Assembly (NCBI RefSeq): GCF_000021945.1
Contig: NC_011831.1
Coordinates: 310,001 to 374,000 of the forward strand
DNA from: Chloroflexus aggregans DSM 9485
Lineage (GTDB): Bacteria; Chloroflexota; Chloroflexia; Chloroflexales; Chloroflexaceae
Length of the DNA: 64,000 bases
Direction of reading: 5' to 3'
Shown here: positions 1 through 64,000 of the stretch, in pieces
Numbering within the stretch: the first letter of the stretch is position 1
Layout: every line of letters starts with the position of its first letter
Notes under the pieces: model-generated
The model's database searches: none
Told to the model about the DNA's origin: nothing
What the model saw: the letters and a program-made list of their open reading frames with translations, nothing else
Translations under genes and position numbers: made by a program

Positions 1-2
1 AG

Positions 3-1232
3 ACCTCTGCCGAACTACGCTTTACGCCGGTTGAGTTTAACGAACCGCTGTGGGTGTTGTATTCATCGGGCACGACCGGTCTCCCCAAACCGATTGTGCA
101 TAGCCAGGGCGGGATTCTGCTCGAACACATCAAATCGCTCGATCTCCATTTCGACATGCGTCCGGGGGATACGTTCTTCTGGTATACCACCACCGGTTGG
201 ATGATGTGGAATTTCTTGATCGGTGGGTTGCTCATCGGCGCTATCCCCATTCTCTACGACGGCAGCCCGGCCTATCCCGATATGGGCGTGCTGTGGCGCC
301 TGGCCGAACAGACAAATATGCGCTATTTCGGTACCAGTGCTGGCTATATCACTGCGTTGATGAAAAGTGGCATCGAACCGGCAACGCAATATCAGCTCAG
401 CACCTTGAAATCGATCGGTTCGACCGGTTCGCCCTTGCCACCGGAAGGGTTTGAATGGGTCTACGATCACATCAAGCGCGACGTTTGGCTCGTATCGTAC
501 AGTGGTGGAACCGATGTATGCAGTGGGTTTGTCGGCGGTTGCCCCCTGTTGCCGGTCTACAGTGGCGAGATTCAATGCCGCATTCTTGGGTGCAAGGCGG
601 AAGCCTACGACACCGACGGCCACAGTGTGATTGGCGTGATGGGCGAATTAGTTATCACCGCCCCGATGCCTTCGATGCCGATCTATTTCTGGAACGATCC
701 CGACTATACCCGTTATAAAGCCAGCTACTTCGAGCAATACCCTGGGGTTTGGCGGCACGGCGACTGGATTGTGATTAACGAACGGGGTGGGGTCGTCATT
801 TACGGTCGTTCTGACAGTACGATTAATCGGCAAGGCATCCGCATCGGGACCGGCGAGATTTACCGAGCAGTCGAGACCATCCCAGAAGTGCTGGATAGTC
901 TGGTGATCGATCTGGAAGGGCTGGGTGGACGTTCGTATATGCCGCTGTTTGTGGTGTTGCGTGAAGGGGTCACGCTTGACGACGATTTGCGACAGCGTAT
1001 CAAGCACACTATTCGGACGAACCTCTCGCCCCGTCACGTCCCTGATGACGTGTTCCAGATTGATGCCGTACCGGTTACGCTCAGTGGGAAGAAATTGGAA
1101 GTGCCGATCAAGAAGATTCTACTGGGAGTCCCGGTTGAACGAGCAGCGAATCCCGACTCGCTGCGCAATCCCGAATCGCTCCAGTTTTTTGTTCGTTTGG
1201 CACAAACACTCGCCACGAACAAGACTGCCTAG
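3..1232 (+). CDS. Acetoacetyl-CoA synthetase (AMP-forming), C-terminal part
   Basis: Partial gene, open at the left edge; about 409 residues are visible of a family that is normally near 650. It activates acetoacetate, or a similar short acid, with ATP to the CoA thioester through an acyl-adenylate in the cytoplasm. The AMP-binding P-loop YSSGTTGLPK appears near the start of the visible part. Further on are a GTDVCSGFVGG stretch, WRHGDW, the hinge region YGRSDSTINRQGIRIGTGEI, and the C-terminal lysine context LSGKKLEVPIKK, all typical of acetoacetyl-CoA synthetases rather than acetyl-CoA synthetases. It converges with the histidine kinase gene, with only 12 bases between the two stops. The family is well supported; acetoacetate rather than another acid is inferred from the overall motif pattern. 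Confidence 0.88.
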   Translation, partial: TSAELRFTPVEFNEPLWVLYSSGTTGLPKPIVHSQGGILLEHIKSLDLHFDMRPGDTFFWYTTTGWMMWNFLIGGLLIGAIPILYDGSPAYPDMGVLWRLAEQTNMRYFGTSAGYITALMKSGIEPATQYQLSTLKSIGSTGSPLPPEGFEWVYDHIKRDVWLVSYSGGTDVCSGFVGGCPLLPVYSGEIQCRILGCKAEAYDTDGHSVIGVMGELVITAPMPSMPIYFWNDPDYTRYKASYFEQYPGVWRHGDWIVINERGGVVIYGRSDSTINRQGIRIGTGEIYRAVETIPEVLDSLVIDLEGLGGRSYMPLFVVLREGVTLDDDLRQRIKHTIRTNLSPRHVPDDVFQIDAVPVTLSGKKLEVPIKKILLGVPVERAANPDSLRNPESLQFFVRLAQTLATNKTA

Positions 1233-1244
1233 ACCGTTGCTTGC

Positions 1245-3857
1245 TCATCCCAACGGGATACCTCGCGTGGCATTCTGGATTAATTGGCTTATTTTGGTAA
1301 GCAGATCGTGGGAGCGGTAGGGTTTAGGTAAGAAATCGGTGTATCGATCACTCGGAAGCTTGCCGGTTACTACTTGCTCTGCGTTCCCACTCATCAAGAG
1401 GACCGGTAACTGTAGCTCGTGCCGGCGGATCGCGTCGAGCAACTCAAGCCCATTCATCCCCGGCATAGCCAGATCGACCAGCGCAATGGTAATCGGTATC
1501 GTAGACTCGGTCAAGAGGGTAAGCGCCGACCGTCCATCACCTGCTTCAATCGTCACCATCCCGGCCCGCTCAAGAATCCGACGCAGTGTTGTGCGCACGG
1601 CTACGTCATCATCAGCAATAAGAGCGGTACCTTGCAACGTAATCGGCTTGGTGACAGGACTAGGACCGACTGCTACTTCTTTGCCGGCCGCCGGCAAGTA
1701 GATCGTAAAGCTCGAACCAAGACCAGGAGTACTTTCGACCTTGATAGCGCCATGGTGGCGGCGAACGATCCCTTGAACGGCGGCCAACCCCAAGCCGTGA
1801 CCCTTCGGTTTGGTGCTGAAAAATGGGTCGAAGATACGACGCATCGTGACTTCGTCCATCCCAACACCGGTATCACTGACCGTTAACGTCACATACCGTC
1901 CGGGTGGTATTGTCGGTGTCAGGTTCAGCCGGCGTAGATCGGTTGCACTTAAGGTGACAACGCCGGTGCGTAACGTAACCGATCCTCCGCGATCGCCAAT
2001 CGCTTCGATCGCATTTGTCAATAAATTCAGTACCACCTGGCGTATCTGACTGGCTTCAACCACAACGGATGGCAGATCGGTCGCCAAGTCGTAGTGTATC
2101 GTTACATGCCCACTCCGATGATTCGGTAAATGTAAAATACCCCCCATCTCGCGCACCAACGTCGACAAATTAACTGCTTCGAGCGAGCGCTGACCACGCC
2201 CGGCGTAAGCAAGGAGTTGGCTACACAACTCAGCAGCACGTTGGGCTGCTTGATCGATAGCCACTAAGTGCGGTTGCAGTTCATGGTTAGGATGGAGATC
2301 GAGCAACGCCAGACTGGTATGTCCCATAATGCCGGTGAGCAAATTATTGAAATCATGCGCAATTCCACCGGCAAGTAGCCCTAAACTTTCAAGCTTCTGG
2401 GCCTGTAACATTTGGGTCTCGATTTGGTGACGCTCTTGTTCGGCATATAAGCGTTCAAGTGCAACGGCCAACACATTTGCCACGCTTCTCAGAAAAAAGA
2501 CAGCTTCCGTATCAAGGGGGGCAGCAGCATAAGCTACCAGAAGACCGAAGAGCCGTTCGTTACCACGGATTGGCAAAGCAGCTCCGGACAACCCCAGATC
2601 TGCGACACGGTCGGCTAACTCTTTGGGTAAGCAACTCCAACCGGGGTGGTCGGCAGGCAGTGAACGGAGGAAGGCGATTGACAGGGGAGCAGTTGGCACG
2701 TTCCCCCAAACCGTATGCACGCGCACATCCCCTTCAGGATCGAATTCCATAATCTCGATCCCGCTCAGCGGTAAGGTTGATCCTATCTGCTCAGCCACAA
2801 CAGTAAACAGCGCATCAAGGTTTGAGTTGGCCAATGCTTCACGGGCCAGCGTTGCCAATTGCTCTTGGTGAGCTGCCAATTCGACCAAACGCTCATTAGC
2901 CCGTCGTAGTGGTGTCACATCTTGCATAGCAACAATGGCACATAGTCCTTCCGGCATCTCGACAATTTCTGCCGCCAATTGTGCAAAGCAGGTCGTATTA
3001 TCACGCCGTTGAAAACTAAACTCGACCCCGTACACACTGCCTTGTTGGTGTAACGTTGCGGCAATCGTCGGCCATTGAGACGGCAATTGTGACCAGTGTA
3101 ATGCGCTGATCGGCTGTTTGATAAGTTGTTCACTACTTACCCCAAAGAACTCACGGCAAGCTGCGTTGGCATTGATGATCACCTCGTCGTGCAAGCGCAC
3201 AATGATCATCGCAAACGGTGCAAGATCGAAAAGACGAGCCAATTTCTCTTCCGATACGCGCAGTTGTTGCTCGGTTGCTTGCCGTTCGCGCAGTTCTTTC
3301 TCTGTCTCCCGCAGCGATTGGTGAAAATGCTGCACCAACCGGTCAATGAAGTAACTGCCCAACAACAGGTACAGACCATACGCAATGAGCCATGACAAGG
3401 GTGAGTGGACGAACGGCGGTGGCAGTACCCGACCGGCAAACAGGACGAATAGGCTTCCAACCCCAATCGAAAGCAACGCGATAATCCAGGCCCACCGGCG
3501 ACCCAGCAAGACCCCGGACATCACCACAACGATCGGCAATGCAGCAAACGCCGGCGCGGTTATCCCGCCACTCAGGGTAGCCGTTATCGTCAAGATGACC
3601 CACAACGATCCGATGAGGAGCCAACTTGCCTGGCGGAGACGCTGCCGACGTACTAACCAGAGCGCTACCAGAAATGCTGTAATCAGGGGAATAACAACGA
3701 CGAGCCGTAGGGGGATGAGTGATCGATCGATCGGGCCGGCAAGGGTATACACCAATACCGCCAAGAGACAAAAAAAGATCAAGACACGCAATAGTTGAGC
3801 AACATGCTGATGCATAGGTATGGCAATTGCCGAGTCTGGATCGGAAAAAACAGCCAT
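1245..3857 (-). CDS. Hybrid sensor histidine kinase with receiver domain
   Basis: Membrane-bound sensor kinase of 870 residues. The order is several hydrophobic segments in the first about 180 residues, a short coiled coil, a PAS domain (about 220-345), a GAF-like domain (about 350-490), a HisKA box GGIAHDFNNLL with the phospho-accepting His near 501, an ATPase domain (NLLTNAIEA, DTGVGM, FDPFFSTKPKGHGLGL), and a C-terminal receiver with acidic IADDD, phospho-acceptor Asp in LVDLAMPGMNG near 794, and the LPKPY lysine. The ATG at 3857 is preferred over an upstream TTG because GGGAGG sits six bases before it. It lies 60 bases behind the acyltransferase gene, on the same strand. The signal sensed and the output target cannot be read from the sequence. 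Confidence 0.9.
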   Translation of the reverse strand: MAVFSDPDSAIAIPMHQHVAQLLRVLIFFCLLAVLVYTLAGPIDRSLIPLRLVVVIPLITAFLVALWLVRRQRLRQASWLLIGSLWVILTITATLSGGITAPAFAALPIVVVMSGVLLGRRWAWIIALLSIGVGSLFVLFAGRVLPPPFVHSPLSWLIAYGLYLLLGSYFIDRLVQHFHQSLRETEKELRERQATEQQLRVSEEKLARLFDLAPFAMIIVRLHDEVIINANAACREFFGVSSEQLIKQPISALHWSQLPSQWPTIAATLHQQGSVYGVEFSFQRRDNTTCFAQLAAEIVEMPEGLCAIVAMQDVTPLRRANERLVELAAHQEQLATLAREALANSNLDALFTVVAEQIGSTLPLSGIEIMEFDPEGDVRVHTVWGNVPTAPLSIAFLRSLPADHPGWSCLPKELADRVADLGLSGAALPIRGNERLFGLLVAYAAAPLDTEAVFFLRSVANVLAVALERLYAEQERHQIETQMLQAQKLESLGLLAGGIAHDFNNLLTGIMGHTSLALLDLHPNHELQPHLVAIDQAAQRAAELCSQLLAYAGRGQRSLEAVNLSTLVREMGGILHLPNHRSGHVTIHYDLATDLPSVVVEASQIRQVVLNLLTNAIEAIGDRGGSVTLRTGVVTLSATDLRRLNLTPTIPPGRYVTLTVSDTGVGMDEVTMRRIFDPFFSTKPKGHGLGLAAVQGIVRRHHGAIKVESTPGLGSSFTIYLPAAGKEVAVGPSPVTKPITLQGTALIADDDVAVRTTLRRILERAGMVTIEAGDGRSALTLLTESTIPITIALVDLAMPGMNGLELLDAIRRHELQLPVLLMSGNAEQVVTGKLPSDRYTDFLPKPYRSHDLLTKISQLIQNATRGIPLG

Positions 3858-3917
3858 CGGTATCCTCCCGTTGCCGGCTTCGTCAGATACGATGCTGCTT
3901 ACCAATCCAAACGTAGG

Positions 3918-4607
3918 CTAATCAGCCTGTTCTGACGATGCGTCGACACTGTGGGCAAGCGCCATCCCACTTAATTGGACTATCGCCTCACGCACCTCAT
4001 CAGCCGCAGTTTGCCACGTAGCGCGTAGTTTCGGGTGGGCCTTGAGGTACAGCGGTTCACCAAAACGAACGGTGACTCGATAAGGCCGTGGAATTATCTT
4101 GCCTTTGGGCATCACCCGAAGGGTGCCACCAACATACGTTGGAATAACCGGCGTCCCGGGAAACTCGGCGATCAAACGCCCAATCCCGCTGCGGAATGGA
4201 CCGATTTCGCCGGTTGTGCTGCGGGTACCTTCAGGAAAAAGAAGGAGGGCATACCCTTCACGTAATGCACGGGCGGCGTGGCGAAGTGGGTCTTGCCCAC
4301 CGCGTCGGTCGCGCGCAACCGGTATCGCGTTGAACAGAATACGCGACAGGAACTGCATCGCTCCACCCTTGAAGAAATAATCTTGCGCAGCAGCGGCGAC
4401 GAAGCGCGATCGGACTTCACGCGGCAAGACCGTATAAATAACCGCAGTGTCGGCGTGGCTAGTATGGTTAGCAGCAATGATAAACGCGCCTTCGCGTGGG
4501 ATATGCTCGATACCCTCGACTCGCGGTCGTACATAGATCCGCACAAAGCTGCGGAAAAGCACCGGAATAAAACGGGCCGCGACATGGCGGCTACGGTAGA
4601 GACTCAT
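3918..4607 (-). CDS. 1-acyl-sn-glycerol-3-phosphate acyltransferase (PlsC family)
   Basis: Membrane-associated acyltransferase of 229 residues that likely transfers an acyl chain to lysophosphatidic acid in phospholipid synthesis. The family motif NHTSHAD (HxxxxD catalytic pair) is near residue 48 and the glycerol-phosphate binding motif FPEGTRS near 125. A third block, GTPVIPTYVGG, follows. The ATG at 4607 is chosen over a TTG two codons earlier because AGGGA is seven bases upstream of the ATG and too close to the TTG. It is the first gene of a probable two-gene unit with the hybrid kinase. A candidate TATAAT box lies about 80 bases upstream. The acyl acceptor is assigned by family only. Confidence 0.88.
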   Translation of the reverse strand: MSLYRSRHVAARFIPVLFRSFVRIYVRPRVEGIEHIPREGAFIIAANHTSHADTAVIYTVLPREVRSRFVAAAAQDYFFKGGAMQFLSRILFNAIPVARDRRGGQDPLRHAARALREGYALLLFPEGTRSTTGEIGPFRSGIGRLIAEFPGTPVIPTYVGGTLRVMPKGKIIPRPYRVTVRFGEPLYLKAHPKLRATWQTAADEVREAIVQLSGMALAHSVDASSEQAD

Positions 4608-4689
4608 AGCCAATCCCTATGATGCCCAGTCTCATGCTACTTGAACAGAAGCCGTCTTTCCTATTCGTGTAGCGTGAACGTTATACGTT

Positions 4690-4695
4690 ATTATA
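4690..4695 (-). promoter_or_regulatory. Candidate -10 box for the acyltransferase/kinase unit
   Basis: A perfect TATAAT on the minus strand, about 83 bases before the acyltransferase ATG. No convincing -35 hexamer is seen at the expected distance, so this is tentative. Confidence 0.4.
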
Positions 4696-4742
4696 CCGTC
4701 TTGCTCTCATCTTTGCGAGATACTTTTTGGGCATACTGCAAT

Positions 4743-4766
4743 GGCAGGGGCATAGAAACCCCTGCC
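4743..4766 (-). terminator. Hairpin behind the glycine cleavage operon
   Basis: Perfect eight-base arms GGCAGGGG and CCCCTGCC with an eight-base loop, 13 bases past the gcvPB stop. No run of T follows on the minus strand, so it is terminator-like rather than a classical intrinsic terminator. Several hairpins at gene ends in this window share that property. Confidence 0.55.
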
Positions 4767-4778
4767 GTGCCGTTATGG

Positions 4779-6254
4779 TTACTCACTTTGCAAACGCGCA
4801 ATCGCTATCGGATCGTAGCGCAAGATAGGTTGGCGCGCAGCCCGTACTTCATCCAGCCGACGCACCGGCGCCCTCGTTGGTGCTGCGTGCAATACCTCCG
4901 GTGTCTCGACTGCTTCGCCGGCTATCCGGCGCATTGTAGCGATGAACCGATCGAGCGTTTGTTTACTCTCGGTCTCGGTCGGTTCGATCATCAGCGCTTC
5001 GGGCACAATCAGAGGGAAGTAGATGGTCGGTGGATGGAAGCCGTAGTCGATCAGCCGTTTGGCAATATCGAGCGTGCGCACATCTTTGGATGCACCGGCA
5101 ATCTGCCCACGCAAGACCGTTTCGTGCATACAGATGCGGTCAACTGCTTGCGGATAAATGTCTTTGAGCATCACGCGCACATAATTGGCATTCAATACTG
5201 CCGTTTCACTTACCGCCCGCAAGCCGGCAGCACCCATCGAGCGAATGTACGCCCATGCCCGCACCAGCATACCGAAGTTGCCGTGGAACGCTTTCATCCG
5301 CCCGATGCTCTTTTCGGGGGTGAAGAACTCATACTTCCCGTCTGCCCGTTGGCGGACGCGCGGACCGGGCAAGTAGGGGGCGAGGGCAGCAGTACAACCG
5401 ACTGCACCCGAACCGGGGCCGCCACCACCATGGGGCGTGGTGAAGGTCTTATGTAGGTTGTAGTGCATGAAATCAAACCCCAATTCACCGGGCTTGGCGA
5501 TACCTAAAATGGCGTTGAAATTAGCACCATCGCCGTACATTAAACCACCGGCTTCGTGAACGAGACGGCAAATTTCGACGATATGCTCTTCAAACAGACC
5601 CAGCGTGTTGGGGTTGGTGAGCATCATACCGGCAGTACGTGGCGATAGCTTCGCTTTGAGATCGTCGAGATCGACGTTCCCACGCGCATCGCTCTTCAAC
5701 TCGACCACCTTCAAGCCGGCCATTGCCGCCGTCGCCGGGTTCGTACCGTGCGCCGAATCGGGCACGAGCACCTCAGTACGGTCGGTATCGCCGCGGTCGA
5801 GGTGATAGGCCCGAAAGACAAGAATACCGGTGAGTTCACCCTGTGCGCCGGCAGCCGGTTGTAGGCTAACGGCGTCAAACCCACTGATCTCGCCGAGATA
5901 CGTTTGCAGCTCATACATCAGTTGCAGCGCACCCTGGCTGAGTTCCTCATCTTGCAATGGGTGGGCAGCGGCAAAGCCGGGTAAACGAGCAACCTCTTCG
6001 TGGAGCTTGGGGTTGTACTTCATCGTACACGATCCCAACGGGTAGAAGCCGGTATCAATCGAGTAGTTACGCTGACTGATGCGGGTAAAATGACGAATAA
6101 CTTCCGGCTCGGTTAATTCAGGAAAACCGGCCAGATCATCTTGCCGCAGCAGCTCGGTGGGAAGAGGTGTTGACGCTATTCCAGCATCGGGGAGATTGAC
6201 GCCAATTTTCCCGGGCTGCGAATAGGTAAAAATAGGTGGTTCTTCATTATGCAT
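4779..6254 (-). CDS. gcvPB: Glycine dehydrogenase (decarboxylating), subunit 2
   Basis: Beta subunit of the two-subunit P-protein of the glycine cleavage system, about 491 residues. With GcvPA it decarboxylates glycine on pyridoxal phosphate and passes the aminomethyl group to lipoyl-GcvH. The PLP-lysine segment LHKTFTTPHGGGGPGSG is near residue 268, after a GANFNAILG stretch. Two starts are possible: ATG at 6269 and ATG at 6254. The latter has GGAG nine bases upstream and overlaps the end of the preceding gene by eight bases, so it is preferred. It is last in the minus-strand operon and is followed by a hairpin. The lipoamide dehydrogenase needed to complete the system is not in this window. 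Confidence 0.95.
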   Translation of the reverse strand: MHNEEPPIFTYSQPGKIGVNLPDAGIASTPLPTELLRQDDLAGFPELTEPEVIRHFTRISQRNYSIDTGFYPLGSCTMKYNPKLHEEVARLPGFAAAHPLQDEELSQGALQLMYELQTYLGEISGFDAVSLQPAAGAQGELTGILVFRAYHLDRGDTDRTEVLVPDSAHGTNPATAAMAGLKVVELKSDARGNVDLDDLKAKLSPRTAGMMLTNPNTLGLFEEHIVEICRLVHEAGGLMYGDGANFNAILGIAKPGELGFDFMHYNLHKTFTTPHGGGGPGSGAVGCTAALAPYLPGPRVRQRADGKYEFFTPEKSIGRMKAFHGNFGMLVRAWAYIRSMGAAGLRAVSETAVLNANYVRVMLKDIYPQAVDRICMHETVLRGQIAGASKDVRTLDIAKRLIDYGFHPPTIYFPLIVPEALMIEPTETESKQTLDRFIATMRRIAGEAVETPEVLHAAPTRAPVRRLDEVRAARQPILRYDPIAIARLQSE

Positions 6255-7257
6255 AACCGTTAGCTCCATTCACGGGTTCATCGGAAGTAGCTATCACGGG
6301 CGGGGACTGGACGGTATCGAGGTCGGCAGCAATATGGAGGGCTAGATCGGCACGCTCGCGTTCCAGTAAGAAGGTGAGCCGATACGGTAACAGGGCGAAC
6401 TCCCGAACCTGATCATAACGACGGTCGGTTGTTTCATCGTAAGCCGCACCATAACCCACCCGTAGACCGAAATAGTCAGGATCGGCAAAGTTAAGTTGCA
6501 GCGCGACGTGATCCCAAGCCGGACGCCAGGCTTGGGCGAACCCCCAGCCGGTAATGCCCACCAGCCGCCAATCACGTTCACGTCGGCGCACGAGAAGGCG
6601 ACGCGGGTGGAGATCGCCGTGTACCAGAGACGCCGGTCGTCCGGTGGTAGTCAACCATCCGGCAAGACGGGTTTGCAACCACTCGCGCTGCTCGTCCGTC
6701 AACTGGCCACGGGCTACCGCCGCTGCGGTGGTAACGGCTACCCGATGGCGCAGATAGGCAACATCGGCGCCGGGAACCGCAGGCTGCCCGGTAGGGGTTG
6801 GCAAGGCATCTGGTTGTAACGGGCCATAGTGCGGTGTCGTATAGCTATGAACTCGCGCCAGTGTCGTGGCCAGGGTCTGCCCAATCGCAAAGAGCGATTC
6901 TTCTTCGATAGCGGTGATGACTTCGGGCAGTGGTGTTCCGGGTACATAGCTGAGCGCCAACGCCGGCGGATCTTCGCCCACAGCATCGGCTTCAGCCAAG
7001 ACGGTAGGCAGCGGAAGATCGATTTCAGCACGCAAGGTGCGCAGCGCCAATGCCTCGGCACTCAGTGACTCACCGGCCCATTGATCGACCCCGGCCGGCA
7101 GCCGTACCACAATCTGGCGATCGCTCAGTGACACCAACAAACTACGCACACCGAGCGGTGCCGCATCGCGGATCCGTGCTCCGGGTAAGAGACGGTGTAC
7201 CAATCGTTCAATTTGGGGCAGTGAGAGTTGCTCAACCATCGTTCGATCACTTGCCAA
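6247..7257 (-). CDS. Aminoglycoside-phosphotransferase-fold protein, probable pseudokinase, in the gcv operon
   Basis: Cytoplasmic protein of 336 residues with the APH/choline-kinase fold. The N-terminal lobe contains a VVRLPAG strand. The catalytic loop reads HGDLHPRRLLV, so the base Asp is present but the Asn that normally follows (HGDLHPGN) is Arg. The metal-binding Asp of the usual GVIDWG motif is missing: the protein reads GITGWG. The PAWD motif further on is conserved. Loss of both metal ligands argues against ordinary phosphotransfer. It sits between gcvPA (18 bases away) and gcvPB (eight-base overlap), so it is co-translated with the P-protein subunits, and a role in assembling or controlling that enzyme is conceivable. 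A divergent active kinase cannot be excluded. Confidence 0.75.
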   Translation of the reverse strand: MASDRTMVEQLSLPQIERLVHRLLPGARIRDAAPLGVRSLLVSLSDRQIVVRLPAGVDQWAGESLSAEALALRTLRAEIDLPLPTVLAEADAVGEDPPALALSYVPGTPLPEVITAIEEESLFAIGQTLATTLARVHSYTTPHYGPLQPDALPTPTGQPAVPGADVAYLRHRVAVTTAAAVARGQLTDEQREWLQTRLAGWLTTTGRPASLVHGDLHPRRLLVRRRERDWRLVGITGWGFAQAWRPAWDHVALQLNFADPDYFGLRVGYGAAYDETTDRRYDQVREFALLPYRLTFLLERERADLALHIAADLDTVQSPPVIATSDEPVNGANGYA

Positions 7258-7275
7258 CCGTAAGCGGAAACAGCC

Positions 7276-8610
7276 TCATAGATCGGCCAGCGTCTGCACT
7301 AACCGATCAATCTCTGCCGGTGGATTCATCTCGGTAACGGCTAGTAGCATCGCATTGCCCAACTGTGGCTCATCGGCACTAAGGTCATAGCCACCGATGA
7401 TCCCTTGCTCGCGCAGCGCAGCGTTGATCTCGGCAACCGGTCGTGGACACTGCACGACAAATTCGCGGAAAAATGGCCGGTCGGCCAGCACGCGATAGCC
7501 GGGCAGCTCGGCAATGTGGCGCGCCGCATACTGCGCCCGTTGATAGGTAATTTCGGCCACCTTACGCATCCCACGCTTGCCCATCAGCGACATATAGACC
7601 GCCGATGCCAACGCCATCAACCCTTGATTGGTACAGATATTACTGGTGGCCCGTTCACGTCGAATATCTTGTTCACGAGCGCGGAGGGTCAGCACATACG
7701 CCATACGGCCATCGACATCTTTCGTCACACCGACAATACGACCGGCAATTTTATGAACATATTTTTGGCGTGTGGTGAAGATACCGAGGTACGGGCCGCC
7801 AAATGACAACCCCAGTCCAAGCGGCTGTCCCTCACCGGTCGCGATGTCGGCGCCTGCTTCGGCTGGGGTCTGGAACAAGCCAAGGGCAATCGGATCGAAA
7901 TGCACGGCCAACAATGCCCCGCGCGCTTGCACCTGCGCCCCTAGCCCGCGTAGATTGTGCAACCGACCGAGGAAGTCGGGATTTTGCACGATCAGCAGGG
8001 CCGTTTGGTCATCGACTTGGGCCAACGCTTCGGCAATCCCGCTTCCCGGCGTCTCATCACCGACAATTTCGACATCGAGACCTTGCAAGTAGGTACGGAG
8101 TACAGCGCGATACTGCGGGTTGACACTACGGGCGACCACGATCTTGCGTCGGTTACGCACCACGTTGAGCGCCATAATAGCCGCTTCGGCCAGTGCGGTT
8201 GCGCCGTCGTAGTGAGAGGCGTTGGCAATCTCCATACCGGTAAGGGCACAGATCAGGCTCTGATACTCAAAAATTGCCTGAAGTGTCCCCTGGCTAATCT
8301 CCGGCTGGTATGGCGTGTACGCTGTGTAATATTCACCACGGCGCAGAATCTGATCGACTGCCGCCGGGACGAAGTGATTGTAGGCTCCTGCACCGAGAAA
8401 CACTTGATACCGACGGGTATGGGCATTCAGCTCGCTCATCCGATGCAATTCGGCCATAATCTCCGGTTCGGAGAGTGGCGGTGGTAACCTGAGCGGCGGG
8501 AAGCGATACGCTGCCGGTACATCGGTAAACAGATCGGTAATGTCGCTCACACCAATCGCCTGCAACATCTCCTGCCGATCGGCATCGGTGATCGGAATAT
8601 AATGGGTCAT
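7276..8610 (-). CDS. gcvPA: Glycine dehydrogenase (decarboxylating), subunit 1
   Basis: Alpha subunit of the two-subunit P-protein, 444 residues, the usual length. Characteristic segments include GAGAYNHFVPAAVDQI, YTPYQPEISQGTLQAIFEYQ, the DGATALAEAA stretch and SFGGPYLGIF. It forms the heterotetramer with GcvPB; the catalytic lysine is on the other subunit. The start is the ATG at 8610, 25 bases after the gcvH stop. It is separated from gcvPB by the kinase-fold gene, whereas the two subunits are more usually adjacent. Confidence 0.95.
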   Translation of the reverse strand: MTHYIPITDADRQEMLQAIGVSDITDLFTDVPAAYRFPPLRLPPPLSEPEIMAELHRMSELNAHTRRYQVFLGAGAYNHFVPAAVDQILRRGEYYTAYTPYQPEISQGTLQAIFEYQSLICALTGMEIANASHYDGATALAEAAIMALNVVRNRRKIVVARSVNPQYRAVLRTYLQGLDVEIVGDETPGSGIAEALAQVDDQTALLIVQNPDFLGRLHNLRGLGAQVQARGALLAVHFDPIALGLFQTPAEAGADIATGEGQPLGLGLSFGGPYLGIFTTRQKYVHKIAGRIVGVTKDVDGRMAYVLTLRAREQDIRRERATSNICTNQGLMALASAVYMSLMGKRGMRKVAEITYQRAQYAARHIAELPGYRVLADRPFFREFVVQCPRPVAEINAALREQGIIGGYDLSADEPQLGNAMLLAVTEMNPPAEIDRLVQTLADL

Positions 8611-8635
8611 AGCACATTCCGTCTAGACTATGCAA

Positions 8636-9025
8636 TTAGTGATCGATTTCGGCCACATACGCCGCATACGCTGCGGCATCGAGCAATTCCTCGCTCATCG
8701 CACTCGGACGTACTCGTAACATCCAACCTGCACCATACGGATCATTATTGATCGGTGATTGATCGCTCTCTAAAGCAGTATTAACCGCTACCACTTCACC
8801 ACTCACCGGCGCGTAGAGATCCGAACTCGCTTTGACCGACTCAACTACGCCGAAACTTTCTCCGGCGGTAATGGTTGCACCGACTGCCGGCAGTTCTACA
8901 TACACCACATCACCAAGAGCATGCTGCGCATAGTCGGTAATCCCGATCACGACTTCATCGCCCTCTTGGCGTACCCACTCGTGAGTTTTGCGGTACCGCA
9001 GATCGGATGGAGTATTGTAGGCCAT
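8636..9025 (-). CDS. gcvH: Glycine cleavage system H protein
   Basis: Lipoyl carrier of 129 residues that shuttles the aminomethyl group from the P-protein to the T-protein. The lipoylated lysine is in [16 protein letters not shown] near residue 65. The N-terminus YRKTHEWV and the C-terminal GWMLRV are family hallmarks. The ATG at 9025 has GAGGAG six bases upstream. Third gene of the operon, 11 bases after gcvT. Confidence 0.97.
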
Positions 9026-9036
9026 GTCGCACTCCT

Positions 9037-10140
9037 CTAGCGCTTGTAGCGCGGCTTATAGAATGGCATCTTTACCACACGCGCCCGCACGGGACGTTCG
9101 CGGATCACAACATTGAATTCACTCCCCTCGCTACTCAGGTCGGTCGGCACATACGCCATCCCGAACGGTCGGCCAAGGGTGGGTGAGGGCATACCACTGG
9201 TCACAAATCCCACCGTTTCCCCACTAACCCGCTGCACCGAATAGCCACTGCGAGCAATCCCCTTTTCAACCATCTCAAACCCAACCAGGCGGCGACTGAT
9301 ACCGGCCGCTTTAATCGCCTGCAACGCCTCACGCCCGATAAAATCGCCCTTGTTCAATTTCACAACCCAACCCAACCGCGCCTCGTAGGGGTTAATCGTC
9401 TCGTCAATTTCATGACCGTACAGAGCAAGACAAGCTTCAAAGCGCAAGCTATCGCGAGCACCGAGGCCACAGGCTTGCACGGCATTGCCACCGAGCGCCA
9501 ACAGACCGTACCAGAAACGTTCGGCGTGTTGTGCCTCGAAAAATATCTCAAAACCATCTTCGCCGGTGTAGCCGGTGCGAGCGATTAACGCATTGTGCCC
9601 GAAGATGGTCGTCATTGCCACGCCGTGGAACGGTAACGAACCGATGTCCGCCGTCGTTGAATTTTCAGCACCGGCCAACAGATGCTCTGCCTGCGGCCCT
9701 TGAAGTGCCAGCATCGCCCACCGCTCAGAGCGATCTTCGATCTCTACCTCAAAGCCGGTGGTATGCTGCTGCAACCAATCCCAATCTTTAGCACGATTGG
9801 CAGCATTGACTACCATCATAAACTCATCAGGTAAATGGTAGAGGAAGATGTCATCCACAATCCCACCATCGGGTCGGCACAGGAGACCATAACCGGCATG
9901 ACCGAGCGGAATAGTGCTCACATCGCACGTGACCATCCGTTGCAGGAACGCTTCGGCCTGCGGGCCGCGGATCATAAACCGCCCCATGTGACTAATATCG
10001 AACAACCCGGCTCGATTCCGCACCGCATGGTGTTCGTCGATGATCCCGCGGTACTGCACCGGCATCTCCCAACCGCCGAATTCGACCATGCGTGCGCCCA
10101 TTGCGAGGTGCGCGTTGTAGAGAGGAGTTCGTTTCAGCAT
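9037..10140 (-). CDS. gcvT: Aminomethyltransferase (glycine cleavage T protein)
   Basis: Cytoplasmic T-protein of 367 residues. It moves the one-carbon unit from lipoyl-GcvH to tetrahydrofolate and releases ammonia. Visible markers are the start [40 protein letters not shown], the folate-contacting [12 protein letters not shown] and a C-terminal [13 protein letters not shown]. The ATG at 10140 (GGAA six bases upstream) is chosen over a TTG five codons earlier, which would add residues not typical of the family. It lies 15 bases behind the CpXC-repeat protein gene. Confidence 0.96.
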
Positions 10141-10155
10141 AGCTATTTCCGTCAA

Positions 10156-11280
10156 CTATGAACGGTCTTCTTCCAACCCGGCGCGCACACGGCGCAACAT
10201 CTCCCGACATGCTATCGCATGACGCGCTAACTCTTCGTCACCGCCGACACGAGCCTCGGCAGCAAATTCCCAGAGTGCTTGTTCGGCAGTCTCACTCAGC
10301 AAGAGTGGGTACTGCTCGAGGACGTGAACAATCGTCGCTTCATCCTCGGCGAGTAACAGCGCTTCAATCGCCGTCTCCAGATCGGCAGGCGATACCGTCG
10401 AAGCCCGCACTGTGGCCAGCGCCATCCGCCGAACTTCAAGGAGGTGCGCCATCTGCTCGGCGTCACCGGCGAGGGCCAGCTCGATTTCGGCAGCAAGTAG
10501 CTCATCAACTTCAGGCTGTAACAACAAAGGATAGCGAGCGATCACCTGTTTGAGTTCGGTATCACTCTGCGCACCGAGAAGCGCTTGCAATGCCTCAGGT
10601 GGGATCGTCGTGAGACGGGCCGGCTCGCGCGGACGCTGCATATCGGTCAGCAACTCACGCGCGTTACGGAGTGCTTGGGCAATTTCCCGTTCGCCCTGCG
10701 TGTCGGCAACCTCGGCCAATTGATCCAATGTTGTGCGTGTTGCCGGTTCGAGCAATTCGGGATGGTCGACCAGCACCCGTTCAAGATCGGCCGTCGTATC
10801 GGCTGCCAACAATGCCTCGACGGCAGCCAACAAGGGTGGTGGTTCGGTGACAGGTGGCGGTGGTGGTGGTGCAGCAGGACGACGGCGTGCATCGAGTCGA
10901 CGCAACAGATGGGCAAGCCCACTCATGTCTTGCGCAATATCCACATCGGCCAGATAGGGACGGCGCTGTTCGGGGTCGATCGAACCGACCAATAAGGCAT
11001 GGAGATCGCGCGCCTGGTCGCGGATCTCATGATCGGCAGCGCCGGGAGCAGGCGCAAACAACACACGACGAGCACGGGCATCGTGGTACATCAACGGCGC
11101 ACCCGCCGGTCCACTCGCCTGACAGTGTGGGCACACCACAATATTGATCTCTTCACGTCGGAGAGCTGCCGCTGCCGCCGGCTCCTCGTCAGCATCAATA
11201 ATCAACCAGATGTCGGCGCGAAATTCACCGCCACAATGGGGACATGTCAATTGGGCCTGCTCGCGGTACGAGATGGGCAT
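10156..11280 (-). CDS. CpXC zinc-ribbon protein with three helical repeats, first gene of the gcv operon
   Basis: Protein of 374 residues. The first about 110 residues look like a CpXC domain: CPHC pairs in QLTCPHCGGEF and NIVVCPHCQAS could bind a zinc ion. A Pro-rich linker (PPPPPP) follows. The remainder contains three similar units of about 65-75 residues, each with a leader like ALLxAxxxxxL, a core HPELL or YPLLL, and a trailing GDxExAxxLxxxRxML, which suggests a helical solenoid. The function is unknown. It is the promoter-proximal gene and 15 bases from gcvT, so it is co-expressed with the cleavage system. The ATG at 11280 is preferred to a TTG at 11301; an AAGGG sequence lies about 12 bases upstream of this ATG. 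Confidence 0.72.
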   Translation of the reverse strand: MPISYREQAQLTCPHCGGEFRADIWLIIDADEEPAAAAALRREEINIVVCPHCQASGPAGAPLMYHDARARRVLFAPAPGAADHEIRDQARDLHALLVGSIDPEQRRPYLADVDIAQDMSGLAHLLRRLDARRRPAAPPPPPPVTEPPPLLAAVEALLAADTTADLERVLVDHPELLEPATRTTLDQLAEVADTQGEREIAQALRNARELLTDMQRPREPARLTTIPPEALQALLGAQSDTELKQVIARYPLLLQPEVDELLAAEIELALAGDAEQMAHLLEVRRMALATVRASTVSPADLETAIEALLLAEDEATIVHVLEQYPLLLSETAEQALWEFAAEARVGGDEELARHAIACREMLRRVRAGLEEDRS

Positions 11281-11325
11281 ACGTTCTTGCACCCTTGCCA
11301 ATCGGCCGTACTTACTCTCCGCTGT

Positions 11326-11334
11326 ATTGTACCA
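11326..11334 (-). promoter_or_regulatory. Extended -10 promoter of the gcv operon
   Basis: On the minus strand TGG precedes TACAAT, an extended -10 element about 46 bases before the CpXC protein start. A weak TTATGC lies 17 bases further upstream. The same TGG-TACAAT pattern is seen before rlmN. Confidence 0.5.
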
Positions 11335-11356
11335 TCAGTCGCCACTCAGCATAACG

Positions 11357-13519
11357 TTACCGAGCGGCATTGGCTGCCGCAACCGTGAGCTGATAACGAT
11401 TGACAAACTCCGGTCCGGCTCCGATAAGGCGCAATTCGATGGTATAGCGACCGGACCGCATTGGGGTGAGCCGTAATCGGTCGATCTCGGTCGCAAGTGA
11501 GTCGGCGGGGAGATCAAGATAGCGCACCACCGTAGCCAGCGCATGATCGTCAGGATCACGTAGGGTGATCGTTACTTGCGCACCGACGAGCGGTTCACGA
11601 GCATCGTTTACAGCGTAGATCGGTAGATCGACCGCTTCACCGATGGTGAATGAGCGCGGTTCGATTAACGTAAACACGTACTGTGGGCGGAAACTGTCGC
11701 GCAGCGCATAGTACGAACGTTTGGGGACCCGCCAATAATCGACGACACTCCACAGCACTGCCGGGTAGGGATCGACAAACAGAAAGGCGATAATTCCACC
11801 GGTCGGGCGGTACTTGTGGTATCGTAGCCGGTCGATGTAAAAGCGGTTGAGTTCGGCCTGATAATTCTGCGACATCTCAACGACTTCGGCCAGCGACGCA
11901 GCCTGACGCCACGGATACCACGCCGCCATGATTTCAGCTTGCAAGCCATGACGCTCCACGAGACGAGCAATTGCCTGATCGTTAAGGGGATCGGGCATAA
12001 AGCGCAGACAACTCTCCAGATTTGGAAAACTTTGTGCTCCGAATTCGGTAACGAAGCGCAAATTACTCGGAAACCGTGCCCGCACCGCTTCCCCATCGGC
12101 CAGGGTGCCGTAGGTACGGTACCAGCCGAAGTAGGCATGGACATCGGTTCCGCTACGCAGGTACGGTACATCCGGCTCTCCCGATGAGCGAATAACCGGC
12201 CGCGTGGGGTCTTCTTCTTCGGCAATCTGCTTCAATTGCACATCCATCACATCGCGGTTCCAGCTAAACGTGAAAGCCGATTGATACGTGCGTAGCCGTG
12301 CAGCCAGCGACTCATCGGCGGTATCTTCAAGATGGATGGCCTCGTTGTGCATACACCAGATCGCGATGCTGGGATGATTACCGAGCAGCCGTACCATGGC
12401 GCGCACCTGATGGCGAGCAGCCGGGAGGACTTCAGGACGGTAGAGCCATTGCAGGGGAAAGTCTTGCCAGAGCAATATCCCCGCGGCATCAGCAGCATCG
12501 TAAAAAGCCGGGTGATCGATGTGAGCGTGAACGCGCAACATATTCATATGGCAATCGCGAGCCAATGCGAGATCATAATCGGCGCGTTCACGGTTCATCG
12601 TCGCAATCCGCATATCGCCGGGTGGATAATTATTGCCTTTGACGAGAAACCGCTCACCGTTCAAATACGGGATCCAATCGCGCAATTCAAATGTGCGGAT
12701 ACCGTAGGCAAACGACTGTTCATCACTAAGCAGGCTATCGAGCCAGATCTGCACCGTCACCTGATACAGATCGGGACGGCCAAGATCGTGCGTCCACCAT
12801 CGGCGCGGTTCGCGGAGCTTGAGCAAACCCTGCACCGTCTGCAACCCACTGCGCAATCGCCGTTGGATCACGATCGTTTGTGTCTCGCCGTGAAAGGTCA
12901 GTGGCGTAAAGCTGATTTCGCAGCGGATCGTTGTCGCCAGGGCCGCGTCAAGTTCGAGGGCAAAGCGCAATTGCGCAAGATGGGCATCGCACTGCTCGGT
13001 ACGCAAACGCGCGTGGCGCAATCGTACCGGTCCGCTCCGATGAAGCTCGACCGGCAACCAGATACCACCCGGGTTCGACCGGGGATCGAAGCAATCCCAG
13101 TGGGAAAAGACGCCGGTGATCATCCGTTTGCCAACCTTATCGTGCTCGTCGGGACAATCCAGCTCGATGAGGAGCGTATTGTGCGTTTGCAAGAACGTCG
13201 TTACCTCATGCTCGGTTGGCTCGAAGTAGCCTTCATGAGCACCAAGGTCGATCCCGTTGAAATAGGTATGACGATAGTAAAACGCACCGTTGATCCGCAG
13301 CCAACGGCGCTCGCCTTCGATCCGGTCTGGAGGAGTGGGGTTGATGAAGCGGCAACGATAGACTACCTTACCGCTATGGTTCTCGAGACCGGGCAACTGC
13401 TGCCAGTGTGCCGGCACGATAGCCGGCAACCAGCCTTGATCGTCACGCGGATAGATGCCTTGACTGAATTCAGTAAGTGGGCGAATCTGCCAACCGTCTC
13501 TTAGGGTCGAAAGGTACAT
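11357..13519 (-). CDS. Glycoside hydrolase family 2 protein, beta-mannosidase-like
   Basis: Protein of about 720 residues with the GH2 layout: N-terminal jelly-roll sugar-binding domain, immunoglobulin-like domain, TIM barrel and C-terminal domain. The general acid Glu is in IAIWCMHNE near residue 392 and the nucleophile Glu in FVTEFGAQSFPN near 491. The barrel entry shows NMLRVHAHIDHPAFYDAAD and LWQDFPLQW, which are closest to mannosidase-type GH2 enzymes. No signal peptide is visible, so it is probably cytoplasmic and acts on imported oligosaccharides. The ATG at 13519 is chosen, though no good ribosome site precedes it; a TTG at 13543 is the alternative. It is 44 bases behind the glycosyltransferase gene. 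The substrate is inferred only. Confidence 0.82.
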   Translation of the reverse strand: MYLSTLRDGWQIRPLTEFSQGIYPRDDQGWLPAIVPAHWQQLPGLENHSGKVVYRCRFINPTPPDRIEGERRWLRINGAFYYRHTYFNGIDLGAHEGYFEPTEHEVTTFLQTHNTLLIELDCPDEHDKVGKRMITGVFSHWDCFDPRSNPGGIWLPVELHRSGPVRLRHARLRTEQCDAHLAQLRFALELDAALATTIRCEISFTPLTFHGETQTIVIQRRLRSGLQTVQGLLKLREPRRWWTHDLGRPDLYQVTVQIWLDSLLSDEQSFAYGIRTFELRDWIPYLNGERFLVKGNNYPPGDMRIATMNRERADYDLALARDCHMNMLRVHAHIDHPAFYDAADAAGILLWQDFPLQWLYRPEVLPAARHQVRAMVRLLGNHPSIAIWCMHNEAIHLEDTADESLAARLRTYQSAFTFSWNRDVMDVQLKQIAEEEDPTRPVIRSSGEPDVPYLRSGTDVHAYFGWYRTYGTLADGEAVRARFPSNLRFVTEFGAQSFPNLESCLRFMPDPLNDQAIARLVERHGLQAEIMAAWYPWRQAASLAEVVEMSQNYQAELNRFYIDRLRYHKYRPTGGIIAFLFVDPYPAVLWSVVDYWRVPKRSYYALRDSFRPQYVFTLIEPRSFTIGEAVDLPIYAVNDAREPLVGAQVTITLRDPDDHALATVVRYLDLPADSLATEIDRLRLTPMRSGRYTIELRLIGAGPEFVNRYQLTVAAANAAR

Positions 13520-13563
13520 AAGCGAATGCTTCGGTGAACGCAATGCGGTGTGATCTACTCGGG

Positions 13564-14568
13564 TTAATACGCATCAGCCTGGGCCAGCGCAAGCAACACC
13601 TGCCGATAGGTTTCGATCCGTTGGCGGCGCAATTCAGGGCGGTGACCAAGAGCCAATTTGAGCGTCTCAATGATTAACTCGTACCGGTAGCCGGCGCAAA
13701 TCAAGCGGTGGAGCACGATTGCTACGAGCCACCCGTACCACATGCGGGCCAACCGTAAGCGGCTCTGTTGAAAGTGCCGATGGCGCCCAACCAACACCTG
13801 TTCGCTACTTTTGCCTTCGTGATGGATAATCACGGCGTCGGGCAAATACCAAATCTGACTACTGACTTCGACGCGCTCAAGCTGTGAACGGTTTGGTGGG
13901 GGTGCGATGGCCGAGCCCTGTTGTAAACGCCATTGCCACTCGACCTCTTCACTATACATAAAAAATCGCTCATCGAGCAGACCAGCCTTACGGATAGCCG
14001 TCGTCCGCACCAGCAACGCTGCTCCGACCAACCAACCCACGCGCTGGACAAGATTGTCGGGCCGGTCGGCGCAATGGTAGAACCACGCCCACGGATTCGA
14101 TGGCCATAGACGTTCCCATGGTGTACTCTCCCAGATCATCGTTAGCGGCGTAGGAAATCGGCGTCGCGAGGACTGCACACGATGGTCGCTGTAACGGAGC
14201 TGTGGGCCAACCGCAATTGCTGCCGGGTGCATTTGCAGAAAGGCGACTAAGCGTGGAATGGCATCGGCTACCGGTTCGGTATCAGGGTTGAGCAAAAGGA
14301 CAAACTCCGGGCCACCATCTGGTCGGGATAGCAGCAGACGGAGTGCCAGATTGTTACCGGCAGCGAAACCGAGGTTAGCGCCCGCCTCGATCAGATGAAC
14401 ATCTGGAAACTCACGGCGCACCATTGCCGGTGTATTGTCATCACTATGGTTGTCAACGACAATAATCTCGGCGTCCAGATGGGCGGTTGCCAATGATGCA
14501 TAGACGGCCTGCAAACACCTGCGCAGCAACTCTTTGACATTCCACGAAACGATAATAATAGCCAACAT
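13564..14568 (-). CDS. Glycosyltransferase family 2
   Basis: Protein of 334 residues with a GT-A nucleotide-sugar fold. The N-terminus IIIVSWNVKELLRRCL, the IIVVDNHSDDNT motif, GFAAGNNLAL and the metal-binding region LLNPDTEP are typical of rhamnosyltransferase-like GT2 enzymes. The acceptor-site motif is FMYSEEVEW. A hydrophobic segment near residues 260-280 may anchor it to the membrane. It probably adds a sugar to a cell-surface glycan or glycolipid. The ATG at 14568 lacks a strong ribosome site. Confidence 0.85.
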   Translation of the reverse strand: MLAIIIVSWNVKELLRRCLQAVYASLATAHLDAEIIVVDNHSDDNTPAMVRREFPDVHLIEAGANLGFAAGNNLALRLLLSRPDGGPEFVLLLNPDTEPVADAIPRLVAFLQMHPAAIAVGPQLRYSDHRVQSSRRRFPTPLTMIWESTPWERLWPSNPWAWFYHCADRPDNLVQRVGWLVGAALLVRTTAIRKAGLLDERFFMYSEEVEWQWRLQQGSAIAPPPNRSQLERVEVSSQIWYLPDAVIIHHEGKSSEQVLVGRHRHFQQSRLRLARMWYGWLVAIVLHRLICAGYRYELIIETLKLALGHRPELRRQRIETYRQVLLALAQADAY

Positions 14569-14597
14569 AGCAGGCTGAAACGTTGCTTAGTGAAGAA

Positions 14598-14614
14598 AAG
14601 CCCCGGCGGGGCTT
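14598..14614 (-). terminator. Hairpin with T-rich tail in the leader of the glycosyltransferase gene
   Basis: Perfect seven-base arms AAGCCCC and GGGGCTT with a three-base loop. On the minus strand it is followed by TTTTCTTC, as in an intrinsic terminator. It sits 30 bases before the glycosyltransferase ATG, where it could attenuate that gene. The rest of the 264-base divergent region holds the antiporter promoter. Confidence 0.5.
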
Positions 14615-14727
14615 GATCGTTGATACTCGCATAACTTATCGCGCGATAGTATTATCGGTAGATTGCGCAAAACCTTGCTCCGCACTTGAATAGCCGGAGT
14701 ACAGTGTACCACAACTTACCCTGCGCT

Positions 14728-14756
14728 TTGACATCACCCGTTCAACGCTTTATCAT
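14728..14756 (+). promoter_or_regulatory. Promoter of the cation/proton antiporter gene
   Basis: A perfect TTGACA at 14728-14733 and TATCAT at 14751-14756, spaced by 17 bases, with about 70 bases of leader before the start codon. Confidence 0.65.
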
Positions 14757-14835
14757 ACGAATTATATCTCTTTGCATAACCCACGTCATTCATTCACTTA
14801 GAGCGTGTATATAGCTTTGTTTACCGGAGTTTATG

Positions 14836-16860
14836 ATGCATGTTGAAGACATATCATTGTTGGCAAATTTGACCATTGCCCTCGTAACTGCTTTTGCCGG
14901 CGGCATTATTGCGCGTCGGATCGGGCTGCCGACCACTGTCGGCTACCTATTGGCCGGTATGGTGATTGGCCCATTTACGCCGGGATTCGTCGGCGATGTA
15001 GCGGATCTCAGCCAGCTCGCCGAAATCGGTGTGATCTTTTTGATGTTCGGCGTCGGTCTGCACTTTTCGTTACACGATCTGTGGGCCGTGCGGCGCGTGG
15101 CCTTACCGGGAGCGATCTTGCAAATGGTGATCGCCACCGGTCTAGGGTTTATCCTCAGTCGCTATTGGGGTTGGGAACCGCTATCAGGGCTGCTCCTGGG
15201 CTTATCAATCTCGATTGCCAGTACCGTTGTCTTGATGCGCGGGTTAATGGATAACGGCCTCTTGAGTACCGGCGCCGGACGGATCGCTGTTGGTTGGCTG
15301 GTGATGGAGGACATCGCTACCGTGTTTATTCTCGTGTTGCTGCCGATCATCTTTGGCGGGCAAAGCGCACAATCGCCATGGTCGGCTCTTGTTTCGCTGC
15401 TCAAGGTGGCCGTGTTCATCGTCGTGATGTTGTTTGCCGGGCGTAAATTGTTGCCAAAATTGCTCGACGTGATCGCCGGTACCCGTTCACGCGAACTGTT
15501 TATTCTCGCTGCGGTGGCAATAGCACTCGGTACCGCTTTCGGTGCGGCGACATTTTTCGATGTTTCTTTGGCGTTGGGCGCGTTTCTTGCCGGGGTAGTG
15601 TTGAAAGAATCGCAATTTAGTCATCAGATCGGTGATGATGTGCTGCCTTTTCGGGAAACGTTTGCCGTGATCTTTTTTGTTTCGGTAGGGATGATTGTTA
15701 ATCCGCTCTACCTCTGGGCAAATGCCGGACAGGTAATCATGCTAACAACCCTGATTGTCGTCGGTAAAGCTCTCATTACCCAACTACTTGGCTTTTTCTT
15801 ACCGGCCAGTGGGCGAACGATGCTGATCGTTGCAGCCGGTCTTAGTCAGATCGGCGAGTTTTCGTTTATTTTGGGACAGGCGGGAATACGGCTCGACATC
15901 CTCAATCAAGAACAGTACTCACTGATTTTGGCCGGGTCACTGCTATCAATTATGCTAAATCCGTTGATGTTCCGCGCCATCAAACCGGTTGAGCACGTGA
16001 TGCAACGTCTCTCGCCACGCTTGTGGGAGCGGTTTGATCGTCATCCATTACAGCCCGCCGATATTGCCTTACCACGTGAGGGACACGTAGTTGTGGTTGG
16101 GTATGGCCGGGTCGGCCAGCATATCGTGAATGTGCTCGAACGGTTAGGGGTGCCGCGGTTGGTGATCGAAATCGATTCGGGACGAGCAGCCGAATTTAAT
16201 GCCCGGGGAGTACCTACCCTCTTCGGCGACGCGGCTAATTCCGATGTGCTGATGCATGCCGGTCTCGAGCGGGCACGTGCGCTCGTCGTTACCTTACCCG
16301 ACGAGACGGCGACCGAGATGGTGGTGGCTGCGGCACGTAACATTGCCCCGAACCTCCCGATCATCGCGCGTGCGGCAACCACAAAAGGGGTCGGTCGGTT
16401 GCTGAAGCTCGGTGCGCACGACGTGATTCACCCCGAACTCGAAGGGGGATTGGAGGTGATGCGCCATACATTGCTCTGCCTGGGCTATCCGGCGACACAG
16501 GTGCAAGGCTATACCGATGCAGTGCGTCGTGATGAATATGATACTACCGTTTCGTCACCGGCAGAGCATCAGGCCCTTGATCAGATGGTGCGGGCTGCCC
16601 GCGGGATTGAGATTGCGTGGCGGCTGGTGAGCGAGCATAGCCCGATCATCGGGCAAACACTGGCCGAAGCGAACATCCGTGCCCGTACCGGCGCCTCGGT
16701 GATTGCGCTGATCCGTAACCAACAGTTGATCGCCAATCCAAAGTCAAGCACCGTATTCCAGGCCGGCGACCTCCTCGGCTTAATCGGTGAAAGCGAGCAA
16801 ATCGCTGCCGCCGAACAACTGATTTGTGGTACACCGGAACTGGTCGGTGTACCGGAGTAA
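14836..16860 (+). CDS. CPA2-type monovalent cation/proton antiporter (Kef/YbaL-like)
   Basis: Inner-membrane transporter of 674 residues. The first about 385 residues are very hydrophobic and form the Na/H exchanger domain with about 12 helices (AGGIIARRIGLPTTVGYLLAG, ASTVVLMRGLMDNGL, FFDVSLALGAFLAGV). A cytoplasmic RCK/TrkA-N domain follows with the nucleotide-binding fold VVVGYGRVGQHIVNVL and acidic VIEID near residue 440, then a TrkA-C domain. It probably exchanges K+ or Na+ for protons under nucleotide control. ATG codons occur at 14833 and 14836; GGAG is three bases before the first and six before the second, so the second is preferred. The gene converges with the GH35 gene, with 13 bases between them. 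Confidence 0.9.
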   Translation: MHVEDISLLANLTIALVTAFAGGIIARRIGLPTTVGYLLAGMVIGPFTPGFVGDVADLSQLAEIGVIFLMFGVGLHFSLHDLWAVRRVALPGAILQMVIATGLGFILSRYWGWEPLSGLLLGLSISIASTVVLMRGLMDNGLLSTGAGRIAVGWLVMEDIATVFILVLLPIIFGGQSAQSPWSALVSLLKVAVFIVVMLFAGRKLLPKLLDVIAGTRSRELFILAAVAIALGTAFGAATFFDVSLALGAFLAGVVLKESQFSHQIGDDVLPFRETFAVIFFVSVGMIVNPLYLWANAGQVIMLTTLIVVGKALITQLLGFFLPASGRTMLIVAAGLSQIGEFSFILGQAGIRLDILNQEQYSLILAGSLLSIMLNPLMFRAIKPVEHVMQRLSPRLWERFDRHPLQPADIALPREGHVVVVGYGRVGQHIVNVLERLGVPRLVIEIDSGRAAEFNARGVPTLFGDAANSDVLMHAGLERARALVVTLPDETATEMVVAAARNIAPNLPIIARAATTKGVGRLLKLGAHDVIHPELEGGLEVMRHTLLCLGYPATQVQGYTDAVRRDEYDTTVSSPAEHQALDQMVRAARGIEIAWRLVSEHSPIIGQTLAEANIRARTGASVIALIRNQQLIANPKSSTVFQAGDLLGLIGESEQIAAAEQLICGTPELVGVPE

Positions 16861-16873
16861 ATGACCGTCTGAC

Positions 16874-19570
16874 TTACCTCTCCGCCCAAACCAATTCGAT
16901 TGCGCCACTTCGGCTCTGCTCGACAAAGAGGAGTATCTCGTTGTGGGTTGTTAGCCACGAAACCGGCAGTTTGTAGTCTTCTTGTGGCCCGATCTGCCAG
17001 AATCGTCCGCAGTTTTGGCCGTTCAGCCAGATTTGGCCTTTGTCAAGGGTGCCGGGGCGTACCGCCAGCCGTTGTAACCGCGCCGGCAGTTCGTCCCGGG
17101 CGAATGTCGCTTGGACGAAAGCCGGACCGGTGGGCGGGGCCGATTGATCGCTCACCGTCACGCCGGCTCGAAAACTCCAGCGTGCTGGAAGCGGCCGGGA
17201 GGCGTCGTAGCTGATCAACGTCGCCCGCCATGGCGCGCCGGCATAGTTGAGGATTTGCAATGCGAGCGTGTTCACCCCCGGCTGCAACAGGTCGGTAATG
17301 TCGGCAGCGATGAGTCCCCCACTGCGATGACGACTAAAACGTTCGACGGCAGTACCGTTGACGAAGAATGCTCCAGAATTACGGTCACCGGTGATGTGAA
17401 CACGGTATCGCCGTCCGGCTTGCACCTCGATGGGCCGGATGAGCCAAACCATCGGCCCGGCCCACGCGAATCGTCCGAGATGCACATTGTCAGCATCGGG
17501 CCGCGCCGCCCACGGTTTGATGTTTGCCACCGCTTCACCGGCAAATTGCACCTCTTGCCAATAGGCTGCCCAACCTGCCGAAATGTCCTCTTGGCTGCCG
17601 GCGAGATAGAGCGGCGCAAGCAACCCTTTACGCTCCCCCAGATTTAACCCGTAGTTGAACCGACCGAGATTATCGACGAGCAAGCGTAGATCGTGATGAC
17701 CGGCGGGTAGGCTGATCGGTAAGGTGTAGCGCGGTCCGGTCGGACTTACTCCCAATACACCAACGAAATCACCGTTTACCAGCACCAGCGCCCGATCACT
17801 GAGAAGTGGTGCAGCGAGGGTCGTTGTCAGGGGCGTGGTCAGCTCAAGTTCGGCCCGATACCAACCGTAACCGTAGAAACAACCGAGCTGCTCAAGGGCT
17901 ACCGGCTCGGTTATCGGTTGCCAACCGGTTTCGTCGGTGGCCTCGACAACGGCGAAGGCTCGCGTTGTGAGCATGGTGCGGTGCGATCGAGTTGGTGACG
18001 GTAGCGGTTGACTTCCGTAGCGTTCGGCGAGCGCTTGCGGTAATAACTCAATGAGGAGCGCATGATCCTCCCACGCGACCTCGATCCGGCGACCCTCTGC
18101 CGTGAGCCAGTAATCGACCCGCAGCAGATGGTCATCTAAACCGACCCGAACGGTTACGCCGGCATCGTGGGCATGGATGCCGTCAGGTGCTGTAGGCAGG
18201 CGTAAAAGGAGCGTGCCCTGTTCACCTTCGCGGCCATAGATGACGAGTGTGCCTTGATCAGGCCAATAGCCGAGAATCCGCCCGGTATGGCCGAGAATGA
18301 CGATCCCGCTCTCACCGAGGGGGAGATTGGCGAATATCGGCCGAATACTGGTCGGCTCGACTTCAATACTGAGATGATCGCCACCGGGTCCAAAAACCTC
18401 GTAGGTCACCGCTTCGAGGCCGGGATTGGCGAGAAACGTCACGCAAAAATCGCGCCACGCCGGTGGCGCCGTCGGCCCGGCCCGCACCGTGCGGTATGGC
18501 TGTACCCCACCTTCACTCCGTCCGGCAATCGCTGCCGGCGGGATGACGGTTATACCACCGGGCACAGCATCGGCCAGAACCGATGACAATTCGGCGCCAA
18601 AGCAGCTCAAGAAGAGATGATGACGCCGCGCCACCAGTGCTTTTTCGGTTAGCCGACCGTATTCATCGATCGGCGCATCGTAGTCGTAGCCGGTCGTCAT
18701 GTGGATCAGGTCGCCACCGACAGTACGACCACCCCAATAGCCGAAATTGGTACCACCGGCCCACATCCAATGGCTGAACCCCGCACAACCGACCGCCGTC
18801 AATTGGTGCAGGATCATATCCAGTTTGGCTGCCGACTTGCGGGTCTGGCGGTGTCCGCCCCAGTTATCAAACCAGCCACTCCACAGCTCGGAGACGATCA
18901 ACGGGTTATCGGGCCAAAGCTGTCGGGTCTGAACCAGCTTCTCGGCGATTCCGCTCCAGCCGTTGCGAAACTCAGGGTAGCCCGGTGTCGCCCCCATACA
19001 GGTGTATTGCGGCACTTCAATCCCACGTTCGAATGCAGCACGTGCCAGCGTCTGTTGATGTTCGTCGGCTCCGTAGACCCCCGAAGCCCAATGCTCATTC
19101 TCGATTTGGCACAGAATAATCGGCCCACCACGAGTATGCTGGCGCGGTACGAGTATCGGCATGAGGGTATCGAACCAACGCAATACTGCGCTCAGAAACA
19201 CCGGATCATTGGTGCGCAAACGGAGATCACCGTTGGCCGTCAACCACGCCGGTAACCCACCATTCTCCCATTCGGCACAGATGTAGGGTCCTGGACGGAC
19301 AATCACCTTTAGCCCTAGATCGTGACACAGATCGAGAAAGGCACCGAGATCGGCTTCATCGGCAAAATCAAACACGCCGGGTTGAGGCTCGTGACGATTC
19401 CACGGGATAACCGTATCAATCGTGTTGAGACCGGCCCAACGCGCTTGCTCGAGGAGGGGGCGCCATTCGGCACGTGGCCAGCGAAAGTAGTGAATACACC
19501 CCGATAAGAGATAAAAGGGGCGGCTATCTAGCTCAATACCCTGACGACCAACCCGAACGGTGGCATTCAT
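16874..19570 (-). CDS. Beta-galactosidase, glycoside hydrolase family 35
   Basis: Protein of 898 residues. The GH35 barrel is at the N-terminus: GCIHYFRWPRAEW, TVIPWNRHEPQPG, RPGPYICAEWENGGLPAWL, and the signature GGPIILCQIENEHW, in which the second Glu is the proton donor. The nucleophile Glu is in SELWSGWFDNWGG. Beta-sandwich domains (GYGWYRAELEL and others) follow. The residue after ENE is His, where the family signature usually has Phe or Tyr. There is no signal peptide, so it probably cleaves terminal beta-galactosides in the cytoplasm. The ATG at 19570 has GAGG seven bases upstream. It lies downstream of the GH31 gene on the same strand. Confidence 0.9.
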   Translation of the reverse strand: MNATVRVGRQGIELDSRPFYLLSGCIHYFRWPRAEWRPLLEQARWAGLNTIDTVIPWNRHEPQPGVFDFADEADLGAFLDLCHDLGLKVIVRPGPYICAEWENGGLPAWLTANGDLRLRTNDPVFLSAVLRWFDTLMPILVPRQHTRGGPIILCQIENEHWASGVYGADEHQQTLARAAFERGIEVPQYTCMGATPGYPEFRNGWSGIAEKLVQTRQLWPDNPLIVSELWSGWFDNWGGHRQTRKSAAKLDMILHQLTAVGCAGFSHWMWAGGTNFGYWGGRTVGGDLIHMTTGYDYDAPIDEYGRLTEKALVARRHHLFLSCFGAELSSVLADAVPGGITVIPPAAIAGRSEGGVQPYRTVRAGPTAPPAWRDFCVTFLANPGLEAVTYEVFGPGGDHLSIEVEPTSIRPIFANLPLGESGIVILGHTGRILGYWPDQGTLVIYGREGEQGTLLLRLPTAPDGIHAHDAGVTVRVGLDDHLLRVDYWLTAEGRRIEVAWEDHALLIELLPQALAERYGSQPLPSPTRSHRTMLTTRAFAVVEATDETGWQPITEPVALEQLGCFYGYGWYRAELELTTPLTTTLAAPLLSDRALVLVNGDFVGVLGVSPTGPRYTLPISLPAGHHDLRLLVDNLGRFNYGLNLGERKGLLAPLYLAGSQEDISAGWAAYWQEVQFAGEAVANIKPWAARPDADNVHLGRFAWAGPMVWLIRPIEVQAGRRYRVHITGDRNSGAFFVNGTAVERFSRHRSGGLIAADITDLLQPGVNTLALQILNYAGAPWRATLISYDASRPLPARWSFRAGVTVSDQSAPPTGPAFVQATFARDELPARLQRLAVRPGTLDKGQIWLNGQNCGRFWQIGPQEDYKLPVSWLTTHNEILLFVEQSRSGAIELVWAER

Positions 19571-19634
19571 ATCTCGACCTCATACAACACATCGGCGCTT
19601 TCCGGTAACGCACGACACGGTAATCATGACACAG

Positions 19635-19665
19635 ACGCGGGCAACTGTCGAGTTATTGCCCGCGT
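19635..19665 (-). terminator. Hairpin between the GH31 and GH35 genes
   Basis: Perfect ten-base arms ACGCGGGCAA and TTGCCCGCGT with an 11-base loop, 60 bases past the GH31 stop. There is no T run on the minus strand. It probably ends or reduces GH31 transcription before the GH35 gene. Confidence 0.5.
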
Positions 19666-19724
19666 GGTTTTCCTCTGTGCTTACTATATCGGTCGCTGCT
19701 CGGTACATCCGTGGTAGCAACGTC

Positions 19725-21620
19725 TCACGCTTGTCGCTCAAACAACGGCATCTGTTCGAGTGGAGCCGGTACATCGGTCAGCATTACCGGCCCATGATGG
19801 ATCGTATCATGCCAATAGTCGCGCCACACCCCGGATGGCAAATAGACATCACGGCGGCGCCGACCGGCCTGTACGACAGGCGCTACCAGATACCGTTCGC
19901 CAAGGAGGAATTGATCGTTACAGCGCAGGGCCTGCTCGTCGTGCGGTGCGTGCCAGAAGAGAGGACGCACGAGCGGTGTACCGTCACGTAGCGTTTCATC
20001 GATCAGTGACGTGAGGTAAGGTGCCAGTTCGGTGTGGAGATGCGCATAGCGCCGGCAAATCGCGTCGACTTCCGCACCGTACTGCCACGGATGCACGCTA
20101 AACTGCATTGTCGGCAAGAATGCACAGAGCTGCGTCCACCGCACCATCAGTTCACCGTCGGGAACTTCGTCTTGGTACGCATTGCCACCGATCATGTCGG
20201 GTAACACGAACGGATAACCGCACACACTTAACGTCAACGCCTGTGTCAAGACACTGTGGAGACCATTGTCGATACCCCAGCGGCTCCACTTATCCCACTC
20301 GCGGAAGAGAATACCCCTTCGCTGACTGCGCCAGCCGGTGCGTACTTCAGTATACGCAAAGTGATCGGCAACAAATTCCGTGTAGCGGTCGGCGTAGCGA
20401 CGACGCGGCTCGCGCGCATAACAGATGGCATCAGGCGGAATGAAGTTAGCTTCACCGGCATCGAACTTGAAGCCGTCCACGCCGGTCTCGGCCTGCAACG
20501 CCTGCAACTCGCTCAGCCACCATGCCACTGCCTCAGGATTGGTCAGATCGAGCACACCACCATACCCTTGCCACCAGCGCACCAGGTAGGGCGCACCGTT
20601 CGCCGGATGGCGGATCAGGTAGCCACGCCGTGCCGCTACCGTGAACGCCGGATCGGAAGGATCAAAGAAAATGGGCGTCCATAACGTCACTTTGAACCCA
20701 GCAGCATGCAGCTCGTCGACCATCGCCCGTGGATTAGGAAACTTGTGCGGATCGAACACATACGCGCCATACCCACGTTGCCAACGGTCATCGATTTCGA
20801 GAACCGAGTACGGATAGCCACGGGTCACAATCTGAGTTGCAAAATCGATCACATCGTGCTGCGTCACCGGCATTTTATAATGGGCCCATGTTGTCCAGAT
20901 CGGGCGCGCAAAGAGTTCATGCGGCGGTGCAGCACTCGGTCGTCCAAGCAGCGGAAGGGCAGCGTAGAAAGCCGCCGGTGCGTTGTCTGCCAAGACGACA
21001 TGGGCTGCAAGCTGTGGACCAGGGGCAGCGTAGCGTTCATCGAAGCCGAGCGTCGGTGGCGGTGGCGCTTCACGTGCCGTGATCCGCAACAGACCATCGC
21101 CGGCCCGGTCCATCGTCACCGCCAACTCCCCATCATTCTCCTCGAGCAACAATGCCGCTCCGGCAGCGTTCAGCCAGAATGGAGTAGCAATGTTGAGTGT
21201 TCCATCATGCCCGTGATCAATCGGCTCAAACGGATCGGAGATAACCGGTGCCGCGTCGAGCGGCCAGTGCTGGAAGACACGTGCGCCCATGCCGTACCAC
21301 GGCCGACCGGGGTCAAGCTGCCATTCAAGCCGTACTGCGTGGAGACGCGGTGGACCGGACCAGGTAAGCCGAAATCCGGTCGGCGTGACTTCCAGATCAA
21401 GCCGAAGCGTTATTTCGGGTCGCGTTGTCGTGTAGTGAATGCGGACGTGACGGTCGGTGCTATCGGCACTCGCCACACCTGTGATCGGGAAGTCGGTACC
21501 GTAGGCATGTGCCACTGCACCTAGACCACACAAGACCCTGCGCCCTTCCCGCCAAAAGGTCATAGACCCGCTACTACCGATCTGAACCGTTCCTCCTGAG
21601 CTATGGATCTCATACCGCAT
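19725..21620 (-). CDS. Glycoside hydrolase family 31 (alpha-glucosidase/alpha-xylosidase type)
   Basis: Protein of 631 residues. After a beta-sandwich N-domain, the barrel shows SVLEIDDRWQRGYGAYVFD, KVTLWTPIFFDPSDP, the nucleophile block GVDGFKFDAGE and the acid-site region LPDMIGGNAYQDE. These place it in GH31, which cleaves alpha-linked glucose or xylose. A C-terminal sandwich follows (LLGERYLVAPVVQAG). The ATG at 21620 has GGAG six bases upstream; an upstream GTG at 21707 would overlap the CoA-transferase gene and has no ribosome site. No secretion signal is seen. Confidence 0.88.
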   Translation of the reverse strand: MRYEIHSSGGTVQIGSSGSMTFWREGRRVLCGLGAVAHAYGTDFPITGVASADSTDRHVRIHYTTTRPEITLRLDLEVTPTGFRLTWSGPPRLHAVRLEWQLDPGRPWYGMGARVFQHWPLDAAPVISDPFEPIDHGHDGTLNIATPFWLNAAGAALLLEENDGELAVTMDRAGDGLLRITAREAPPPPTLGFDERYAAPGPQLAAHVVLADNAPAAFYAALPLLGRPSAAPPHELFARPIWTTWAHYKMPVTQHDVIDFATQIVTRGYPYSVLEIDDRWQRGYGAYVFDPHKFPNPRAMVDELHAAGFKVTLWTPIFFDPSDPAFTVAARRGYLIRHPANGAPYLVRWWQGYGGVLDLTNPEAVAWWLSELQALQAETGVDGFKFDAGEANFIPPDAICYAREPRRRYADRYTEFVADHFAYTEVRTGWRSQRRGILFREWDKWSRWGIDNGLHSVLTQALTLSVCGYPFVLPDMIGGNAYQDEVPDGELMVRWTQLCAFLPTMQFSVHPWQYGAEVDAICRRYAHLHTELAPYLTSLIDETLRDGTPLVRPLFWHAPHDEQALRCNDQFLLGERYLVAPVVQAGRRRRDVYLPSGVWRDYWHDTIHHGPVMLTDVPAPLEQMPLFERQA

Positions 21621-21679
21621 ATCTATCTCCATTGCAAAGTACCGGCGGGCATCGTTTGCGGCATTGTAGCACGAGCACT

Positions 21680-22858
21680 TCATTCGATCACGCCGTCTAC
21701 ACGCCACGCGGCAAGCTGATCAGGGGCATAGCCCAGCTCACGCAGAACTGCGTCAGTATCGGCACCACGCGCCGGCGGTGCTGTCCGAATGGTAGCCGGT
21801 GTCGCACTCAGCTTTGCCGCAGGACCAACCATCGGTATACCGGCTACCTGTTGAACCATCGCGCGTGCTTGAGCCTGGCGACTGTGTAGCGCCGTTGGAA
21901 TATCGTTGACCGGGCCACACGGCACATCGGCGGCCCGCAGTCGCTCGATCCAGATCGCAACCGGTTCGCGCACAATCACTGCTGCAATCAGTGGCACCAG
22001 AACGTCGCGATGCGCCACCCGCGCCGGGTTGGTCGCGAATCGTTCATCGCTAGCCCATTCAGGATGGTTTAGCGCGGTGCAGAAGCGCTCAAACTGTCGG
22101 TCATTGCCAACAGCGATCATAATGTATCCATCGGCCGCAGCAAATGGTTGGTACGGAACGATGGTCGCGTGACCGTTACCGTACCGCTGAGGTGGCTTGC
22201 CTGAGACAAGATACGCCGACGCGACATTAGCGAGCCAACTGAGCTGCACATCAAAGAGGGCAAGATCAATGTACTGCCCTTCACCGGTCAACGTGCGATA
22301 GTGGAGTGCGGCGAGAATGCTGGTCGCTGCATACAAACCGGTTGTGATGTCAGCAACCGCAACGCCGGTCTTGAGTGGTGGGCCGTTGGGTTCGCCGGTA
22401 ATGCTCATCAAGCCGCCTTCGGCTTGGATAACCGTATCATAGCCGGGACGAGCCGCATCGGGGCCGTACTGACCATAACCGGTAATGCTACAGTAGATCA
22501 ACCCCGGATTCAACACCCGAAGATCGTCATATCCGAGACCCATCCGCGCCATTGTCCCGGGCAGAAAATTCTCGATCAGCACATCAGCTCGTTGCGCCAA
22601 CGCACGCACAATCGCTTGACCGGTAGGATGTTTGAGAGTAATCGCCACACTCTGCTTATTCCGGTTGACAGCAATAAAATAGGCGCTTAGCCCATTGGCG
22701 GCAAAGGGTGGTCCCCATTGGCGAGTCTCGTCACCGATGCCGGGTTGTTCAATTTTGACGACTCGTGCGCCAAGATCGGCGAGAACCATCGTTGCATATG
22801 GCCCGGCCAAAACCCGGCTGAGGTCGAGCACGAGCAGATCGGAAAGAGCAGCAGGCAT
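21680..22858 (-). CDS. Class III (CaiB/BaiF) acyl-CoA transferase
   Basis: Protein of 392 residues that transfers CoA between carboxylic acids through a covalent Asp intermediate. Family blocks are LSRVLAGPYATMVLADLGA, VVKIEQPG, VNRNKQSVAITLKHPTGQ, ADVLIENFLPGTM and SITGYGQYGPDAARPGYD. The catalytic Asp is in TGVAVADITTGLYA near residue 168. Chloroflexus uses class III transferases in the 3-hydroxypropionate bi-cycle, but those genes are known to lie in a cluster with malyl-CoA lyase, and no such neighbours are present here. The substrates are therefore open. It is transcribed divergently from a 3-hydroxyisobutyrate-dehydrogenase-family gene, with 88 bases between the starts. Confidence 0.88.
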   Translation of the reverse strand: MPAALSDLLVLDLSRVLAGPYATMVLADLGARVVKIEQPGIGDETRQWGPPFAANGLSAYFIAVNRNKQSVAITLKHPTGQAIVRALAQRADVLIENFLPGTMARMGLGYDDLRVLNPGLIYCSITGYGQYGPDAARPGYDTVIQAEGGLMSITGEPNGPPLKTGVAVADITTGLYAATSILAALHYRTLTGEGQYIDLALFDVQLSWLANVASAYLVSGKPPQRYGNGHATIVPYQPFAAADGYIMIAVGNDRQFERFCTALNHPEWASDERFATNPARVAHRDVLVPLIAAVIVREPVAIWIERLRAADVPCGPVNDIPTALHSRQAQARAMVQQVAGIPMVGPAAKLSATPATIRTAPPARGADTDAVLRELGYAPDQLAAWRVDGVIE

Positions 22859-22946
22859 ACACGATCACCGTGATGTGTGTACAACGTAGCCGGCAGGTAT
22901 GATACCATCTTCTGCAAACCGTGAATATGACTGTGAGGAGTCTGCT

Positions 22947-23864
22947 ATGACGGAGCGCATCGGCTTTATTGGTCTCGGAATTATGGGTCGGGGTATGGCG
23001 GCCAACATCCTCCGGGCCGGGTTTCCGCTGACGGTATGGAATCGCACCCCGGGACGGGCCGACGAGTTTATTGCCGCCGGGGCCCAGCTTGCCACCTCAC
23101 CGGCCGATCTGGCGGCACGCAGTGATATTGTGATCAGTTGTGTCAGTGATACCCCCGATGTCGAGGCAGTTTTGTTTGGGCCACAAGGCGCCATCGAGGG
23201 AGCACGTGCCGGGATGTTGATGATCGATATGAGCACGATCAGCCCCCAAGGCGCTCAGCAATTTGCTGCGCGGCTGGCCGAGCGTGGAATCGGTTTTCTC
23301 GATGCACCGGTCAGTGGCGGCAGCGAAGGGGCAGCTCGTGGCACCCTCAGCATTATGGTTGGCGGTCCCGCCGATTTAGTCGAACGAGCGATGCCCATCT
23401 TGCAGGCGATGGGCAAAACCATCACCCACGTTGGTGGTCATGGGGCCGGTCAGACGGTGAAGCTGGTCAATCAGATACTGGTTGTCGGGACGATGCTGGC
23501 AATCAGTGAAGCGTTTGTTTTTGCGCAGGCCAGTGGCGTCGATCTCGAAAAAGCCCTGACGGCTGTGAGCGGTGGCGCAGCGGGTAGTTGGATGCTCTCC
23601 AATCGGGGGCCACAAGTCATTCGGCGCGACTGGCGACCCGGTTTTACCATCGATCTTCAGCAAAAGGATTTACGGCTCGTGCTGGCTGCCGCCGATGCGG
23701 TCGGTGCCCCGATGTTGGTGACCTCCACGGTCTTCCACCTCTACCGTACTCTGCAAGCGGCTGGATTAGGGCACGAGGGTAATCATGCCTTGATCAAGGC
23801 GCTTGAACGCTTGGCCGGGATTGAAGTCGGTCACCCACCGCATAGCGGACCAGATCAGGGCTAG
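22947..23864 (+). CDS. 3-hydroxyisobutyrate-dehydrogenase-family reductase
   Basis: Cytoplasmic NAD(P)-dependent beta-hydroxyacid dehydrogenase of 305 residues. The dinucleotide fold begins GFIGLGIMGRGMAANI, the substrate-binding signature is LDAPVSGGSEGAARGTLSIM, and the catalytic Lys is in GAGQTVKLVNQ near 172. Candidates are 3-hydroxyisobutyrate, tartronate semialdehyde or succinic semialdehyde reduction; the sequence alone does not decide. The ATG at 22947 has GAGGAG seven bases upstream. A second family member is at 60160-61002. The shared divergent promoter region suggests co-regulation with the CoA-transferase. Confidence 0.88.
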   Translation: MTERIGFIGLGIMGRGMAANILRAGFPLTVWNRTPGRADEFIAAGAQLATSPADLAARSDIVISCVSDTPDVEAVLFGPQGAIEGARAGMLMIDMSTISPQGAQQFAARLAERGIGFLDAPVSGGSEGAARGTLSIMVGGPADLVERAMPILQAMGKTITHVGGHGAGQTVKLVNQILVVGTMLAISEAFVFAQASGVDLEKALTAVSGGAAGSWMLSNRGPQVIRRDWRPGFTIDLQQKDLRLVLAAADAVGAPMLVTSTVFHLYRTLQAAGLGHEGNHALIKALERLAGIEVGHPPHSGPDQG

Positions 23865-23872
23865 CGGTACGC

Positions 23873-24232
23873 TTACTTTATCCGCAGTCGCGTACCGGTA
23901 CTCTGTTCCCATCCCCATACCAGGAGATACAGCACGCATGTCCCTGCCATCACCAAATTAGCGAAGACGGCAGCATTGATGTACAAACCGGTTTGACTGA
24001 TAATCCGTACAAGGTTGGCGGCGGGGTCCAGAATACCAAGGAAACCGACGAACGCCGCCAGCCATTCAAACCGACGAGGGTTCGCCGTGCGCTCAATCGC
24101 TACGCCTAACCCCATCAACACAATCCCCAACAGTGCCGGAATTGCTGAGGTAGCAGCGCCGGTGGCAATTACCCCACCGGCGCCAATGGTGAATAAAAGG
24201 AGACCTGCTCCGATCGTGCTATTCATCGGCAT
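23873..24232 (-). CDS. Small integral membrane protein, four predicted helices
   Basis: Protein of 119 residues, not recognised. Hydrophobic segments at about residues 6-25, 30-45, 56-75 and 85-108 suggest four membrane helices. A basic stretch (ERTANPRRF) lies between helices two and three, and the C-terminus is basic (RLRIK). The ATG at 24232 has GAGG seven bases upstream and is preferred over an upstream TTG. It converges with the reductase gene, with eight bases between the stops, and is downstream of the arginine operon terminator. Confidence 0.65.
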   Translation of the reverse strand: MPMNSTIGAGLLLFTIGAGGVIATGAATSAIPALLGIVLMGLGVAIERTANPRRFEWLAAFVGFLGILDPAANLVRIISQTGLYINAAVFANLVMAGTCVLYLLVWGWEQSTGTRLRIK

Positions 24233-24332
24233 ACCATCACCTCTCAAGTGTCGTCGAGCATCACGAATATACTACGGAGCAATTGTCGCTTTGGATGTCG
24301 GTTAACGGTTCAAGGCGTATTGATGCCACTGA

Positions 24333-24368
24333 TGCCCGGGGAAGCGACCATGATCGTTTCCCCGGGCA
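24333..24368 (-). terminator. Hairpin behind the arginine operon
   Basis: Perfect arms TGCCCGGGGAA and TTCCCCGGGCA, extended by partial pairing in the loop, starting six bases past the acetyltransferase stop. No T run follows. It is the strongest hairpin in this 142-base gap. Confidence 0.6.
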
Positions 24369-24374
24369 ATACCC

Positions 24375-24896
24375 TCACGGCACATGCCGAATCATCGCAA
24401 TTTCGTCACACCGATCTTGTTTAAAGCAGGTCGAACAATCTTGCCAAATCTTATGGGGAAGCCGCAACTTTGGTATCTCGCGAAAGCCAAGCGAGCTGAA
24501 AAAGCCGGCTTGCAAGGTAAGGGTAAAGAGAGTAGGAATCCCTAACTCAACTGCCTCGGTAAAGAGCGGCTCAACCAGGCGTCGACCAATCCCACGCCCC
24601 TGAAACGACGGATGGACGGCGACACTCACTACCTCGGCCAGATCGGCCCATGTAATATGCAGCGCAGCGCAACCGATCACTTCCCCATCGATCTCGGCCA
24701 CGTTAAAGGTACGGACGCGGTTATAAAGCTGGTCGAGCGTCTTTGGCAGCATATCGCCACGTGCAGCATAATAATTAATGATTTCGTAGAGCCGTGGTAC
24801 ATCACCTACCCGGGCACGGCGAATGGTCACGGCAGCGTCAGGCCGGCAGTGGATGACCGGCAAACTGACCGGTGGTGCGTAAAGTGGGCTTGTCAT
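24375..24896 (-). CDS. argA: Short GNAT-type amino-acid N-acetyltransferase (N-acetylglutamate synthase)
   Basis: Cytoplasmic GNAT enzyme of 173 residues that probably acetylates glutamate with acetyl-CoA, the first step of arginine synthesis. The acetyl-CoA loop is VAVHPSFQGRGIGRRLVEPL. The C-terminal LPHKIWQDCSTCFKQDRCDE, with three Cys, matches the stand-alone short synthases of actinobacteria (Rv2747 type) rather than the long ArgA fused to a kinase-like domain. The ATG at 24896 has AGGA five bases upstream. It follows argH by 39 bases, which supports the function. Since ArgJ can also make N-acetylglutamate, this gene would provide the anaplerotic supply. Confidence 0.8.
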   Translation of the reverse strand: MTSPLYAPPVSLPVIHCRPDAAVTIRRARVGDVPRLYEIINYYAARGDMLPKTLDQLYNRVRTFNVAEIDGEVIGCAALHITWADLAEVVSVAVHPSFQGRGIGRRLVEPLFTEAVELGIPTLFTLTLQAGFFSSLGFREIPKLRLPHKIWQDCSTCFKQDRCDEIAMIRHVP

Positions 24897-24935
24897 AGGT
24901 TTCCTACTACAGTTTGTACTCAAAAACGAACGATC

Positions 24936-26324
24936 TTACGCTTCAGACTCTACCAATATGGTGCGCCAGCGCCGGCACTGTTCGCGCACCCGTTGCGGTG
25001 CCGTCCCGCCGTAGCTTGCCTTTTGGGCTACACTACGCGCCATATCGAAGATAGCATACACACCGGCATCGAGGCTCGGTTCAACCGCCTGATACTCGGT
25101 AAGCGGGAGATGACGAAGGCTAACCCCGAGTGTTTGCGCGCGCCGTACCAGTTGCCCCACCTTCCCGTGGGCAACCCGAAAAGGTATGCCACGTCGCACT
25201 AACTCATCGGCCAGATCGGTTGCGAGCATTGCATCATCAAGCGCAGCCGCCATTCGCTCAGGATGCACGGTCATGGTCGCAAGAGCTGCCGCTGCGACCT
25301 GTAAACCAAGGTCGAGCGTGTCAAAACTATCAAACAGCGGCTCTTTATCTTCCTGCATATCCTTGTTATACGTGAGCGGCAACCCCTTCAAGACCGTCAG
25401 TAAGGTCACTACATTGCCCAGCAAACGACCGCTCTTGCCGCGCAATAGTTCCATGCTATCAGGATTTTTCTTCTGCGGCATCAGACTTGAGCCGGTACTG
25501 TAGGCATCGGCCAATTCGATGAAACCGAACTCAGCACTCGCGTAAAGGATTATATCTTCGGCTAAACGGCTGAGATGAATGCCGATCAAGGCGCAGATGA
25601 AGAGGATTTCGGCTACAAAGTCACGATCACTCACCGCATCGAGTGAATTGGCCGCCAATTCATCAAATTCGTCAAGTAGCTCGGTTAGTCGCTCACGCTC
25701 GATACCGAGAGCATTACCGGCCAACGCGCCTGCCCCCAGCGGCAGTACCCGCATGCGGGTGATTGCATCGCGCAGCCGACTACGATCACGGGCAAACATC
25801 TCGATGTACGCCAAACACCAATGACCGAACGTGATCGGCTGTGCACGCTGGAGATGGGTGTACCCCGGCATCAACGTGTCGGTATGCAGTTCGGCTTGTG
25901 TCAGCAATGCAAGCTGGAGATCGCGCAACCGTCGGTCGAGTTGGCGCGCGATACCGATGGTGTAGAGCCGCATATCGGTCGCCACCTGATCGTTCCGCGA
26001 TCGACCGGTATGTAACTTGAGTGCGGCATCGCCGATAAGTTCGCGTAATCGTCGCTCCACCGCCGTGTGAATATCTTCATCACCTTCGGCAGGCACGAAC
26101 GTCCCGTTGGCGAATTCGGCCCGCACCAGTTCCAGGCCCCGCACTAAGGCAGCATACTCGTCTTCATCGATCAAGCCGGCCTGCGCCAGCGCGCCGGCCC
26201 ACGCAATGCTGCCGGTAATATCGACGTCGGCCAACCGCCGATCAAATCGGAAGGAATCGTTAAACCGGCGCATCTCGGCAGCCGTCGGTTCACTAAATCG
26301 TCCTCCCCAGAGCCGGTGTTCCAT
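24936..26324 (-). CDS. argH: Argininosuccinate lyase
   Basis: Last enzyme of arginine synthesis: it splits argininosuccinate into arginine and fumarate. 462 residues. It starts MEHRLWGGRFSEPTAAEM, includes HTGRSRNDQVATDMRLY, YTHLQRAQPITFGHW and the signature GSSLMPQKKNPD. The ATG at 26324 has GAGGAG eight bases upstream; the longer reading from 26381 adds 19 residues not found in the family. It lies 19 bases behind the broken nucleotidyltransferase gene. Confidence 0.97.
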   Translation of the reverse strand: MEHRLWGGRFSEPTAAEMRRFNDSFRFDRRLADVDITGSIAWAGALAQAGLIDEDEYAALVRGLELVRAEFANGTFVPAEGDEDIHTAVERRLRELIGDAALKLHTGRSRNDQVATDMRLYTIGIARQLDRRLRDLQLALLTQAELHTDTLMPGYTHLQRAQPITFGHWCLAYIEMFARDRSRLRDAITRMRVLPLGAGALAGNALGIERERLTELLDEFDELAANSLDAVSDRDFVAEILFICALIGIHLSRLAEDIILYASAEFGFIELADAYSTGSSLMPQKKNPDSMELLRGKSGRLLGNVVTLLTVLKGLPLTYNKDMQEDKEPLFDSFDTLDLGLQVAAAALATMTVHPERMAAALDDAMLATDLADELVRRGIPFRVAHGKVGQLVRRAQTLGVSLRHLPLTEYQAVEPSLDAGVYAIFDMARSVAQKASYGGTAPQRVREQCRRWRTILVESEA

Positions 26325-26343
26325 CTCTGTTACTCCTCGTGCA

Positions 26344-27081
26344 TCACAGCGGTATTGTTGCTGTGGTTTGATGTTGCTCAACGGTTAACTCACAGCGCAC
26401 CGGCAACTGCCGGTAGTTACCCATAATCGTCCCCGCCAACCACACCATCTCATCGAGATCGCTCGTCGCCAACAGGGCTTCGACCAATGATGGCCAATCG
26501 CGTGGCTGTAACGCAAAGTGAAAGCTTTCGACAAGCGCGTCAGTATGGTCATGGCTTGGTCAGCGCCGATTGATCAAACACAGCGCGGTGTGCAACTCGG
26601 TGAGGAGGGTTGGTACGAGCCATCTTACCTCACGCTCTTGCCGACGGGCTGCGGCAGCACGCAATGCACCATAACAGCCGAATGCCAGTTGTGGCATGTG
26701 TGGCGCAATACTGCGGTAGAAATCACGCTCCGGCAAAGCACGTGCCTGCGCCAACCACGCTTGTACCCGGCTATCATCACCAACGAGTGGTTGTAGCCGC
26801 GCTAGCCACCCCAACCACTGCGGCTAACGCACGTCAGGTGTACGAACCATCGCTGTTAGTTCATCCGGCGTGATCGTGGTGATCGTCACGCTAATGCCTT
26901 GTACCAAAAAACTCTGGCACGGACGGGGCGGCGCGCTGATGACCAGCAATGCCGGCGGTTCGAATTCGTTTGGCAACGTTGCCGACTCAATCATCCCGGC
27001 CACGATCAGCCGCTCACCGTCGCGTGTGGCAAGTCGGTGACACAGATCACGCGCGATCTGCTGGCGAACGAGACGATCCAT
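26344..27081 (-). pseudogene. Nucleotidyltransferase-like gene with two in-frame stop codons
   Basis: A single reading frame of 246 codons from the ATG at 27081 (AAGGGG upstream) to the TGA at 26344, interrupted by TAG at 26824-26826 and TGA at 26560-26562. Translation on both sides of each stop is protein-like and stays in the same frame: IARDLCHRLA before, WLGWLARLQPLVGDDSRVQ after the first stop, and CLINRR then PSHDHTDALVESFHFALQP around the second. The pattern (an N-terminal GERLIVAGMIE strand, a middle Tyr/Pro segment, a NRR-x-P motif) recalls minimal nucleotidyltransferases of the kanamycin-resistance type. The second stop falls where relatives usually have Trp, so a TGG-to-TGA change is likely. 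The expected GS and acidic metal motif is not clear. It lies between argJ and argH and probably no longer makes a full protein. Confidence 0.65.
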
Positions 27082-27095
27082 AGTCGCCCCTTCAT

Positions 27096-28313
27096 TCACG
27101 TTCGATACTCGGCGTTGATCCGCACGTAGTCGTAACTAAAATCGCACGTCCATACCGTTGCCTCCCCTTCACCTAACTTCAGGTCGGCCTCGATGATCAC
27201 TTCTGGTACGTCAAGTAACGTGTGCGCGGCCCGTTCGTCAAACGGCAGCGGTAAGCCGTTTTCCAGCACCCGCATACCGCCAAAATACAACACGACCCGG
27301 TTGGGATCCACCGTGGCACCAGAATACCCAATCGCACACAGCACTCGCCCCCAATTCGGATCGGCCCCGAACAAGGCAGTTTTTACCAACGGTGAACGCG
27401 CAATCGCCATTGCAGCCTGCTTCGCCTCCGCATGCGAGCGCGCCCCACGGACGGTAATGGTCACAAAGCGGGTTGCTCCCTCACCGTCACGAACGATCGC
27501 GTGCGCAAGATACTGGCACACCGCCGTCAGTCCGGCGAGGAAGGCAGTACCGGCCGACGAAGTCAGATCGGTGATCGGCGGTGCGCCACTCATGCCGTTC
27601 GCCATCACCAAGAGCGTGTCATTCGTGCTGGTATCGCCGTCGATGGTAATACTGTTGAAACTCACTTCCAAGACCTGCCGCATCGCGGTATCGAGTACGG
27701 CACGTGGCACCGCGGCATCGGTTGTCACGACCGCCAGCATCGTTGCCATATTAGGATGGATCATGCCGGCACCTTTTGCCATGCCGCCGATTGTTATCGT
27801 GTGACCATCGGGTAATGCCACGGTGACGGCACAGTGCTTCGGTCGCGTATCGGTGGTCATAATTGCGCGCGCTGCCGCCGGCCCGTGATCGGGACTGAGT
27901 CGGCGCGCCGCTTCGTCGATCCCGCGCACGATCTTCTCCACCGGCATCGGTACGCCAATCGTTCCAGTTGACATAACAAACACGCTATTCATCGGCAGAC
28001 CAAGTGCCGTTTCGACGGCACGAGCCATTGCCACGGCTGCCGCATCGCCATCAGTACCGGTACAGGCATTGGCATTCCCGGCATTAATCACCACCGCACG
28101 TAGTTCGCCCCCTTGCGCCATCAGCGCCATGTCGTACAGTACCGGTGCAGCCTTCACCGCATTGGTGGTAAATACCGCTGCCGCTGTTGCCGGTACATCA
28201 CTGACCACCAACGCAAGATCGTCGCGATGTGCGTACTTTATCCCACACGCGGCCACTGCTGCTTGCCAACCGCGCGGACTCGTCACATGACCGTCGGCAA
28301 GAACGGTGATCAT
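27096..28313 (-). CDS. argJ: Bifunctional ornithine acetyltransferase / N-acetylglutamate synthase
   Basis: Cytoplasmic enzyme of 405 residues that recycles the acetyl group from N-acetylornithine to glutamate. It is made as a precursor that cuts itself before the Thr of KGAGMIHPNMATMLAV. Other blocks are VFTTNAVKAAPV, VVINAGNANACTG, DGDTSTNDT and GADPNWGRVLCAIGYSG. The ATG at 28313 has GAGGAG seven bases upstream; the longer open frame to 28577 antisense-reads the upstream gene and is not used. It is four bases behind the phosphatase gene. Its TGA lies just before the start of the broken nucleotidyltransferase gene. Confidence 0.96.
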   Translation of the reverse strand: MITVLADGHVTSPRGWQAAVAACGIKYAHRDDLALVVSDVPATAAAVFTTNAVKAAPVLYDMALMAQGGELRAVVINAGNANACTGTDGDAAAVAMARAVETALGLPMNSVFVMSTGTIGVPMPVEKIVRGIDEAARRLSPDHGPAAARAIMTTDTRPKHCAVTVALPDGHTITIGGMAKGAGMIHPNMATMLAVVTTDAAVPRAVLDTAMRQVLEVSFNSITIDGDTSTNDTLLVMANGMSGAPPITDLTSSAGTAFLAGLTAVCQYLAHAIVRDGEGATRFVTITVRGARSHAEAKQAAMAIARSPLVKTALFGADPNWGRVLCAIGYSGATVDPNRVVLYFGGMRVLENGLPLPFDERAAHTLLDVPEVIIEADLKLGEGEATVWTCDFSYDYVRINAEYRT

Positions 28314-28317
28314 GGTG

Positions 28318-29016
28318 TTACTCCTCGGTCGGCACCGGCGAGGCGGGATGGGTGTCTTCCCAACGTACCGACTCGACGGCACCGACCCCTTGCAAATGGG
28401 CAATATCGTTATAGGCGTTGAGTCGCCAGAGTCGTCGATTCCGTCTCTCGACCTGCTCCCACCACGTGATACTCGTATTGCGGGTGTAAAAATCGGTCGG
28501 TGGTACGACCAGACTCGGCATGCGGAAGAAGTGAATGAACGAGCAATCGATAACACCTCCGTGACAAACAACCACAATGGTTTTGCCTTCGTACTCAGTC
28601 GTTATCCGGGTGAGCGCACGACTCACCCGCAACGTGAAGTCGCCCCAGCTTTCACCACCGGGCGCCAAAGGACGCAGTGGGTAGCGATCAAAGTCGGGAA
28701 CGCCAAAGCGGTCCCATGCTTCCTGATTACTCATCCCATCGGCTTCACCGACCCGCAATTCTTGGACTTCGTCGTCGAACATGATCGGTAGACCGAGCGC
28801 CGGTTGGATTATCTCGGCAGTCTGGCGGGCGCGTGGTAGTGTCGACGAGATCAAGACATCCGCTTTAATCTCGCCACTGGTTGCCAACCGGTCGCGCAAA
28901 CGTTCGGCTTGCGCGATACCGCGTGGTGTTAGACCGGCATCACCACGCATCCCGGCAACGATTGGCTTGATGTTCGCAACCGCCTCACCATGACGGATGA
29001 GATACAGATGTGTCAT
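28318..29016 (-). CDS. Histidine phosphatase family protein (phosphoglycerate-mutase-like)
   Basis: Cytoplasmic protein of 232 residues with the RHG motif YLIRHGEAVANIKP at the N-terminus, the second basic site in LISSTLPRARQTAEII, ELRVGEADGMSNQEA, and the second catalytic His in IVVVCHGGVIDC. It is a phosphomonoesterase or mutase; the substrate is unknown. The ATG at 29016 follows GGTGAGG. It is the first gene of the arginine operon, and its link with arginine synthesis is by position only. Confidence 0.85.
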   Translation of the reverse strand: MTHLYLIRHGEAVANIKPIVAGMRGDAGLTPRGIAQAERLRDRLATSGEIKADVLISSTLPRARQTAEIIQPALGLPIMFDDEVQELRVGEADGMSNQEAWDRFGVPDFDRYPLRPLAPGGESWGDFTLRVSRALTRITTEYEGKTIVVVCHGGVIDCSFIHFFRMPSLVVPPTDFYTRNTSITWWEQVERRNRRLWRLNAYNDIAHLQGVGAVESVRWEDTHPASPVPTEE

Positions 29017-29047
29017 ACATCCTCACCTTCGTGATAACATAGAAGAA

Positions 29048-29073
29048 GCCAGCCTGCGGTTGGCAGAGCTGGC
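29048..29073 (-). terminator. Hairpin with T-rich tail in the leader of the phosphatase-argJ operon
   Basis: Ten-base stem made of GCCAGC/GCTGGC and CTGC/GCAG with one bulged base and a five-base loop, followed on the minus strand by TTCTTCTATG. It sits 32 bases before the first gene of the arginine operon and about 205 bases past the STAS gene stop. It may end the upstream transcript or act as an attenuator. Confidence 0.5.
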
Positions 29074-29124
29074 CGAAAACGTTCCTTGCAGAGCAGAAGC
29101 GCAGGCGCGGCTAGCCAGATCGTG

Positions 29125-29154
29125 TTACTGGCTGACGCCGACGACGACGCGCAT
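29125..29154 (-). other. Possible nine-codon leader peptide MRVVVGVSQ
   Basis: A short ORF with four Val codons in the 263-base leader before the phosphatase gene. Its stop lies inside another hairpin (AGCCAG/CTGGCT, 29113-29133), which is followed by the terminator-like hairpin. The arrangement resembles an attenuator, but no ribosome site precedes it and valine is unexpected for an arginine operon. Confidence 0.2.
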
Positions 29155-29279
29155 GACGCGGGATCGAAAGGCTATGAGAGATGGGTATCACCGTTATCAT
29201 TGCATTGTCACCCTCTTACCTGCAATTGAATGCGCGCGCAGTATACCATAGTCAAAGCAGGTGTGCAATCCGCTTTCCT

Positions 29280-30371
29280 TCATGATGCCGGTTGCCCATC
29301 GGTTATTGCTCGTTGTAGCGCATCCTGTAATGTGGCGAAACTCTGTACCCGGTCCAGATCAATCTGCGCTGCGACCAAACTTTCCGCGACTTCCGGCCTG
29401 ATCCCGGCTACGACCACCTTTGTTCCCATCAGCCGAATCGCCCGCATAATCGCCACCAGCTCACCGGCAATGATGTGGTCGATCACCGGCACACCGGTAA
29501 CGTCGATGATAAAGGTGCGTGCTTGCATCGCCTGAATGGCGGTGAGTGCCTGCTGTTTGACCATTGTCATCCGCTGCTCGTCGAGCGCGCCTACCAATGG
29601 CATAACAAGGGTGGCGTGGTTAACCGGTAACACCGGCACGCTTAAAGAGTGGATTACCTCACGCTGTTGTTCGAGGGCGAGGCGCATTTGCCGCTGTTCG
29701 GCCACTTGTGCTTCGAGCTGAGCTAATGCGTGTTGGAGATCACGGGTACGCTCGGTAACTTCTTCCTCAAGTCGTTCACGAATAGCCTGGAGTTCCCGGT
29801 TACTTGCTTCTCGTTGTTGCAATACCCTCATGATCCGTTGATCGTTTTGCCAGATGAGCACCAACAACACGATCGTTGTTAACGTAACAAGGGCAATAAG
29901 GATTGGATTACGGATGGTTGGAGGTATCGGCATGTAGAGTTGTACATACACGCCGAGCGAGGTGAGCGTGATAGCTAGCCCTACCATCGCGGCGCTTACG
30001 ATCTGCAACGCTTTACGGCTGAGATACGGCTGCGCAACGATGAGAATAATGACCGGTCCAAGGAGTAAAACCGGTAAGAAATCAGGCACCGCCAACACGT
30101 TGATAATGGCAAAGATGGCTACTGCCGCGCAGAAGAGGTACACGGCTGCCGCCGTTGCGTGATGGGCATTGAGCCACCTCGCGTAAAGTTCGAGTATCAG
30201 CAGTACAATACTGCCAATTGTCAGCAACAAGAGTGATGGTGCAGCCGTTAAAAACCAGCCAACAGCATACACTACAATCGCCCCAACCGCCGTGAGCACA
30301 GCCCAGAAGAGGAATTGATGCAATTGACGGTTTTCGTCCGTCTGTGATGGATGATGCTGCGTTGAGAGCAT
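29280..30371 (-). CDS. Membrane protein with STAS domain (RsbR/anti-sigma antagonist-like)
   Basis: Protein of 363 residues. The first about 180 residues contain six hydrophobic segments. A charged coiled coil follows (REASNRELQAIRERLEEEV and on, about 195-250), then a C-terminal STAS domain with MPLVGALDEQRM and the switch region AFTFIIDVTGVPVIDH-like strand, ending DRVQSFATLQDALQ. STAS proteins of this kind bind anti-sigma factors or take part in stressosome-type signalling. Asp-Val-Thr-Gly-Val-Pro at the site of phosphorylation includes a Thr that could be modified. The ATG at 30371 has AGGA eight bases upstream. It is four bases behind the M24 peptidase gene. Confidence 0.82.
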   Translation of the reverse strand: MLSTQHHPSQTDENRQLHQFLFWAVLTAVGAIVVYAVGWFLTAAPSLLLLTIGSIVLLILELYARWLNAHHATAAAVYLFCAAVAIFAIINVLAVPDFLPVLLLGPVIILIVAQPYLSRKALQIVSAAMVGLAITLTSLGVYVQLYMPIPPTIRNPILIALVTLTTIVLLVLIWQNDQRIMRVLQQREASNRELQAIRERLEEEVTERTRDLQHALAQLEAQVAEQRQMRLALEQQREVIHSLSVPVLPVNHATLVMPLVGALDEQRMTMVKQQALTAIQAMQARTFIIDVTGVPVIDHIIAGELVAIMRAIRLMGTKVVVAGIRPEVAESLVAAQIDLDRVQSFATLQDALQRAITDGQPAS

Positions 30372-30375
30372 ATCG

Positions 30376-31491
30376 CTATTCCTGTATCACGATCAGTTCA
30401 CGTGAAAACGTGGTAAGTGAGCGACTTCTTTCCTTGGTAATGACCACGTCATCCTCGATCCGCACGCCGTACTGTCCTGGAAGATAGATGCCCGGTTCGA
30501 TGGTAAAGGTTGTCCCCGCTACCAGCGGTGTATCGCTTCCGGCAACGATATTCGGCAATTCGTGGGTTTCAAGACCAAGACCGTGCCCGGTACGATGCAC
30601 AAAAGCTGCTCCGTAGCCGGCAGCCTCGATCACACTCCGTGCGGCAGCATCAATAGATGCACCGGTCACACCCGGTCGGCAGGCTTCCCGAGCAGCCGTG
30701 TTAGCGGCTAACACAACATCGTACACATGACGTGCGGCAGCCGTTGGTTCTCCGATGGCGATGGTACGTGTAATATCTGACTGATAGCCACGATAGACGG
30801 CGCCACAGTCGATAATCACCAGATCACCGGGCTGGAGAATACGATCACTGTTTTCGTGATGCGGATTGGCAGAGTTAGGGCCACTCGCCACAATGTTGGT
30901 GAAACTCTCACCGTCAGCGCCTGCCGCGATGATCGCATCATGTAACATCCGCGAGAGAACACGTTCGCTAAGACCGGAGCGCACCTGTGTCAAGAAAGCG
31001 TGGAGGGCCTGTTCGACAATCGCTACAGCCCGTTCCATCAACGCCAACTCCTCCCCGTCTTTCACCATACGCAGTTCACCGATCAGCGGATCGATATTGA
31101 CGGTTTGCAAGCCGGGTGCAACCGTTTCCAGCATGCGTAATTCCATTACCCGCATCACCGTATGCTCAATGGCAAGCGGTCGGGTAAGCGTTCCCGCTCC
31201 GAAAGCCGCTGTCATCCCCGCCGCCAAGGCATTCAGTGGCCCTTCAGCATCGTTCCACGCGAAGTATCGCATAGCGAACGGCGACGCTGCACGCACACGC
31301 TCCAGCTCAAGCTGTGGCACAACCATCACCGGCGTATCACCGTTGGCCGAGATCAGCAGGAGTGTCAGCCGTTTCCCCGGATGAAAGCGCAGACCGGTAA
31401 GATAGGTAAGGTTCGTAGACGGCATCAGAGCCGCGCCGATCCATCCGGCTGCTGCCAGTCGCTCTATCAAGCGCTGAAGACGAATTGACAT
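30376..31491 (-). CDS. M24 family metallopeptidase (Xaa-Pro aminopeptidase-like)
   Basis: Cytoplasmic protein of 371 residues with the creatinase/prolidase pita-bread fold. All five metal ligands of the dinuclear site are visible: Asp in IDCGAVYRGYQSDITRT (two Asp), His in GHGLGLETHE, Glu in FTIEPGIYLPG and Glu in VRIEDDVVIT. It probably removes N-terminal residues before proline. The ATG at 31491 has GAGAGGAAG seven bases upstream. It is in a run with panE and the FHA gene. Confidence 0.9.
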   Translation of the reverse strand: MSIRLQRLIERLAAAGWIGAALMPSTNLTYLTGLRFHPGKRLTLLLISANGDTPVMVVPQLELERVRAASPFAMRYFAWNDAEGPLNALAAGMTAAFGAGTLTRPLAIEHTVMRVMELRMLETVAPGLQTVNIDPLIGELRMVKDGEELALMERAVAIVEQALHAFLTQVRSGLSERVLSRMLHDAIIAAGADGESFTNIVASGPNSANPHHENSDRILQPGDLVIIDCGAVYRGYQSDITRTIAIGEPTAAARHVYDVVLAANTAAREACRPGVTGASIDAAARSVIEAAGYGAAFVHRTGHGLGLETHELPNIVAGSDTPLVAGTTFTIEPGIYLPGQYGVRIEDDVVITKERSRSLTTFSRELIVIQE

Positions 31492-31509
31492 GCCAAATCT
31501 TCCTCTCGG

Positions 31510-32466
31510 TCAAAAAGATAACTGTCCGCGAGCTGCCAGCTCTTGTGGTTGCAGAATCGCATACAGCATCTCATTCACCGGTACCGCTACCCCAACCTCA
31601 CGAGCCAACCGCACGAGTGCGCCATTTTGACTACCCAGCTCCGACGGTCGTCCGGCCATAATATCGCGCTGCAGTGAAGCAGTACCTTCGTAGGGCATAC
31701 TGTCGATGAACCGCATCATATCCGCCACGGTACTGTCGGGCATGGCAATCCCACGCGCACGGGCTACTGTAACCACCTCGCGCAAGCATCGCTCGACCAA
31801 GGGCCGCGTTTCCGGGAGCGAACGCCATACTCCAATCGGAGCGCGCGTTGCTGCCCCAAATCCACTCCACGCGCAGACGAGCATAAACTTTTGCCACATG
31901 GCTACATGGATATCAGCAGGCACATTACCCTGAATCCCGGCACTCTCCAGTACCGCCTTGATCCGTTGCAGGCGCGGTGTCTGCCGGTTATCGAGTTCAC
32001 CAAAATCGATTGACGTCGGATGGACGCCGGCATGGACGATCACGCCTGGTGCTTCGCGATAGGCAATAATTCGACAAAGACCACCTAAGACATGCTCACG
32101 ACCCAGCACTTCAGCCAATTCAAAGGGTGCATCAACCCCATTCAGCAATGGCAACACCGCCGTCTCTGCGCCGATCAACGGCTTCATCGTCACTGCAACC
32201 TCGCGTACCTGCCAGCCCTTCACCGCCACAAGTACCAGATCGACCGGCCCAACTTCTGCCGGATCCGAGGTCGCCTTCACGTCAGGCACGGTAAAATCGC
32301 CGGCAATGCTGCGTATCTGCAAGCCATGCTGCTGCATCGCCGCTAAATGCTCACCGCGAGCAATAAAAAACACATCGTGCCCGGCTTGCGCCAGCTTCCC
32401 CCCGAAATATCCACCAACCCCACCCACACCGACAATTGCAATCCGCATACGATCAGCAGTCGTCAT
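31510..32466 (-). CDS. panE: 2-dehydropantoate 2-reductase
   Basis: Protein of 318 residues that reduces ketopantoate to pantoate with NADPH in pantothenate synthesis. The dinucleotide motif is IAIVGVGGVGGYFGGKLA, the catalytic Lys lies in LVAVKGWQV, and the C-terminal domain holds WQKFMLVCAWSGFGA and GRPSELGSQNG. Many paralogues of this family have uncertain substrates, so the symbol is given with caution. The ATG at 32466 is used; the ribosome site is weak. It lies six bases behind the FHA gene and is probably translated from the same message. Confidence 0.8.
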   Translation of the reverse strand: MTTADRMRIAIVGVGGVGGYFGGKLAQAGHDVFFIARGEHLAAMQQHGLQIRSIAGDFTVPDVKATSDPAEVGPVDLVLVAVKGWQVREVAVTMKPLIGAETAVLPLLNGVDAPFELAEVLGREHVLGGLCRIIAYREAPGVIVHAGVHPTSIDFGELDNRQTPRLQRIKAVLESAGIQGNVPADIHVAMWQKFMLVCAWSGFGAATRAPIGVWRSLPETRPLVERCLREVVTVARARGIAMPDSTVADMMRFIDSMPYEGTASLQRDIMAGRPSELGSQNGALVRLAREVGVAVPVNEMLYAILQPQELAARGQLSF

Positions 32467-32472
32467 AGTCTG

Positions 32473-33192
32473 TTATTGCACCTCAATCACCAGTCTAAGC
32501 ATTCCTAACCGTAATTCATCACCGTGCCGTACCGGTGCCGGCTGACGCGGCGCCAATGCACGTCCGTCAAGAAAACTGCCATTCGTACTGTCGAGATCTT
32601 CATAATAAACCTGTCCCTGCTGCACGAAGAAGCGGCCATGGCGACGACCTACGCCATGTTCAAGCCCACCGTGCGCCGTCAGGTCAATATCAGGATAAAA
32701 GTTACTCACCGGATCGGCCCGCCCGACGAAAGCCTGCGTGACTGCCGGTAACGCCAGTATGCTGCCATTTGCCAGACATAACCGCACCCCGGCCAACGAG
32801 GTTCGCGCAACGGGTGCTGCCGGTGGCGGTGTAGCTACTGGCGGCGCTGGCGTCGACGACTGGATCGTCACCGGTTGCGGCGGCGGATAAGTGGGCTGTG
32901 GCGGCACACCGGGAAGCGGCACGTCTGGTGCCGGTACGCTTGTAACCGGCGGTGCCTGGAACAACGGTGCCCCACAGTTATCGCAGAACGCCTCGCCCGG
33001 AATGACACTAAACCCACACTGAGGACATGTCGTTGCACCGACACTTACCGGCCCACCGGCCGTAGTAACCGGCGGTGCCGACGGTGCTGATGTAGCCGAT
33101 GGAGCCCGCACCGGAATCAACTTTGCACCGCACTGATCACAAAACCGCGCGCTGTCAGGATTCGCAGCACCGCACTGTGGACAGAATGGCAC
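32473..33192 (-). CDS. Zinc-ribbon protein with C-terminal FHA domain
   Basis: Protein of 239 residues. Two double-Cys zinc ribbons (FCPQCGAANPDSARFCDQCG at the start, and CPQCGFSVIPGEAFCDNCG near 60) are followed by a Pro-rich linker and a C-terminal FHA domain with GLEHGVGRRHGRFF, YYEDLDSTNGSFLDG and RHGDELRLG. FHA domains bind phosphothreonine, so it probably reads the activity of a Ser/Thr kinase; none is in this window. The GTG at 33192 is chosen: GGAGG is six bases upstream, and the longer frame would run antisense through tRNA-Gly. Confidence 0.85.
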   Translation of the reverse strand: MPFCPQCGAANPDSARFCDQCGAKLIPVRAPSATSAPSAPPVTTAGGPVSVGATTCPQCGFSVIPGEAFCDNCGAPLFQAPPVTSVPAPDVPLPGVPPQPTYPPPQPVTIQSSTPAPPVATPPPAAPVARTSLAGVRLCLANGSILALPAVTQAFVGRADPVSNFYPDIDLTAHGGLEHGVGRRHGRFFVQQGQVYYEDLDSTNGSFLDGRALAPRQPAPVRHGDELRLGMLRLVIEVQ

Positions 33193-33232
33193 GACGCTCC
33201 TCCCTCGATATTCGTATGGTGTAGATGGGTTC

Positions 33233-33241
33233 ACTATAGCA
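33233..33241 (-). promoter_or_regulatory. Extended -10 promoter of the FHA gene
   Basis: TGC-TATAGT on the minus strand, 41 bases before the GTG start. The same nine bases occur in the LacI gene promoter. Confidence 0.5.
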
Positions 33242-33284
33242 CAAGATTCGCCGGATACAGCAGAAATGATGATGGTACGTTGAG

Positions 33285-33335
33285 GGATGATACGACTGGC
33301 ATCAGAAGAAGGATGACACGACTTGCATAAGAAGG
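33285..33335 (+). repeat. Imperfect tandem duplication before tRNA-Gly
   Basis: Two adjacent copies of about 26 bases, each beginning GGATGAYACGACT and ending CATMAGAAG. The second copy contains the -35 hexamer of the tRNA promoter. Confidence 0.6.
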
Positions 33336-33351
33336 CAGATTGTGCTACATT
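33323..33351 (+). promoter_or_regulatory. Promoter of tRNA-Gly
   Basis: TTGCAT and TACATT spaced by 17 bases, with TGC before the -10 box. The -10 box ends nine bases before the mature tRNA end. Confidence 0.65.
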
Positions 33352-33360
33352 ATTCGCTGC

Positions 33361-33436
33361 GCGGGCGTAGCTCAGTTGGTAGAGCATCTGCCTTCCAAGC
33401 AGAATGTCGCCGGTTCGAGTCCGGTCGCCCGCTCCA
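33361..33436 (+). tRNA. tRNA-Gly (anticodon UCC)
   Basis: A complete cloverleaf: acceptor arms GCGGGCG and CGCCCGC pair perfectly, the D-loop reads AGCTCAGTTGGTAGAGC, the anticodon stem TCTGC/GCAGA encloses loop CTTCCAA with anticodon TCC, and the T-arm has GGTTCGAGTCC. The discriminator is T and CCA is encoded at 33434-33436. It decodes GGA and GGG. Confidence 0.96.
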
Positions 33437-33521
33437 TTGCCGTATCCCCATCGGCGGGGCCAATGGGTTTTATTCTTTGCGGCCTTTGCGTGAGGGGCCT
33501 TTGCCCTTCGTGGGGCACGGC

Positions 33522-33550
33522 GTAGGGGCACGGCGGTGCCGTGCCCCTAC
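33522..33550. repeat. Palindrome, GTAGGGGCACGGC arms
   Basis: Perfect 13-base arms around GGT. The same arms occur at 45566-45593 and 45743-45770, and a ten-base core at 33704-33726, so this is a dispersed palindromic repeat. Confidence 0.8.
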
Positions 33551-33566
33551 CGGTGGTATGCGTTGC

Positions 33567-33790
33567 GTTACCGTCCTTTGCGCCCTCTGCGTCTTTGCGT
33601 TACCCGCTTTGCGCCCTCTGCGCCTTTGCGTTACCCGCTCTGCGCCTTTGCGCCCTCTGCGCCTTTGCGTTACCCGCCTTTGCCTTTCGTGAGGGCACGG
33701 CGTGGGGCACGGCAGCGCCGTGCCCCTACGGGGGCGCTCTGTGCGTGCGGGGCCTTCGCGCCCTCTGCGTCTTTGCGCCTTTGCGTGAGC
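33567..33790. repeat. Degenerate tandem repeats rich in TTTGCG and CTCTGCG
   Basis: About 120 bases are built from reiterated words such as TTTGCGTTACCCG and TTTGCGCCCTCTGCG with a period near 31. A second stretch at 33748-33790 repeats the words. A palindrome with GGGGCACGGC arms (33704-33726) interrupts them. Open frames across this region are low-complexity and not credible genes. Confidence 0.7.
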
Positions 33791-33802
33791 GGTTTTTCTT
33801 TC

Positions 33803-33832
33803 AGTGAAACATAGCATCCGATATGTTTCACT
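33803..33832. repeat. Inverted repeat AGTGAAACATA
   Basis: Perfect 11-base arms around an eight-base spacer. There is no T run on either side. It may be a protein-binding site or a remnant of a repeat end. Confidence 0.5.
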
Positions 33833-33956
33833 AAAAGAACCCATTTTGACATAAAATATACCTCTCTTCCGTCTACCAACGCTACCACTGCGTTAACATT
33901 TTTCTATCTTTCGCCTGATGCAATCATAACACTGCTGTGCTATGGTAAGCATGGCG

Positions 33957-34082
33957 CATCGGTACTGACCGATGATCGTTCATCTGCCGGTTATCGCCGG
34001 CTTGCGCCTGCGTGAAGCAGCGTGTGCGTCCGATGCCTTCCCACTAAGAGGTTCGATGCGCCGACGGGAAGCATCTCGCACA
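33957..34082 (+). other. Series of hairpins, possible structured RNA
   Basis: Four consecutive potential stems: CATCGGT/ACCGATG (33957-33974), GCCGG/CCGGC (33986-34001), CTGC/GCAG (near 34008-34020), and a long interrupted stem of 16 pairs from TGTGCG (34023) to CGCACA (34082) containing GATGC/GCATC and TTCCC/GGGAA. The sequence between 33833 and 33957 shows nothing else recognisable. No known RNA family is recognised. Confidence 0.4.
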
Positions 34083-34116
34083 GATGTACGGTCGTCTTTG
34101 AAGAGGAGTGTGCTGT

Positions 34117-34203
34117 ATGTTTACTCGTCTGCTTAAGTTCTTACGCCGGCTTAGCCAAATCCACCCTGCCGTGATCGCGATTGCGCCTGACCGCACGTGG
34201 TAA
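34117..34203 (+). CDS. Possible 28-residue protein upstream of argC
   Basis: Small ORF beginning MFTRLLKFLRRLSQ and ending APDRTW, with AAGAGGAG eight bases before the ATG. Four of its 28 codons are Arg, and the first half would form a basic amphipathic helix. It follows the hairpin series and ends ten bases before the argC -10 box. It could be an arginine leader peptide, a small membrane-active protein, or chance. Confidence 0.35.
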   Translation: MFTRLLKFLRRLSQIHPAVIAIAPDRTW

Positions 34204-34212
34204 CGAGTACGG

Positions 34213-34218
34213 TACAAT
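34213..34218 (+). promoter_or_regulatory. Candidate -10 box of argC
   Basis: GGTACAAT, 38 bases before the chosen argC start. No good -35 hexamer is at the expected distance. Confidence 0.4.
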
Positions 34219-34255
34219 TGAGTAAGGACTCGTTTATCGTATGAGGAGCGCACTT

Positions 34256-35257
34256 ATGGCCCGTGTCGGCATTTATGGCGCAACCGGATACACCGGAATT
34301 GAACTACTCAAGCTGCTCTTTCGCCATCCAGAGGTGGAGATTGCCTTTGCCACTGCTCGCTCGGCGGCAGGGCAACGCCTCAGCGAGGTCTTTCCAATTG
34401 TGAGCGATTTACGACTTGTTGCGGTGGAAGAGGTCGATCCTACCGGTGTCGATCTCGTCTTTACGTGTCTCCCGCACAATACCCCCGAGCTTATCCCGAT
34501 TGTGCAACGTTCACTTGCGGCCGGTGCGAAGGTGATCGATTTCTCCGATACCTTCCGAATCACCGACCCCAATACGTTCACAGCCCGACGGGGTAAACTA
34601 CACCCGGCACCAGAATTGCTTGCCATAGCGGTGTATGGCTTACCGGAACTCCACCGCGAACGGATTCGTCAGGGGCGGTTGGTAGCGAATACCGGATGTT
34701 ATCCGTTGACCGCCATTCTGCCACTGGTGCCATTAGTGCGCGCCAACCTGCTCGCCGACCCAACGGTAATTGTCGACAGCAAATCCGGCGTCTCCGGTGC
34801 CGGTCGTTCGCTATCGCTCAAAACCCATTTCGGTGAAACGCACGAGACGTTTAGTGCCTACAACGTCGGCCGCGTTCATCGCCATCTGGCCGAAATGGAG
34901 CAAGAGACCGGCTTGCACATTATCTTCGCACCACACCTCTTGCCCGTCTTCCGTGGCATCCTGTCAACGATATATGTCAACCTGAAACCGGATGTCGATG
35001 ACATGACGCTCGCTGCCGTCTACGCCGACGCTTACTCTACCGAACCGTTTGTTCACGTGTTACCGGCCGGTCGGCTACCGGAACTGCGCCACGTTCAACA
35101 TACCAATCATGTGGTCATCGGCCATCAGATGGTCGAACCGGGGCGAGCAATCGTGGTCGCAGTCGTCGACAATTTGGTCAAAGGCGCATCAGGACAGGCC
35201 GTGCAAAATATGAACCTGATGTTAGGTTTCCCCGAAACCACCGGATTACCCCTGTAA
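34256..35257 (+). CDS. argC: N-acetyl-gamma-glutamyl-phosphate reductase
   Basis: Cytoplasmic enzyme of 333 residues, third step of arginine synthesis: it reduces N-acetylglutamyl phosphate to the semialdehyde with NADPH. The NADP motif is VGIYGATGYTGIELL, the active-site Cys is in VANTGCYPLTAILP, and the C-terminal part has HTNHVVIGHQM and NLVKGASGQAVQNMNLM. The ATG at 34256 has GAGGAG seven bases upstream, which decides against the ATG at 34241. It stands alone, unlinked to the argJ-argH operon 6 kb away. argB and argD are not in the window. Confidence 0.96.
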   Translation: MARVGIYGATGYTGIELLKLLFRHPEVEIAFATARSAAGQRLSEVFPIVSDLRLVAVEEVDPTGVDLVFTCLPHNTPELIPIVQRSLAAGAKVIDFSDTFRITDPNTFTARRGKLHPAPELLAIAVYGLPELHRERIRQGRLVANTGCYPLTAILPLVPLVRANLLADPTVIVDSKSGVSGAGRSLSLKTHFGETHETFSAYNVGRVHRHLAEMEQETGLHIIFAPHLLPVFRGILSTIYVNLKPDVDDMTLAAVYADAYSTEPFVHVLPAGRLPELRHVQHTNHVVIGHQMVEPGRAIVVAVVDNLVKGASGQAVQNMNLMLGFPETTGLPL

Positions 35258-35258
35258 C

Positions 35259-35324
35259 GACGCACGGCAGGAGAGCCGCACTGCCGTGCGGCTCTCCTGC
35301 CGTGCGGCTCTCCTGCCGTGCGTC
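35259..35324. terminator. GC-rich palindrome with duplicated arm between argC and the ABC ATPase
   Basis: The left arm of 23 bases starts GACGCACGGCAGG. The right arm is its complement but with 16 bases (TGCGGCTCTCCTGCCG) duplicated in tandem. It lies one base after the argC stop and 17 bases from the stop of the convergent ABC gene, so it probably works as a bidirectional terminator. Confidence 0.65.
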
Positions 35325-35341
35325 CCCCCACCATTCATACA

Positions 35342-36448
35342 TTACGTCAACGCCTTTTCAGTCTCCCGATCGAAGATGTGCATCTTCTCCATATCGAAGA
35401 CGACCTCGATCGTATGACCGGTCCGAGCCGTTGAGCGCGGATCAAAGCGGCCAATGAATTCTTTGCCGCTATTCTCAACGTAGGCGTAGATTTCAGACCC
35501 CATCGGCTCAACCACGTTGACCGATGCTTTCACCTTCGCCCGCTCGTCCACGCCACGCGGCACATAATGGGCATCGTGTAGGTCTTCTGGGCGAATACCG
35601 AAATAGACCGTCTTGCCAATATGACTACTCACGTGATCGAGCTTGCTCTGTGGTACCGGTAAAACAAACTCTTTCCCGACCACAACACTTACCCCACCGT
35701 CAGTACGTTCGAGCCGTGCCTCGAAGAAGTTCATTGCCGGGCTGCCGATAAAACCGGCGACAAACATATTCGCCGGATGATCGTACAGATTCTGCGGTGT
35801 ATCGATCTGCTGCAAAATCCCATCACGCATCACCGCAATGCGCGAACCCATCGTCATCGCTTCGGTCTGGTCGTGGGTTACGTAGATGAAGGTAGTCTTG
35901 AGGCGTTGGTGGAGCTTGCTGATCTCGGCACGAGTTTGCACGCGCAGCTTGGCGTCAAGGTTCGAGAGCGGCTCGTCCATCAAGAAGACGGCCGGGTCGC
36001 GCACAATGGCCCGGCCAAGCGCGACTCGCTGACGTTGACCGCCGGATAGTGCTTTCGGCTTGCGGTCGAGCAAGTGGGCGATACTGAGCATCTCGGCTGC
36101 CTCTTTCACCCGCCGGTCGATTTCTGCCTTTGGGACGCGGCGCAGCTTGAGACCAAATGCCATGTTGTCATACACGCTCATGTGTGGGTAGAGAGCGTAT
36201 GACTGGAATACCATTGCGATGTCGCGATCTTTGGGTGGAATGTCGGTGACATCACGGTCGCCGATGAAGATACGGCCTTCGGTCACCTCTTCCAGGCCGG
36301 CCAGACAACGTAACGCTGTAGACTTCCCACAACCCGATGGTCCGACCAGTACGAGAAACTCCCCGTCGGCAATGTCAAGGTCGAGATTCTTGAGGACGGT
36401 TACTTCACCGAACCGCTTCCACACGTGATCGTACTTGATTGAGGCCAT
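35342..36448 (-). CDS. ABC transporter ATP-binding protein, MsmK/UgpC/MalK type
   Basis: ATPase of 368 residues that energises sugar uptake by binding to partner permeases at the membrane. Walker A is GPSGCGKST, the Q-loop is VFQSYALYPHMSVYDNM, the signature LSGGQRQRVALGRAI, Walker B FLMDEPLSNLDA and the switch His is in YVTHDQTEA. The C-terminal about 130 residues form the TOBE/OB regulatory domain of the MalK group (YFGIRPEDL). No permease or binding protein is nearby, so it is probably a shared ATPase serving several sugar transporters. The ATG at 36448 has AAGGAG nine bases upstream. It lies 34 bases behind the LacI gene. Confidence 0.93.
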   Translation of the reverse strand: MASIKYDHVWKRFGEVTVLKNLDLDIADGEFLVLVGPSGCGKSTALRCLAGLEEVTEGRIFIGDRDVTDIPPKDRDIAMVFQSYALYPHMSVYDNMAFGLKLRRVPKAEIDRRVKEAAEMLSIAHLLDRKPKALSGGQRQRVALGRAIVRDPAVFLMDEPLSNLDAKLRVQTRAEISKLHQRLKTTFIYVTHDQTEAMTMGSRIAVMRDGILQQIDTPQNLYDHPANMFVAGFIGSPAMNFFEARLERTDGGVSVVVGKEFVLPVPQSKLDHVSSHIGKTVYFGIRPEDLHDAHYVPRGVDERAKVKASVNVVEPMGSEIYAYVENSGKEFIGRFDPRSTARTGHTIEVVFDMEKMHIFDRETEKALT

Positions 36449-36482
36449 AACCGCTTACTCCTTGGCAAAACAGACGATGCCC

Positions 36483-37502
36483 CTAGTGAACCGCGCGTGA
36501 TGGCGCGGCAGTCGAATGACGGATAACCAACCGTAACGGCAACAACGTTACCGGCGGCGCCGGTCGTTGCTCGATATGGGCAATCAGATAACGAGCGAGT
36601 GTCGCACCGAGATCACGACGTGGCGCACGCAGGGTTGTCAACGGTGGGAAGGTATGCGCAGCGAGTGGCAGATCGTCGCAACCGACGACCGATATATCAC
36701 GACCTACCGTGAGGCCGACATCGCGGATGGCGTGCATTGCCCCAAACGCAAGCATATCACTTGCTGCCAGCACCGCCGTAGGTGGCGTGCGGGCCGCCAA
36801 TAGCTCTTGCATTGCGACCATGCCATCATCTTCACTGCTACCGGCTTCAATGACCAACGCTGCTTCACGACGTAGACCGGCGGCATGTAACGCAGCGCTA
36901 TATCCGGCGTAAAACGGTTCGCTGATGCTGAGATACGATGGAGCCGCTAACAGCGCAATCCGCCGATGACCAAGCCGGATCAGATGTTGGGTCGCCTGCT
37001 CTGCCCCGGTGCGGAGGTCGCAGCCGACAATCGGACATGTAACGCCGGCTACCGGCGCACCAATGGCGATAGTAGCAACTCGTGCCGCGGTCAGTAACGC
37101 CGGCCGATCATCCTCGATCTGTAAATCGAAGAGCACAAGACCGTCAACCCGGCCACTACGCGCGAGGCGCACGGCTAATTCAGTTTCGCTTTCGGTATCG
37201 GTGGGGGCAGCCAGCAAGAGGCAATAACCGGCCGTCGTAGCCGCTTCGCTGAGGCCGGCGATGATTTCAGCCGTAGCCGGATCGGCTAACCGCCCGGCAA
37301 TGCCAGGCGCAACGACGCCAATGGTGCGGGAACGGGTGCGGAGGGAGCGGGCACTATGGTTGGGTTGGTAGCCCAGTTCGGCAATTGCCGCCAGTACGCG
37401 CTCGCGGGTGGCTTCACTGACCACACCGGTGCCGTTGAGAACATACGAGACGGTAGCGGTTGATACGTGTGCGCGCCGGGCGACATCTCTGATGGTAGCC
37501 AC
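36483..37502 (-). CDS. LacI-family transcriptional regulator
   Basis: Repressor of 339 residues. The N-terminal helix-turn-helix and hinge are textbook: TIRDVARRAHVSTATVSYVL, then RERVLAAIAELGYQPN. The rest is a periplasmic-binding-protein-like effector domain (GVVAPGIAGRL, VDGLVLFDLQ, HLIRLGHRRIALLA, SVVGCDDLPLAAHTFPPLTT). It probably controls the shared sugar ATPase gene downstream and itself. The GTG at 37502 has GGAG eight bases upstream. Two mirror-image operators overlap its promoter. Confidence 0.93.
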   Translation of the reverse strand: MATIRDVARRAHVSTATVSYVLNGTGVVSEATRERVLAAIAELGYQPNHSARSLRTRSRTIGVVAPGIAGRLADPATAEIIAGLSEAATTAGYCLLLAAPTDTESETELAVRLARSGRVDGLVLFDLQIEDDRPALLTAARVATIAIGAPVAGVTCPIVGCDLRTGAEQATQHLIRLGHRRIALLAAPSYLSISEPFYAGYSAALHAAGLRREAALVIEAGSSEDDGMVAMQELLAARTPPTAVLAASDMLAFGAMHAIRDVGLTVGRDISVVGCDDLPLAAHTFPPLTTLRAPRRDLGATLARYLIAHIEQRPAPPVTLLPLRLVIRHSTAAPSRAVH

Positions 37503-37526
37503 AACGGTTACTCCACACTTCGATAA

Positions 37527-37556
37527 CTTAACCGATTAACCACTTAATCGGTTAAG
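37527..37556. promoter_or_regulatory. Double LacI-type operator
   Basis: Perfect 13-base arms around CCAC. Each arm contains a LacI-like site, TTAACCGATTAA and its complement TTAATCGGTTAA, with the central CG typical of the family. It covers the expected transcription start of the LacI gene, so autorepression is likely. Confidence 0.75.
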
Positions 37557-37559
37557 TAG

Positions 37560-37589
37560 ACTATAGCACGTGGTAACGACCTTTGTCAA
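37560..37589 (-). promoter_or_regulatory. Promoter of the LacI gene
   Basis: TTGACA (37584-37589) and TATAGT (37560-37565) on the minus strand with an 18-base spacer, and TGC directly before the -10 box. Confidence 0.75.
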
Positions 37590-37633
37590 GCACACCATCA
37601 GCCCAGATCGTCACTCATCACCACAAATACATT

Positions 37634-37663
37634 GAGCGGGGTCCATGCTCACGTACCCCGCTC
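37634..37663 (-). terminator. Hairpin behind the alpha/beta hydrolase gene
   Basis: Nine-base arms GAGCGGGGT and ACCCCGCTC with a 12-base loop, 31 bases past the hydrolase stop. The bases after it on the minus strand are moderately T-rich (AATGTATTTG). Confidence 0.55.
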
Positions 37664-37694
37664 GTTCTGCTGCTCCACTTCGCCATCAGATGTC

Positions 37695-38672
37695 TTATTC
37701 CCCGAACCACGCACGGATCAGCCGCCGACACTCATTCGGATGCTCTATCGGTGGCAGATGACCACAGGCCGGGATAAGCTCACGCCTGGCCGTCGCTATG
37801 AGTGTCTGTGCCGCTGCCAGCTCTGCCGGCCGTACCGGCCGATCTGCTTCACCGCCGATCAGGAGTGTCGGCGCATTAATGGTCTGCAATCGCCGCTTCA
37901 AAAGCGGATCGGCGGCCATTGTCTGCATGGTGATATCCATGCGACCATCGGCACGACCATGGTCGGCCAGGTACGCTTCCCACAACGCCGGATCTGCCGG
38001 CGGACCGGCCATGAGCCACGCTGCCATCAGTTGATCGATGGCCGGCATGCCCACAGCCCAACCGGCCCATGTGTTGATCATCGGGCGGGCAAGACCGAGG
38101 AAGAGGTCGATCGGTGTACGCACAACAGCCAGGGTGAGGACATCAGGCGTGCCCGGCCGAACTCCAAAACTAACGAGGATCAGCTTGCCGACCCGAGCCG
38201 GTTGCGTGGCTGCAACCGTTGCAGCGACTCCTGCCCCAAGCCCGTGCCCCATCAGATCGAAGCGACGTAGCCCCATGGCATTGGCAAAGGCTACCACCTC
38301 ATCGGCCAGCGTCGCCAGCGTCGGTGCTCCACCACGCGCCGGTGAACCACCACACCCCGGCAGATCGATCGCGTAGCCGGTACGAATGTCGGCTAAACCG
38401 ATCAGTACGTCACGCCATAACTGACCTGAGGCACCCACACCATGGATTGCGATCAGTGGCACGCCTTCGCCGACCCGACGGTAGTACAGTGGCCCGTTTG
38501 CCGTCCGCACGACTGCCGTCTGAACCGTGGCCTGTGTGGTCGACAACCGCAAACCCTGTCCGCGGACAATCTCGTTACTCGCCGGTGACGTTTCACCAAC
38601 CTCTGCCTGAGACGGTACTGAAAGACGTAATCCTTGCCCGCGTCGGATCGGCCCGTGCATTTCATCTGCCAT
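37695..38672 (-). CDS. Alpha/beta hydrolase fold protein lacking the nucleophile serine
   Basis: Protein of 325 residues. The fold is clear: oxyanion strand LIAIHGVGASGQLW, IDLPGCGGSPARGG, acid residue in LLIGGEADRPV and the catalytic His in PACGHLPPIEHP. The nucleophile elbow, however, reads LMGHGLGAG, where active enzymes have GHSLGG; the DNA codon is GGG. The N-terminus carries RGQGLRLS twice (near residues 10 and 37), a short duplication outside the fold. The ATG at 38672 has GGAGGA five bases upstream and overlaps the end of the ParA gene by 11 bases, so the two are translationally coupled. It may be a binding or scaffolding protein rather than an esterase. Confidence 0.8.
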   Translation of the reverse strand: MADEMHGPIRRGQGLRLSVPSQAEVGETSPASNEIVRGQGLRLSTTQATVQTAVVRTANGPLYYRRVGEGVPLIAIHGVGASGQLWRDVLIGLADIRTGYAIDLPGCGGSPARGGAPTLATLADEVVAFANAMGLRRFDLMGHGLGAGVAATVAATQPARVGKLILVSFGVRPGTPDVLTLAVVRTPIDLFLGLARPMINTWAGWAVGMPAIDQLMAAWLMAGPPADPALWEAYLADHGRADGRMDITMQTMAADPLLKRRLQTINAPTLLIGGEADRPVRPAELAAAQTLIATARRELIPACGHLPPIEHPNECRRLIRAWFGE

Positions 38673-39426
38673 ACCGTTCCTCCAATTCAGTTGCCAGTTC
38701 AGCATACGCCTTCGCTCCCGTACTGTTCGGCGCAAAGGTAGCAATCGGTACGCCGGCAGCCGGTGCTTCGGCGAGACGAATGGTAAAGGGTATGACGGTC
38801 GTAAAGACGAGATCACCGTACTGCGCCCGTACCTGCTGCTCAACCTGCTGGCTCAGGTTGGTCCGTCGGTCGGCCATCGTGCAAATGATGCCACCCAGCC
38901 GAAGCGGTGGATTAATCTCACGTACCAGTTCGATGGTCGCCTCGAGCTGTGGCAGTGCCCGTAGAGCGTAAGCGTGCAGTTGCAACGGTGCCATGACCGA
39001 CTCGGCAGCGGCTAATGCGTTTAGAGTAAACAAGCCTAAACTGGGCGGTGGATCGAACAGGATATAATCGTACTCGTTTTGCACAGCCCGCAACGCTTTA
39101 CGCAAGAGTAATTCACGCCCGACCCGTCCTGATAATTCGAGTTCGGCACCGGCCAGATCGAGTGAGGCCGGGATGAGATCAAGGTGATCGGCGATCGAGC
39201 GGGTTGCGAAACCGATGCCGTGCTCCGGGTTAAGCAGCACTTCATACACGCTATACGTTACGGTGTTGAGATCGACGCCCAACCCCTGTGTCAGGTTAGC
39301 CTGTGGGTCAAGATCGACCAACAACACCCGCCGCTCCCGGTTGGCCAGCATAACGCCGAGATTGAGGGCCGTCGTTGTTTTACCCACACCACCTTTTTGC
39401 ATTGCCAGGGCGATGGTACGAGCCAT
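38662..39426 (-). CDS. ParA/Soj-family ATPase, orphan
   Basis: Cytoplasmic ATPase of 254 residues. The deviant Walker A QKGGVGKTTTALNLG is at residues 10-20, LLVDLDPQANLTQGL follows, then FDPPPSLGLFTLNAL and the C-terminal ELATELEERYG. Such proteins position chromosomes, plasmids or other cargo over the nucleoid. No ParB is adjacent; the partner is a catalytically doubtful alpha/beta hydrolase. The ATG at 39426 has GGTGGAG five bases upstream. Confidence 0.92.
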   Translation of the reverse strand: MARTIALAMQKGGVGKTTTALNLGVMLANRERRVLLVDLDPQANLTQGLGVDLNTVTYSVYEVLLNPEHGIGFATRSIADHLDLIPASLDLAGAELELSGRVGRELLLRKALRAVQNEYDYILFDPPPSLGLFTLNALAAAESVMAPLQLHAYALRALPQLEATIELVREINPPLRLGGIICTMADRRTNLSQQVEQQVRAQYGDLVFTTVIPFTIRLAEAPAAGVPIATFAPNSTGAKAYAELATELEERYGR

Positions 39427-39589
39427 ACCTGCTCCACCGCTTCACCAAAACGTGCCCGAACATAGTTGATTGTACCGTTAAGAGTAACATCAGGCCATAG
39501 TTGACATTCCGTCCGTAACATTCCATAATCGCGTTGAAAACAGATGATTACCTACACGTTACTTCCTGTTACTGTGCCAGGGAACTGCT

Positions 39590-41095
39590 ATGAAAAAACT
39601 TGGCGTGATCGACCTCGGTTCGAATACGACGCGGCTCATTGTGATGGCGTATGAGCCGGGATATAGCTTTCGCCTCACCGATGAAGTCAGTGAAACGGTG
39701 CGCCTCGCGGAGGGGATTGGGCCGTCTCGTATGCTGCAACCGACACCCATTCGCCGTGCCGTCGAAGCGCTGCATATGTTCTACTCACTCTGTCAGTCGA
39801 CCGGTGTCGATCAGGTGATCGCCGTCGGAACGAGTGCCATCCGCGAAGCCGCCAATCAAGCTGAGTTTTGGACGGCGTTGCGCGAGGTAACAGCGCTCGA
39901 CTTACGGATTATCTCGGCAGAAGAGGAGGCATATTTTGGCTATTTGGGTGCGATCAACGCTTTACCCCTTCATACCGGCGCCCTGTTCGATACCGGTGGC
40001 GGTTCGACCCAGGTCATGGCGGTGCGCAATCGTGAACTCACCCAGAGTTTTTCTGTGCAAGCCGGTGTCGTCCGCTTTACCGAGCAGTACGTGCAGAGTG
40101 ATCCGGTCAGCCGCGCCGATCTCCGCCGGTTGCGTGAGGCCGCGCACACAGCATTTGCCCCGATCGATTGGATCGCCGACCTCAGCGACGGTAAATTGGG
40201 CGGGATTGGAGGCACCGTGCGTCAACTGGCCCGGATTGATCAAAAAATGCGCCATTACCCACTTGAACGGGTGCATGGCTATGTCCTCTCCCGTGAGGCG
40301 ATCGAACGCATCATTGAAGAATTGGCCCGTCGCTCGCGCCGCGATCGTTTGCAGATCCCGGGAATGAAAGAGGAGCGGGTAGATATTACCTTGGCCGGTG
40401 CCGTGATTATTGCCACATTGATGGATCGCGGAGGATTTTCTAGCCTGCTGGTGAGCGGACAAGGTGTGCGCGAAGGTATTTTCTATCAGCACTTCCTCGC
40501 CGATCAACCGCAACCCTTGATCGCCGATCCACGACGTTTCAGCGTGCTCAATCTCGCTCATCTCACCCACTACGAACCACAGCACTGCGAGCGTGTTGCC
40601 CACCTGAGTCTGTCGTTGTTCGATCAGTTAGCACCCCTCCACGGCTATGGTGCCTGGGAACGTGAGCTACTCGGCTATGCCGCCATTCTTCACGACATCG
40701 GTATCAGTGTTGGCTATTACGACCATCACAAACACGGTGAGTACCTCATCCACAACGCAACGTTGCTCGGCTTCAGTCATCGCGAGATCGTGATTATCGC
40801 CAGTTTGGTACGTAATCATCGCAAGGGCTGGGGTGAATTAGCCCCCTACGCGCCCATCCTAACCCCAGATGACGAAACCCGCATCGCGCGTCTGAGTGCG
40901 ATGCTGCGCCTGTCCGAATACCTTGAGCGGAGCAAAAGTCAGATCGTGCGCGATGTGCGCGTACAACTCGGCGAAGAGATCGTCATTGACATTCTGGCCG
41001 ATGGTGATGCGCACGTTGAAATCTGGGAAGCCTCGCGCCGGAGTGGATTGCTCCGACGTAGCTTCGGGCGTGATGTGCAGATCAGAGCCGCATGA
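39590..41095 (+). CDS. Ppx/GppA exopolyphosphatase family protein with HD domain
   Basis: Protein of 501 residues. The N-terminal actin-like domain begins GVIDLGSNTTRLIVM and has FDTGGGSTQ and LGGIGGTVRQLA; residues 330-480 form an HD domain with AILHDIGISVGYYDHHKHG. It probably degrades polyphosphate or (p)ppGpp in stress metabolism. GGA lies ten bases before the ATG. It is divergent from the ParA gene, with 163 bases between them in which no clear promoter is seen. Confidence 0.92.
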   Translation: MKKLGVIDLGSNTTRLIVMAYEPGYSFRLTDEVSETVRLAEGIGPSRMLQPTPIRRAVEALHMFYSLCQSTGVDQVIAVGTSAIREAANQAEFWTALREVTALDLRIISAEEEAYFGYLGAINALPLHTGALFDTGGGSTQVMAVRNRELTQSFSVQAGVVRFTEQYVQSDPVSRADLRRLREAAHTAFAPIDWIADLSDGKLGGIGGTVRQLARIDQKMRHYPLERVHGYVLSREAIERIIEELARRSRRDRLQIPGMKEERVDITLAGAVIIATLMDRGGFSSLLVSGQGVREGIFYQHFLADQPQPLIADPRRFSVLNLAHLTHYEPQHCERVAHLSLSLFDQLAPLHGYGAWERELLGYAAILHDIGISVGYYDHHKHGEYLIHNATLLGFSHREIVIIASLVRNHRKGWGELAPYAPILTPDDETRIARLSAMLRLSEYLERSKSQIVRDVRVQLGEEIVIDILADGDAHVEIWEASRRSGLLRRSFGRDVQIRAA

Positions 41096-41100
41096 GCGTA

Positions 41101-41109
41101 TGCTATAAT
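41101..41109 (+). promoter_or_regulatory. Extended -10 promoter of nrdR
   Basis: TGC-TATAAT, an optimal extended -10 element, 30 bases before the nrdR ATG and just after the preceding stop codon. No NrdR-box pair is evident here. Confidence 0.65.
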
Positions 41110-41138
41110 GCTTTAAAGGAACAAAGAGGAAGTTGTTC

Positions 41139-41663
41139 ATGCGGTGCCCAATTTGCCACTTTCCAGAGACCGATGTGATCGATACCCGTAAGCTGTATGA
41201 GGGCGAGGTGATCCGTCGCCGGCGAAAATGCCGCGCCTGCGGACGACGGTTTACTACCTACGAGCGGATCGAATCGGTTAGTCTGATGGTTGTCAAAAAG
41301 GACGGCACCCGCGAACCGTATGATCGCGAGAAGATCGCCCGCGGTGTGCGCACCGCCTGTTACCGTCGCCCTGTTTCGGCTGATGCGATCGAGCAATTGG
41401 TCAATGAAGTAGAAACGGCAGTGATGGCAACCGATCAGCAAGAAATTAGCTCGCAATTCATCGGCGATGCGGTGATGCGCCGATTACGCGATCTCGATGA
41501 AGTGGCTTATATCCGGTTTGCGTCGGTGTATCGCTCGTTCGCCGATATCGGTAAGCTCCGGGAAGCAGTTGACGAATTGTTAGAACGCGAAGGTACCCGG
41601 AACGGTCATTCATCGGCTGCCACCACCGATCAGGGCACCACCGATAACCACAGCCGTATGTAA
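41139..41663 (+). CDS. nrdR: Transcriptional repressor NrdR
   Basis: Regulator of ribonucleotide reductase genes, 174 residues. The N-terminal zinc ribbon uses CPIC and CRAC with [10 protein letters not shown], and an ATP-cone domain follows ([20 protein letters not shown]). It senses dATP/ATP. The ATG at 139 of the 41 kb block (41139) is preceded by GAGG nine bases upstream. It heads a run of same-strand genes to acpP, with gaps of 23 and six bases to the next two. Confidence 0.96.
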
Positions 41664-41686
41664 TCGTCAGATAAGGATTTGGGACT

Positions 41687-42586
41687 ATGAACGTCGAAAC
41701 GACACCACAACCGGTGTCAGAACCAACCGTAAAACCGTCGTTATGGCAACGGATCGTTCATTCGTTTCGGGCCATCGAGTGGCTTCAGGTGCTGCTGGTT
41801 GGCCTGATTACGGCCATTGCATGGTGTTCGCTCTTCTTGGCCAATAATTTCTTGCAGATTTTAGCCGGTGTCGTGCCGGTGTTGGCCGGGATCTATCTCG
41901 GTCGCAAGATTCGGAGTGAACCGTTAGCCAACGGTCTTGCCCTTGGCATAGTAACGTTTCTCTTCGGCTTGGCGATCATGGCCGGTTACGGGCTGGTCGG
42001 TGAGGCCGGTATCGCTCCGATGCCGATCATCCAACTCGACACCGCGCAGCCGCCGGCTCCCGCTACACTGATAGATTTACTTACCATCTATTTCATCTTC
42101 TCGGCATTTGCCCTTATTCCATTCCCGGCGTTTGGCACCGTGATGTCGGCACGGGCCGAAGAGCGGAATCGCCAGATGCAACGAGAAATCGCCGAACGCG
42201 GCGGACGCCTCGAACGCCCCGGTGTGGTCCGCACGCTCGAAGACCTGCAAGGACTGTCGCTGCCTCAGTTGGGGTCGTATGTGCTGAACCTCTTTCGCAA
42301 GAAGGGCTTTGAGTTTACGGATTATCGTTTTACCGATAAAGATAAACACCTCGATCTCTTCCTTTCTTACGAAGGCGTGCCGTATCTCCTCCGCCTCTCG
42401 GTGGCCGATAAGGTCCGACCCGGTACCCTCGAGAGTTTGTTGCAAGATATGAAACGGCTGGGTGTGCCAAAAGGTGTTGTTATTACGTCAACTGAATTTA
42501 CGCCCGATACCGTCAAAGCGGCCGGTGGCCGCCGTAATGTGATCCTGATCGATGGCAAGACGCTGTTTGCGATTGCAGAGGGGTAG
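41687..42586 (+). CDS. Membrane protein with degenerate Mrr-type nuclease domain
   Basis: Protein of 299 residues. Residues about 24-150 hold four hydrophobic segments; a charged linker follows (RAEERNRQMQREIAERGG), and the last about 115 residues resemble the Mrr restriction-endonuclease fold: LPQLGSYVLNLFRKKGFEF, KHLDLFLSYEG, VPKGVVITSTEFTPDTVKA, ILIDGKTLFAIAE. The acidic residue is present, but the usual QCK or ECK strand reads LLRLS, so the catalytic Lys is missing. It is probably a membrane-tethered nucleic-acid or protein binding domain. It is 23 bases after nrdR and six before fabG. Confidence 0.7.
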   Translation: MNVETTPQPVSEPTVKPSLWQRIVHSFRAIEWLQVLLVGLITAIAWCSLFLANNFLQILAGVVPVLAGIYLGRKIRSEPLANGLALGIVTFLFGLAIMAGYGLVGEAGIAPMPIIQLDTAQPPAPATLIDLLTIYFIFSAFALIPFPAFGTVMSARAEERNRQMQREIAERGGRLERPGVVRTLEDLQGLSLPQLGSYVLNLFRKKGFEFTDYRFTDKDKHLDLFLSYEGVPYLLRLSVADKVRPGTLESLLQDMKRLGVPKGVVITSTEFTPDTVKAAGGRRNVILIDGKTLFAIAEG

Positions 42587-43344
<758 letters not shown>

Positions 43345-43345
<1 letters not shown>

Positions 43346-44712
43346 TGATTCGCAAAGTTCTTGTAGCAAACCGCGGCGAAATTGCCGTGCGTATCATTCG
43401 GGCCTGCCAAGAGCTGGGTATTCGGACGGTCGCTGCCTATAGCACTGCCGACCGTGATTCGCTCGCTGTTCGTTTAGCCGACGAAGCGGTCTGTATCGGG
43501 CCGCCCCCACCGGCAAAGTCGTACCTCAATGCGCCCGCACTGATCAGCGCTGCCCTGATCACCGGCTGTGATGCAGTCCATCCGGGCTACGGCTTCCTCT
43601 CGGAAAATCCCTATTTTGCCGAGATGTGCGCCGATTGTAATCTGATCTTCGTCGGCCCACCACCTGAACCGATCCGCCTGATGGGGGATAAGGCGATTGG
43701 ACGCGAAACCATGCGTAAAGCCGGTGTGCCGACCGTACCCGGATCGGACGGTGAGGTACGCTCGCTCGATGAGGCAATCGATATTGCGCGCCAGATCGGC
43801 TACCCCGTCCTGCTGAAACCATCCGGTGGTGGCGGTGGACGTGGCATGCGCGTCGCGTATGATGAAGCCGATCTCCAACGTGCCTTCGCAACCGCCCGCG
43901 CCGAGGCCGAAGCAGCCTTCGGCAATGGTGCGCTCCTCTTGGAAAAGTATCTGACCCGTGTCCGTCACGTCGAAATTCAGGTGCTCGCCGATAAGTATGG
44001 TCACGCCATTCACCTTGGTGAGCGCGATTGCTCCGCGCAACGTCGTCACCAGAAGATTGTCGAAGAAGCACCGTCACCGGTTGTGACCCCTGAATTGCGG
44101 GCGCGAATGGGCGCCGATGCGGTGCGTGGGATTACGTCGATCGGGTATGTCAACGCCGGTACCCTCGAGTTTCTCCTCGATGAAGAGGGTAACTATTACT
44201 TCATCGAAATGAATACGCGCATTCAGGTTGAACATCCGGTAACCGAACAGGTGACCGGCGTTGATTTGGTGCGTTGGCAGTTGCTGATCGCCAGCGGTGA
44301 ACGCTTGACGCTGCGCCAAGAAGACATTACAATAGCGCGGCACGCTATCGAATGCCGGATTAACGCCGAGGATCCGGAGCGTGACTTCTTGCCGGCAAGT
44401 GGCGAGGTGGAGTTCTATCTCCCACCCGGCGGTCCTGGAGTGCGGGTTGACTCGCACCTTTACTCAGGATATATGCCACCCGGTAACTACGATTCGTTGT
44501 TGGCGAAAATTATTACTTATGGTGATACACGTGATGAGGCGCTCAATCGTATGCGGCGAGCGCTGAATGAATGCGTGATTACCGGTATCAAAACAACCAT
44601 CCCGTTCCAATTGGCGTTGATCGACGACCCTGAATTTCGCGCCGGAAAGATCCATACCGGCTATGTCGCCGAATTGCTACGCCAATGGAAAGAGTCGCTC
44701 AGCCCGGCGTGA
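43345..44712 (+). CDS. accC: Biotin carboxylase subunit of acetyl-CoA carboxylase
   Basis: Protein of 455 residues that carboxylates biotin on the carrier protein with ATP and bicarbonate. It starts [20 protein letters not shown], the ATP-grasp loop is [13 protein letters not shown], and metal and bicarbonate residues lie in [21 protein letters not shown]. It overlaps fabG by one base. In Chloroflexus the product malonyl-CoA feeds both fatty acids and the 3-hydroxypropionate bi-cycle. The biotin carrier and transferase subunits are not in the window. Confidence 0.96.
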
Positions 44713-44746
44713 GTCGGTCTGCGGGATGTGTATGGGGAGGGTACGC

Positions 44747-45184
44747 TTGGCAAGTCAGCGGCATCGCGTGCGGATCGCAGCGCTACAGATCCTGTTCGAG
44801 GTCGACGAAACCGATCACGCAATCGATCAGGTACTCGAACGCCGACTTACCGATGAACCCATGTCGGCTGAAAGCGCTGAGTTTTTGCGTCGCCTGGTGT
44901 TCGGTACTTGGGAACATCGGTCGTACCTCGACCGGATTATCGAGGAAGCAGCTCCAAACTGGCCGGTCAACCAAATGCCCGGTGTCGATAAGGCAGTACT
45001 GCGGATCGCACTGTTTGAGCTGTTGATCGATGAGGTAGAGAAGACGCCGATTAAGGCGGTGATTAACGAAGCGGTCGAACTGGCAAAAGAGTTCGGCAGC
45101 GATAACTCTAGTCGATTTGTGAATGGCGTGCTCGGTACGGTAGTGACGCGCTACCTTGCCGAGCGCGAGGCAAATGAGGAATAG
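44747..45184 (+). CDS. nusB: Transcription antitermination factor NusB
   Basis: RNA-binding protein of 145 residues that joins NusE on boxA in rRNA antitermination. It begins [19 protein letters not shown] and has the conserved ARG-like region as [14 protein letters not shown], then [35 protein letters not shown] start at 44747 is chosen because GGGAGG is six bases upstream and the product then begins at the family's usual position. An ATG further upstream would add residues after the accC stop. Confidence 0.9.
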
Positions 45185-45215
45185 GTCTTTTCTGAAAGGA
45201 AGGAATACGACAAGT

Positions 45216-45464
45216 ATGGCTTCGCCCGAGATGGAGGAACGCCTGCGCAAGATTATTGTCGATCAGCTCGGCGTGGATGAAGCGCAGGTTGTGCCGAGCG
45301 CATCGTTTACGAAGGATTTAAACGCCGACTCGCTCGATTTGGTCGAACTGATTATGTCAATTGAAGAAGAGTTCGGTGTCGAGATTCCTGATGAAGATGC
45401 CGAGAAGATTCAGACGGTCGCCGATGCGCTCCAGTATCTTGAAACGCATCAGAGTAATGAGTAG
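45216..45464 (+). CDS. acpP: Acyl carrier protein
   Basis: Acidic carrier protein of 82 residues. The phosphopantetheine Ser is in [19 protein letters not shown]. It carries growing acyl chains in fatty-acid synthesis. GAAAGGAAGG lies before the ATG at 45216. It ends the nrdR-fabG-accC-nusB-acpP run. Confidence 0.96.
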
Positions 45465-45514
45465 GTAGCATACCGACGCGCATATCTGAAAGGGGTGAGG
45501 TATGGCCTTACCCC

Positions 45515-45594
45515 TGCACCCGCGGTGGGTTGGATTCCATCACCACCAAATCAACCTGATCGACAGTAGGGGCACGGCATGCCGTGCCCCTACT
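45515..45594. repeat. Direct repeat, copy 1
   Basis: About 80 bases starting TGCACCCGCGGTGGG and ending with the palindrome at 45566-45593 (13-base arms around AT). It differs from copy 2 at only two or three positions. Confidence 0.85.
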
Positions 45595-45691
45595 TGTGCC
45601 TGACAACATCGTGATGGTGTTGCCGTCACGTTGCTGGATAATACCGGCCAACGTTGTGCAACCATCGCCTAAATACCCGACAATATGTGCT

Positions 45692-45771
45692 TGCACCCGC
45701 GGTGGGTTGGATTCCATCACCACCAAATCAACCCGGTCGACAGTAGGGGCACGGCATGCCGTGCCCCTACT
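45692..45771. repeat. Direct repeat, copy 2
   Basis: Second copy of the same block, 177 bases further on, ending with the palindrome at 45743-45770. Confidence 0.85.
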
Positions 45772-45945
45772 ACACCTGGTCGCAAAACCGGTACACACGC
45801 TGTCAGCAAGCGTGGCAATCCGAGAATAACCAGGACAACGATGCGACGAAATCATGATCTTCTCCGCAACTATCTGTTAGCTTCGCCACTATTCAGACGG
45901 TAGCAATAACCGATTGGTCCTTTCGGTAGCGTGTTCATGACAACG

Positions 45946-45954
45946 TGGTACAAT
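45946..45954 (+). promoter_or_regulatory. Extended -10 promoter of rlmN
   Basis: TGG-TACAAT, ending ten bases before the chosen ATG. The transcript would start within a few bases of the codon, suggesting a leaderless or near-leaderless message. Confidence 0.45.
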
Positions 45955-45964
45955 GGAACATGCT

Positions 45965-47050
45965 ATGGAACAACGCTGTCTGTATGATTACAACCTCGCT
46001 GAACTAACCGAACTTCTCAAAGCGTGGGGGGAGCCGCCGTTTCGCGCTCGCCAACTCTACCGCCATTTGTACGTCAACCTCACCGCCAGCGTCGAGCGGA
46101 TGACCGATCTCCCGACTACCCTGCGCAGACGCTTGGCCGAGCTACCGCTTTCAACATTGCGCCTCGAACGAGTTCAGATCGGCGACGCGGGCCTGACCCG
46201 TAAAGCCTTATTCCGTTTGCCCGACGGCGCAGTGGTCGAGACGGTATTGATGGTTTATCCCGACCGTTCAACGGTTTGCGTTTCAACCCAAGCCGGTTGT
46301 GGGATGGGTTGTGTCTTCTGCGCAACCGGTCGGCTGGGCTTGCTGCGGAACCTGAGCAGCGGCGAGATCGTGGCTCAAGCAATTTGGGCCTCGCAAGAAC
46401 TGCGCGCGATGAATGCCGCCGGTCCCAGTGGTAGAGTGACCAATCTGGTCTTTATGGGGATGGGGGAACCGTTCGCGAATTATGATCGGTGGTGGCAAGC
46501 CGTTGAACGATTGCACGACCCGCAAGGTTTTAACCTTGGCGCCCGCAGTATGACCGTCTCAACCGTCGGGCTGGTGAAAGGGATTGAGCGGTTGGCGAAC
46601 GAACGATTGCCGATCAATCTTGCGATCTCGCTCCACGCACCCGATGATACCCTGCGGAGCGAATTGATGCCGGTCAATCGCCGTTATCCCATTGCTGAAC
46701 TGATGGCGGCTACACGACAATACATCGCCAAAACACGACGACGGGTTTCTTTTGAATACGTTCTGTTGCAAGGCAAGAACGATCACCCGCATCAGGCCAT
46801 CGCTCTCGCCCGTCTGCTGCGACGCGAAGCTCCACCGGGGCCAATACTCGTTCACGTTAATCTGATCCCGTGGAATCCAGTACCCGGTACGCCCTTGGGA
46901 CGTTCAGAATGGGAACGGGTGAATGCCTTTCAGCAGATCTTGACCGACTACGGTATCCCATGTACGGTACGGGTTGAACGTGGCGTCGAGATTGCTGCGG
47001 CTTGCGGTCAGTTGGCCGGTCAAACCACCCTGATGGTTGAGATGACGTAG
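45965..47050 (+). CDS. rlmN: Dual-specificity rRNA/tRNA adenine-C2 methyltransferase
   Basis: Radical-SAM enzyme of 361 residues that methylates A2503 of 23S rRNA and A37 of some tRNAs. The cluster motif is [13 protein letters not shown], with [11 protein letters not shown] before it and [15 protein letters not shown] after it; the resolving Cys pair includes the C-terminal CTVRVERG region and Cys in AAACGQL. Two ATGs exist (45953 and 45965); the first overlaps the -10 box, so the second is preferred. Confidence 0.93.
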
Positions 47051-47111
47051 AATGTACGTGGTTGCTCGATGTGGTGATAGACGATCGCCCCAAATGCTGT
47101 AGAGACATACC

Positions 47112-48431
47112 ATGGCTGTTATTCAAAACGTGAAAGGAATGCGCGATCATCTGCCGACAGATATGATGCTGCGGCAGTATATCGTCAGTACGCTTACCAG
47201 TATCAGTGAAGCACACGGCTTCGAGCCTTTACAAACCCCGATTATCGAGTATGCCGAAACGCTTGAGGGTAAGCTTGGCGAGGATGAAAAGCTGATTTAC
47301 CGCTTTGAAGATCATGGTGGGCGTCGGCTGGCGTTACGCTACGATCAGACCGTACCGCTTGCCCGTGTGACTGCCCAATATGCCGGACAGTTGACATTAC
47401 CCTGGCGTCGCTATGCCTACGGGCCAAGCTATCGGGGTGAACGGCCCGCGCGCGGACGCTACCGTGAGTTCTACCAGTTCGATATCGATATCGTTGGTAG
47501 TGCCTCGCCGTTGGCCGATGCCGAGATTGTCGCAATGCTGTGTGAAGCGCTTTCGGCACTCGGCTTTCCTGACTTTGTGACCCTGCTCAATCACCGCCAG
47601 ATTATCGGTGGGATTGCGCGCGTCAGTGGTCTCTCAGAGGAAGCTGCCGGTGGGGTCTATCGCGCCATTGATAAGTTCGACAAGATCGGTGTCGCCGGCG
47701 TCCGTAACGAGTTGCTGAAAGCAGGCGTCGATACCGGTGCTGCCGATCGGATTCTCGAACTCGTGCAGATCGACGGCTCCGCCGACGAGGTACTCGCGGC
47801 ACTCGCCCAACGTCTCGCCGACGACGAGCGGGCGGTCGCTGCGATTGCCAATCTGCGTTCAATCCTTGACAGTTTGGCTGCGATGGGGGTGCCGACCGAT
47901 CAATACCGCGTTGCGCCACGTCTCGCCCGGGGTCTCTCATACTATACCGGTGCCGTTTTTGAGGCAATCACCCCGCACTGGCCAGAAGGTTCACTGCTCG
48001 GTGGTGGTCGGTATGACGATCTGATCGGTCTGTTCGCCGGACGTAACATCCCCACGGTAGGCCTTGCGTTCGGTATCGACCGTCTCCACGATGTGATGCT
48101 CGAACTCAACCTTGGCCCACGCCCGCGCACAACTGCGGTCGCGTATGTCACCCTGTTTAGTGGAGATTACGTCGCAGCCAGCCTCGCTTTGGCCGCCGAA
48201 CTGCGCGCTGCCGGAATACATACGCTCATCGCACTCGAACCGGGCAACCTTGGTAAGCAATTCAAAGAAGCCGATCGCCGTGGGGTTCGCTTTGCTCTCG
48301 TCCTTGGTCCCGATGAGCTAGCACGTGACGAAGTGGTGGTGAAAGATCTCCAGCGTGGTGAGCAACGTTCACTCCCACGTGCCGCCGTTGCCGGTTTGCT
48401 GGCCGAAGCACTTACAGAACAGGCGCGCTAA
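47112..48431 (+). CDS. hisS: Histidyl-tRNA synthetase
   Basis: Class II synthetase of 439 residues that charges tRNA-His. It starts VIQNVKGMRDHLPTDMM; motif 2 is LALRYDQTVPLARV and RYREFYQFDIDIVG, the His-binding block is ARGLSYYTGAVFEA, and motif 3 is LLGGGRYDDLIGLF. A C-terminal anticodon-binding domain follows. It lies 61 bases behind rlmN. The IS-like element starts directly after its stop codon. Confidence 0.96.
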   Translation: MAVIQNVKGMRDHLPTDMMLRQYIVSTLTSISEAHGFEPLQTPIIEYAETLEGKLGEDEKLIYRFEDHGGRRLALRYDQTVPLARVTAQYAGQLTLPWRRYAYGPSYRGERPARGRYREFYQFDIDIVGSASPLADAEIVAMLCEALSALGFPDFVTLLNHRQIIGGIARVSGLSEEAAGGVYRAIDKFDKIGVAGVRNELLKAGVDTGAADRILELVQIDGSADEVLAALAQRLADDERAVAAIANLRSILDSLAAMGVPTDQYRVAPRLARGLSYYTGAVFEAITPHWPEGSLLGGGRYDDLIGLFAGRNIPTVGLAFGIDRLHDVMLELNLGPRPRTTAVAYVTLFSGDYVAASLALAAELRAAGIHTLIALEPGNLGKQFKEADRRGVRFALVLGPDELARDEVVVKDLQRGEQRSLPRAAVAGLLAEALTEQAR

Positions 48432-48520
48432 AGCCCACACCCTTTAGGGGTGGGGTGAAGCGCGGTACTGACGTGTAGATACGCATTGCACATCCACACA
48501 ATCTATGATATCCTGTTGCT

Positions 48521-48763
48521 ATGAAACAGATGTACCACTCCAACGATCCGTGCGTGTTGCTCATCAACTCCCACCTGGTCTGGTGCCCCAAGCGGCGACG
48601 GAAGATGGTAGGTGGCCCCCGAACAACACGCCTGGAAGAACTGATTCGTGAGACGGCGCCAGAGCTGGCGTGTGCGATGGTGGCGCTTGAAATCATGCCC
48701 GACCATCTCCCTCTGGTTGTTTCGGCAACGCCGCAAATCGAAGCGCAGCGCACACGCGGATGA
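48521..48763 (+). pseudogene. tnpA: TnpA (HUH transposase) with internal deletion
   Basis: Only 80 residues instead of about 135-150. The N-terminal half is recognisable: SHLVWCPKRRRKMVGGP, EELIRETAPELAC and LEIMPDHLPLVVS. The HUH motif, normally MPDHVHLLV, has lost its second His. The sequence then jumps from SATPQ directly to IEAQRTRG, which matches the usual C-terminal end of the family, so the middle with the catalytic Tyr has been deleted in frame. It cannot catalyse transposition. Confidence 0.8.
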
Positions 48764-49902
48764 AGACGTTTTTCTCCAAGTTACGTCCGACACTTGCTCA
48801 AGTGGCTTGTCTTTCTGAGACGGTGGAAACCTGCCGCCAACGCTACAACCACGCTTTGAGCGAGCGCAAGACTGCCTATCGAGAACGTGGCGAGTCCATC
48901 GGCTTTGTGCGCCAATGCGCCAGCCTGCCTATGCTGAAACGGGAGGTGCCGCATCTGCAGTGTGTCCACTCCCAAGTGGTGCAGGATGTCGTGCGTCGAG
49001 GAGACCGCGCGTTTCAAGCGTTCGTTCGGCGGGTGAACGCCGGTGAAAAAGCGGGGTATCCGCGCTGCAAAGGGCGGGGCCGGTACGATAGCTTCACCTA
49101 TCCCCGGTGGGGCAACGGCGTCAAGCGGGAGCAGGGACGGCTCGTCCTCTCCAAAATCGGTGCTATTCGCCTGCACAACGATCGCCCGGTTGAGGGCACG
49201 CCAAACATCTGTATCATCGTTCGCAACGCGGATGGATGGTACGCACACATCGTGTGTGCTGTTGCACCATCACCACTCCCGCCACCTGGCAGGTCGGTAG
49301 GGATTGATGTTGGACGTGAGTCGTTTGCAACGCTGTCGAACGGCGTGCAGATTGCCAACCCGCGCTCCTATCGCGCCGCCGAACGCACGCTGAAACAGGC
49401 ACAACGACGGCTCGCTCGTCGCGTGAAGGGCAGCAATCGCTCCCGTAAGGCTCGCACGTTGCTTGCGAACGCTCACCTGAAGGTCAAGCGGGCGCGACGG
49501 GATTTCGCCCACACAATCGCCCGCGCACCGGTCAATGAGGATGACCATATTGCGGTTGAAAAACTGAACATTCGGGGGATGGTACGGAACCATCCCCTTG
49601 CCAAATCGATCTCAGACGCCGGATGGGGTATCGTTCTGAATATCCTGCTCGCCAAGGCTGCACGTGCTGGGCGAGTCGTGGTGGCAGTCAACCCTGCCGG
49701 AACGTCGCACATATGTGCGCACTGTGGCGAGTCCGTTCCCAAACGACGTGCCGTTCACTGGCACTCCTGCCCGTATTGTGGTTGTGAATTGCACCGCGAT
49801 CATAATGCTGCGCTTACTATCCTAAAGAAGGGCGGGGGCGCCGCCTTCGGGGAGGCTTTGCCGTTGGGCGGGCCGCAGAACCGAGAACCCCACAGGCTTT
49901 AG
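48760..49902 (+). CDS. tnpB: TnpB, RNA-guided endonuclease of the IS200/IS605 group
   Basis: Protein of 380 residues. The N-terminal part shows LRPTLAQVACLSETVETCRQ, VHSQVVQDVVRRGDRAFQAF and GYPRCKGRGRYDSFTYP. The RuvC triad looks complete: Asp in VGIDVGRESFATL (near residue 185), Glu in IAVEKLNIRGM (near 266) and Asp in LHRDHNAALTIL (near 350). A zinc finger CAHCG-CPYCG lies between the last two. The family is known to cut DNA guided by an RNA made from the element's right end. The ATG overlaps the tnpA stop (ATGA). It appears intact, although its transposase is not. Confidence 0.9.
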   Translation: MKTFFSKLRPTLAQVACLSETVETCRQRYNHALSERKTAYRERGESIGFVRQCASLPMLKREVPHLQCVHSQVVQDVVRRGDRAFQAFVRRVNAGEKAGYPRCKGRGRYDSFTYPRWGNGVKREQGRLVLSKIGAIRLHNDRPVEGTPNICIIVRNADGWYAHIVCAVAPSPLPPPGRSVGIDVGRESFATLSNGVQIANPRSYRAAERTLKQAQRRLARRVKGSNRSRKARTLLANAHLKVKRARRDFAHTIARAPVNEDDHIAVEKLNIRGMVRNHPLAKSISDAGWGIVLNILLAKAARAGRVVVAVNPAGTSHICAHCGESVPKRRAVHWHSCPYCGCELHRDHNAALTILKKGGGAAFGEALPLGGPQNREPHRL

Positions 49903-49974
49903 CCGTGGGAGTGTCAGTGAAGGGAAGTAGATGACTGTTCGGGCGACAGAGCTGTCTGCCCGAGCCGACCCTCT

Positions 49975-51261
49975 ATGAATACAACCCGACCGATCTTTAT
50001 CCTACTGCTTGCCGGTACAAGTTACCTCGCCGCCCAAACAACCGGTCAGCGTCTCTTTTTTCATCTCAGCTACATTCTGGTCAGTCTGCCCCTCGTGGCG
50101 CTGATCTGGACGTGGCTTAACTTGCGTGGTCTGCGCATCGAGCGTGCCCATACCTCCTTGCGGGCCAGCGTCGGTGAATACATCCGCGAACGGATTACCA
50201 TTCATAACCGATGGTGGTTACCCAAACTGTGGATCGAACTCCACGATGAGTCTGATCTGCCGCAGCACGAACCCGGTTTCGTAACCTACCTGGCAGGCCG
50301 CGAATCAACCCGTTGGACAACCCGCTCGCTCTGTACCCAACGTGGCCGGTTTCGCCTTGGTCCAACCCGCGTCATCAGTAGCGACCCATTTGGCCTCTTC
50401 CGCTTCTCACGCCTGATCCCCGGTAGTGGTGAACTTATCGTCTATCCCGCCTCTGAAATCATCGCTACATTCCGCCTCCCCTCTGCCGAACGGTCCGGCG
50501 GTGCGAGCAATTTGGTGCGCGTCCACAGTGTTACCCCCAACGTTGCCACCATCCGCGATTACCAACCCGGCGATGGCTTCAACCGCATTCACTGGCGCAG
50601 CACGGCTCGTTACAACCGTCTCATGGTCAAAGAATTTGAGCTTGATCCGGCGGCAGACATCTATCTCATTCTCGACCTTAATGAACAGGCAGTCACGCGG
50701 ATCGACGAACCGGCGCTGCTCGCTCATGAACGGGCCGGTGTACCGTGGTGGCAGCGCCAACCGACAATCCACCGTCACGCCTCTCCCATCTCAACTGAAG
50801 AGCACGCCGTCACGGTAGCGGCATCGCTCGCGCGCACGCTGCTCAACCAAAACCGAATCGTTGGGCTTTTAGCGTGGGGCGAACGGCTGGAAGTCATCCC
50901 CGCCGAGCGTGAGGAACGTCAATTATGGAAAATGCTCGAACTACTGGCCGTCTTACGTGCGACCGGGCAACACACCCTTGCCGAACTCCTCATCGCCGAA
51001 GGACAGCGCTTCGGACGCGATACAACGCTGATTATTATCACCTCTGATCTCGATCCCCGTTGGCTGGCAGCACTGCAACACCACCTCTACCGCGGCACAC
51101 GCGCCGTTGTTATCTTCATCGATCCGCAGAGTTACGGTGGCCGTTATGATCCGGCGCCTCTCCTCAACCACCTCATTGCCCTGCATATCGATGTGTATCG
51201 TCTCCAACGAGGTGATGCACTGGCCGATGCGTTACGGCAACCGATCGTAGTGACAAGGTAA
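49975..51261 (+). CDS. DUF58 domain protein
   Basis: Membrane-anchored protein of 428 residues. Two hydrophobic segments lie in the first about 45 residues. The DUF58 core is RIHWRSTARYNRLMVKEFEL after VATIRDYQPGDGFN, and RGRFRLGPTRVISSDPFGLF precedes it. The C-terminal region looks like a von Willebrand type A fold with IYLILDLNEQ. Such proteins often work with MoxR ATPases, but none is nearby. No ribosome site is visible before the ATG. Confidence 0.85.
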   Translation: MNTTRPIFILLLAGTSYLAAQTTGQRLFFHLSYILVSLPLVALIWTWLNLRGLRIERAHTSLRASVGEYIRERITIHNRWWLPKLWIELHDESDLPQHEPGFVTYLAGRESTRWTTRSLCTQRGRFRLGPTRVISSDPFGLFRFSRLIPGSGELIVYPASEIIATFRLPSAERSGGASNLVRVHSVTPNVATIRDYQPGDGFNRIHWRSTARYNRLMVKEFELDPAADIYLILDLNEQAVTRIDEPALLAHERAGVPWWQRQPTIHRHASPISTEEHAVTVAASLARTLLNQNRIVGLLAWGERLEVIPAEREERQLWKMLELLAVLRATGQHTLAELLIAEGQRFGRDTTLIIITSDLDPRWLAALQHHLYRGTRAVVIFIDPQSYGGRYDPAPLLNHLIALHIDVYRLQRGDALADALRQPIVVTR

Positions 51262-51384
51262 ACGTGTCATGAGGTTCACCTTACTGTTCGTTGACACGTT
51301 GCAACTTGTTTTCAGTCTATCATACAGATACACTATTCCCAGATATTACCTTCTGTGCCGTGTTCATCATTGAGGACAACCGCA

Positions 51385-52455
51385 ATGACGACTCCCATTC
51401 CCAGCGATTTCCAGCGTCGCTATCTCGAGGCAATGCTCCACGGCAACGGACGGGACGCGGATCGTGTGGTCGAACAGGCACTGGCTCAAGGGATCAACGC
51501 GCCACGCATCTACCTCGACATCTTCCAGCCCACCGCTTACGAGATCGGCCGACTCTGGCAAGTAAATCGGATCAGCGTTGCGCAAGAACACCTCGCCACG
51601 GCGATCATCGAACGACAGATGGGTGAACTACATCCCTATTTTCGGCCCCGCCTGCGGCGTCAGCGCCGAATCGTGCTCGGCTGCGCACCTGATGAATGGC
51701 ACCGTGTTGGTATCCGCATGGTGGCCGATTTTTTTGAAGCCGAAGGTTGGGACGTCATCTACCTTGGTGCAGCCGTACCGATTCCGGCGTTTGTCGATGC
51801 GATCAAGATCGCCCAACCCGATCTCGTCGGTATCTCGGCGGCAATGGTGTTTCATCTGCCACACGTCACCCATCTGGTGCGAGCATTGCACGCCGCCGAT
51901 CTTGATGGTATTCCGCTGATGGTTGGAGGATTGCCGTTTGTCCGTCAACCCGGCTTACACCGCGCGCTCAACATCCACCTCAGTGCGCCCAACGCTGCTG
52001 CGGCAGTTGCTGCGGCTAATCATGCGTTTCCCGTTCCGATCCGCGTACCATCGGCGCCGCACAGCAATGCCGCACTGCATGCCGTACAAACCCTCCATCG
52101 TCAGATCATCGACCGTGCTACGACGCTCGCTCTGCAGCACCAGGATGAGCTACAGCTTCTTGGTGCGCAAGCGCCCACGATAATCGCAGCCGGATACGAG
52201 TTTGTCACGCGCACCCTGGAAGCAGCCCTCGCTACCGGGCAACCGGAACTGCTCGACGAACAGATACGCTGGGGAAACGAACGACAGCTCTACGATGGGG
52301 TTATGCCTGAACATATGCTACACCGCCTCGAAATCTACGACGCAGTGATCCGTGAATTGCTACCGGCTGAGCTGGTTGAGATCGTCACCGTGTATACAGA
52401 ACGCATGATCGCCTTACAACGTTCGCTGATCGGAAACAGCACTGCATCAGCCTAG
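51385..52455 (+). CDS. Cobalamin-binding sensor with CarH-like W-x9-EH motif, no DNA-binding domain
   Basis: Soluble protein of 356 residues. Residues about 1-85 resemble the helical cap of B12 photoreceptors and contain LWQVNRISVAQEHL, matching W-x9-EH. Residues about 90-210 are a B12-binding Rossmann fold: CAPDEWHRVGIRMVADFFEA, WDVIYLGAAVP, PDLVGISAAM and PLMVGGLPF. The His in DEWHRVG is the probable lower cobalt ligand. The C-terminal about 130 residues are helical and unrecognised; no helix-turn-helix is seen. In CarH the same motif senses light through adenosylcobalamin, so this may be a light or B12 sensor that acts by protein contact. The ATG at 51385 has GAGGA eight bases upstream. 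Confidence 0.82.
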   Translation: MTTPIPSDFQRRYLEAMLHGNGRDADRVVEQALAQGINAPRIYLDIFQPTAYEIGRLWQVNRISVAQEHLATAIIERQMGELHPYFRPRLRRQRRIVLGCAPDEWHRVGIRMVADFFEAEGWDVIYLGAAVPIPAFVDAIKIAQPDLVGISAAMVFHLPHVTHLVRALHAADLDGIPLMVGGLPFVRQPGLHRALNIHLSAPNAAAAVAAANHAFPVPIRVPSAPHSNAALHAVQTLHRQIIDRATTLALQHQDELQLLGAQAPTIIAAGYEFVTRTLEAALATGQPELLDEQIRWGNERQLYDGVMPEHMLHRLEIYDAVIRELLPAELVEIVTVYTERMIALQRSLIGNSTASA

Positions 52456-52575
52456 TACTAACGGCCGGCGGGAGAAAATGCCTATTGTTACGGTAATCTG
52501 ATACCAATATGATAGAATTGTTGTACTACGCTACTAAATGATCGATTGCACTTGTTGTTTGACAAAGGGCACATT

Positions 52576-55500
52576 ATGTCACAACACTCGTCAGTCCTCA
52601 TCCCACACCTATACCGAAGAAAGCGGGGCATTATCTCGCTCATCCTTGCTCTCCTTATAGTGAGTACACTCTTCAGCGCAGCAATAACCGTATTTGCCGC
52701 CGGTACGTTGACCGTGCATGTCTACACCGATACCAATCGCAACGGTCTGGACGATGATGGGCCGGGCAATGGCATCGCCGGTGTACTTGTGTCGGTCTAT
52801 ACCGCCGATAGTGTGCTGGTTGGATTGAATACAACCGACAGCAACGGCGATGTGGTGTTTCCGGCCCTACCTAATGGCGAATACCGGATCGAGGTTAGCA
52901 ATCTTGGCGCACGGGTGGTGTCGGTGCCGGGGACAGGCAATGCCGGGCTACTCTCGTTTGTGACCATCTCCGGCAGTGCAGTGACCCAACGGGTCGGTCT
53001 GCGTCCGGCTACACCAACCGATAATGATGCACCGATCGGGACCCGCAGTGTCGTGGCGCGGGTGTGGGATGATCGCGACGCCGACGGTGTCCAAGATGCG
53101 GGTGAACCGGGACTGAGCGGTATCCCGGTTCAGTTAATCGATAGTCTCGGCAATTTGGTGGCCGGCCCGGTGAACACCGATATCCAAGGCCGGGCTATTT
53201 TCAACACCGCCCCAACCGGTGCCGGGTACCGATTGCGGATTCTCGCAGCTAATATTCCCGGCGGTTATATCTTGACACAAGCCTTTGTCAACGATGGCGC
53301 CCCTAACCCCGGTATCCGTGACTCGGAGGCCGTCTTGGTAGGCGGGAACGTCGAAGCAACATTACCGAATACCGGCCGCGGTGTGAATGTTGATAGCATT
53401 GATATTGGCTTTGCCCGTGGCGCCGTGAGCGGTTTCGTCTGGCGTGATACGAACCGTAATGGTCTATGGGATCCCGGCGAGCCACGACTCAGCGGTGTCC
53501 AAGTCCAATTGCTCAATACCACAACTTCCACCGTGGTAGACACTACCACCACCCGCCAGCGGCTCGGCTCGAGCGAGCCGTCTGACGGGGGCATTTTTGT
53601 CTTCACCGGCATACCACTTGGTGCGACCTATCAGGTGGTGATCCCGGTGAGCCAATTCGCTTCGGGTACTACGTTGTTCGGCGCGGCAAACTCGCCAAAC
53701 GCTAGCGGTGGTGATGTTGGGGCGCCGGATGGTGTACCGAGTGGTGATGTAACCGGTCCCTCATTTTCTCTCACCTCAGGCAGTAATACGCGCAACGACC
53801 AGCTCTTCGGCTTTTACAAAGGTGTCGTCGGTGATTACGTTTGGCTCGACGATAACGGGAATGGTTCACCGGATAGCGGTGAAATTGGTGTCAATGGTGT
53901 CATCGTCTTTGTTGATGACGGTCGCGGCAGTGGAAGCCCGAATAACGGGATTCGTGATGGTGGTGAGATCTCTACCGTTACTACAAATAATCCCAGCAAC
54001 GGCCAACCCGGCTACTTCTCGTTCGATGATCTGCCATTAGGAGTGAGCTACCGAATTGTCCTCGACGAGAGTAATTTCTTACCAGGTGGTGCGCTGGTTG
54101 GGCTGGGTAACTCAACCGGTACACAGGCTACGAACGGCAACGGGAATACCTATGTATACCGTGATTCAATCAGTCTAAACACCGCATCTCCAGAAGATAC
54201 GAACGTCGATTTTGGCCTCACGCGGGTGACAATTGGCAATTTCGTCTTCGAGGATGCGAATGCCGACGGCAGGTTCAGTAGCGGTGAACAACCTATACCC
54301 AACGTGACAGTCCGCACCTACCGCGCTAGTGATAATCTCCTCCTTGGAACAGCGGTAAGCAATAGTAGCGGTATCTATACTATTCCCGGCTTACCTGCCG
54401 AAGAAATCTATGTCACGTTCGACATCTCAACCGCGGGGGCCGGATACATTGGTTTTGTCGGTAGTATTGCTCCTTCGGGTACCACTATTGACCCATCTGA
54501 AACAACGTATACTAACTATAGCGACTTAACCGCCAATGTTGGCGGCGATGTTTGGCGTACCGACTCATTTACGCCCACTCCGGGTACGTCGTATACCGGG
54601 ATTGACGCTGGGTTCTATCGTCCGGCAAAGATCGTGGTACGGCTCTTTGGAGAAACGGTAAACATTAATAACACACCTGAGACTGGTGAACCCGGTATCG
54701 GTGGCGTGGCAGTGACCGTCACTAACACAGTTACCAGTGAGACGACGACTCTCACGACCAATAACGTGAGTGGTGATGCGATCTTTGAACTTCCCCCCGG
54801 ATCGTACACTGTTACTGTACCGACCCCAAGCGGCTATCTACCATCACCTGGCAATAGCGGCAGCATCAGCTTTCCGAACCTGCTCAGCCAGAATGTTGTC
54901 AATGCCGATTTCGGCTACTACCGACCGGGTCAAATCAGCGGCGTGACCTTCTTCGATGCCAACAAGAATAGCACCGCCGACAGTGGCGAGCCGCGTATGC
55001 GGAATGTCACGGTCGAATTACTCGATTCGTCAAGTAGTGTAGTTACTACGACCACAACTTCGTCATCCGGCACCTATAGTTTTACGAATCTACTCCCCGG
55101 TACCTACACAGTACGCTTCACCAACCCTGATACCGGCAACTATGTCTTCATTACCGGCGGCGATAGTGATGTGACCACTGGAGGTGCCGTAGCTACGAGC
55201 AGTACAGCCACCCTTGCCGTACCGTACAACGGTTCGCTGACCAACATCGATGCCGGTTTCCGTGGCCAAACCACGGTGAGCGGGCGGGTCTTTGAGGACA
55301 ATAATGGTGATAATCTACAAGATGCCGGTGATACCGATTTGACCGGTGCAACGGTAACCTTAACGGTAACGGCTAACTTACCGAATCTCGTTGCTACATT
55401 CCCGGCAACGATTACTACCACGCCGCCTAACTATCAATTCACCGAATTGCCCGGCGGTAATACCGGCACTATTACCTATACCATCACCTTTGCCCCACCA

Positions 55501-58500
55501 ACCGGTGGCTACATCGCCAGTGATGCCAATGTCGGCGGTGACGATGCGATTGATAGCGACGGCCCGACCGTCACCGTGACCGGGCCGGCACCCGGTAGTA
55601 CACTTGACTTCGATCAAGGTTATTACCGCAATGTGACCATCACCGCCCGCGTCTTCCGTGAGCCGTCGGCCGGACGTAATAATCAGTGGGATAGCGGTGA
55701 AAATGGCATTACCGGCGTGCAGGTCTGGCTTGAACGACTCGATAGCACTCGCGTGCAGACCGCCACGACAACAACCGGTGGCTTGGTGACCTTCACTGTC
55801 CGCCCCGGCTCGTATCAGCTCAACGTTGATGAAAGCTCGCCGGCCTTGAGCGGGTTGCAGCCATCGTCCGGCTCAACTGCGGCGATACCGGTTGTCGGTA
55901 GTCCGCTGAGTAGTGGTGGTAGTTCACTAACCGAGACAAGCCCGCCGGGGACAACACATGTCTTTGGTTTCTTCACCTTCGGCACCGTCAGCGGACGGGT
56001 CTTCTTTGACGGGACAACCGGCCCGGCCGACAATTTGGCGACCGGTGAGCCGGGTGTGAGCGGCGTCATGGTACAGTTGTTGGATGCCGGCGGGAACCCG
56101 ATTAGTGGGAAGACGGCGACAACCGACAGCAACGGAAATTTCACCATCACCGATGTTGAGGGCGGTACCTACCGGCTTGAGTTTGTTAATCCCGCCGCTG
56201 CCAACTTCAGCTTCGTTGCCGCCAACACGGGCGATAATAACGTGGCTACAATTGTGAGCGACAATGGTCGCACCGATACCTTCACCGTCACCGACGGACA
56301 AACTACGACCCGCAATGCAGCCATCATCGGGCGGAGTACCGTGAACGGTGTGACGTTCGTTGACCGGGCCTACGACGGGCAACGTGTGGGCGATCCGGGG
56401 TTGGCAGGTGTGACCGTAACGCTCAACGCAACAATCAATCTATCGAACGTGAGTACAACAATTACGCGCACGACCACGAGCGATAGCAACGGTATCTTCA
56501 GCTTTACCGGTTTACCGGGTGGTACCTCAACGAGCGAGGCCAGCTTTAGCCTCACCTTCACTCCACCGTCGGCGACACCACACTATCAGGTGACTCTGGC
56601 CGATCAGGGTGATAATGCGACCGACAGCGACGACACAGCCGAGCTGACGAATCAACCGATCGGTATCAATACTACGGCGAGCCGTGACCAAGGGTATTAT
56701 CAAAACGTGACCATCCGTGCGCGCGTCTTTAACGAGACGGTGACGATTAACAATAGCTTCGAGAGCGGTGAGCCGGGTCTACGTGCAGTCTCGGTTAGCG
56801 TCAGTGGGCCGGTATCAGGATCACAGTTTACCGACCTTTCCGGGATCGTTACCTTCAATGGCCCACCTGGAACGTACACCTTCACCGTACCTACCGATCC
56901 ATCAGGGTATCTACGCTCACCGGGCAATAGCGGTACGGCTAGCACCGGTCTGGTGCTGAGCGGTCAAACTCCTGATCCGGTCCCGTTCGGGTATTACCGG
57001 CCGGCTCAGATTAGCGGCACCGTGTGGTTCGATGTCAACCGTAACGGCCTGTTCGATAGCGGTGAACCGGGGATGGAGAACATCAGTGTTACCTTGAACG
57101 GTAACAGTAGTGGTCCTCGCCCACCGGTTCCTACTGATGACAGCGGTTCATTCACGATTACCAATATCGAACCGACCGGCTTGACCAATACGTCGTACCA
57201 GCTCTGCTTCGCATTACCCGCCGGCTTCGCCTTTACCAGCCTTGGCGATACGTTAACCACCGATAACAACAGCGATGCCAACCTTACAACCGGCTGCACT
57301 ACCGCCTTCTCGGTGGCATCGAACGCCAATATCACGTACCTCGACGCCGGTATGGTTGGTACGCTGTCGATTGGCGATCTGGTATGGGAAGATATAAACG
57401 CGAACGGTATCCAAGAGAGTGGTGAGCAGGCGCTTGATGGGGTAACAATCACGGTCACTGTAGCCACCACCGGTAACGTGATTAATGCAACCAATCCGTC
57501 ATTCACCTTTAGCACCACCTCAACCACGGCTACCGGCCTCGCACCAAACTATACGATTGACAACATCCCACCGGGTAGTACGGTAACGATTCAATCGGTG
57601 AGCCGGTTCGGTTACGTGTTGTCACCGGCGAATCAAGGGAGTAACTCGTCTGTCGATAGCAATGCGATTGGTGAGAGTATTACGCTCACGACCAGTAACA
57701 CCACGATTGACTTTGGTCTCTACCGCACCACTGCAATTGGCAATCTGGTCTGGTTCGATGCCAATGGCAATGGGCTGCGTGATACCGGTGAGCCGGGGAT
57801 TGGTGGGATCACGGTTGCCCTCCGTAATAGCAGTGGGGCCACGGTCACAACAACCACGACCCTTGGTGATGGCAGCTATGCCTTTAACAATGTGACACCG
57901 GGTACCTACTCGCTCCAGATCACCCTGCCGGCCGGGTATACCACGACCAACAATGGCAGTGGTTCTGTCACCGTCGATGATGACAACGACGTCCGTACCG
58001 ATGGCACAACCGCTAATTTCACCATCCTAAGCGGACAGGCAATAGGCAGTGTCGATGCCGGCCTCCGCGGTATTGGTGGGGTAAGCGGCATTGCGTGGTT
58101 CGACACGAATGAGAATAACCAACGTGATCCGGCAGAGACAGAACGGCTCGCCGGGGTACAGGTGACGATCACCTATACACCAACCCTACTGGCTGCCTAT
58201 GAGCAAACGGTGCAGACGACAACTGACACCAACGGGGCATACAGTATCACCGGTTTGCCACCAGGTCAGGTCACCGTCACTTTCACCGACCGGAAAGGGT
58301 ATCTACCGGCCCAACCGAATATCGGGGATGACGCAACCGACAGTGATGGTCCTGTGGTGACATTTACCCTGACCGCCGGCCAGCAAGCCGTCGTCGATAT
58401 GGGTTATTACAAACGGGTACTGGTCTATTTGCCGATGACCATCGTTCAGATACCGCCAGACCTGATTGTCACCGTGCAAGCGACCCCAACCAGTCCAAAT

Positions 58501-58914
58501 AAGAATACACCGGTCACGTATCGCGTCACGGTGACGAACATCGGACGCGAACCGGCCGGTAATTTCTGGGTCGATCTCTATGTCAACCCGTCGCGACCAC
58601 CGAACGTCAACGAACGCTGGAACGATCTCTCGCGCCAAGGGTTAGCATGGTTCTTCGACGGTACCCTCCAGCCCGGTGAAAGTATCACCCTGATCAGCCT
58701 GCCGCGCAGTACGACAAACCCGCTTGGCTACGATCCGGGTACCAGTTCGCCAACCTGGAATGGACGCCTGCCTCCGGGACGGAATACCATCTACGTCTAT
58801 GTCGATAGTTGGAACCGCAGTATTACCGGCGATGTGGTGAGTCCGTTTGGAGCCGTCGAAGAGGTCAACGAGACCAATAATCGTGCAGAAATTATGATTA
58901 TGGTCTCGGAATAG
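52576..58914 (+). CDS. Giant secreted protein with SdrD/Cna-B-like repeats and a C-terminal CARDB domain
   Basis: Protein of 2112 residues. A signal peptide is at residues about 15-45 (KRGIISLILALLIVSTLFSA, cut near VFAAG). Sixteen beta-sandwich repeats of about 100-150 residues follow, each opening like VWFDxNxNGxxDxGEPG, whose Asp/Asn-rich loop could bind calcium, and continuing GVxVxL and YxFxxLxPGxY. From repeat six on, the repeats form three-domain supermodules. The last about 150 residues resemble a CARDB adhesion domain (LIVTVQATPTSP, VEEVNETNN). There is no C-terminal anchor or sorting signal. It is probably a surface or matrix fibre for adhesion, sheath formation or filament contact. 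AAAGGG precedes the ATG at 52576. Confidence 0.88.
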   Translation: MSQHSSVLIPHLYRRKRGIISLILALLIVSTLFSAAITVFAAGTLTVHVYTDTNRNGLDDDGPGNGIAGVLVSVYTADSVLVGLNTTDSNGDVVFPALPNGEYRIEVSNLGARVVSVPGTGNAGLLSFVTISGSAVTQRVGLRPATPTDNDAPIGTRSVVARVWDDRDADGVQDAGEPGLSGIPVQLIDSLGNLVAGPVNTDIQGRAIFNTAPTGAGYRLRILAANIPGGYILTQAFVNDGAPNPGIRDSEAVLVGGNVEATLPNTGRGVNVDSIDIGFARGAVSGFVWRDTNRNGLWDPGEPRLSGVQVQLLNTTTSTVVDTTTTRQRLGSSEPSDGGIFVFTGIPLGATYQVVIPVSQFASGTTLFGAANSPNASGGDVGAPDGVPSGDVTGPSFSLTSGSNTRNDQLFGFYKGVVGDYVWLDDNGNGSPDSGEIGVNGVIVFVDDGRGSGSPNNGIRDGGEISTVTTNNPSNGQPGYFSFDDLPLGVSYRIVLDESNFLPGGALVGLGNSTGTQATNGNGNTYVYRDSISLNTASPEDTNVDFGLTRVTIGNFVFEDANADGRFSSGEQPIPNVTVRTYRASDNLLLGTAVSNSSGIYTIPGLPAEEIYVTFDISTAGAGYIGFVGSIAPSGTTIDPSETTYTNYSDLTANVGGDVWRTDSFTPTPGTSYTGIDAGFYRPAKIVVRLFGETVNINNTPETGEPGIGGVAVTVTNTVTSETTTLTTNNVSGDAIFELPPGSYTVTVPTPSGYLPSPGNSGSISFPNLLSQNVVNADFGYYRPGQISGVTFFDANKNSTADSGEPRMRNVTVELLDSSSSVVTTTTTSSSGTYSFTNLLPGTYTVRFTNPDTGNYVFITGGDSDVTTGGAVATSSTATLAVPYNGSLTNIDAGFRGQTTVSGRVFEDNNGDNLQDAGDTDLTGATVTLTVTANLPNLVATFPATITTTPPNYQFTELPGGNTGTITYTITFAPPTGGYIASDANVGGDDAIDSDGPTVTVTGPAPGSTLDFDQGYYRNVTITARVFREPSAGRNNQWDSGENGITGVQVWLERLDSTRVQTATTTTGGLVTFTVRPGSYQLNVDESSPALSGLQPSSGSTAAIPVVGSPLSSGGSSLTETSPPGTTHVFGFFTFGTVSGRVFFDGTTGPADNLATGEPGVSGVMVQLLDAGGNPISGKTATTDSNGNFTITDVEGGTYRLEFVNPAAANFSFVAANTGDNNVATIVSDNGRTDTFTVTDGQTTTRNAAIIGRSTVNGVTFVDRAYDGQRVGDPGLAGVTVTLNATINLSNVSTTITRTTTSDSNGIFSFTGLPGGTSTSEASFSLTFTPPSATPHYQVTLADQGDNATDSDDTAELTNQPIGINTTASRDQGYYQNVTIRARVFNETVTINNSFESGEPGLRAVSVSVSGPVSGSQFTDLSGIVTFNGPPGTYTFTVPTDPSGYLRSPGNSGTASTGLVLSGQTPDPVPFGYYRPAQISGTVWFDVNRNGLFDSGEPGMENISVTLNGNSSGPRPPVPTDDSGSFTITNIEPTGLTNTSYQLCFALPAGFAFTSLGDTLTTDNNSDANLTTGCTTAFSVASNANITYLDAGMVGTLSIGDLVWEDINANGIQESGEQALDGVTITVTVATTGNVINATNPSFTFSTTSTTATGLAPNYTIDNIPPGSTVTIQSVSRFGYVLSPANQGSNSSVDSNAIGESITLTTSNTTIDFGLYRTTAIGNLVWFDANGNGLRDTGEPGIGGITVALRNSSGATVTTTTTLGDGSYAFNNVTPGTYSLQITLPAGYTTTNNGSGSVTVDDDNDVRTDGTTANFTILSGQAIGSVDAGLRGIGGVSGIAWFDTNENNQRDPAETERLAGVQVTITYTPTLLAAYEQTVQTTTDTNGAYSITGLPPGQVTVTFTDRKGYLPAQPNIGDDATDSDGPVVTFTLTAGQQAVVDMGYYKRVLVYLPMTIVQIPPDLIVTVQATPTSPNKNTPVTYRVTVTNIGREPAGNFWVDLYVNPSRPPNVNERWNDLSRQGLAWFFDGTLQPGESITLISLPRSTTNPLGYDPGTSSPTWNGRLPPGRNTIYVYVDSWNRSITGDVVSPFGAVEEVNETNNRAEIMIMVSE

Positions 58915-58945
58915 GCCTCGGTTGTCGCAGAAAATACGGTCAGTG

Positions 58946-58986
58946 GCGTACAATCTGTGGCATGCTTAGTACCACAGATTGTACGC
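58946..58986 (+). terminator. Hairpin behind the giant repeat protein
   Basis: Perfect 15-base arms beginning GCGTACAATCTG and ending CAGATTGTACGC around an 11-base loop, 31 bases past the stop. There is no T run. Confidence 0.65.
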
Positions 58987-59078
58987 TATAGGAATACCAA
59001 TTGGTCTACAACCCTGCTATCATAGTTGTACGCCGGCAGCGATAGCTATCGTTTCCTATACCCAATAAGGAGTTGCGT

Positions 59079-59915
59079 ATGCAACGTCGTATGATTAGTT
59101 ACAGCATGATGATCTGTGGGATTGTGGCGATGATGATCGGTTTCACCCTCTTGCCGCTGCCGACGTCTTCAACCGCCGCACCGGCCTTACAACCATCACC
59201 ACGCCCCACGATTCCGCCGGTAACGGTGATCCCGTATAGCGAACCAACCCCGGTACCGATGGGACGGATCACCGGAACCATTATCGATCTGCGCACCCAT
59301 GCTCCGACACCCAATATCGCTGTACAGATCGGGGATGCTGTAGTCTACAGCGATGCCAATGGCAACTATGATCGCTGGGTTGAGTCGGGCTACTACACTG
59401 TCACCCTCCAATTACGCGACGATCATGGTTCACCCGGTCAACCACCACTCAACATTGCAGTCGGCCCCGGTGATACCGTGGTGGCCCATCTCTTCTTTAC
59501 CAGTCCGGCACCCAACGAATCATCAGCTCCTATAACGATCGAGGCACCTACTACCGAACCGATAAGCGAGCCGGTGGCAGTTGTACCGGCATTACCAGAG
59601 GTCATTCCACCCAAATTGCCGTATACCGGCGTTGCAGATACACCTACCACCACCATCGATCGACAACCCACCTTTCTACCGCGCACCGCAACCACCATCC
59701 CGTTCAATGCCCAATTCTGGTTTGTGGTTGGCTTTATCCTGCTTGCCGGCGGGCTTGGTTTACAGTTCTGGCCGGTTCGCCGCAACGCATCATCTGCGGC
59801 GCATGAGCGCATCTTGGCCGAACTGCTTAGTACACCGCCGCCGCCGTTGCATCATCATGATGATGAGCTGCTGTATACGCTCTTAACGCAGCACGATGCA
59901 CACGATAAGCGGTAG
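59079..59915 (+). CDS. Membrane-anchored surface protein with regulatory-like beta domain and LPxTG-like motifs
   Basis: Protein of 278 residues. A signal peptide or anchor is at residues about 5-30. After a Pro/Thr linker, residues about 63-140 form a carboxypeptidase-regulatory-like sandwich (GRITGTIIDLRTHAPTPNIA, YSDANGNYDRWV). A Pro/Thr stalk follows, containing LPYTG near 186 and FLPRTA near 206, then a hydrophobic helix (FWFVVGFILLAGGLGLQFW) and RR. About 50 residues follow the helix, rich in His (LHHHDDELLY), which is unusual for a sorting signal. The ATG at 59079 has AAGGAG six bases upstream. It follows the giant repeat protein and may help tether it. Confidence 0.7.
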   Translation: MQRRMISYSMMICGIVAMMIGFTLLPLPTSSTAAPALQPSPRPTIPPVTVIPYSEPTPVPMGRITGTIIDLRTHAPTPNIAVQIGDAVVYSDANGNYDRWVESGYYTVTLQLRDDHGSPGQPPLNIAVGPGDTVVAHLFFTSPAPNESSAPITIEAPTTEPISEPVAVVPALPEVIPPKLPYTGVADTPTTTIDRQPTFLPRTATTIPFNAQFWFVVGFILLAGGLGLQFWPVRRNASSAAHERILAELLSTPPPPLHHHDDELLYTLLTQHDAHDKR

Positions 59916-59922
59916 GCTCACT

Positions 59923-59976
59923 GCAACAACATAAAAGCAGGAATGGAGATCTCCATCCATTCCTGCCTCTTGTTGC
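59923..59976 (+). terminator. Hairpin behind the anchored surface protein
   Basis: An inner stem GCAGGAATGGA/TCCATTCCTGC (59938-59966) and an outer pair GCAACAA/TTGTTGC. It begins eight bases past the stop codon. Confidence 0.6.
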
Positions 59977-59991
59977 TCGTGGGTGTGGGGT

Positions 59992-60141
59992 CCACAATAT
60001 GCCGACGCGACTGATTATGTTAAAGGCGTGATTCGGCGCTTACGGGTGAAGCTTGAACCCGATCCCGCACACCCGCGCTACATCATCATCGAACCGCACG
60101 TCGGCTACCGTTTCAACGACAATGCAACGGTCACCGGATAA
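59992..60141 (+). pseudogene. Remnant of an OmpR-family response regulator (winged-helix C-terminus)
   Basis: A 49-codon open piece that reads DYVKGVIRRLRVKLEPD, then PAHPRYIIIEPHVGYRF, then TAA. This is the recognition helix and wing of an OmpR/PhoB-type DNA-binding domain. No receiver domain, start codon with a ribosome site, or upstream coding sequence exists, because the surface-protein terminator lies directly in front. It is a gene remnant. Confidence 0.7.
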
Positions 60142-60159
60142 CACGCCGCTCGGTTCATT

Positions 60160-61002
60160 TCACTCTTCCGTCAACAACATATGCAACGCCGAATGGTCGA
60201 GATCACCGTACCCACGCGCTACCAACGTCTCGTAGCGACGAATGGTATCGGCCAAATGTGGTAACTCAACACCGGCAGCGGCAGCCATTGCTGCTGCCAT
60301 ACGCAGATCCTTGAGCTGCGTCGTGACTTTACCACCGGGAATATATTGTCGTGCCGCCATCCGCGCACCGTGGAGTTGCAACACTTTCGAGTCGGCAAAA
60401 CCACCGGCGAGGGCAGCCCGTAGTACGGCGAGATCAAGACCATACCGTTCGGCCAATACCATCGCCTCAGCGACAGCCTGAATGGTCAGCCCGACGATCA
60501 GTTGGTTAATGACTTTGGCCGTATGACCGGCGCCGGGCGGCCCAACATGGGTCGGTCGTCCCAAGGTATTCAAGATTGGCCACGCACGGGCGACATCGGC
60601 TTCAGTCCCACCGACCATAATTGCCAACGTACCATGTGCCGCCCCTTCCGGCCCGCCCGAAACCGGCGCATCGACCCAACCAATGCCACGTGCCGCCAGC
60701 GCTGTGGCATGCGTCTGTGAACGACGTGGATCGGAGCTGCCCATATCGATCACGAGGTGGCCGGCGCGTAACCACGGATCGATCTGGGTCAGTACATCGT
60801 CAACCGCCGCCGAATCACTCACCATCAAGATGATCGTCTCGGCCTGTACCGCCTCGCTGAGCGAGGCGGCCAGCGGGATCCCGGCGGTTACCGTCGGATC
60901 GAGGGGTGACCGATTCCACCCCACCACCGACCAACCGGCGTTGAGCAGCGTGCGCGCCATCGGACGGCCCATTAAGCCAAGGCCGAGTAACGCAATTGTC
61001 AT
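60160..61002 (-). CDS. 3-hydroxyisobutyrate-dehydrogenase-family reductase (second copy)
   Basis: NAD(P)-dependent beta-hydroxyacid dehydrogenase of 280 residues. Motifs are IALLGLGLMGRPMARTL, DAPVSGGPEGAAHGTLAIM and the catalytic Lys in GAGHTAKVINQLIVG. It is shorter than its paralogue at 22947. Its ATG overlaps the stop of the upstream SAF-domain oxidoreductase (ATGA), so the two are coupled. L-threonate and tartronate semialdehyde enzymes belong to this family and would suit such a partner, but the substrate is not decided by the sequence. Confidence 0.85.
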   Translation of the reverse strand: MTIALLGLGLMGRPMARTLLNAGWSVVGWNRSPLDPTVTAGIPLAASLSEAVQAETIILMVSDSAAVDDVLTQIDPWLRAGHLVIDMGSSDPRRSQTHATALAARGIGWVDAPVSGGPEGAAHGTLAIMVGGTEADVARAWPILNTLGRPTHVGPPGAGHTAKVINQLIVGLTIQAVAEAMVLAERYGLDLAVLRAALAGGFADSKVLQLHGARMAARQYIPGGKVTTQLKDLRMAAAMAAAAGVELPHLADTIRRYETLVARGYGDLDHSALHMLLTEE

Positions 61003-62354
61003 AGGGTTGCCTCTGGTGTCATCGTCCGTTCCATGAAACGCCGTAAACGAACGACCGGATGGTTCGTTTCGTAGGCCACATCCTCCCAGCGAACAATTGT
61101 CCCGGCAGCAATTGGGCGCAGGGTACGAAGCCCGTGCGCGAGGCCTATCGGTAACGCACCCGCAGCCACCGAATCCACCGCCGGCATCAGTTTGCCGTAC
61201 ACCGTGTAGCCGCCTTCACCATCGAGCACCTCACCTTCAGCCAGATCGCGTTTGGTAACTGCCACCACATCACCGAGAAATGCCTGTGGGTAACCGGTCG
61301 GCTCCTGACGCAGCCCTACACGCAAGACCGAGATCGGCAATTCGAGACCGATCAGATGGTAGGGCCGATACAATGCACTATAGACGCCACTGGCATCGGT
61401 CACGAGACCGTATTCTGCAAAACATCGGCGCACATAGTCGTTGGGGGCAGCAAACACGACGTAAACACCCCAGCGCAGATCGCGAAAAACCGGGCGCCCA
61501 TCGCGTTCGAGCGATGAAACCACTTCGACGGTGCCGGTGTGGGTCAGTTGCCCACCGGCAGTACGTGGACGCAGCACATGGGGTAGATCATCGACACCAC
61601 ACGGTGGAAAGCCGAGGCCGTGCGGTTGCGGGCGCAAATGGCAAGCGTTGGCAACCGCAGCCATCTCAATCGCCGACTTGGTACCATCGAGGAATGAGTT
61701 GAACATCTGAGGATTCATACCACCGGCCGCAGCCTGTTCGGCGCTCAATCCGTAGTACTGCCAGACGGTATCCGGCGTACTCTGATGGTAATGCGGCAAA
61801 TAGCGTGTCCCTTTTCCGGCGCAGACCACCTCAAACCCACAAGCGCGTGCCCACTCGACACATTCAGCGATAAGCGCCGGCTGATCGCCGTAAGCCAGCG
61901 AGTAGATGACACCGGCTTCGGCGGCACGACGGGCGAGGAGCGGGCCAAGCAGTGCATCGGCTTCGACATTTACCATCACAATGTGCCGCCCGTGCTCGAT
62001 AGCCAGCAGACAGTGCGACACACCCGCTGCCGGTACACCGGTTGCTTCAACGACCACATCAAGACCATCGGCAGCGATAAGCGCCGCTGCGTCATCACCT
62101 ACATAGGTTGTACCATGATCACGCGCATCGCTGAGTGAGGCCGCCGCATACTGCGCCTCCGGCCATCCGGCACGGGCCAACGCCATCCGAGCCCGCTCCG
62201 GTGACAAATCGGCTACACCCAACACGTGTAACCCGGCCACCCGACGCGCCTGCGCCAAAAACATCGTCCCAAATTTACCGGCGCCGATCAAGCCAACCCG
62301 CAACGGGCGGCCCTCGGCAACCCGACGTGCCAACAGCGAGAGGAGATCATTCAT
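60999..62354 (-). CDS. Homoserine-dehydrogenase-like oxidoreductase with C-terminal SAF domain (COG4091 type)
   Basis: Protein of 451 residues. The N-terminal Rossmann fold is VGLIGAGKFGTMFLAQARRV followed by VADLSPERAR and VVVEATGVPAAG. The middle has NVEADALLGPLLARRA and the catalytic-type region CAGKGTRYLPHYH. The end resembles a SAF domain (LAEGEVLDGEGGYTVYGKL, GLRTLRPIAAGTIVRW). Proteins of this type have often been misannotated as flagellar FlgA because of the SAF part. It probably oxidises a sugar acid or amino acid derivative. The ATG at 62354 follows GTGAGGA. It is divergent from the DUF4175-like gene. Confidence 0.8.
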   Translation of the reverse strand: MNDLLSLLARRVAEGRPLRVGLIGAGKFGTMFLAQARRVAGLHVLGVADLSPERARMALARAGWPEAQYAAASLSDARDHGTTYVGDDAAALIAADGLDVVVEATGVPAAGVSHCLLAIEHGRHIVMVNVEADALLGPLLARRAAEAGVIYSLAYGDQPALIAECVEWARACGFEVVCAGKGTRYLPHYHQSTPDTVWQYYGLSAEQAAAGGMNPQMFNSFLDGTKSAIEMAAVANACHLRPQPHGLGFPPCGVDDLPHVLRPRTAGGQLTHTGTVEVVSSLERDGRPVFRDLRWGVYVVFAAPNDYVRRCFAEYGLVTDASGVYSALYRPYHLIGLELPISVLRVGLRQEPTGYPQAFLGDVVAVTKRDLAEGEVLDGEGGYTVYGKLMPAVDSVAAGALPIGLAHGLRTLRPIAAGTIVRWEDVAYETNHPVVRLRRFMERTMTPEATL

Positions 62355-62415
62355 ACATTCCTCACCAACCGAATCTAGAATCAGCTAAGTTTCATTATTG
62401 TACCCGATCAGATTG

Positions 62416-62424
62416 TGGTACACT
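62416..62424 (+). promoter_or_regulatory. Extended -10 promoter of the membrane protein gene
   Basis: TGG-TACACT ending six bases before the ATG, with a possible TTGTAC 15 bases upstream. The message would be leaderless or nearly so. Confidence 0.4.
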
Positions 62425-62430
62425 GCCAGT

Positions 62431-63651
62431 ATGAAGCAGCAACTTCTCCAACAACTGCGGGTGCTCAGTAATCAACGATGGCGCCAATATGCCATCGAAA
62501 CCCTTGTGCGCACAACCGGCGCCGGTTTGATCCTGGTCTGCTTCGGTCTCATCTTACCGGTGGTTGGTCTGCCGACGTTGCCACGTCCGTTCCTCGGCTG
62601 GCTCGTCGTTGGCAGTGTACTCTTTGGCTGCGTCCGTGCCCTTACCTTTCGTTTATCGCCTTCCGACGCAGCCCGTCGCCTCGACCGTCGTTTTCGGCTG
62701 CACGAAATGCTTAGTACGGCGGTGGAATGGAGCGGTGAACAACAAGGGATCGCGGGTTACTTGCAGAACCACGCCCAAGAGATGGTCACCCGCATTCAAT
62801 ATTATGTCAATCGAAAACGTCAACCCCTCTGGCCGGATGCACTGATGCTCGGCGCCTTCTTGCTGATGATCGCCGGTTTGCTGGTCTTAGTACCTTCGCC
62901 CATCGCACCGGTTGGCATTGCCGAACCATTGCCCGAACTCAACCGGCCCGATCCGGTGGCGCAACCACCACAGCCCAATCCCTCATCTCCGACGGGAAAT
63001 GATGCTAGCTCGGTGAGCAGCGGCGATCTGCGCGCATTATCGGCACTGGCCGATGCTTTACGCGATCAGAGTATAACCCGCCCGGCAGCAGAGGCGCTGG
63101 ATCGGGGTGATATTGCCGGCGCCGCCGAGGCACTTCGCGAATTAGCCGATCAGGTAGATAATGTATCGTCGGCAGCCCGTGATTCGTTAGGTGAGGCGCT
63201 GCGAGAAGCGGCGCGTGCGGTCGATCAATCGCTCCCCGACCTCGCCGATCAGTTGCGTGCAACGGCCGATGCGCTGCAATTCGGTGATGCGATGGCGGGC
63301 GCCGTCGGCCTTGAGGCTCTCGCCGATGCGCTTGAACAAATGCCCACCCAAACCCAAATGGCCGCCGAAGGTGCGGGTGGCGGCGCAGGGAATAGTCCCG
63401 GTAGTCAGCGTCGTGAACAACCGTTTACGCCACTTGGCCTCGATGGTACGCCGTTAGAGTTGTCAACCAACGGCTCCGGTCAAATCCCGACAACCGGTGA
63501 TACCAACCGTCCACCAACCGGTACGCAGTCGGGTCGGCTACCGATCCGGTCGAGTAGCACCACCGGTGGTGGTATCGTGCAAACTGCCGACGATCCGCTT
63601 CGGATACCTACGGATGTGCGCGATGTGGTTCGCGACTATTTTTCGCCGTAA
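62431..63651 (+). CDS. Membrane protein with Ala-rich helical region, partner of a DUF58 protein
   Basis: Protein of 406 residues, not assigned to a characterised family. Hydrophobic segments are at about residues 28-65 and 135-155. A Pro/Ser linker follows, then about 110 residues of Ala/Asp/Leu-rich helix (EALDRGDIAGAAEALRELAD and similar) likely to form a coiled coil, then a Gly/Thr/Ser-rich low-complexity tail. The layout resembles DUF4175-like proteins found with MoxR and DUF58 genes. It overlaps the following DUF58 gene by 29 bases. The start is the ATG at 62431. Confidence 0.65.
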   Translation: MKQQLLQQLRVLSNQRWRQYAIETLVRTTGAGLILVCFGLILPVVGLPTLPRPFLGWLVVGSVLFGCVRALTFRLSPSDAARRLDRRFRLHEMLSTAVEWSGEQQGIAGYLQNHAQEMVTRIQYYVNRKRQPLWPDALMLGAFLLMIAGLLVLVPSPIAPVGIAEPLPELNRPDPVAQPPQPNPSSPTGNDASSVSSGDLRALSALADALRDQSITRPAAEALDRGDIAGAAEALRELADQVDNVSSAARDSLGEALREAARAVDQSLPDLADQLRATADALQFGDAMAGAVGLEALADALEQMPTQTQMAAEGAGGGAGNSPGSQRREQPFTPLGLDGTPLELSTNGSGQIPTTGDTNRPPTGTQSGRLPIRSSSTTGGGIVQTADDPLRIPTDVRDVVRDYFSP

Positions 63652-64000
63652 AACAACACCGACCGAGCCGCCGTTATTCGATGAGGCATTTTTGCGCCGG
63701 CTTGAGCGGTTGAGCTTACAAGCGCAACGCACTTTGCGCGGTACGCCAATTGTTGGTCGTCATCCGAGCCGACAGCAGATGCCGGCGACGGTGTTTACCG
63801 ATCACCGCCCGTATGTGGCCGGCGACGATCCACGTTACCTCGATTGGCATGCGTATGCGCGCCAAGAACATTTGTTGGTGCGACTGGGTGAAGTTGAGCA
63901 AGATGTCACCGTCAGCGTGATCGTTGATACGTCGCGTAGCATGGCAACCGGTGATCCGCAACGGTTCCGCCTGGCATTGCAATTGACCGGCGCGATAGGG
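63623..64000 (+). CDS. DUF58 domain protein, N-terminal part
   Basis: Partial gene, cut by the right edge after 126 codons. It starts at an ATG within the end of the preceding gene and reads MWFATIFRRK, then LRRLERLSLQAQRTLRG, HPSRQQMPATVFTDHRPY, then the DUF58 hallmark AGDDPRYLDWHAYARQEHLL and VSVIVDTSRSM, a von Willebrand-type metal site (DxSxS). This is the short form without N-terminal membrane helices. It differs from the longer DUF58 protein at 49975. A MoxR ATPase would be expected further right. Confidence 0.85.
   Translation, partial: MWFATIFRRKTTPTEPPLFDEAFLRRLERLSLQAQRTLRGTPIVGRHPSRQQMPATVFTDHRPYVAGDDPRYLDWHAYARQEHLLVRLGEVEQDVTVSVIVDTSRSMATGDPQRFRLALQLTGAIG

Follow-up and report, generated by a model that had tools for sequence, protein, structure and literature searches.

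A photocobilin-type protein of Chloroflexus aggregans with a remade bilin site and a candidate two-component partner

Photocobilins, described in 2024, are photoreceptors that bind both adenosylcobalamin (AdoCbl) and biliverdin (PMC10979010); in this class light breaks the Co-C bond and alters the oligomer state. According to that report the biliverdin of SasPcob is contacted by Asp270, by Trp296 and, from the other monomer, by His137; AbDPcob, with a His for Asp270, retains biliverdin binding at an occupancy of about 20% and is still called a photocobilin, and a stand-alone photocobilin acts on a cyclase through contact (PMC10979010). In the related CarH photoreceptors the position of His132 leads to a bis-His light state, SasPcob has a Gln at the corresponding position, and light-responsive cobalamin domains carry a signature, as given by SignatureFinder, of GxxW, EH, GxxH and GxxxP (PMC11796333). 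BBAG-2 globins, which work with separate B12-binding proteins, display an RGMC motif and bind biliverdin without a CxRD motif (PMC10151467). Our literature search found no paper on a Chloroflexus B12 photoreceptor, and a word search of the main text of PMC10979010 returned none of "Chloroflex", "heme oxygenase", "histidine kinase" and "two-component".

The gene studied here lies in a stretch of 64,000 nucleotides from the genome of Chloroflexus aggregans DSM 9485, a photosynthetic bacterium of hot springs (NC_011831.1, positions 310,001 to 374,000; the window, to whose first letter local coordinates refer). It occupies 51385..52455 on the + strand, as do all its features given below, and encodes 356 amino acids, with the stop codon inside these coordinates. 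The ATG at 51385 is favored as the start over an in-frame GTG at 51355, given the same start position in homologues and a GAGGA eight bases 5' of it (51372..51376), read from the sequence as a probable ribosome-binding site. Pfam recognizes both halves of a B12-binding domain, the four-helix B12-binding_2 half at residues 11-81 (51415..51627, E 1e-16) and the Rossmann B12-binding half at residues 95-189 (51667..51951, E 1.5e-21), and finds neither a helix-turn-helix nor a kinase domain in the chain. The claim of the sequence-only reading that the protein lacks an output domain is thus correct for the chain itself.

The same reading had pointed to an adenosylcobalamin photoreceptor motif, W-x9-EH, and to a cobalamin loop, and both are real. 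W58 and E68-H69 (51556..51591) are separated by exactly nine residues, and the loop E104-W-H106-R-V-G (51694..51711), part of a D-E-W-H-R-V-G stretch in the Rossmann half, contains H106, a candidate lower axial ligand. W58, E68, H69, E104 and H106 are invariant in all 15 full-length homologues, far above chance. Q59 and G109 are likewise invariant, Gln occupying in every homologue the position of CarH His132. When these sequences are compared with the published light signature (PMC11796333), GxxW, EH and GxxxP are present in 15/15, whereas GxxH is present by half: the G is found in none of the 15, position 103 being D, E, N or K.

Downstream of the B12-binding domain, a new helical domain had been proposed. 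Our results point instead to the phycobiliprotein/photoglobin fold, and the domains follow one another as in the stand-alone photocobilin described before. Pfam gave no match for the C-terminal domain, and a single-sequence search of the PDB produced weak matches only, among them an allophycocyanin at E 0.77. A profile of 11 C-terminal sequences (A2), however, matched 52 PDB sequences when E values up to 10 were admitted; 50 of these are phycobiliproteins or their derivatives, the best match being an allophycocyanin (E 7.3e-6). The suggested structure prediction was carried out with AlphaFold on the domain alone, from two sequences (pLDDT 88.2, pTM 0.84), and yielded an allophycocyanin-like fold. 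VIA-align placed allophycocyanin chains at the top (9wg7_S2, Z 17.7, rmsd 1.6 A over 122 residues), with photocobilin 8j2x at Z 16.1 (rmsd 1.9 A, 119 residues); Foldseek ranked phycobilisome proteins first at E 2.6e-3 and a TM of about 0.76, none reaching 0.001. From the profile match and these model comparisons, residues 227-356 (52063..52452) are predicted to form a phycobiliprotein-like globin, and since the domain modelled alone matches allophycocyanins, we rejected a new C-terminal fold. A further profile comparison places the globin of this lineage closer to allophycocyanin than to SasPcob or to split globins, a hint only, as it involved two allophycocyanin sequences and a truncated SasPcob. 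The globin is under purifying selection: in the only unsaturated pair of homologues (G007 and G010) the C-terminal part has a dN/dS of 0.074, compared with 0.026 in the B12 part, synonymous sites being near or at saturation in comparisons with the C. aggregans gene itself.

Over its whole length the protein resembles photocobilins most closely. A phmmer search with the single protein returned SasPcob first (E 3e-25, residues 14-317), and a family profile of 12 sequences (A4) matched the photocobilins 8j2x (E 8.4e-39) and 8j2y (E 4.8e-24) through the globin, whereas in the CarH-type 8jbs the B12 part alone was matched. Five photocobilin chains also ranked first in Foldseek with a full-length model, a poor one built from two sequences (pLDDT 54.8) and used for ranking alone. 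With SasPcob (8J2W/8J2X) and AbDPcob (8J2Y) it shares the order B12 then globin, W-x9-EH and ExH, and with SasPcob in particular the Gln after the Trp and the stand-alone chain; the cyclase domain of AbDPcob is missing. The suggestion of a light or B12 sensor in a phototroph is therefore backed by homology, the best solved relatives being proven photoreceptors and the host a member of Chloroflexus, as is its same-genus relative G011. Judged from sequence, we consider the protein probably a stand-alone photocobilin-type sensor, one that would bind AdoCbl and respond to light. A canonical CarH-type regulator was ruled out: the AdoCbl-binding domain is homologous and the motif the same, but the N-terminal MerR DNA-binding domain is absent and Gln59 stands in place of His132, so that no bis-His light state is expected.

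C. aggregans has a CarH-like MerR-B12 protein of its own, with a W-H-x8-EH motif (L002:1414-2388, − strand; about 1167200 on G000:C1). Its gene adjoins a phytoene synthase-like gene, and a counterpart beside L055:6449-7516 matches SQS_PSY.

The bilin site is where the protein departs from the described photocobilins. The counterpart of SasPcob Trp296, which touches the corrin, is kept in all 15 homologues as W296, but the other two of the three biliverdin contacts are missing throughout. His137 is replaced by Ala, Ser or Asp in 15/15, and Asp270 by Gly in 15/15 according to MAFFT, at the position that aligns with the Asp of the allophycocyanin CxRD motif. The latter equivalence should be read with some caution, since in the hmmsearch alignment a small insertion falls near Asp270; both alignments agree in showing no conserved Asp or Glu there. 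CxRD itself, at I267-A-A-G270 (52183..52194), reads x-x-A-G in all 15, with A269 and G270 invariant, and the globin domain of the C. aggregans protein contains no Cys. Because two of the three biliverdin contacts are missing, we file the protein as a variant and not as a biliverdin-binding member of the photocobilins. Compared with the BBAG-2 systems (PMC10151467), a B12-binding domain is likewise paired with a bilin-type globin, but the two are fused in C. aggregans and the RGMC motif is absent.

A source of bilin is equally hard to find. The C. aggregans genome gave no match to heme oxygenase (PF01126), to the phytochrome PHY domain or to PF10615, which we take to be part of HugZ-type enzymes; each search was positive in at least one control genome. 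PF01126 is above cut-off in 27 of the 82 genomes of the order, yet in only three of the 15 full-length carriers (G002, G032 and G040), so that most carriers have kept the gene although no bilin source is apparent. Since the bilin site is remade and no biliverdin-making enzyme is evident in the host, we infer that the globin has probably lost its bilin and that the protein most likely works with B12 alone.

The strongest competitor to this reading is a full two-chromophore photocobilin, in which the globin would bind biliverdin or another linear tetrapyrrole, supplied by mat cyanobacteria or by an enzyme that escaped recognition, with the protein responding to both red and green light. Supply of bilins by cyanobacterial neighbors is possible, the fold is that of bilin proteins, the Trp296 counterpart is retained, and three carriers do have heme oxygenase. 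Moreover, AbDPcob binds some biliverdin without Asp270 (PMC10979010), and BBAG-2 globins bind it without CxRD (PMC10151467). Against this stand the loss of the Asp270 and His137 counterparts in all 15 homologues, the 12 carriers in which no heme oxygenase was found and the lack of a PHY domain match in the host, and we regard a second chromophore as unlikely.

Taken as a whole, the data are probably best explained by a stand-alone, photocobilin-type green-light receptor using AdoCbl that has kept its globin cap, has likely lost the bilin and has its output in trans. In the dark, the four-helix bundle and the Rossmann fold would hold AdoCbl between them, H106 lying under the cobalt while W58 and E68-H69 surround the adenosyl group; the cofactor would probably keep a head-to-tail dimer together. 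By homology, green light would break the Co-C bond, the adenosyl group would leave and the dimer would open. Because Gln59 replaces CarH His132, the light state is expected to be ligated by water or hydroxide, as in SasPcob. The globin would probably cap the corrin edge through W296, which lies in a conserved stretch from Q293 to G305 (52261..52299) where Q293, W296, R300, Q301, D304 and G305 are invariant in all 15 homologues. The signal would most likely pass by contact to a separate protein.

We searched 82 genomes of the order and found 15 full-length members, the host included. Two further genomes hold partial copies: in G009 the copy is cut by a contig end (residues 1-45, 73% identity), and in G001, a 9.3-Mb assembly with 7% contamination, the copy ends after the B12 domain and has no globin. 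When the A2 profile was run against the phylum at E 1e-4, 14 of 400 genomes had the C-terminal domain: 12 in the host's family and two in a distant family. Related arrangements occur nearby, as split B12 and globin gene pairs in related genomes of the order (L091-L097) and as a globin-B12 fusion with the opposite domain order (L024, G062). In the distant Chloroflexota family, MerR, B12-binding and phycobiliprotein-like globin domains are found in one chain (L069:451-1842, + strand, 464 aa; L070:1483-2961, − strand, 493 aa), that is, a CarH-like regulator carrying the same kind of cap. On the − strand of G016 (L054:3712-8071) the gene of a B12-binding protein stands in a row with one whose product has up to three globin-like domains and with another ORF of signalling type.

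In the host, and in those Chloroflexus contigs that are long enough, the sensor gene is flanked by a DUF58 gene on one side and a giant SdrD_B gene on the other. The latter is the giant surface protein noted as a neighbor from the sequence, confirmed here as an ORF at 52546-58914 (+) with 16 SdrD_B stretches and an in-frame ATG at 52576; it has a CARDB match close to its end. At 48760-49902 (+) a transposase-like gene, IS605 TnpB-type by eye, separates hisS (47112-48431) from the DUF58 gene. The sensor gene is absent from G006, presumably C. aurantiacus, and from G008, where the DUF58 and giant genes are still adjacent, their matched parts about 260 and 290 bases apart, and no remnant of the sensor gene was found between them. 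The G008 counterpart of the giant gene is split across two frames and has additional repeat copies. As these two genes adjoin without the sensor in both genomes, and as other neighbors flank it outside Chloroflexus, the giant SdrD_B protein and the DUF58 neighbor were each ruled out as its sole partner. G006 and G008 lack both the sensor gene and the response regulator described below, which makes these close relatives ready-made comparisons.

A better candidate emerges from co-inheritance. In three genera (G030, G032, G002) a response regulator and a PAS histidine kinase gene adjoin the sensor gene, divergently or convergently, and the regulator is in tandem with the kinase wherever its surroundings were read. 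The host has the pair as well (kinase at G000:C1:1071049-1072248, regulator at G000:C1:1072196-1073119), unlinked to the sensor gene, as it also is in 11 of the 14 other carriers whose flanks were read, some on short contigs. At E 1e-60 or better, a cut-off chosen after inspection of the list, in which the next matches are at 1e-37 and weaker, the regulator is present in 18 of the 82 genomes: 14 of 15 carriers versus four of 67 others. Both genes thus occur in 14 genomes and neither in 63; co-inheritance is broken by G025, with the sensor gene only, and by G001, G009, G023 and G039, with the regulator only. The association is significant in Fisher tests over the order (p 2e-11) and within the family (p 1.1e-6), both of which ignore kinship, and in a permutation within seven genera that partly allows for it (p 0.038; 0.018 with G009 counted as a carrier and 0.0095 with G009 and G001). 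The B12-only copy of G001 has the same type of kinase beside it, which suggests that the B12 domain is enough for the link, although this assembly is contaminated. We conclude that output probably occurs in trans through a separate protein, for which the PAS histidine kinase encoded with the response regulator would be the best candidate; action by contact has its precedent in the stand-alone photocobilin and its cyclase (PMC10979010). The C-terminal region of the regulator has only a sub-cutoff bDLD3 match. Beside the host pair, on the other strand, lies a gene for a receiver-HD_5 protein (L127:4050-7431), an architecture that we take to be of the kind found in cyclic-di-GMP phosphodiesterases.

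The neighborhood also bears on whether light is the signal at all. The protein could instead sense AdoCbl supply or act as a corrinoid carrier, with light irrelevant in vivo: carriers of corrinoid methyltransferases are among the matches of its B12 domain (MtgC-type, E 3e-15), and any AdoCbl protein is to some degree light sensitive. However, W-x9-EH is present in 15/15 homologues, proven photoreceptors are matched over the full length, and a DNA photolyase gene directly precedes the sensor gene on the same strand in genus g11 (G024-G027), making a role unrelated to light improbable; the G001 copy follows a DNA photolyase gene too. A globin pocket adapted to a different ligand, such as a porphyrin or (bacterio)chlorophyll precursor, which would let the protein read B12 and light jointly with pigment supply, would account for the purifying selection on the globin (G007-G010) and for the invariance of A269, G270, R276, Q293, W296, R300, Q301, D304 and G305 in all 15 homologues, but this conservation may serve the corrin cap alone and the globin looks dispensable in the contaminated G001 assembly, and we consider such a change very improbable.

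In conclusion, the sensor of C. aggregans is a photocobilin variant that merits testing, on account of its remade bilin site, the lack of an evident bilin source and the two-component pair inherited along with it. Tentatively, Chloroflexus and its relatives may harbor a photocobilin lineage that has dropped the bilin, retains the phycobiliprotein fold to cap the corrin and works as a detachable subunit with which a two-component system senses light; a soluble PAS kinase and its regulator would read AdoCbl photolysis, and the light responses would include DNA photolyase. Responding to light is a necessity for an anoxygenic phototroph, and the search of C. aggregans for a phytochrome PHY domain found none. 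If true, a B12-only photocobilin would offer a natural way of testing the contribution of the bilin in this recent class of photoreceptors, and a case of the phycobiliprotein fold being used without a bilin. The co-inherited kinase pair, if it is indeed the partner, would bear on how stand-alone photocobilins signal.
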